A DNA stretch of 19,003 nt from Candidatus Iainarchaeum sp. (GTDB lineage: Archaea > B1Sed10-29 > WALL01 > JAGHAM01). The notes beneath the pieces are model-generated. The model worked only from the letters and a program-made list of their open reading frames with translations. It was not told where the DNA came from and searched no databases. A program made the position numbers and the translations under genes. Shown piece by piece: positions 1 to 19,003 of this stretch (within the stretch, counting starts at the first letter, position 1; each line of letters starts with the position of its first letter). The stretch is taken from positions 1 to 19,003 of the forward strand of contig JAGHAM010000038.1 in NCBI GenBank assembly GCA_021161465.1, given 5' to 3'.

Positions 1-2
1 AG

Positions 3-509
3 TGCTGCGTTGATGTCAACAGCGATGGCCAGATAACTCTTGAGGACTCTGAGCTCATAGCAAATTACACTTTGGGAAGAACCAACTGCTTCCCAGCTGG
101 CTACTCCTGCAGCGCGAGGGAGAACTGTAACAACGGCAAGGATGACGATTGCGATGGATTAGTTGACTGTCAACAAGATAAGGAAGACCCAGATTGCAAT
201 TGTGGAAGTAGCATATCATGTGTTGGTGGCAACCAGCTCGTTGGCGATATGAACAACGATGGAGTCATTGATATAGTAGATGCATCTTTTATAGGTCAAA
301 TAGCCAACGGTACCAGGGAGTTTATTGGTAGTGAGATATGCTGTGCTGATGTCAACAACGATGGTCAAATTACAATGGAAGATGCTGAGATAGTGGTCAA
401 CTACACTGTCGGGAACATAAATTGTTTTGAAAGAGGATATTCCTGCAGCGCGAGGGAGAACTGCGACAACAACAAAGATGACGATTGTGATGGATTAAAT
501 AACTGTGAT
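3..509 (+). repeat. In-frame 336-bp tandem duplication inside the dockerin protein
   Basis: Positions 3-173 align without gaps to 339-509, an offset of 336 nt (112 codons). A 23-nt stretch at 105-127 is identical to 441-463. Each copy holds one calcium loop, the CFxxGYSCSARENC segment and the DDDCDGL motif. Nucleotide-level identity suggests fairly recent duplication or gene conversion. More copies may lie upstream of the window. Confidence 0.85.
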
Positions 510-1760
510 GACCCAGATTGCTCTGGAAGTCCCGCTTGCGGAGGAACTTGCACAAGCGATGGTGGTATATGTACTCAGGATTCTGATTGTTGCAGTGGTA
601 AGTGCGATAGTGAAACTGGTAAATGTTTCTCCTGCGCATCATGTTCTGGAATTAACAAATGTAGTAATCAAGAAACTGATGAATGTGAGGCCCAGTGTGG
701 CGCATCCTCAGCCTGCGATGACATACATGTAGACTCTTACTGGATTGATAACCAGTACTGCAAGAGCTGTAAAGACTGTTCATACACTGGCGATAGAACA
801 GTTGGTTCGTGCGGATGTAGCACCAGTAATTGCAAAAATGGCTACTGTCAAACTGGCACAACCTGTTACTATGGAGTTAGCTGTACTCTGAATGGCTGGA
901 GTTACAGTAATAGCTGTTCTACTGCTGATTCATGTGGCACCAACACCCTCGTAACTGGAAAGACCTGTGGTGCTGGTGGTTGCAGTGCTGGAACTACATA
1001 CACTTGTTCGAGTAGTTCGCACACAAACTGCCAGAGCAAGAGTTGTGGTGGTAAAACATACTACTGCACATACGATGGTTCAAGCTGGGCATGGAGAACG
1101 AGCAAGCCTGAGGAGAGTACCGCAGCAGGTAACTGTGGAGATGGCGTCGACAACGATTGTAATACCTTTATTGATTGCAACTCAGAAAACGAAGACCCTG
1201 GTTGTGATTGCGGGGGTACCCCACATTATGTGTGTTTTGACTCTAGTATTTATGAAATTAAATACTACCCTAATACAGATGACTATATGTGGTATGGTGA
1301 TACAGCTTTTGGGCTCGTTGGGATTCAAAGTACAACCACTATAATCAGAGATTTTGTGAGATGGGACATATCCAGCATACCTGACAATGCTGTAATTCTA
1401 AGTGTTGCATTCAAATATCACTGTACCAGTGGGGTAACAACCCAGTGGGGAGAAATCTATGAAATGCAGTACGATCCTATGGCCCACATAGGAGAGTCCC
1501 AATTAATCTATACTGACTGTGGTGATGGCACCATGTATGTTGGTGGAAGGAACGTTTTCCCCGAAGAAGGGGAACAAAAGGAAATCAGTCTAGGAAGTGA
1601 CGCTGTGAGCAAGTTGCAATCCAATTTACAATCTGACTGGTTTGCAATTGGCTTGAAGGTTGAAGATGAAGCATCTGGAACACCTGACCTTTATGAGATA
1701 ATAGGAAAAACAGCATCTTCTAATCCACCACCTGCTTTGTGTATAGTGTATACACCTTAA
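3..1760 (+). CDS. Cys-rich dockerin/MopE-like secreted protein, 5'-truncated
   Basis: The reading frame is open from position 3, so the true start lies outside the window; the TTG at 72 is internal. The first codons encode the second half of a dockerin-like domain (DVNSDGQITLED). A complete dockerin-like pair of calcium loops lies at about nt 240-413 (DMNNDGVIDIVDA and DVNNDGQITMEDA). Three Cys/Asp motifs of the PF11617 or MopE kind (DDDCDGL or a variant such as DNDCNTFIDC) sit near nt 120-206, 459-525 and 1128-1211. A very cysteine-rich stretch without recognised domain spans about 540-1110. The last 170 residues, with FVRWDISSIPDNAVI, resemble a DNRLRE or carbohydrate-binding-like beta domain. 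Such proteins are usually extracellular, disulfide-rich and calcium-binding. A role in surface attachment or binding polymers is inference. No C-terminal membrane anchor is present. Confidence 0.8.
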   Translation, partial: CCVDVNSDGQITLEDSELIANYTLGRTNCFPAGYSCSARENCNNGKDDDCDGLVDCQQDKEDPDCNCGSSISCVGGNQLVGDMNNDGVIDIVDASFIGQIANGTREFIGSEICCADVNNDGQITMEDAEIVVNYTVGNINCFERGYSCSARENCDNNKDDDCDGLNNCDDPDCSGSPACGGTCTSDGGICTQDSDCCSGKCDSETGKCFSCASCSGINKCSNQETDECEAQCGASSACDDIHVDSYWIDNQYCKSCKDCSYTGDRTVGSCGCSTSNCKNGYCQTGTTCYYGVSCTLNGWSYSNSCSTADSCGTNTLVTGKTCGAGGCSAGTTYTCSSSSHTNCQSKSCGGKTYYCTYDGSSWAWRTSKPEESTAAGNCGDGVDNDCNTFIDCNSENEDPGCDCGGTPHYVCFDSSIYEIKYYPNTDDYMWYGDTAFGLVGIQSTTTIIRDFVRWDISSIPDNAVILSVAFKYHCTSGVTTQWGEIYEMQYDPMAHIGESQLIYTDCGDGTMYVGGRNVFPEEGEQKEISLGSDAVSKLQSNLQSDWFAIGLKVEDEASGTPDLYEIIGKTASSNPPPALCIVYTP

Positions 1761-1814
1761 TCACGTTAATCTTAAAAACAGTTATTCCCTACTATTACAT
1801 TGTTAGGTTTTCAT

Positions 1815-2849
1815 ATGGTAAACGAAGATGTGGTGAAGTGGTTCAGAGGGCAACTAGCTGAAGGCTTCACTAAAGGTCAGTTGGTAGAAAGCTTGAAAGA
1901 TTCTGGTTATACCGAAAGTCAGATAGAAGAGGTACTTGAGTCAGTTGAAACCAGTGCTGCACTGGAGCAGCCTGAACAACGACCAGCCATGCCCACACCA
2001 GCTACTGGTGCTGGAAGTATCTGGAAGCCAACGCCTGAGAAAGAAGAACCCATCTCTAAGGAAAAACCTAAAAAACCTAAGCTGTCAGTCTCCCCAATTA
2101 TCATTTTTGTGGTGGTGCTGTTGTTGTTGCTCGTAGTTGCAGGCTTCTTTGTTCTGCCTGCTTTCTTAAATTCTATAAGCCAGCCAGCTAAAACCTGTGT
2201 CAGTTTAAGTGGGCCAAAACAGATTAGTAGGAGTGTTACTATATGTAAAAGCAGGTATACATCTGCATCGATACAGGTTCTCGGTGATGATATAATAGTG
2301 GACTGTAATGGCTCTTTGCTTGATGGAGGCGGTTCTGGCGTGGGCATATCAATTAATAATCACCGCAATGTCATAATTCGAAATTGTATCGTATCAAACT
2401 ACCAGAAAGGTGTGGTGGTATTTAATTCGAGAGAAGTTGAATTAGCCCATAATCATCTTGTCAACAACACTTACGGCATCACCCTTGAAAGTTCTAGTTA
2501 CGGCTTAATTCATGATAATGAAATTTCAGGAGGTGACCGCGGTATTGTCCTCACTGGCGCCTCTGAGAATATTCTAACCTCTAACACGGTTGAGAGCAGT
2601 TCAACAGGGATGCTCCTTGATGAGACTTCCAACAACAATTTAATTAGAAACAATGCCATCAGTAAGACGGAGAATCTCGGTATAGCAATAAAGGGCACAT
2701 CGAGAAACAATGTTTTAGAAGGCAATAAGATATGCAACAACAATGGTTCCTATGATGTTTATTGTGGTTTAGACCAGTATGGGATAGATAACTATCTAAA
2801 CTATATATCCGGTTGTGGGGATGGTTTTGGGTACTCCCAATGCGATTGA
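1815..2849 (+). CDS. Membrane-anchored right-handed beta-helix (NosD-like) protein
   Basis: The start is taken as the ATG at 1815 (MVNEDVVKWF), not the in-frame TTG at 1800; an AGGT lies just upstream. Residues 1-50 form a small charged helical module (GFTKGQLVESLKDSGYTESQ) resembling N-terminal modules I associate with DPANN membrane proteins; its function is unknown to me. A Pro/Glu/Lys-rich linker leads to one transmembrane helix at about residues 90-120 (IIIFVVVLLLLLVVAGFFVL). The rest, about 215 residues, has repeated Asn/Gly/Ile turns (NVIIRNCIV, GITLESSSYG, NNLIRNNAI), typical of NosD or PbH1 beta-helix repeats seen in polysaccharide-binding or -cleaving proteins. The topology would put the beta-helix outside and the helical module inside. 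It follows the dockerin gene by 54 nt and may share its surface role. No catalytic residues can be assigned. Confidence 0.8.
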   Translation: MVNEDVVKWFRGQLAEGFTKGQLVESLKDSGYTESQIEEVLESVETSAALEQPEQRPAMPTPATGAGSIWKPTPEKEEPISKEKPKKPKLSVSPIIIFVVVLLLLLVVAGFFVLPAFLNSISQPAKTCVSLSGPKQISRSVTICKSRYTSASIQVLGDDIIVDCNGSLLDGGGSGVGISINNHRNVIIRNCIVSNYQKGVVVFNSREVELAHNHLVNNTYGITLESSSYGLIHDNEISGGDRGIVLTGASENILTSNTVESSSTGMLLDETSNNNLIRNNAISKTENLGIAIKGTSRNNVLEGNKICNNNGSYDVYCGLDQYGIDNYLNYISGCGDGFGYSQCD

Positions 2850-2882
2850 GTATTCAAAAGAACTTTGTCCCCGGGTTACTAG

Positions 2883-2895
2883 AAAATATTTTAAT
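2883..2895 (+). promoter_or_regulatory. TATA-like box for tRNA-Leu
   Basis: The AT-rich stretch AAATATTTTAATG is centred about 30 nt upstream of the mature 5' end of the tRNA, the expected place for an archaeal TATA box. A second AT-rich stretch at 2903-2910 is too close to be the main box. Assignment is by position only. Confidence 0.45.
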
Positions 2896-2956
2896 GTAGT
2901 TTGATATAATAGAACCACGCAGGGGTGCCGGAGCGGTCAAACGGGACGGACTCAAG

Positions 2957-3006
2957 GGGCGAACTATTTTCGCTTCGCGAAAAACATTCACAAAAATGCC
3001 TGTGAT
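2957..3006 (+). other. tRNA intron 1, anticodon loop 37/38 (50 nt)
   Basis: The bulge-helix-bulge is drawn as follows. The outer helix is the anticodon stem. The central four pairs are CUCA (2951-2954) with UGUG (3001-3004), with one U-U mismatch. The 3-nt bulges are AG^G (2955-2957) and AU^A (3005-3007). The inner helix is GGCG (2958-2961) with UGCC (2997-3000). Cutting after the second bulge nucleotide gives exactly 37/38, the canonical archaeal site. The intron also holds a perfect 7-bp hairpin at 2967-2983 (TTTTCGC, TTC loop, GCGAAAA). Confidence 0.85.
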
Positions 3007-3038
3007 ATCCGTTGACTTAGTGTCTACGCGAGTTCAAA

Positions 3039-3148
3039 ATAAGGGGCACCTACGGTTCCCCCTTATAAGCCCCTTCCCTTAATGGGATGGAAAGCAGTAA
3101 GGGCGTTATGTGTTCCTTATAAGCCCCCCTAAACCTTTGGGGTGAGAA
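3039..3148 (+). other. tRNA intron 2, T-loop 59/60 (110 nt)
   Basis: The outer helix is the T stem (3028-3032 with 3150-3154). The central four pairs are UUCA (3033-3036) with UGAG (3143-3146), one of them G-U. The bulges are AA^A (3037-3039) and AA^U (3147-3149). Splicing between 59 and 60 restores TTCAAAT. There is no continuous inner helix. Instead local hairpins flank the site: UAAGGGG (3040-3046) with CCCCUUA (3059-3065), and CCCC (3126-3129) with GGGG (3139-3142). The intron contains an imperfect internal duplication around TTATAAGCCCC. Confidence 0.8.
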
Positions 3149-3202
3149 TCTCGCCCCCTGCACCTCATTTTCTGTAAAATGACATATATTTAATTCTAAC
3201 GT

Positions 3203-3224
3203 AAAAATAAAAAAATAAACAAAA
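3203..3224 (-). terminator. U-rich terminator for the small membrane protein gene
   Basis: Read on the minus strand, this stretch is a nearly continuous T-rich tract lying 11-33 nt beyond the stop codon at 3236. Oligo-U tracts are the usual archaeal termination signal. It lies between the tRNA 3' end and the convergent gene, so it mainly serves the minus strand. Confidence 0.5.
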
Positions 3225-3235
3225 GGAGGTTAGGT

Positions 3236-3550
3236 TTACTTCTTTGCGACTAGTTCATAGGTAATCCAGCATGCTCCAATTAGAACGAACAGCCACCCAA
3301 GTAGTCCAAAGAGATACTGGCCGTAAAGGACAGTGTTAGCTGGTAATGATGTTGCTAGACCCTCTTGCCATACTTCCAGGTATTTGAAAGTTGCTGCCAC
3401 TAGGAAGAAGAGACCTCCTCCTGCTAAAATACTGAAGCCTTTCTCAGCCTTCTTCTTTATGTCAACGTACTTTGCAAACACTATTATCAAGAACACTGCC
3501 ATAGCTAAGCTAAGTAGGGTGGGCGTTCCACCGACCAAAGATTCAAACAT
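3236..3550 (-). CDS. Small three-helix membrane protein, unknown function
   Basis: The chosen start is the ATG at 3550 (MFESLVGGTPTLL), because a strong GGAGGTGA Shine-Dalgarno lies at 3558-3565; an in-frame upstream start at 3574 would precede it. The product is 104 residues with three hydrophobic stretches, about residues 10-27 (SLAMAVFLIIVFAKYV), 37-55 (FSILAGGGLFFLVAATFKY) and 75-97 (YGQYLFGLLGWLFVLIGACW). A Lys-rich loop (DIKKKAEKG) follows helix 1, suggesting that loop is cytoplasmic. I do not recognise a family. It stands alone on the minus strand between the tRNA and cysS, with its own promoter and terminator, so it is probably monocistronic. Confidence 0.7.
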   Translation of the reverse strand: MFESLVGGTPTLLSLAMAVFLIIVFAKYVDIKKKAEKGFSILAGGGLFFLVAATFKYLEVWQEGLATSLPANTVLYGQYLFGLLGWLFVLIGACWITYELVAKK

Positions 3551-3586
3551 GTGTTTTTCACCTCCAAAACTCACTACAACGTAGCC

Positions 3587-3594
3587 ATTTTTAA
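3587..3594 (-). promoter_or_regulatory. TATA-like box for the small membrane protein gene
   Basis: On the minus strand the sequence is GCTTAAAAATGG, a BRE/TATA-like element. It lies about 22-29 nt before the Shine-Dalgarno at 3558-3565, which predicts a very short leader. A direct repeat AAGCTTTTT (3593-3601 and 3610-3618, plus strand) overlaps it. Confidence 0.45.
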
Positions 3595-3774
3595 GCTTTT
3601 TGGTCTTACAAGCTTTTTATCGTCTTTTGTCGAGGTGTATATCAGCCTATTGTCCTTGCATCAGCCCAAGAACAGAGGGAAAAGCACCACATAAACCGAT
3701 TTAACCTGTAAACCGGCATGCTGTGCTGTTTACTTCCAAAGTTATCAATGGTGGCTTATCAGGATTTCTTATTA

Positions 3775-3797
3775 GCTTAAACTAGTTAAAGTTTAAG
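3775..3797 (+). promoter_or_regulatory. Probable cysS promoter (leaderless)
   Basis: Two TATA-like stretches, GCTTAAAC and GTTTAAGA, lie 25-45 nt upstream of the cysS ATG at 3822. No Shine-Dalgarno precedes that ATG, so transcription probably starts at or next to it. The rest of 3600-3774 shows no gene that I can support. Confidence 0.4.
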
Positions 3798-3821
3798 AAC
3801 CAGCTTGACCCAAAATAACTT

Positions 3822-5243
3822 ATGGTTCTGAAGGTTTTCAATACGCTTGGCAGGAAGAAAATGGTTTTCAAGCCCATCGAGAAAGGGAAAGTTAGGATGT
3901 ATTCCTGTGGGCCAACTGTTTATGATGTTCCGCATATTGGTAACTATCGTAGTTTCCTTATGTCTGACATGATTCGCAGGTATCTGGAGTTCAAGGGCTA
4001 CAAGGTCAAGTTAGTCATGAACCTGACAGATATAGATGACAAGACCATAAAACGTTCTGGTGAGGAAGGGCTTGGCTTAAGAGAATTCACGGATAGGTAC
4101 ATCCAGCTTTTCTTTGAGGGCCTGGATAGCCTAAACATAAAGCGCGCAACTATCTATCCACGTGCCACGGAAACAGTCCCACAGATGATTGAACTTATAA
4201 AGAAACTATTTGAGAAGGGATTGGCCTATGAGGGCAAGGATGCAGTTTACTACAGCATTGCTAAGTTTCCAGGTTATGGTAAGCTCTCTGGTATTGATCT
4301 GTCACAGGTTAAGGCCGGTGCTCGCGTTGCAGTCGATGAATATGACAAGGAACATCCAGGCGATTTCGCGCTTTGGAAAAAGAGCAGTCCGGAGGAAATA
4401 AAGCGCGGCATATATTTTGAAAGCCCTTGGGGGAAAGGCCGTCCTGGGTGGCATATAGAGTGCTCTGCTATGAGTATGGCATATCTTGGGGAGACTATTG
4501 ACATACACACAGGGGGGGTTGACTTGGTGTTTCCACATCATGAAAACGAGATAGCTCAGAGCGAGGGCGCGACGGGAAAACCTTTTGTGCACTACTGGCT
4601 TCATGGTGAACACTTGCTTGTGAACGGAGCAAAGATGTCCAAGAGCAAAGGCAACTATTTCACCCTGGAAACCCTGCTGAAGAGATACACGCCAGACGAA
4701 ATTAGGTATTTCTTTTTGCTTGCCCACTATCGTGACAAGCTTAATTACACGGAAAGCGCGATGAAGAATGCTGTGATGGGCGCAGAGAAGATAAAGAACG
4801 CGCTTGAGGTTCTTGGATTCTTGGTCAGGAAGACCAAAGAACTTCCTCTAACTAGTGAGGACAAAGAGATGCTTTCAAAGCTTGAAGCTAGGAGAAAAGA
4901 GTTTATCCAGGCAATGGATGATGACTTTAACACACCTTTAGCATTGAAAACCTTACATGCACTTGTTACGGATATTTTTCGCTACACAGAGAGCGGGAAG
5001 AATAAGAAGGTCCTGGAGAAATCTCTGGACAACTTAAAAGAGCTACTTGGTGTTCTAGGTCTTTTTGAACATCTGCCTGGCCCTGCACCACTCTCAAAAG
5101 AAGAGTTAGAGCTGATAACAAAAAGAGAAGAGCTAAGAAAAATGAAGAAATGGGAAGAGGCCGATAAGATAAGGAAAAAATTAAAAGAGCTAGGCATACT
5201 GCTTGATGACTTTCCAGAAGGCACCAGGTGGAAAAGGGCCTAG
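3822..5243 (+). CDS. cysS: Cysteinyl-tRNA synthetase
   Basis: This class I aminoacyl-tRNA synthetase charges tRNA-Cys with cysteine using ATP in the cytoplasm. At 473 residues it has the normal family length. The HIGH motif is HIGN at residues 38-41 (VPHIGNY) and KMSKS is at 271-275 (AKMSKSKGN). The zinc site can be read as C29 (YSCGPTVYD), C214 (GWHIECS), H239 and E243 (PHHENEIAQ), matching the family pattern. The C-terminal DALR-like and helical region ends with KKWEEADKIRKKLKELGI, typical of CysS. It is a single gene with no visible Shine-Dalgarno. Its stop codon overlaps the convergent kinase gene by 4 bp. Identification is secure. Its presence implies direct Cys-tRNA charging rather than only the SepRS/SepCysS route. 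Confidence 0.97.
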   Translation: MVLKVFNTLGRKKMVFKPIEKGKVRMYSCGPTVYDVPHIGNYRSFLMSDMIRRYLEFKGYKVKLVMNLTDIDDKTIKRSGEEGLGLREFTDRYIQLFFEGLDSLNIKRATIYPRATETVPQMIELIKKLFEKGLAYEGKDAVYYSIAKFPGYGKLSGIDLSQVKAGARVAVDEYDKEHPGDFALWKKSSPEEIKRGIYFESPWGKGRPGWHIECSAMSMAYLGETIDIHTGGVDLVFPHHENEIAQSEGATGKPFVHYWLHGEHLLVNGAKMSKSKGNYFTLETLLKRYTPDEIRYFFLLAHYRDKLNYTESAMKNAVMGAEKIKNALEVLGFLVRKTKELPLTSEDKEMLSKLEARRKEFIQAMDDDFNTPLALKTLHALVTDIFRYTESGKNKKVLEKSLDNLKELLGVLGLFEHLPGPAPLSKEELELITKREELRKMKKWEEADKIRKKLKELGILLDDFPEGTRWKRA

Positions 5244-6091
5244 CTTTCAGATAATTGCTGGGATGCAAATTCAGTAGCTTTTTGCGCGGTTTCTTCAATG
5301 CTGAGTCCCTTCATCATCCCGTGAACGAAAGCAGCGTCAAATGCATCACCAGAGCCAACTGGGTTTGTTATGCTTGTTGGTTTTGCTTGGGTGTCGATGC
5401 TCTTGTCCCCTGCTTTTACGAAGCAGCCTTTACTGCCTCTATGGACTGCCACTATACTAGCGCTTAGCCCCTTACAGGCTTGTTTGTAATTGGTTTCTCC
5501 GGTTAGTTTTGCTAACTCGCGCTCGTTCAAGAAGAACATATCTACGTAATCCAACAGTTCCAGCAGTCTTTCCCTCCTTTCGCTGGTCCAACCTTTTGGG
5601 TCCCACCCTATGCTAAGGGAGGTTTGTATTCCATGCTTGCGCGCATGACTGAATAGCTTTCTAAGGTCTCCATGCAGTGCATCTAAAAACCAGTATCCAC
5701 CAATGTGCATATGTTTGCTTTTCCCAATAACCTTGAGGTCAATATCCTTAAGCGATAGCTTAACATTCTCGCCTGGAGCATTTAGAAATGTTCTGCCCCC
5801 ATCTGGGAATATTATAGCTACTGTTTTAGCGGTTTGCCCGCTTCCGATAGATATCTTACAGTTAATACCTGCAGTCTTTAGCTGTCCTACAAGCCACTTC
5901 CCAAGTATGTCATTTCCAACTCTCGCGAAGAACGTCGTTTCTAGTCCTAGCTCGGTGGCAAACCTTGAAAAATTAGATGCCTGGCCTCCGGGAGATAACT
6001 TTAGGGTAGCTTCCTCTTCAATTTCCTCTCTAAGTTCTCCCTTTGGCCAGGTTAGTATGTCCACTGTTGCATCGCCAATGCACACTAACAT
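5240..6091 (-). CDS. PfkB/ribokinase-family sugar kinase
   Basis: A carbohydrate kinase of about 283 residues, last gene of the GAPN-TIM-FBPase operon. The N-terminal substrate motif is GGQASNFSRFATELG (residues 35-49) and the C-terminal ATP/anion-hole motif is NPVGSGDAFDAAF, with the catalytic base Asp near residue 249. The middle NERELAKLTG also fits the fold. The ATG at 6091 follows the FBPase stop (TGA at 6093) by one base; a TTG at 6100 is the alternative start and would overlap. Substrate cannot be read from sequence. PfkB relatives phosphorylate ribose, fructose, fructose-6-phosphate or nucleosides. The neighbours, all acting on triose or fructose phosphates, favour a 6-phosphofructokinase-like role, which is inference. 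The asparagine in NPVGSGD, where Asp-Thr is common, is a variant seen in several PfkB subgroups. Confidence 0.85.
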   Translation of the reverse strand: MLVCIGDATVDILTWPKGELREEIEEEATLKLSPGGQASNFSRFATELGLETTFFARVGNDILGKWLVGQLKTAGINCKISIGSGQTAKTVAIIFPDGGRTFLNAPGENVKLSLKDIDLKVIGKSKHMHIGGYWFLDALHGDLRKLFSHARKHGIQTSLSIGWDPKGWTSERRERLLELLDYVDMFFLNERELAKLTGETNYKQACKGLSASIVAVHRGSKGCFVKAGDKSIDTQAKPTSITNPVGSGDAFDAAFVHGMMKGLSIEETAQKATEFASQQLSES

Positions 6092-6092
6092 T

Positions 6093-7178
6093 TCACTCAA
6101 TTGGCTTGAACCTCTCTTTTAGTTTGTCCATCACATGTGGGAGTGTTGTGTATTCCATCTCTGATAGTGGGAGTCTATGTGGCTCAAAAGGTCCATGTCT
6201 CCTCATGTAGTCTGCAACGTAGTTAGCCTTCGTTCTGGCGTAGTCGAATGCAGGGTCGTCAAACAAGTCTGCTGGACCAACAATTTTTCCATTAGCTAAC
6301 TGGAATCCTGCTGCTATTACTCTTGGTGGACCATCGAACCTAGTTGGGTGTGCATCCTTAAAGTTTACTGGCATGAGTGGACCCTGATGGGAACCACGCA
6401 TCCATCCTTTAACGAGGTGTGGGAAACTGAAGGGCTCTAGGACTTCACCAAGTGCTGGCAACCCGTGCTGAGCTCTCACAACACAGACAGGGTCATCCTT
6501 GCCAACGTATTTGCCGGCCATTAAGTTTAGCCTCTGTGTCGATGAAACCGCCCCAATTTCACCCTTTTTGGTTTTAACGCTTTTGATGCAGTATCTGTCA
6601 GTTGCACCTATGAGAACCAGCAAGTCGTACAACTCCTCTGGTGTATGGAACTCCACTTTCTTATGGTCTATTACATCGTGTACTTCAAATACGAATCCAT
6701 CATGCATCGATGGGTCTATCACAAGACCTGCTGTGTTGAACGGGTCTGCGAATATCTTGTATAGGGGCATATTCCATGCTCCTGGCTCTGTCTTATCTGC
6801 CATGAACACTATCACTGGCTCGCTTTTCCTTTCCTCGAATTCCATCTCTGCGACCCCTGGACCCATACCTTTGACATTCCCCGAGAAGCTGTCACTAAGT
6901 AAGTCCTGCCCTGCTCCATACAGCTTCAGCTCTTTAGATACCTTAGTTGCTTCCAGGAAAGTATTCCATGCTAGTTTGTGTATCTCCTTGTTGTCCACAC
7001 CTTTTTGGTGTGTCATTATCAACTCTAGGTCATCACCGCAGTGCATTACTCTATAGTCTATGAGCAAGTCGCTTTTGCTTAAGCTCTCCCCTGCAACATC
7101 CATGCATTTCTGATGCACTTGGGAATGACCAGGGAAACCACCTATATCAGCTTTTATGACACTCAAAGTTATTTTCAT
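6093..7178 (-). CDS. fbp: Fructose-1,6-bisphosphate aldolase/phosphatase (archaeal, class V)
   Basis: The bifunctional FBPA/P condenses dihydroxyacetone phosphate and glyceraldehyde-3-phosphate to fructose-1,6-bisphosphate, then dephosphorylates it to fructose-6-phosphate, driving gluconeogenesis one way. The product is 361 residues from ATG 7178 (MKITLSVIKADIGG). This start has GGTGA five bases upstream and matches the family N-terminus; an upstream ATG at 7190 is less likely. Metal and active-site signatures visible are VIKADIGGFPGH, the GDDLELIMTH block, AGQDLLSDSFSGN and MADKTEPGAWNMPLYKIFAD. The YVGK motif near residues 224-227 holds the Tyr and Schiff-base Lys known from the Sulfolobus and Thermoproteus enzymes. 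It lies between triosephosphate isomerase and a PfkB kinase, all on one strand with gaps of one to about fifteen bases. Identification is secure. Confidence 0.96.
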   Translation of the reverse strand: MKITLSVIKADIGGFPGHSQVHQKCMDVAGESLSKSDLLIDYRVMHCGDDLELIMTHQKGVDNKEIHKLAWNTFLEATKVSKELKLYGAGQDLLSDSFSGNVKGMGPGVAEMEFEERKSEPVIVFMADKTEPGAWNMPLYKIFADPFNTAGLVIDPSMHDGFVFEVHDVIDHKKVEFHTPEELYDLLVLIGATDRYCIKSVKTKKGEIGAVSSTQRLNLMAGKYVGKDDPVCVVRAQHGLPALGEVLEPFSFPHLVKGWMRGSHQGPLMPVNFKDAHPTRFDGPPRVIAAGFQLANGKIVGPADLFDDPAFDYARTKANYVADYMRRHGPFEPHRLPLSEMEYTTLPHVMDKLKERFKPIE

Positions 7179-7193
7179 TTCATTCACCATCCT

Positions 7194-7844
7194 TTAAGCA
7201 TTAAGACCATTTGCCAGGTCTTGGATTACTTCTTCAGGGTTTTTAGCCTTTACCACACCGGACGCAAGTAGGACACCCTGCATACCAATATCAAGTGCCT
7301 TTCTTATGTCCTCGCCGTTCGTTATGCCAGCCCCACAAAGCAATGGAACCTTGTGCACTTTGCTTACTGCCTCTTCAAGCAACTCTGGTTTCGTAGTTGA
7401 GACTGACCTGCCAGTTCCTATAAGTTCTGGTGGCTCTATGGCAATTGCATCTGGCTCAAGCTTTTGTGCTATCACAGCTTCCTTGACGTTCTTGACACAC
7501 AATATTGTTTCAAGCCCGTTTTCATCTGCGCGCTTGATACTGTCTTTTATCACCTTGAATGGTATCCTCATCTCAGAGTGGTTCAGGAGTGTGCCTACAG
7601 CGCCAGCTGCTTCAACACTCTCTGCCAATATGTGGCCCGTGTGCGAGCCAGGAAGGATAGGGTCTATGTGCTGTGCATATACAGGAACCTTTGTATTTTT
7701 TGCTATCAGCCGTATATCCATAGGTTGGGGGGATACAGCATAAGCCGGGCTTGTATCTTCCATTATCTTAGCAAGCTTGAGACCTTTTTCCCCAATACCC
7801 TGTGCGTATGTCTTGTAATTTATCAAGATTAATGGGAATTTCAT
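7194..7844 (-). CDS. tpiA: Triosephosphate isomerase, archaeal short form
   Basis: Interconverts dihydroxyacetone phosphate and glyceraldehyde-3-phosphate. The product is 216 residues, the short tetrameric-type length of archaeal enzymes rather than about 250. Catalytic residues, counted from ATG 7844, are N9 and K11 (INYKTY), H89 (LLNHSEMR) and E137 (AIEPPELIGTG), with the phosphate loop CGAGITNGEDI. The ATG at 7844 is preferred because GGTGA lies five bases upstream; the in-frame GTG at 7853 overlaps that site. The stop of the upstream dehydrogenase (TAG, 7854-7856) overlaps the Shine-Dalgarno, implying translational coupling. It supplies both substrates of the downstream aldolase/phosphatase. 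Confidence 0.96.
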   Translation of the reverse strand: MKFPLILINYKTYAQGIGEKGLKLAKIMEDTSPAYAVSPQPMDIRLIAKNTKVPVYAQHIDPILPGSHTGHILAESVEAAGAVGTLLNHSEMRIPFKVIKDSIKRADENGLETILCVKNVKEAVIAQKLEPDAIAIEPPELIGTGRSVSTTKPELLEEAVSKVHKVPLLCGAGITNGEDIRKALDIGMQGVLLASGVVKAKNPEEVIQDLANGLNA

Positions 7845-7853
7845 ATTTGTCAC

Positions 7854-9305
7854 CTACAAGTTCAATACAATCGAGTGTATCTTTGTCATCTCATGTATTG
7901 TATATCTTATACCTTCTCTTCCAATACCTGATTCCTTGTCTCCACCAAACGGGAAGTTATCTGGACCTCTTGATGGTGCCCCATTTACCTGTACCCCACC
8001 AGCCTCTATTCTCATACCAGCATCTATTGCTTTGTTGATATCGTTCGTAAATACAGAGGCATGGAGGGCATATCTTGAGTTGTTGGCTGATTTTATGGCT
8101 TCTTCGTAATTTTTAACCCTCATAAGGACAACAACAGGCCCAAATATTTCCTCCTGTGCTATTTCCATCTTTGGAGTGACATAGTCCAACACAGTTGGGG
8201 CGTAATACCATCCATTAAGCTTCTTTCCACCAAGCAGGACTTTTGCCCCTTTCTTTTTTGCGTCCTTAACGAGCTCATCAACGCGATGTAGTGCCCTCTC
8301 GTTTATCAGTGGCCCTATTTGTGTGTCCTTTTTTGTGGGGTCACCCACTTTCCACTTCTTGACCTCCTTAACGACCTTCTTGGCGAATTCGTTTGCAATG
8401 GGGCTCTCAACGAGTACCCTACTTACGGCATCACATCTCTGGCCAGAGAACTTTATAGCACCCTTGACACTTTCTTTTGCAGCTAAGTCTAGGTTAGCAT
8501 CCTTGAGCACTACAGAGGGGCTTTTTCCACCCATCTCTAAGTGCAATTTTTTGAATCTGGCTCTTTCAGCTATGTGTTTTCCAATCTTAGTGGAGCCAGT
8601 GAACGAAACCATGTCTACTTTTGGGTTGTTTATCAAGCTTTCTCCAACTTCAGAGCCGATACCAGAAACCACATTCAGCACACCTTTTGGCACTCCTGCC
8701 CTCCTTGCTATCTCAGCGAATTCGAAGACACACATAGGGTCGTCGCTTGCTGGTTTGCATACAACTGTGTTCCCAGCTGCGAGTGCTGGGGCGATTTTGG
8801 CAACAGCCAGATTGAGAGGGTAGTTGAATGGCGCGATTGCAAGTACAACACCAACAGGCTGCCTAACAACTAGAGCTAGCTTCTTTGGCATATTCGGGAA
8901 TGAGTCGCTCTTCAGGAGTTCGCCATCGATACGCTTTGCTTCCTCGGCAGCATATTCAAGGGTTTCAGCAGTTCGTATTACCTCGCCTGTAGCTAGGGAT
9001 ATGGGTTTCCCTGCCTCCATCATAATAATCTTGGACAGACTCTTGACATTTTCTCTGAGTCCCTTTCCAAGTGCGTCCAATATCTCTGCCCGTTCTACGG
9101 CCTCCATCTCTGCCATTTTTTTCTTGGCCTTAACAGCAGCAGAAACAGCTTTGTTGCATTCCTCGACGGTTGCAGCAGGCACGTAGCCGCATACCTTGCG
9201 TGTTATAGGGGATATTACCTCCTGCATCTTTTTTGGTTTGACCCATTTTCCATCAATAAACAGATTATAAGCGGGTTTGCTTTTCACTCTTCTTTTATAC
9301 TTCAT
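7854..9305 (-). CDS. gapN: Non-phosphorylating glyceraldehyde-3-phosphate dehydrogenase (GAPN-like ALDH)
   Basis: An aldehyde dehydrogenase superfamily enzyme of 483 residues. Catalytic Cys is C291 in FSGQRCDAVSRVLVE, the general base Glu is E257 in LHLEMGGKSPS, and the oxyanion Asn is N161 in APFNYPLN; the NAD(P) loop is FTGSTKIGK (235-243). The GQRCDA context is what I associate with archaeal and bacterial GAPN, which oxidises glyceraldehyde-3-phosphate directly to 3-phosphoglycerate without ATP, rather than with general aldehyde dehydrogenases. Being first in an operon with triosephosphate isomerase and FBPA/P supports this. Lactaldehyde or succinate-semialdehyde dehydrogenase activity remains possible. 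The start ATG at 9305 has a GGGGGT Shine-Dalgarno, and a TATA box lies about 35 nt upstream. Confidence 0.87.
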   Translation of the reverse strand: MKYKRRVKSKPAYNLFIDGKWVKPKKMQEVISPITRKVCGYVPAATVEECNKAVSAAVKAKKKMAEMEAVERAEILDALGKGLRENVKSLSKIIMMEAGKPISLATGEVIRTAETLEYAAEEAKRIDGELLKSDSFPNMPKKLALVVRQPVGVVLAIAPFNYPLNLAVAKIAPALAAGNTVVCKPASDDPMCVFEFAEIARRAGVPKGVLNVVSGIGSEVGESLINNPKVDMVSFTGSTKIGKHIAERARFKKLHLEMGGKSPSVVLKDANLDLAAKESVKGAIKFSGQRCDAVSRVLVESPIANEFAKKVVKEVKKWKVGDPTKKDTQIGPLINERALHRVDELVKDAKKKGAKVLLGGKKLNGWYYAPTVLDYVTPKMEIAQEEIFGPVVVLMRVKNYEEAIKSANNSRYALHASVFTNDINKAIDAGMRIEAGGVQVNGAPSRGPDNFPFGGDKESGIGREGIRYTIHEMTKIHSIVLNL

Positions 9306-9338
9306 ACTACCCCCTCGATTGAATTACAGTATACCTCT

Positions 9339-9347
9339 ATTTAAAAT
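9339..9347 (-). promoter_or_regulatory. TATA box of the gapN-tpiA-fbp-pfkB operon
   Basis: On the minus strand TTTTAAATA lies about 34-42 nt upstream of the gapN ATG, leaving room for a short leader with the GGGGGT Shine-Dalgarno. It is the only clear TATA-like element before the operon. The four genes follow with gaps of about 15 nt or less, so this probably drives all of them. Confidence 0.55.
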
Positions 9348-9408
9348 TATCTAAATTTTCACTGATTACCCACTGAGGCGTTACTAATACGCGGGTTTCA
9401 CCAAAATG

Positions 9409-9418
9409 CTTAAATTAG
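9409..9418 (+). promoter_or_regulatory. TATA-like box for the DUF5752-like gene
   Basis: GCTTAAATTA lies about 31-40 nt upstream of the ATG at 9449. This is consistent with a short leader that contains the AGGTGA Shine-Dalgarno at 9439-9444. It is divergent from the gapN promoter 60 nt away. Confidence 0.45.
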
Positions 9419-9448
9419 TGGTATTCATTATTCTGTGTAGGTGATTTT

Positions 9449-9799
9449 ATGCCGGCTCGCCTTGTATCTGTTGGTGATGAACAGGCTTTTTGGTTTAAGG
9501 ATTGGGATGGAAGCGTGGATTTTGTAGCCCATAACATAAAAGAATTTAAGAAAGCCTTGAAGAGTGTGCCTGAGAGCAGTCTGGAGTTCCATATGAGGGA
9601 AGATAAGAATGACTTCAGTGTTTGGCTTAGCTCGGTACTGCAGCAGGAAAATGTTGCGGAAAGAATGCAAGCAGTAAAGGCGCTCAATTTAAAGGGAAAC
9701 GATTTGAGAGAGGCTCTTTTGAAGTGTTTTAGGCCTGCAAGGAGAGTTCGCAAAAAACACCATAACTCAAAGTCCCTGAGAGAGGCCATTGTTGGGTAG
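9449..9799 (+). CDS. DUF5752-like small protein
   Basis: A soluble 116-residue protein. The start ATG at 9449 has AGGTGA four to five bases upstream. Residues 12-75 (FWFKDWDGSVDFVAHNI, SLEFHMREDKNDFSVWL, LQQENVAERM) resemble the archaeal DUF5752 pattern, in which an aromatic segment is followed by a helix, an H-x-NDF-x-W core, and an 'LA/VAE' helix. Family assignment is from memory of the pattern only. The C-terminal 40 residues are basic (RPARRVRKKHHNSKS), which could bind nucleic acid or another anionic partner. It sits alone, divergent from the central glycolytic operon. I cannot assign a function. In other archaea I recall such domains near trehalose or glycogen sugar genes, which would fit here, but this is weak. 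Confidence 0.65.
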   Translation: MPARLVSVGDEQAFWFKDWDGSVDFVAHNIKEFKKALKSVPESSLEFHMREDKNDFSVWLSSVLQQENVAERMQAVKALNLKGNDLREALLKCFRPARRVRKKHHNSKSLREAIVG

Positions 9800-9924
9800 G
9801 CGCGTTGTGATTGCTCTTATAACTATCTCTTGTCTTGTTGCTTAAGGTCCAGTCAAACTTTAAATTATGTTCTGGCGTTAGCTCCTCAATCTTCTTAAAT
9901 TTTGTCTTGCATCTTAAAACCCAA

Positions 9925-10782
9925 TCAAACTTTAGATAACTCTTCCATAGCCCTTTCTGGCGGGATAGTATTTACTATCATTCCACTTCCAAGTTCAAAG
10001 CCACCCCATCTGCTAATCCGTGGTGTTATCTCAAGGTGCAGGTGATACCATTCATTTTCTTCTGGATAGTAGTGAAGGTAGAAGCAGTAGTCTGGGTTTC
10101 CCAGAAGTTTATCCAACTTCCTAAGCGCGTCCTTAAGGGCGTCTGCGAAATATTTAAGTTGCCCATGGGATAGTTTCGTTGAGGTATGCTCTTTCGGGGC
10201 AATCCATAGCTCATAGGGGTATATAGGCGCTTCCGGCACTATGCACTTCGCGCCATCATTTTCAAAGAGCACGTATTTTGATTCACATATCGGACAGCCC
10301 TTGCTTTTGAATGATTCCAACTCTTCAGACACTTTTGGGGGTATCTCAGTAAGTGAGGTTATCTGTGAATGTTCGTGAGGTATAGATGCTCCGGCTGCAC
10401 TGCCATGATTTTTGAACAGAAGTACGTAGTTAATCTTTTCATCCTTGTTAAGTTCTTCCATCCGTTTGAAGGCAAATTTAAGGTAAGCCAGGACGTCTGT
10501 TTCCTGAAGTTTTTGTGAGTGGATTGGTGTCTCAACGATTATCTCGTGTCTCCCGTATGCCTTTGGGAAATCTTTCGACACTATCGGGTATTTGTTTTCG
10601 AAAGAGCGCAATATCCATTTACCCTCCCTTTCAACTCGCCCGGTCTCTGGTGGCGTCATGTGCTCATTTCCAGGGCAGAATGGGCATACCTTTAGCGGTT
10701 TGGAAAACAGTCTTGGCCTCCCACTTCTTCCTGTTGCAACCACAACTTCCCTTCCAAACCAGTTAATGACGTCGTTGTGCAT
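9925..10782 (-). CDS. galT: GalT-like hexose-1-phosphate uridylyltransferase (HIT superfamily)
   Basis: A 285-residue nucleotidyltransferase. The catalytic motif HEHSQ (residues 136-140, GASIPHEHSQ) corresponds to the HPHxQ of GalT, where the second His is uridylylated. Two CxxC pairs (CPFC at 33-36, CPIC at 163-166) probably bind metal. HLHLE at 247-251 is the second HIT-type motif, and the tail GFELGSGMIVN is typical. Canonical GalT exchanges UMP between UDP-glucose and galactose-1-phosphate; relatives use other hexose phosphates or nucleotides. It is divergent, with 45 bp between, from a GT3 glycogen synthase, suggesting that it supplies or recycles the sugar nucleotide. The start ATG has no Shine-Dalgarno and a TATA-like box about 25 nt upstream, so the mRNA is probably leaderless. 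It is shorter than the roughly 350 residues of bacterial GalT. Confidence 0.88.
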   Translation of the reverse strand: MHNDVINWFGREVVVATGRSGRPRLFSKPLKVCPFCPGNEHMTPPETGRVEREGKWILRSFENKYPIVSKDFPKAYGRHEIIVETPIHSQKLQETDVLAYLKFAFKRMEELNKDEKINYVLLFKNHGSAAGASIPHEHSQITSLTEIPPKVSEELESFKSKGCPICESKYVLFENDGAKCIVPEAPIYPYELWIAPKEHTSTKLSHGQLKYFADALKDALRKLDKLLGNPDYCFYLHYYPEENEWYHLHLEITPRISRWGGFELGSGMIVNTIPPERAMEELSKV

Positions 10783-10827
10783 AACGTTTATTAATGCAAA
10801 CTATTATTTATTCCTGTGGTGAACTAT
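10783..10827. promoter_or_regulatory. Compact divergent promoter, galT / GT3 glycogen synthase
   Basis: The 45-bp gap holds a minus-strand TATA-like box at 10803-10812 (AATAAATAAT) about 25 nt from the galT ATG, and a plus-strand TATA-like TTTATTAAT at about 10787-10795 for the synthase. The two core promoters interlock, so the genes probably compete or are regulated together. A GGTGA at 10818-10822 is five bases before the TTG that I take as the synthase start. Confidence 0.55.
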
Positions 10828-12594
10828 TTGGCTAAGCCTGATTATCTTTTTGAGATTTCGTATGAGGCAGTGAACAAAGTAGGTGGCATCTACACAGTTT
10901 TACAATCAAAGGCAGAGAAGATGAGTAATTACTATAAGGATAATTATTGCTTGATAGGACCTTTTAATCCTCAGCAGGCCGCAACAGAATTCAGAATCAG
11001 GCGCCCCAGTCAGAGGACTCAAAGAGTGTTTAATTCTCTGGCTGATGAGGGCGTAAATTGCCACTATGGGAAGTGGCTGGTTAAGGGCAAGCCAAGGAGC
11101 ATACTGATAGATTTTTCCAAATTGATGCCAGAGGCCAACAACGTGAAAAAGTGGCTTTGGGATGACTACAAAGTGGACTCTTGGGGTTCTGGCCACGACT
11201 TTGACGAACCTGTAGTTTGGTCTTGGGCTGCTGGTAGGGTTCTTGAAGCACTTCATAACGAGTACAAAAGCAGGATGGTCGCGCACTTTCATGAGTGGTT
11301 GTCTGGAACAGGGCTTTTGTACCTAAAGTCTAAAAATTTAGGTGTTGGGACAGTTTTCACTACTCATGCTACTGTTCTTGGCAGGACGCTTGCTGGATAT
11401 GGCATGGATGTTAAGAATGTAGATAATCCTGATAGACTAGCGAGTGAGAAAGGCGTCCAAGCAAAACACCTGCTTGAGAAGGCAACGGCAAATAATGCAG
11501 ATGTCTTCACCACAGTTAGTGAGATTACCTCTGTAGAGGCTGAGAAAGTCCTTGGTAGGAAACCAGATTTGCTGCTGCCAAATGGATTAGATATGAATGA
11601 GTTCCCATCTGTTGAGGAGTTTTCAATAAAGCATCTGGAATACAAGAAAGTGATAAAGGATTTCTTGGTGCCTTATTTCTTCCCTTACTACCCCGTTAAC
11701 CTTAAGGATTCTCTTATATTCTTTATGGCTGGCAGGAATGAGTTCCATGCGAAGGGTATAGATTTATTCATCCAGGCGCTAGGCTTGCTGAACAAAAAAA
11801 TGAAGAAGAGAAAGGTAAAGAAAGATATCTTTGTTTTCATATGGGTGCCTGATAGGATAACTGGTGTCCCTGTTTCTCTCCTGCAGAGCATTACACTATA
11901 CCAGGAGATAAAGAATGATGTCAAGGAAGAGGTTTCCAGGATAGGAGATAGGATACTGAATGACATGGCTAGAATGAGGCTTCCAAAGTCAAAAGGCCTT
12001 TTGGATGATGACTTCCTGTATGAAGCGAAGAAGGATATACAAAGCTTTAAGAAGAAGGGAGAGGCACCACTTAGCGCGTTTGTTGTTCCTGAAGGAAACA
12101 ATATAATTAGAGCACTGAAGGAAAACGGACTTGAGAACTCATCAACTGATAAGGTTAGGGTTATATTTTACCCAATATATCTGAACCCAGCTGATGGTCT
12201 CTTAAATTTATCTTACTATGATGCAATTATGGGGTGCCATCTTGGTGTGTTCCCTTCCATGTATGAGCCATGGGGGTATACACCTCTTGAAACCTCAGCT
12301 TGTGGCGTCCCTTCTGTCACCACAGACCTAACAGGCTTTGGGAAATTTATAAGCGCGCACTCTGATGACGATGAGGGAATATTTGTTCTTAAGCGTGAGG
12401 GCAAGGATTATGAGAAAAGTGTTAAAGAGCTTGCAGATTTGCTTTATCAGTTTACAATCCTTCCAAAGAAGAAAAGGATAGATAACAAGTTGAAAGCCAA
12501 GCAGCTTGCAAGCATGGCAGATTGGAAAAAGTTAATCAAAAACTATTTCAGGGCCCATGAAATTGCTTTGAACTCTATTGGAAAGCCAGGATGA
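10828..12594 (+). CDS. Eukaryotic-type glycogen synthase (GT3 family)
   Basis: Predicted to extend alpha-1,4-glucan chains from a sugar nucleotide. The eukaryotic GT3 family uses UDP-glucose. Signatures are FEISYEAVNKVGGIYTVLQ at the N-terminus, the FHEWLSGTGLLYLK block, AGRNEFHAKGIDLFIQAL, and the donor-site block GCHLGVFPSMYEPWGYTPLE with the E-x7-E pair E480/E488. These match animal and yeast glycogen synthase block by block. The product is 588 residues, lacking the long phosphorylated tail of the eukaryotic enzyme. The start is assigned to TTG 10828 because GGTGA lies five bases upstream; GTG at 10816 or 10819 would overlap that site. It is divergent from galT and convergent, overlapping 20 bp, with the debranching enzyme. 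No glycogenin-like primer gene is in the window. Confidence 0.9.
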   Translation: MAKPDYLFEISYEAVNKVGGIYTVLQSKAEKMSNYYKDNYCLIGPFNPQQAATEFRIRRPSQRTQRVFNSLADEGVNCHYGKWLVKGKPRSILIDFSKLMPEANNVKKWLWDDYKVDSWGSGHDFDEPVVWSWAAGRVLEALHNEYKSRMVAHFHEWLSGTGLLYLKSKNLGVGTVFTTHATVLGRTLAGYGMDVKNVDNPDRLASEKGVQAKHLLEKATANNADVFTTVSEITSVEAEKVLGRKPDLLLPNGLDMNEFPSVEEFSIKHLEYKKVIKDFLVPYFFPYYPVNLKDSLIFFMAGRNEFHAKGIDLFIQALGLLNKKMKKRKVKKDIFVFIWVPDRITGVPVSLLQSITLYQEIKNDVKEEVSRIGDRILNDMARMRLPKSKGLLDDDFLYEAKKDIQSFKKKGEAPLSAFVVPEGNNIIRALKENGLENSSTDKVRVIFYPIYLNPADGLLNLSYYDAIMGCHLGVFPSMYEPWGYTPLETSACGVPSVTTDLTGFGKFISAHSDDDEGIFVLKREGKDYEKSVKELADLLYQFTILPKKKRIDNKLKAKQLASMADWKKLIKNYFRAHEIALNSIGKPG

Positions 12595-14572
12595 ATGGCT
12601 CGACAAACTGTGACCAGTATTGTATCGGGTTCTTAACAGGCACAGGATTCTTCGTTCCACCTTTTAAAGAATTAGTGCCTTCAGGCAGAGAGAACAACTC
12701 ATGATTGTAAAATATAGCACCTTCTTCCATCTGGTGCTCAAGCTGATTCTCTAGAAGTTCCTGTGCAGCTTTCTTCTTCCCTACCAACAACATATATTTT
12801 ACTAGATAAGGCGTGTCTCTCGGCCAGATAACTGCTTCCTGGTATTGGCTGTCGTTAAGGTAGACTTTTTCTTTAGAGTCTTTTACCAGCATTCCAAAAA
12901 GTTTTCCGTTCCTGTAAACTAGCAACTTCTTCAATTGCTTTTCCATCCTCTTTAGTCTGGAAAGCCCGAGCAAATCTGTTGATATAACACTTGCTACAAG
13001 CCCCATTGAGGTTGGTGTAGTATCTGTCTTTCCGTCGGTTGCGATTATATTGGGTATGAAATCGTTGGTCCAGAAATTCTTAATGAAGGATGAGCTCGCT
13101 TCTTCATATATGCCAGGGCTTTTTCCACCAGCCAGCTTGCTCATATACACACCAGCTTCAAGCATCTTTACCCACTGGGCGTTTATCTCTGGGAGCAGAT
13201 AACGCGGTGAGTTGCACTCTTTGTATATGTCCTTCTTATCCCTCTGGAATATCTCAAGCCAGTCTGGTGGTATCCTCTTTGGTATCAAAGGTATCTCTTC
13301 ACCACTTACGTTCACAGTTGTCCTTACATCTGTCCACGAGTGCCATGGAACACAGGAAAGCAGTTTGTCCTCTCTTATGACAGGTGGACCATTTAATGCC
13401 GGTTTTGTTTTTGAGAAGGACTTTACAGCCAAATTCAAATGCTTTAAAGCGGTTCTAGCAAGGCTCCTGTCCTTGGTTTCTTTTAGATACTCGCCAACCA
13501 CCATAAAGCAGAGAGTAGTTGCGTCGCAGCTGTTGTAGTCGTTTGGATATGTATTCGGTATCCTGCCAGTTTTTTTATCCTGAAGTGAGAGTGCAAGCTT
13601 AAGTATATCTCTTATGTAGCTCTTGCCACGGGTTTTAATGAGTACATGTATATTATTGTAGAGACCCTCAAACACATCCCTGAAATAAACTTTCTTGAAC
13701 CAATAGTCGCCAGCTGCTGGCATTTTAACACCGTTGACCATTGTGTCGAATCCCTTCATGCAGTAAAGGCGCGCTCTAAGGGCGTCGGTTAATTTGCTGT
13801 CCCTGAGGGTGGTTGGAGCGTTAGGAAGCCTGCTTTTGGGCTCCCTCATCTTTAATGTCCTTTTCAATCTTTTCTCTACTAACTTTGTTTTGTCGCATGC
13901 CAGTAACAGGCTGAATTTCTTTCCATAACTGGTGAACTCAACAGGAAACATAGGTTCCCGCGTTTCGCCAGTAAACCTTATGCCGGACGGTGTTTCTTCC
14001 CTGAAACCGCTTCCTAGCTTGTACCACCAGCTGATTGGTTCCATAAGCAAGCTGGCTTCACCATTGAACCGCATTGCTATACTTTTCCCTGAGTTTGTTG
14101 CTATGGCAGTGTTGCCTTTTAGTTTGGTTTTATGGTGCATACTTTGAGAGTTGATTGGTCTGATGTCAACGAGTGGCTTGACTTTTAGGTCAATCGGCTT
14201 TGTTGATTTGAATTCAACCTTCGCGCTTAAGCCCTCACGCTTATCGCTGAATATGTAATAGCCCACAGAAAGTTTGGCATCCCTACTTGAATATTTATAT
14301 ACAACCTTCCATGGGTTTACTACTACTTTGTCTGGCTTGAGTTTGCTGTTTTCATCCCTGAGAAAAATAGCATCAAGAAATTTCCAATTTTCTCCGTCCA
14401 TCATTGCTGTTAACCCTTGATGTGGATAGTCGCGGTTTGGGGCCAGAAAGCCGTTGAGATTTACGGAGTACACAGACTGGCTCCAGGTGCCATTTATATT
14501 TTTCAAAACAGTCTGTAAATTCCTGGCGTAAGCCCAATCTGGGTTTTCTCTTGGCTTGTATGTCCAACTCAT
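12575..14572 (-). CDS. Glycogen debranching enzyme-like amylo-alpha-1,6-glucosidase
   Basis: A 665-residue cytoplasmic enzyme, no signal peptide. Residues 1-235 are a beta-rich N-terminal domain. From about 260 an (alpha/alpha)6 barrel of the GDE_C or GH133 type follows, with VYFRDVFEGL (296-304), YPNDYNSCDATTLCFM (342-357), WHSWTDVR (410-417), PEINAQWVKML (461-471) and WPRDTPYLVKYM (583-594). These align with debranching-enzyme signatures including the acid residues of the EINAQW and WTDV motifs. It should hydrolyse alpha-1,6 branch stubs of glycogen. A GH15-like glucoamylase is the alternative. The ATG at 14572 overlaps the amylase stop (ATGA), with AAGGGG a few bases upstream. It is last in the operon of GT4, GH57 and this gene. 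Confidence 0.85.
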   Translation of the reverse strand: MSWTYKPRENPDWAYARNLQTVLKNINGTWSQSVYSVNLNGFLAPNRDYPHQGLTAMMDGENWKFLDAIFLRDENSKLKPDKVVVNPWKVVYKYSSRDAKLSVGYYIFSDKREGLSAKVEFKSTKPIDLKVKPLVDIRPINSQSMHHKTKLKGNTAIATNSGKSIAMRFNGEASLLMEPISWWYKLGSGFREETPSGIRFTGETREPMFPVEFTSYGKKFSLLLACDKTKLVEKRLKRTLKMREPKSRLPNAPTTLRDSKLTDALRARLYCMKGFDTMVNGVKMPAAGDYWFKKVYFRDVFEGLYNNIHVLIKTRGKSYIRDILKLALSLQDKKTGRIPNTYPNDYNSCDATTLCFMVVGEYLKETKDRSLARTALKHLNLAVKSFSKTKPALNGPPVIREDKLLSCVPWHSWTDVRTTVNVSGEEIPLIPKRIPPDWLEIFQRDKKDIYKECNSPRYLLPEINAQWVKMLEAGVYMSKLAGGKSPGIYEEASSSFIKNFWTNDFIPNIIATDGKTDTTPTSMGLVASVISTDLLGLSRLKRMEKQLKKLLVYRNGKLFGMLVKDSKEKVYLNDSQYQEAVIWPRDTPYLVKYMLLVGKKKAAQELLENQLEHQMEEGAIFYNHELFSLPEGTNSLKGGTKNPVPVKNPIQYWSQFVEPFILAFQ

Positions 14573-15747
14573 AAATTCCCCTTTAATTTTGTTTCAAAAT
14601 CAGTAAGGATGTTTGCGTAGTTTACGAAGGCATCATATGGGGAGTCATAAGGGTTAAAATATTTGTGGACATCACCATCCGCCCACCATTTGGTGCATAG
14701 GTAATACAAGTGGTCCGAGGTTTGAAGCAGACGCCACACGTGCGTAAGGTCCTTGCTTCCATTTTCTTTTACAAGCCCTTCAAGCCGTTTTATCCTATCA
14801 AAGCAGTCTCTTTGCATATCATTTCCAAGCCACGCGCTTAAGTCCCTATCTACATCAGCCCATGAAAGGGGGTAAGGGGAGTCAACAACACCAACAGGTT
14901 CGTAGGAATCTATTGTTTCGCTAGCTGTTTTAAAGCTAAGGTTGTCATATTTTGCTATCTCGCTTGGCAAATGCTTAAGGAACTCAAATATACCGGTGCT
15001 TTCCCACTGATGTTCACCGAAAGTTTCGTAATCCATGAAGAGGTTGACGGTTTGGCCTTCATTTGCAGAAAGCCAGCTGGCATATTTGTCAGCCGTCAAT
15101 GGGTGTTCCTTCCAGCTGTGAGTTGAAAACCTAAAAGCTATGTCATCGCTTAGTTTGTAGTTTCGCAGAAGCACTCTTATGTTTGAATTTGGTGGGGTGT
15201 ATAAATAGTTTGGCGACCTCCACCCAAGAATCTTCTCCGCGCCTTCGGCTAATATGCCTTTATAACCCATATTTTCCACAGTCTTTGCTATGTCATTTGA
15301 GTAAAGGGCCTCTGTGTTCCTGAATATCCTTGGTTTGTAGCCAAACAGGTCCTTCATAAGCCCGGAATGGCTTTTAACCTGCTCTTTAAATTCATTCTCA
15401 CTATAAAGACTTGCAAGTGAGTGGTAATAAGTCTCATCGAGAAGCTCAACGTTTCCTGTTGAAACCAGTTGCTGGAATGATTCTATCACTTCTGGGTGGA
15501 ACTTCTGGCTTTGTTCTAAGAACACGCCAGACATACTGTATGTCAGCTTTATGTTATATTCATCAATAAGTGATAAGAGTAAGTTGTTGGTTGGTGCGTA
15601 ACACTTTGCGACTATCCTGCTGAAGTATTTCTTATTTTTATCCCAATCAAAGTAGTCATAGTAAGGATTCTCTGCTTTGGAGAATACTGTGAATTTCCTT
15701 AGCCTTATGGGCTGATGCACCTCAAAATACATGCATATGGATGGCAT
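14569..15747 (-). CDS. GH57 alpha-amylase (cytoplasmic)
   Basis: A 392-residue GH57 family hydrolase without signal peptide. The five GH57 signatures are visible: HQP (FEVHQPIR), GNVELLDETYYHSL, IFRNTEALY with the nucleophile Glu near residue 146, LFMDYETFGEHQW with the acid/base Asp near 239, and WADVDRDLSAWLGNDMQRD. The HQP, RNTE and MDYETFGEH forms are those of the alpha-amylase branch. GH57 branching enzymes are usually over 500 residues, so branching is less likely but not excluded. It should trim intracellular alpha-1,4-glucan to oligosaccharides. The start ATG 15747 shares one base with the upstream stop (TGATG), with GGGAG about nine bases before it; an in-frame GTG at 15750 is rejected. 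Confidence 0.92.
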   Translation of the reverse strand: MPSICMYFEVHQPIRLRKFTVFSKAENPYYDYFDWDKNKKYFSRIVAKCYAPTNNLLLSLIDEYNIKLTYSMSGVFLEQSQKFHPEVIESFQQLVSTGNVELLDETYYHSLASLYSENEFKEQVKSHSGLMKDLFGYKPRIFRNTEALYSNDIAKTVENMGYKGILAEGAEKILGWRSPNYLYTPPNSNIRVLLRNYKLSDDIAFRFSTHSWKEHPLTADKYASWLSANEGQTVNLFMDYETFGEHQWESTGIFEFLKHLPSEIAKYDNLSFKTASETIDSYEPVGVVDSPYPLSWADVDRDLSAWLGNDMQRDCFDRIKRLEGLVKENGSKDLTHVWRLLQTSDHLYYLCTKWWADGDVHKYFNPYDSPYDAFVNYANILTDFETKLKGNL

Positions 15748-17006
15748 CACATTAGCTCCCGGTACACCTTTATTGTATCCTTTGCTACGTTATCCCAGTC
15801 AAATCTGTCTGCTTCCTTTTCAGCGTTCTTTGTCATACACTTCTTGAGCGAGTTGTGTTTTAGTATTGATATTATCTTGTTTGCCATTTCCTGTGTATCC
15901 CAGAAGTCTACCTTAAAGCAGTGCTTTATAACTTCGGACACACCACTTGTCTTTGATATGATTACCGGAGTCCTTGCAGCCATTGCCTCAAGGACAGTTA
16001 TGCCAAAAGGCTCAGATACTGATGGAAGCACGTAAACATCAGCCATGTTGTATAACCTTACCAGGTCATCATCAGGTATGTATCCTGTGAACATAACTTT
16101 TCCAGTCAAACCCATATGTATTGCTTCCTCTATAAGTTGTGGCAGCAGGTCACCTTTACCACACACTACAAACTTGACGTTAGGGTCTTTCTCATGCTCG
16201 AGGACTTCTTTAGCGGCCCTTAGGAAAAATACTGGTCCTTTCTGGTTAGTTAGCCTTCCTGCAAACAAAACCATTTTCTCTTTCTTTTTTTGTGGCGGCT
16301 GCTTGTATTCATAGGGATTAACTGCATTGTATATTACCCTGATTTTCTTATCATCAGCACCATATTTCTTGACCAGCTCATCCTTGGTCATCTTACTGAC
16401 AGCTATTACCCTATCTGCTTTTTCTATGCCCTTGCGTTCTATGGACACTATCCATTCCATTGGATATATGTTTGCTGTTCTGTCATATTCAGTGCTGTGC
16501 ACAGTCACTATGAGCGGTTTTCCTGTTCTTTCCTTTAACTCTACAGCTGCGGGCATAGTTATCCAGTCGTGGGCGTGGATTACATCAAACTTTTTACCAA
16601 GGGCTTCCCTAACTACGCTTTTGTTGTAAACCTGAACAGCCTCAAAGAAGTTTAGTGGATAGTTTTCAGTGGTTTCAAGCAGGGCCTCCCCACTACCATT
16701 GCTTACTGGCTTGTGTGTTTCTGTAGTGGGTCCTGAATACATATAAGGCCCTAAGGCATAGGGGCTTATTGGGTATGGCCCAATGTCCCAGGATTTTGAT
16801 GAAGCATGTCTTCCAGTTGTGTGGTGCTTGGGGCTTACCCCAACTATCTCAACACCAGGGACATGTATGTGCGCGCCTTTCTTTGGCATGAAAAAGGTCA
16901 CTTTAACACCATTGGCAGCAAGGTTTCGTGTTAATTCGTAGCAGTGTCTCCCAAGACCACCTGAAACGTAGGGTGGAAATTCCCATCCAAGCATAAGTAT
17001 TCTCAT
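15747..17006 (-). CDS. GT4/GT5-like glycosyltransferase, candidate glycogen synthase
   Basis: A 419-residue GT-B glycosyltransferase. The N-terminal WEFPPYVSGGLGRHCYEL (8-25) is the acceptor/donor glycine loop typical of starch and glycogen synthases. HAHDW is at 144-148. The donor site shows R251 and K256 (FAGRLTNQKG) and the E-x7-E pair E332/E340 in SEPFGITVLEAMA. A poorly conserved insert rich in Pro, Tyr and Ser occupies about residues 58-115. Association with amylase and debranching genes supports alpha-1,4-glucan synthesis. Glycosylation of other acceptors, or a priming role, is also possible. The start ATG has GGGGGA upstream. As first gene of the operon it is preceded by a TATA box and a repeated operator-like element. 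Confidence 0.85.
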   Translation of the reverse strand: MRILMLGWEFPPYVSGGLGRHCYELTRNLAANGVKVTFFMPKKGAHIHVPGVEIVGVSPKHHTTGRHASSKSWDIGPYPISPYALGPYMYSGPTTETHKPVSNGSGEALLETTENYPLNFFEAVQVYNKSVVREALGKKFDVIHAHDWITMPAAVELKERTGKPLIVTVHSTEYDRTANIYPMEWIVSIERKGIEKADRVIAVSKMTKDELVKKYGADDKKIRVIYNAVNPYEYKQPPQKKKEKMVLFAGRLTNQKGPVFFLRAAKEVLEHEKDPNVKFVVCGKGDLLPQLIEEAIHMGLTGKVMFTGYIPDDDLVRLYNMADVYVLPSVSEPFGITVLEAMAARTPVIISKTSGVSEVIKHCFKVDFWDTQEMANKIISILKHNSLKKCMTKNAEKEADRFDWDNVAKDTIKVYRELM

Positions 17007-17044
17007 AGTTCCCCCTGCTGCTCGCTATTTGGCCTATACTTCAA

Positions 17045-17066
17045 ACTAACCAAACCGCTTCTCTTT
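17045..17066 (-). promoter_or_regulatory. Operator-like repeat, copy 1, at the GT4 operon promoter
   Basis: The plus-strand sequence ACTAACCAAACCGCTT and six flanking bases recurs at 17169-17190 with 21 of 22 matches. This copy lies directly between the TATA box (17064-17072) and the predicted start near 17042. A protein bound there would block transcription, as archaeal repressors commonly do. The regulator is unknown. Confidence 0.6.
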
Positions 17067-17072
17067 ATATTT
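17064..17072 (-). promoter_or_regulatory. TATA box of the GT4-GH57-debranching operon
   Basis: On the minus strand AAATATAAA, in an AT-rich tract to 17090, is about 58-66 nt before the GT4 ATG, predicting a leader of about 35 nt that contains the GGGGGA Shine-Dalgarno. Confidence 0.6.
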
Positions 17073-17096
17073 TGTATTTTATTTATATCTTTCTTC

Positions 17097-17117
17097 GGTA
17101 GTGGCCTTTTCACTACC
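17097..17117. repeat. Perfect 7-bp inverted repeat upstream of the GT4 operon
   Basis: GGTAGTG, a 7-nt spacer, then CACTACC. It lies about 25 nt upstream of the GT4 operon TATA box, between the two operator-like repeats. It could be a regulator site or an RNA hairpin at the 3' end of the 17277 gene transcript. No T-run follows on the minus strand, which argues against a simple terminator. Confidence 0.5.
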
Positions 17118-17168
17118 TATTTGTTGTAAAATAGGAAAAAAAGTGTGCCATAAGCCATATCTAGCTAC

Positions 17169-17190
17169 ACTAACCAAACCGCTTTTCTTT
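17169..17190 (-). promoter_or_regulatory. Operator-like repeat, copy 2
   Basis: Matches copy 1 (17045-17066) in 21 of 22 positions, same orientation, 124 bp apart. No convincing TATA box adjoins this copy. It could be an auxiliary site for looping or cooperative binding. A weaker, inverted relative (AAGCGGTTGGGCTAACT) lies at 17590-17606. Confidence 0.5.
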
Positions 17191-17276
17191 TCCCATTAGC
17201 TCTGGCTTTACACTGGCTATATTGATATAGGTATTCAGCTATGTTGATGATATATTCAGTTGGATAACAGGTTTGC

Positions 17277-17525
17277 TTATGGCTTTTTCTGGTCTTCGTC
17301 TAGTTTTCCAGTAGTTATGTCTACAACCCTTTGCACGCCATCAGGGGTGTAATAAATCACATGAACGATACCAAACGCTTTTCCTTCGTCTACCCATTTT
17401 TGGAGAGTGGCTAGGGATGTTGTGTCCTTGACGCTGAAGCCGCCCTCGAATATTATCTCACTGACCTTGAAGTTATTCTCCTTAAGCATCTTGTAAGTGG
17501 CTTTTACCTCTTCTTCCATGTTCAT
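17277..17525 (-). CDS. Small acidic/basic alpha-beta protein, unknown
   Basis: An 82-residue soluble protein. The ATG at 17525 (MNMEEEVKATYKML) is preferred because GGGTG lies six bases upstream; a GTG at 17534 overlaps that site. The sequence has an N-terminal amphipathic helix (EEEVKATYKMLKENN), a central region (SEIIFEGGFSVKDTTSLATL) and a beta hairpin (FGIVHVIYYTPDGVQRVVDI), ending in a charged tail. I do not recognise a family and do not assign a function. It reads toward the GT4 operon but is separated from it by 270 bp containing the operon promoter, so it is probably a separate transcript. A TATA-like TTTTAAATTATAG is at 17553-17565. Confidence 0.65.
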   Translation of the reverse strand: MNMEEEVKATYKMLKENNFKVSEIIFEGGFSVKDTTSLATLQKWVDEGKAFGIVHVIYYTPDGVQRVVDITTGKLDEDQKKP

Positions 17526-17589
17526 ACCAAGCACCCAAACAATTAATCCCTTCTATAATTTAAAACCTTCTGGTTAGATTTGTTTTTTG

Positions 17590-17606
17590 AAGCGGTTGGG
17601 CTAACT
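17590..17606. promoter_or_regulatory. Weak inverted relative of the operator-like repeat
   Basis: AAGCGGTTGGGCTAACT resembles the reverse complement of the repeat at 17045 (AAGCGGTTTGGTTAGT). It lies between the divergent 17277 gene and the thioredoxin-fold gene, upstream of both. With several mismatches it may be chance. Confidence 0.3.
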
Positions 17607-17641
17607 GGTGGGCCGTGAGCGGTAAACCTTATCGTATCTGT

Positions 17642-17662
17642 TTGTTGGGACCAACCTAACAA
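17642..17662. repeat. 8-bp inverted repeat between divergent genes
   Basis: TTGTTGGG, loop ACCAA, then CCTAACAA, with one G-T wobble as RNA. It lies about 60-80 nt upstream of the TATA box of the thioredoxin-fold gene. A regulator site is possible. Nothing else is evident in the 243-nt gap 17526-17768. Confidence 0.4.
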
Positions 17663-17722
17663 CATAGCAAACATTAAAAACAAGTTAACTCAAAATAGCA
17701 GTTCTTGCACGATACCAAAACC

Positions 17723-17731
17723 TTTTTATAT
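17723..17731 (+). promoter_or_regulatory. TATA box for the thioredoxin-fold gene
   Basis: TTTTTATAT lies 38-46 nt before the ATG at 17769, giving a start near 17752-17755 and a leader of about 15 nt that holds the GAGGTG Shine-Dalgarno at 17758-17763. Confidence 0.6.
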
Positions 17732-17768
17732 GGGTTGATGCAAAAATATTACAGTATGAGGTGTATGT

Positions 17769-18878
17769 ATGGCGGATAAAAGCGACAAACGAAAGATAAA
17801 CATAACAGAGAGAAAGTTTTCTACTCTGCATTTGCTTATAATTAGCCTTGTGGCAGTATTGTTCACTGTCGCAGTAGTAGCGGTTGTTTCTCCGACTCCA
17901 ACAGCTGAGGTTGTTTATGTCCCAGTGAACAACAACCCTGTTGAGCCACAGGATAATGGGGCTCAAGTCAAGGAGATAACCGCAGAAGAAGCGGCTAGTT
18001 CAGCTGAAAGTTTGATAAAGAGTGACCTTGTTCCACAAGGAGTGGAAGTCAGTGTTTCGAATGTGACCAAGGATGGAAACTTTTACAAGATGACAGTCGC
18101 TTTGAAACAAGGGGGGCAGGAAACCGACCTATATTCCTATATGAGTGTTGATGGGAAGTATTTCTACCCAAGTGTCTTTGATGTTACAAAAGGCGAGTTC
18201 CTTGAGCAGAGACCGGCTCCGACGGCACAGCCGAATCAGGATACTAACAACCAACAACAGGGAAGCTTTGATGCACCAGATGAGAGTGTTCCCGTGGTGA
18301 AGTTCTTTGTCATGGCTTTCTGTCCATTTGGCCAACAGGCTGAGAAGGGCCTAAAGCCAGTGCATGATTTGCTTGGTGACAAAGTGAAATTAGAGCCTCA
18401 CTACGTGATTTACGAGAACTATGGTGGCGGTGGGCCTGATTACTGTATCGAGGATGGCAAATACTGTTCTATGCACGGAATCAATGAAGTGAACGAGGAT
18501 ATAAGACAATTGTGTATAAACAAGAACTATGACAGCGATACATTCTGGAACTATCTGGCATATGTGTACACCAACTGTTCTAGAGATAATATAGGCACTT
18601 GCTGGAAGGATGCGGCCAGGGCAAATGGGATTGATACGGCTAAGATTGAGTCCTGCTTTGATTCAGAGGGTGTTGACTTAATAGCAGCTGAGAAGGCCTT
18701 GGATGACAAATATGGAGTACGTGGCTCTCCAACAGTGTTCATAAATGACCAGCAGTACAATGGTGGTAGAGCTCCAGAGGACTACAAATTAGCAATCTGC
18801 AGTGGTTTCACAGACGAACCAGGTGAGTGCAGCCAGAGTTTAGGTAGCACGACTGGCTCAGCAAGTGGTGGCTGCTGA
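17769..18878 (+). CDS. Membrane-anchored DsbA-like thioredoxin-fold protein with CPFG site
   Basis: A 369-residue protein. The ATG at 17769 has GAGGTG five bases upstream. A single signal-anchor helix spans residues 20-40 (LHLLIISLVAVLFTVAVVAV), so the bulk is outside. Residues 68-145 form a small alpha-beta domain (ITAEEAASSAESLIKSDL and FYKMTVAL) then a Pro/Gln linker. The thioredoxin-fold domain begins at about 174: the active site is CPFG (185-188), the cis-Pro loop is GSPT (319-322), and a helical insert with many cysteines (226, 233, 249, 270, 278, 296) lies between. The protein ends in GSASGGC. Relatives act in disulfide chemistry of exported proteins. The second active-site Cys is replaced by Gly, so it may be a monothiol reductase, an isomerase or a metal-binding protein. 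The nearby Cys-rich dockerin protein is a possible client, which is inference. Confidence 0.82.
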   Translation: MADKSDKRKINITERKFSTLHLLIISLVAVLFTVAVVAVVSPTPTAEVVYVPVNNNPVEPQDNGAQVKEITAEEAASSAESLIKSDLVPQGVEVSVSNVTKDGNFYKMTVALKQGGQETDLYSYMSVDGKYFYPSVFDVTKGEFLEQRPAPTAQPNQDTNNQQQGSFDAPDESVPVVKFFVMAFCPFGQQAEKGLKPVHDLLGDKVKLEPHYVIYENYGGGGPDYCIEDGKYCSMHGINEVNEDIRQLCINKNYDSDTFWNYLAYVYTNCSRDNIGTCWKDAARANGIDTAKIESCFDSEGVDLIAAEKALDDKYGVRGSPTVFINDQQYNGGRAPEDYKLAICSGFTDEPGECSQSLGSTTGSASGGC

Positions 18879-18892
18879 TAAGCCCCTAAACC

Positions 18893-18914
18893 GCGATTGC
18901 CTCTTGGTAATCGC
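18893..18914 (+). terminator. 9-bp hairpin after the thioredoxin-fold gene
   Basis: GCGATTGCC pairs with GGTAATCGC around a TCTT loop, with one G-T wobble. It starts 15 nt past the stop codon at 18878. It is followed by C- and T-containing sequence rather than a T-run, so it may be an RNA 3'-end stabiliser as much as a terminator. The remaining bases to 19003 show no gene that I can support. Confidence 0.5.
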
Positions 18915-19003
18915 CCCCTCCTTCTTAATACTTTTGACTACCTCATAGAACCATATTCACCAGGTTTTAGATGTCTCACAATTAAAACTCGTTTTATAAG
19001 TTC

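Follow-up and report, generated by a model that had tools for sequence, protein, structure and literature searches.

The window, by which we mean the whole 19,003-nucleotide stretch of DNA that was analysed, is contig 39 of the 40 contigs of a Candidatus Iainarchaeum sp. genome (G000; 976,286 bases, or 0.98 Mb, 93% complete), and contains a tRNA-Leu(CAA) gene interrupted by two introns, the second of which lies within the T-loop. The gene is organized as follows:

2919..2956, + strand: exon 1, comprising the acceptor 5′ strand, the D arm, the anticodon stem 5′ strand and the loop to G37 (anticodon CAA at 2953–2955)
2957..3006, + strand: intron 1, 50 nt, at the canonical position 37/38
3007..3038, + strand: exon 2, comprising A38, the anticodon stem 3′ strand, the class II variable arm, the T stem 5′ strand and T-loop positions 54–59 (TTCAAA, 3033–3038)
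3039..3148, + strand: intron 2, 110 nt, at T-loop position 59/60; a member of intron family B (described below), built from a tandem pair of units whose starts lie near 3040 and 3098
3143..3149, + strand: 3′ part of the bulge-helix-bulge (BHB) motif, in which TGAG (3143–3146) pairs with T54–A57 (3033–3036); bulge AA^T, with the cut falling between 3148 and 3149
3149..3162, + strand: exon 3, comprising T60, the T stem 3′ strand, the acceptor 3′ strand and the discriminator A73; CCA is not encoded

Removal of both introns from the window sequence by script restores a complete class II tRNA of 84 nt in which every stem is paired (GCAGGGG.TG.CCGG.AGCGGTCAA.ACGG.G.ACGGA.CTCAAGA.TCCGT.TGACTTAGTGTCTAC.GCGAG.TTCAAAT.CTCGC.CCCCTGC.A), and RNAfold returns a cloverleaf for this spliced form at −33.6 kcal/mol. 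An earlier note on this DNA, which described a doubly interrupted class II tRNA-Leu(CAA) lacking 2957–3006 and 3039–3148 in its mature form, was thus correct to the base. That note also placed both junctions in BHB geometry, a description that holds strictly for the T-loop site, where a 4-bp central helix (four of four pairs) is combined with two 3-nt bulges (AA^A and AA^T), and is slightly generous for the anticodon site, which has the canonical register and only three of the four central pairs with positions 32–35 (partner TGTG at 3001–3004, with a U33–U mismatch). The T arm together with its intron folds better than shuffled sequences (z = −3.0).

Downstream of the tRNA gene, between 3822 and 17006 of the window, lies a cluster of genes for CysRS, a sugar kinase, a fructose-bisphosphatase-like protein, triosephosphate isomerase, an aldehyde dehydrogenase, glycogen synthase, a GH57 protein and a glycosyltransferase, corresponding to carbohydrate and storage-polysaccharide metabolism (glycogen synthase and GH57 were checked, and the others were assigned from their translations). 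The arrangement of tRNA-Leu(CAA) beside CysRS is not kept at the loci examined in relatives. The best named match of CysRS is a Micrarchaeota metagenome-assembled genome, at only 51%; the description of the gene content as DPANN-like is plausible.

The tRNA genes of G000 were sought over all 976,286 bases with an intron-aware script that permits introns in the D-loop, anticodon loop and T-loop, using a cut-off score of at least 44. The finder requires full T and anticodon stems and therefore misses broken copies, so that the lack of broken pairs among its matches is partly built in. The window locus scores 50, as compared with a maximum of 42 among six matches in the reversed genome. As the earlier note anticipated, standard finders overlook the gene: it is missed by ARAGORN without introns, by ARAGORN with anticodon introns and by Rfam at the gathering score.

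The search returned 34 tRNA genes, of which 32 contain a T-loop intron at 59/60 (13–321 nt), 25 contain an intron at 37/38 (19–231 nt) and 10 contain a D-loop intron; only Leu(TAA) and Pro(TGG) are free of the T-loop intron. The earlier note regarded the Leu(CAA) arrangement as unusual, and within this genome the reverse is the case, since interruption is the rule. About 10 further tRNA genes were recognized by ARAGORN or by eye and are unscored by the finder, for an approximate total of 44. Among these, the Asn and Tyr genes each combine an anticodon intron with an uninterrupted T-loop; T-loop introns are seen in Lys(CTT), in Arg(GCG), in a Pro-like gene on contig C34, in Ser(TGA) and in Thr genes at contig ends; and two more carry short inserts:

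C10:763-845: tRNA-Cys, with a short insert in the T-loop
C30:181-265: initiator tRNA-Met, with an intact T-loop and a short insert of approximately 13–15 nt in the D arm

tRNA genes with the anticodon TAT (Ile), which are uncommon in archaea, were found both in G000 (C40:52793-53222) and in the genome G009 (locus L316), with T-loop introns of 321 and 50 nt, respectively.

The extent of the interruption is reflected in conventional counts. A plain Rfam search of G000 gives eight tRNAs, and six under stricter filters, the latter being the lowest count among 61 genomes compared (the same-family genome G001 gives 29). The count of a T-arm pattern fell below its reversed control, an observation that led to the interrupted T-loops.

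The splice motif found in the window recurs, with variation, across the genome. Among the 32 T-loop introns, the intron end pairs fully with positions 54–57 in 13 where the 3′ bulge is 3 nt long and in 12 where it is 4 nt long, as compared with 2% for random 4-mers; the remaining seven sites fit neither register. In tRNA-Gln(CTG), where TTCG replaces TTCA, the intron end shows the matching change (CGAA instead of TGRA). The introns at 37/38, considered in their expected register, form all four pairs in 11 of 25 cases and at least three in 24 of 25.

Given that the T-loop intron belongs to a repeat family, as might be expected of a destructive element, the locus could in principle be a pseudogene that was broken by insertions and has fallen out of use. 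We regard this as highly improbable. Every stem is intact and the end of the insert completes a BHB motif; the same fate would have to be assumed for no fewer than 32 tRNA genes, and the tRNAs then left would be too few to support translation; and a genome-wide search for the intact second Leu(CAA) gene that the earlier note had named as the sign of a pseudogene returned the window locus as its sole match. We instead consider it very probable, jointly with the spread of its intron family outlined below, that the window locus is a functional gene whose transcript is presumably spliced, and the sole tRNA-Leu(CAA) gene found in the genome.

BLAST comparison of the 67 introns of G000 separated three main groups:

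Family A: 13 T-loop introns and the His anticodon intron (14 members)
Family B: 13 T-loop introns, including that of the window
Family C: four anticodon introns and two D-loop introns

Families A and B together account for 26 of the 32 T-loop introns. The T-loop intron of the window is closely similar to those of four other tRNA genes, with identities of 98.9% over 90 nt for Lys(CTT), 96.7% for Leu(CAG), 94% for Arg(TCG) and 89% for Arg(CCT), and the lengths within family B (60–67, 108–110 and 165 nt) correspond to one, two and three repeated units. A single family can occupy more than one position, as seen for family A (59/60 and 37/38) and family C (37/38 and the D-loop), an observation made for these two families and not for family B, the group of the window's T-loop intron. 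Intron 1 of the window gene matched nothing else in the genome at E ≤ 0.01. Copies outside of tRNA genes number only three, and every one of them touches the 3′ end of a tRNA gene:

C21:8156-8206: intron-like copy directly 3′ of Ala(GGC)
C28:223-251: intron-like copy directly 3′ of Ala(CGC)
C35:69848-69924: intron-like copy directly 3′ of Glu(CTC)

In the comparison set, in which the phylum is represented by only 19 genomes, the nearest available relative is G001, a member of the same family, for which orthologues were matched by anticodon. All 24 of its modelled tRNAs have uninterrupted T-loops, including 17 that are orthologous to interrupted genes of G000. For tRNA-Leu(CAA) itself, the 37/38 intron is present and the T-loop intact in G001, G002, G005 and G007, and the gene is intron-free in G006, G014 and G032. 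These intact orthologues in G001 point to what was apparently a mass gain of T-loop introns in the lineage of G000. Comparison of the T stems of G000 and G001 revealed 15 two-sided, pairing-preserving changes, 14 of which are in genes interrupted in G000. The family B pattern occurs 11 times in G000 and in none of 80 other genomes; the family A core occurs 12 times in G000 and once in G001, within the anticodon intron of tRNA-Asp, which points to an anticodon loop as the source.

A second genome, G012, from another order of the same class, contains T-loop introns in 22 of 32 genes, 19 of which have the strict motif with a 3-nt bulge. These introns form families of their own, one of which resembles family A over approximately 30 nt, a pattern that either two independent waves or the reactivation of one older intron stock would fit. 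Within the 219 kb covered for G009, introns are found mainly in D-loops and anticodon loops, with a T-loop intron in one of six genes. Other introns of G012 hold tRNA-derived sequence: in Leu(TAA) and Leu(TAG) (loci L302 and L278), copies of the tRNA's own 5′ exon lie within the D-loop introns, and the anticodon intron of tRNA-Pro(CGG) (L267) harbours a second sequence resembling tRNA-Pro, which has a T-loop start of its own.

The recurrence of the same position in G012 also bears on the trivial explanation that an assembler stitched repeats into tRNA genes, or that the bin is at fault. Six contigs of G000 (C2, C5, C20, C25, C32 and C34) do end inside or beside tRNA introns, and the repeated families probably break the assembly at these points. 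The inserts, however, lie at the same base on many contigs with unique flanks, and G012, a separate assembly from another order, is likewise interrupted at 59/60 by families of its own. We therefore give an artefact next to no chance.

We identified one gene for the splicing endonuclease EndA in G000, encoding a single-domain protein of 170 amino acids with both Pfam domains, and one gene for the ligase RtcB. The best full-length match of similar size to EndA is the M. jannaschii alpha4 enzyme (1a79), to which it aligns end-to-end without an added loop; its sequence thus resembles the alpha4 type, although an oligomeric state assigned in this way is provisional. EndA is also single-copy in 12 other genomes. 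The earlier note had pointed to an endonuclease subunit type able to cut relaxed motifs, and this expectation was not borne out: no second gene, multi-unit fusion or crenarchaeal or ARMAN loop, as in the (alpha-beta)2 or epsilon2 enzymes, was found in G000. The only other PF01974 match (11.9 bits) lies within a TruD-like frame and was rejected as a chance hit; a very divergent second subunit is possible. Enzymes of the alpha4 type are said to cut canonical BHB motifs only, and relaxed endonucleases accompany intron-rich tRNA sets (PMC4033280, PMC4090602). The strict motif present at many T-loops would reconcile an alpha4-like EndA with T-loop introns, an account that does not reach the 4-nt bulges; the 12 sites with such bulges and the seven that fit neither register are expected to be cut poorly by an enzyme of this type.

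Splicing, the enzymes acting in it and the mechanism of copying are all matters that we infer here, and our preferred model is as follows. EndA should cut both BHB introns from the Leu(CAA) precursor, and RtcB should join the exons to give the 84-nt tRNA. The 59/60 intron of the window would be one copy of a dispersed family, with two families having entered the same T-loop base (TTCRAA|T), and insertion into nearly every tRNA gene would have followed the split from the nearest available relative. The TTC(A/G) at positions 54–57 common to these tRNAs could form a BHB with any intron ending in approximately TGRA, such that the T-loop would offer a shared, splice-neutral landing site, with anticodon-loop introns as the likely source. 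Spread probably occurred by transposition of intron DNA, through RNA copying or through recombination between tRNA genes; transposition as proposed for Thermoproteales probably accounts for the mass gain. No mobilising enzyme was identified.

Copying by ectopic recombination or gene conversion between tRNA genes, as opposed to RNA-based transposition (reverse splicing followed by reverse transcription), is a distinctly possible, if somewhat doubtful, route. It would agree with the confinement of copies to tRNA genes or their flanks, with the tandem duplications within introns, which are typical of DNA recombination, and with the copies of tRNA 5′ exons inside the D-loop introns of G012. It accounts less readily for the presence of family A at both 37/38 (in His) and 59/60 and of family C at both 37/38 and the D-loop, where the flanking exons differ, or for near-identical introns in recipients whose T stems differ among themselves.

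A separate question is whether the spread was selected and not merely selfish. On an idea of Randau and Soll, cited in PMC3293823, T-loop introns might be kept because they shield the 3′ half of the tRNA, where integrases usually have their attachment site, from integrating viruses and plasmids. In almost every tRNA gene the insert does divide the T arm, which belongs to the usual attachment region, but a family-like spread is equally predicted for neutral or selfish introns, and we consider the protective role unlikely.

Thermoproteales and other archaea already provide examples of introns at 59/60, of multiple introns and of intron transposition (PMC4090602, PMC4033280), and Asgard archaea provide examples of intron-saturated tRNA sets (PMC11291895). 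The belief in the earlier note that multiple and T-loop introns are chiefly a trait of Thermoproteales proved too narrow, in that 59/60 and multiple introns also occur in Crenarchaeota and Nanoarchaeota (PMC4090602) and in Caldiarchaeum (PMC3293823), and passages of PMC11291895 give 92–95% of tRNA genes as interrupted in Asgard archaea. Transposition of tRNA introns in Thermoproteales was described by Fujishima et al. 2010 and Sugahara et al. 2008, as related in passages of PMC4033280 and PMC4090602. That case resembles ours in that recent gain was inferred by comparison of related species, and differs in having many positions and a heteromeric, relaxed endonuclease, whereas G000 has one position (59/60) in 32 of 34 genes, an alpha4-like EndA and introns that reach approximately 320 nt through repeated units. 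Atabeyarchaeia and Freyarchaeia, Asgard archaea and thus of a different phylum, are similar in that more than 90% of tRNA genes are interrupted, more than half with several introns and often at non-canonical positions, and some introns are missed by a standard tRNA finder; the passages of PMC11291895 at hand describe neither repeated intron families nor a single dominant T-loop site. ARMAN (Micrarchaeum; PMC4033280, PMC12397907) is likewise a small archaeon in which tRNA introns occupy non-canonical positions, but its epsilon2 EndA is a three-unit protein of 395 residues (4fz2) with an ARMAN-specific loop, in contrast to the single-unit, 170-residue EndA of G000. Literature on tRNA introns in DPANN, Micrarchaeota, Micrarchaeum and Diapherotrites gave no report of near-saturation within a search that left many subscription papers outside. 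As far as the accessible literature shows, what is new is that two repeated intron families nearly saturate a single T-loop position, in a phylum of small genomes and with an alpha4-like EndA.

With what we would put at a nearly even chance, these observations describe mobile BHB introns that are specialised for a T-loop landing site in a phylum of small archaea and that passed through almost all tRNA genes on at least two occasions (in G000 and in G012), although the one EndA found is alpha4-like. That tentative assessment extends jointly to its corollary, that introns would then not need a relaxed enzyme in order to invade non-canonical positions, since one half of a canonical motif is already present in the T-loop. 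The case of G000 challenges the rule that alpha4 endonucleases accompany single canonical introns. Standard searches can overlook more than 80% of the tRNAs in a genome bin of good quality, which bears on quality standards and on studies of decoding, and a nearly saturated gain of introns at one tRNA site, together with intron-free orthologues in the same family, makes the copying of archaeal introns testable.
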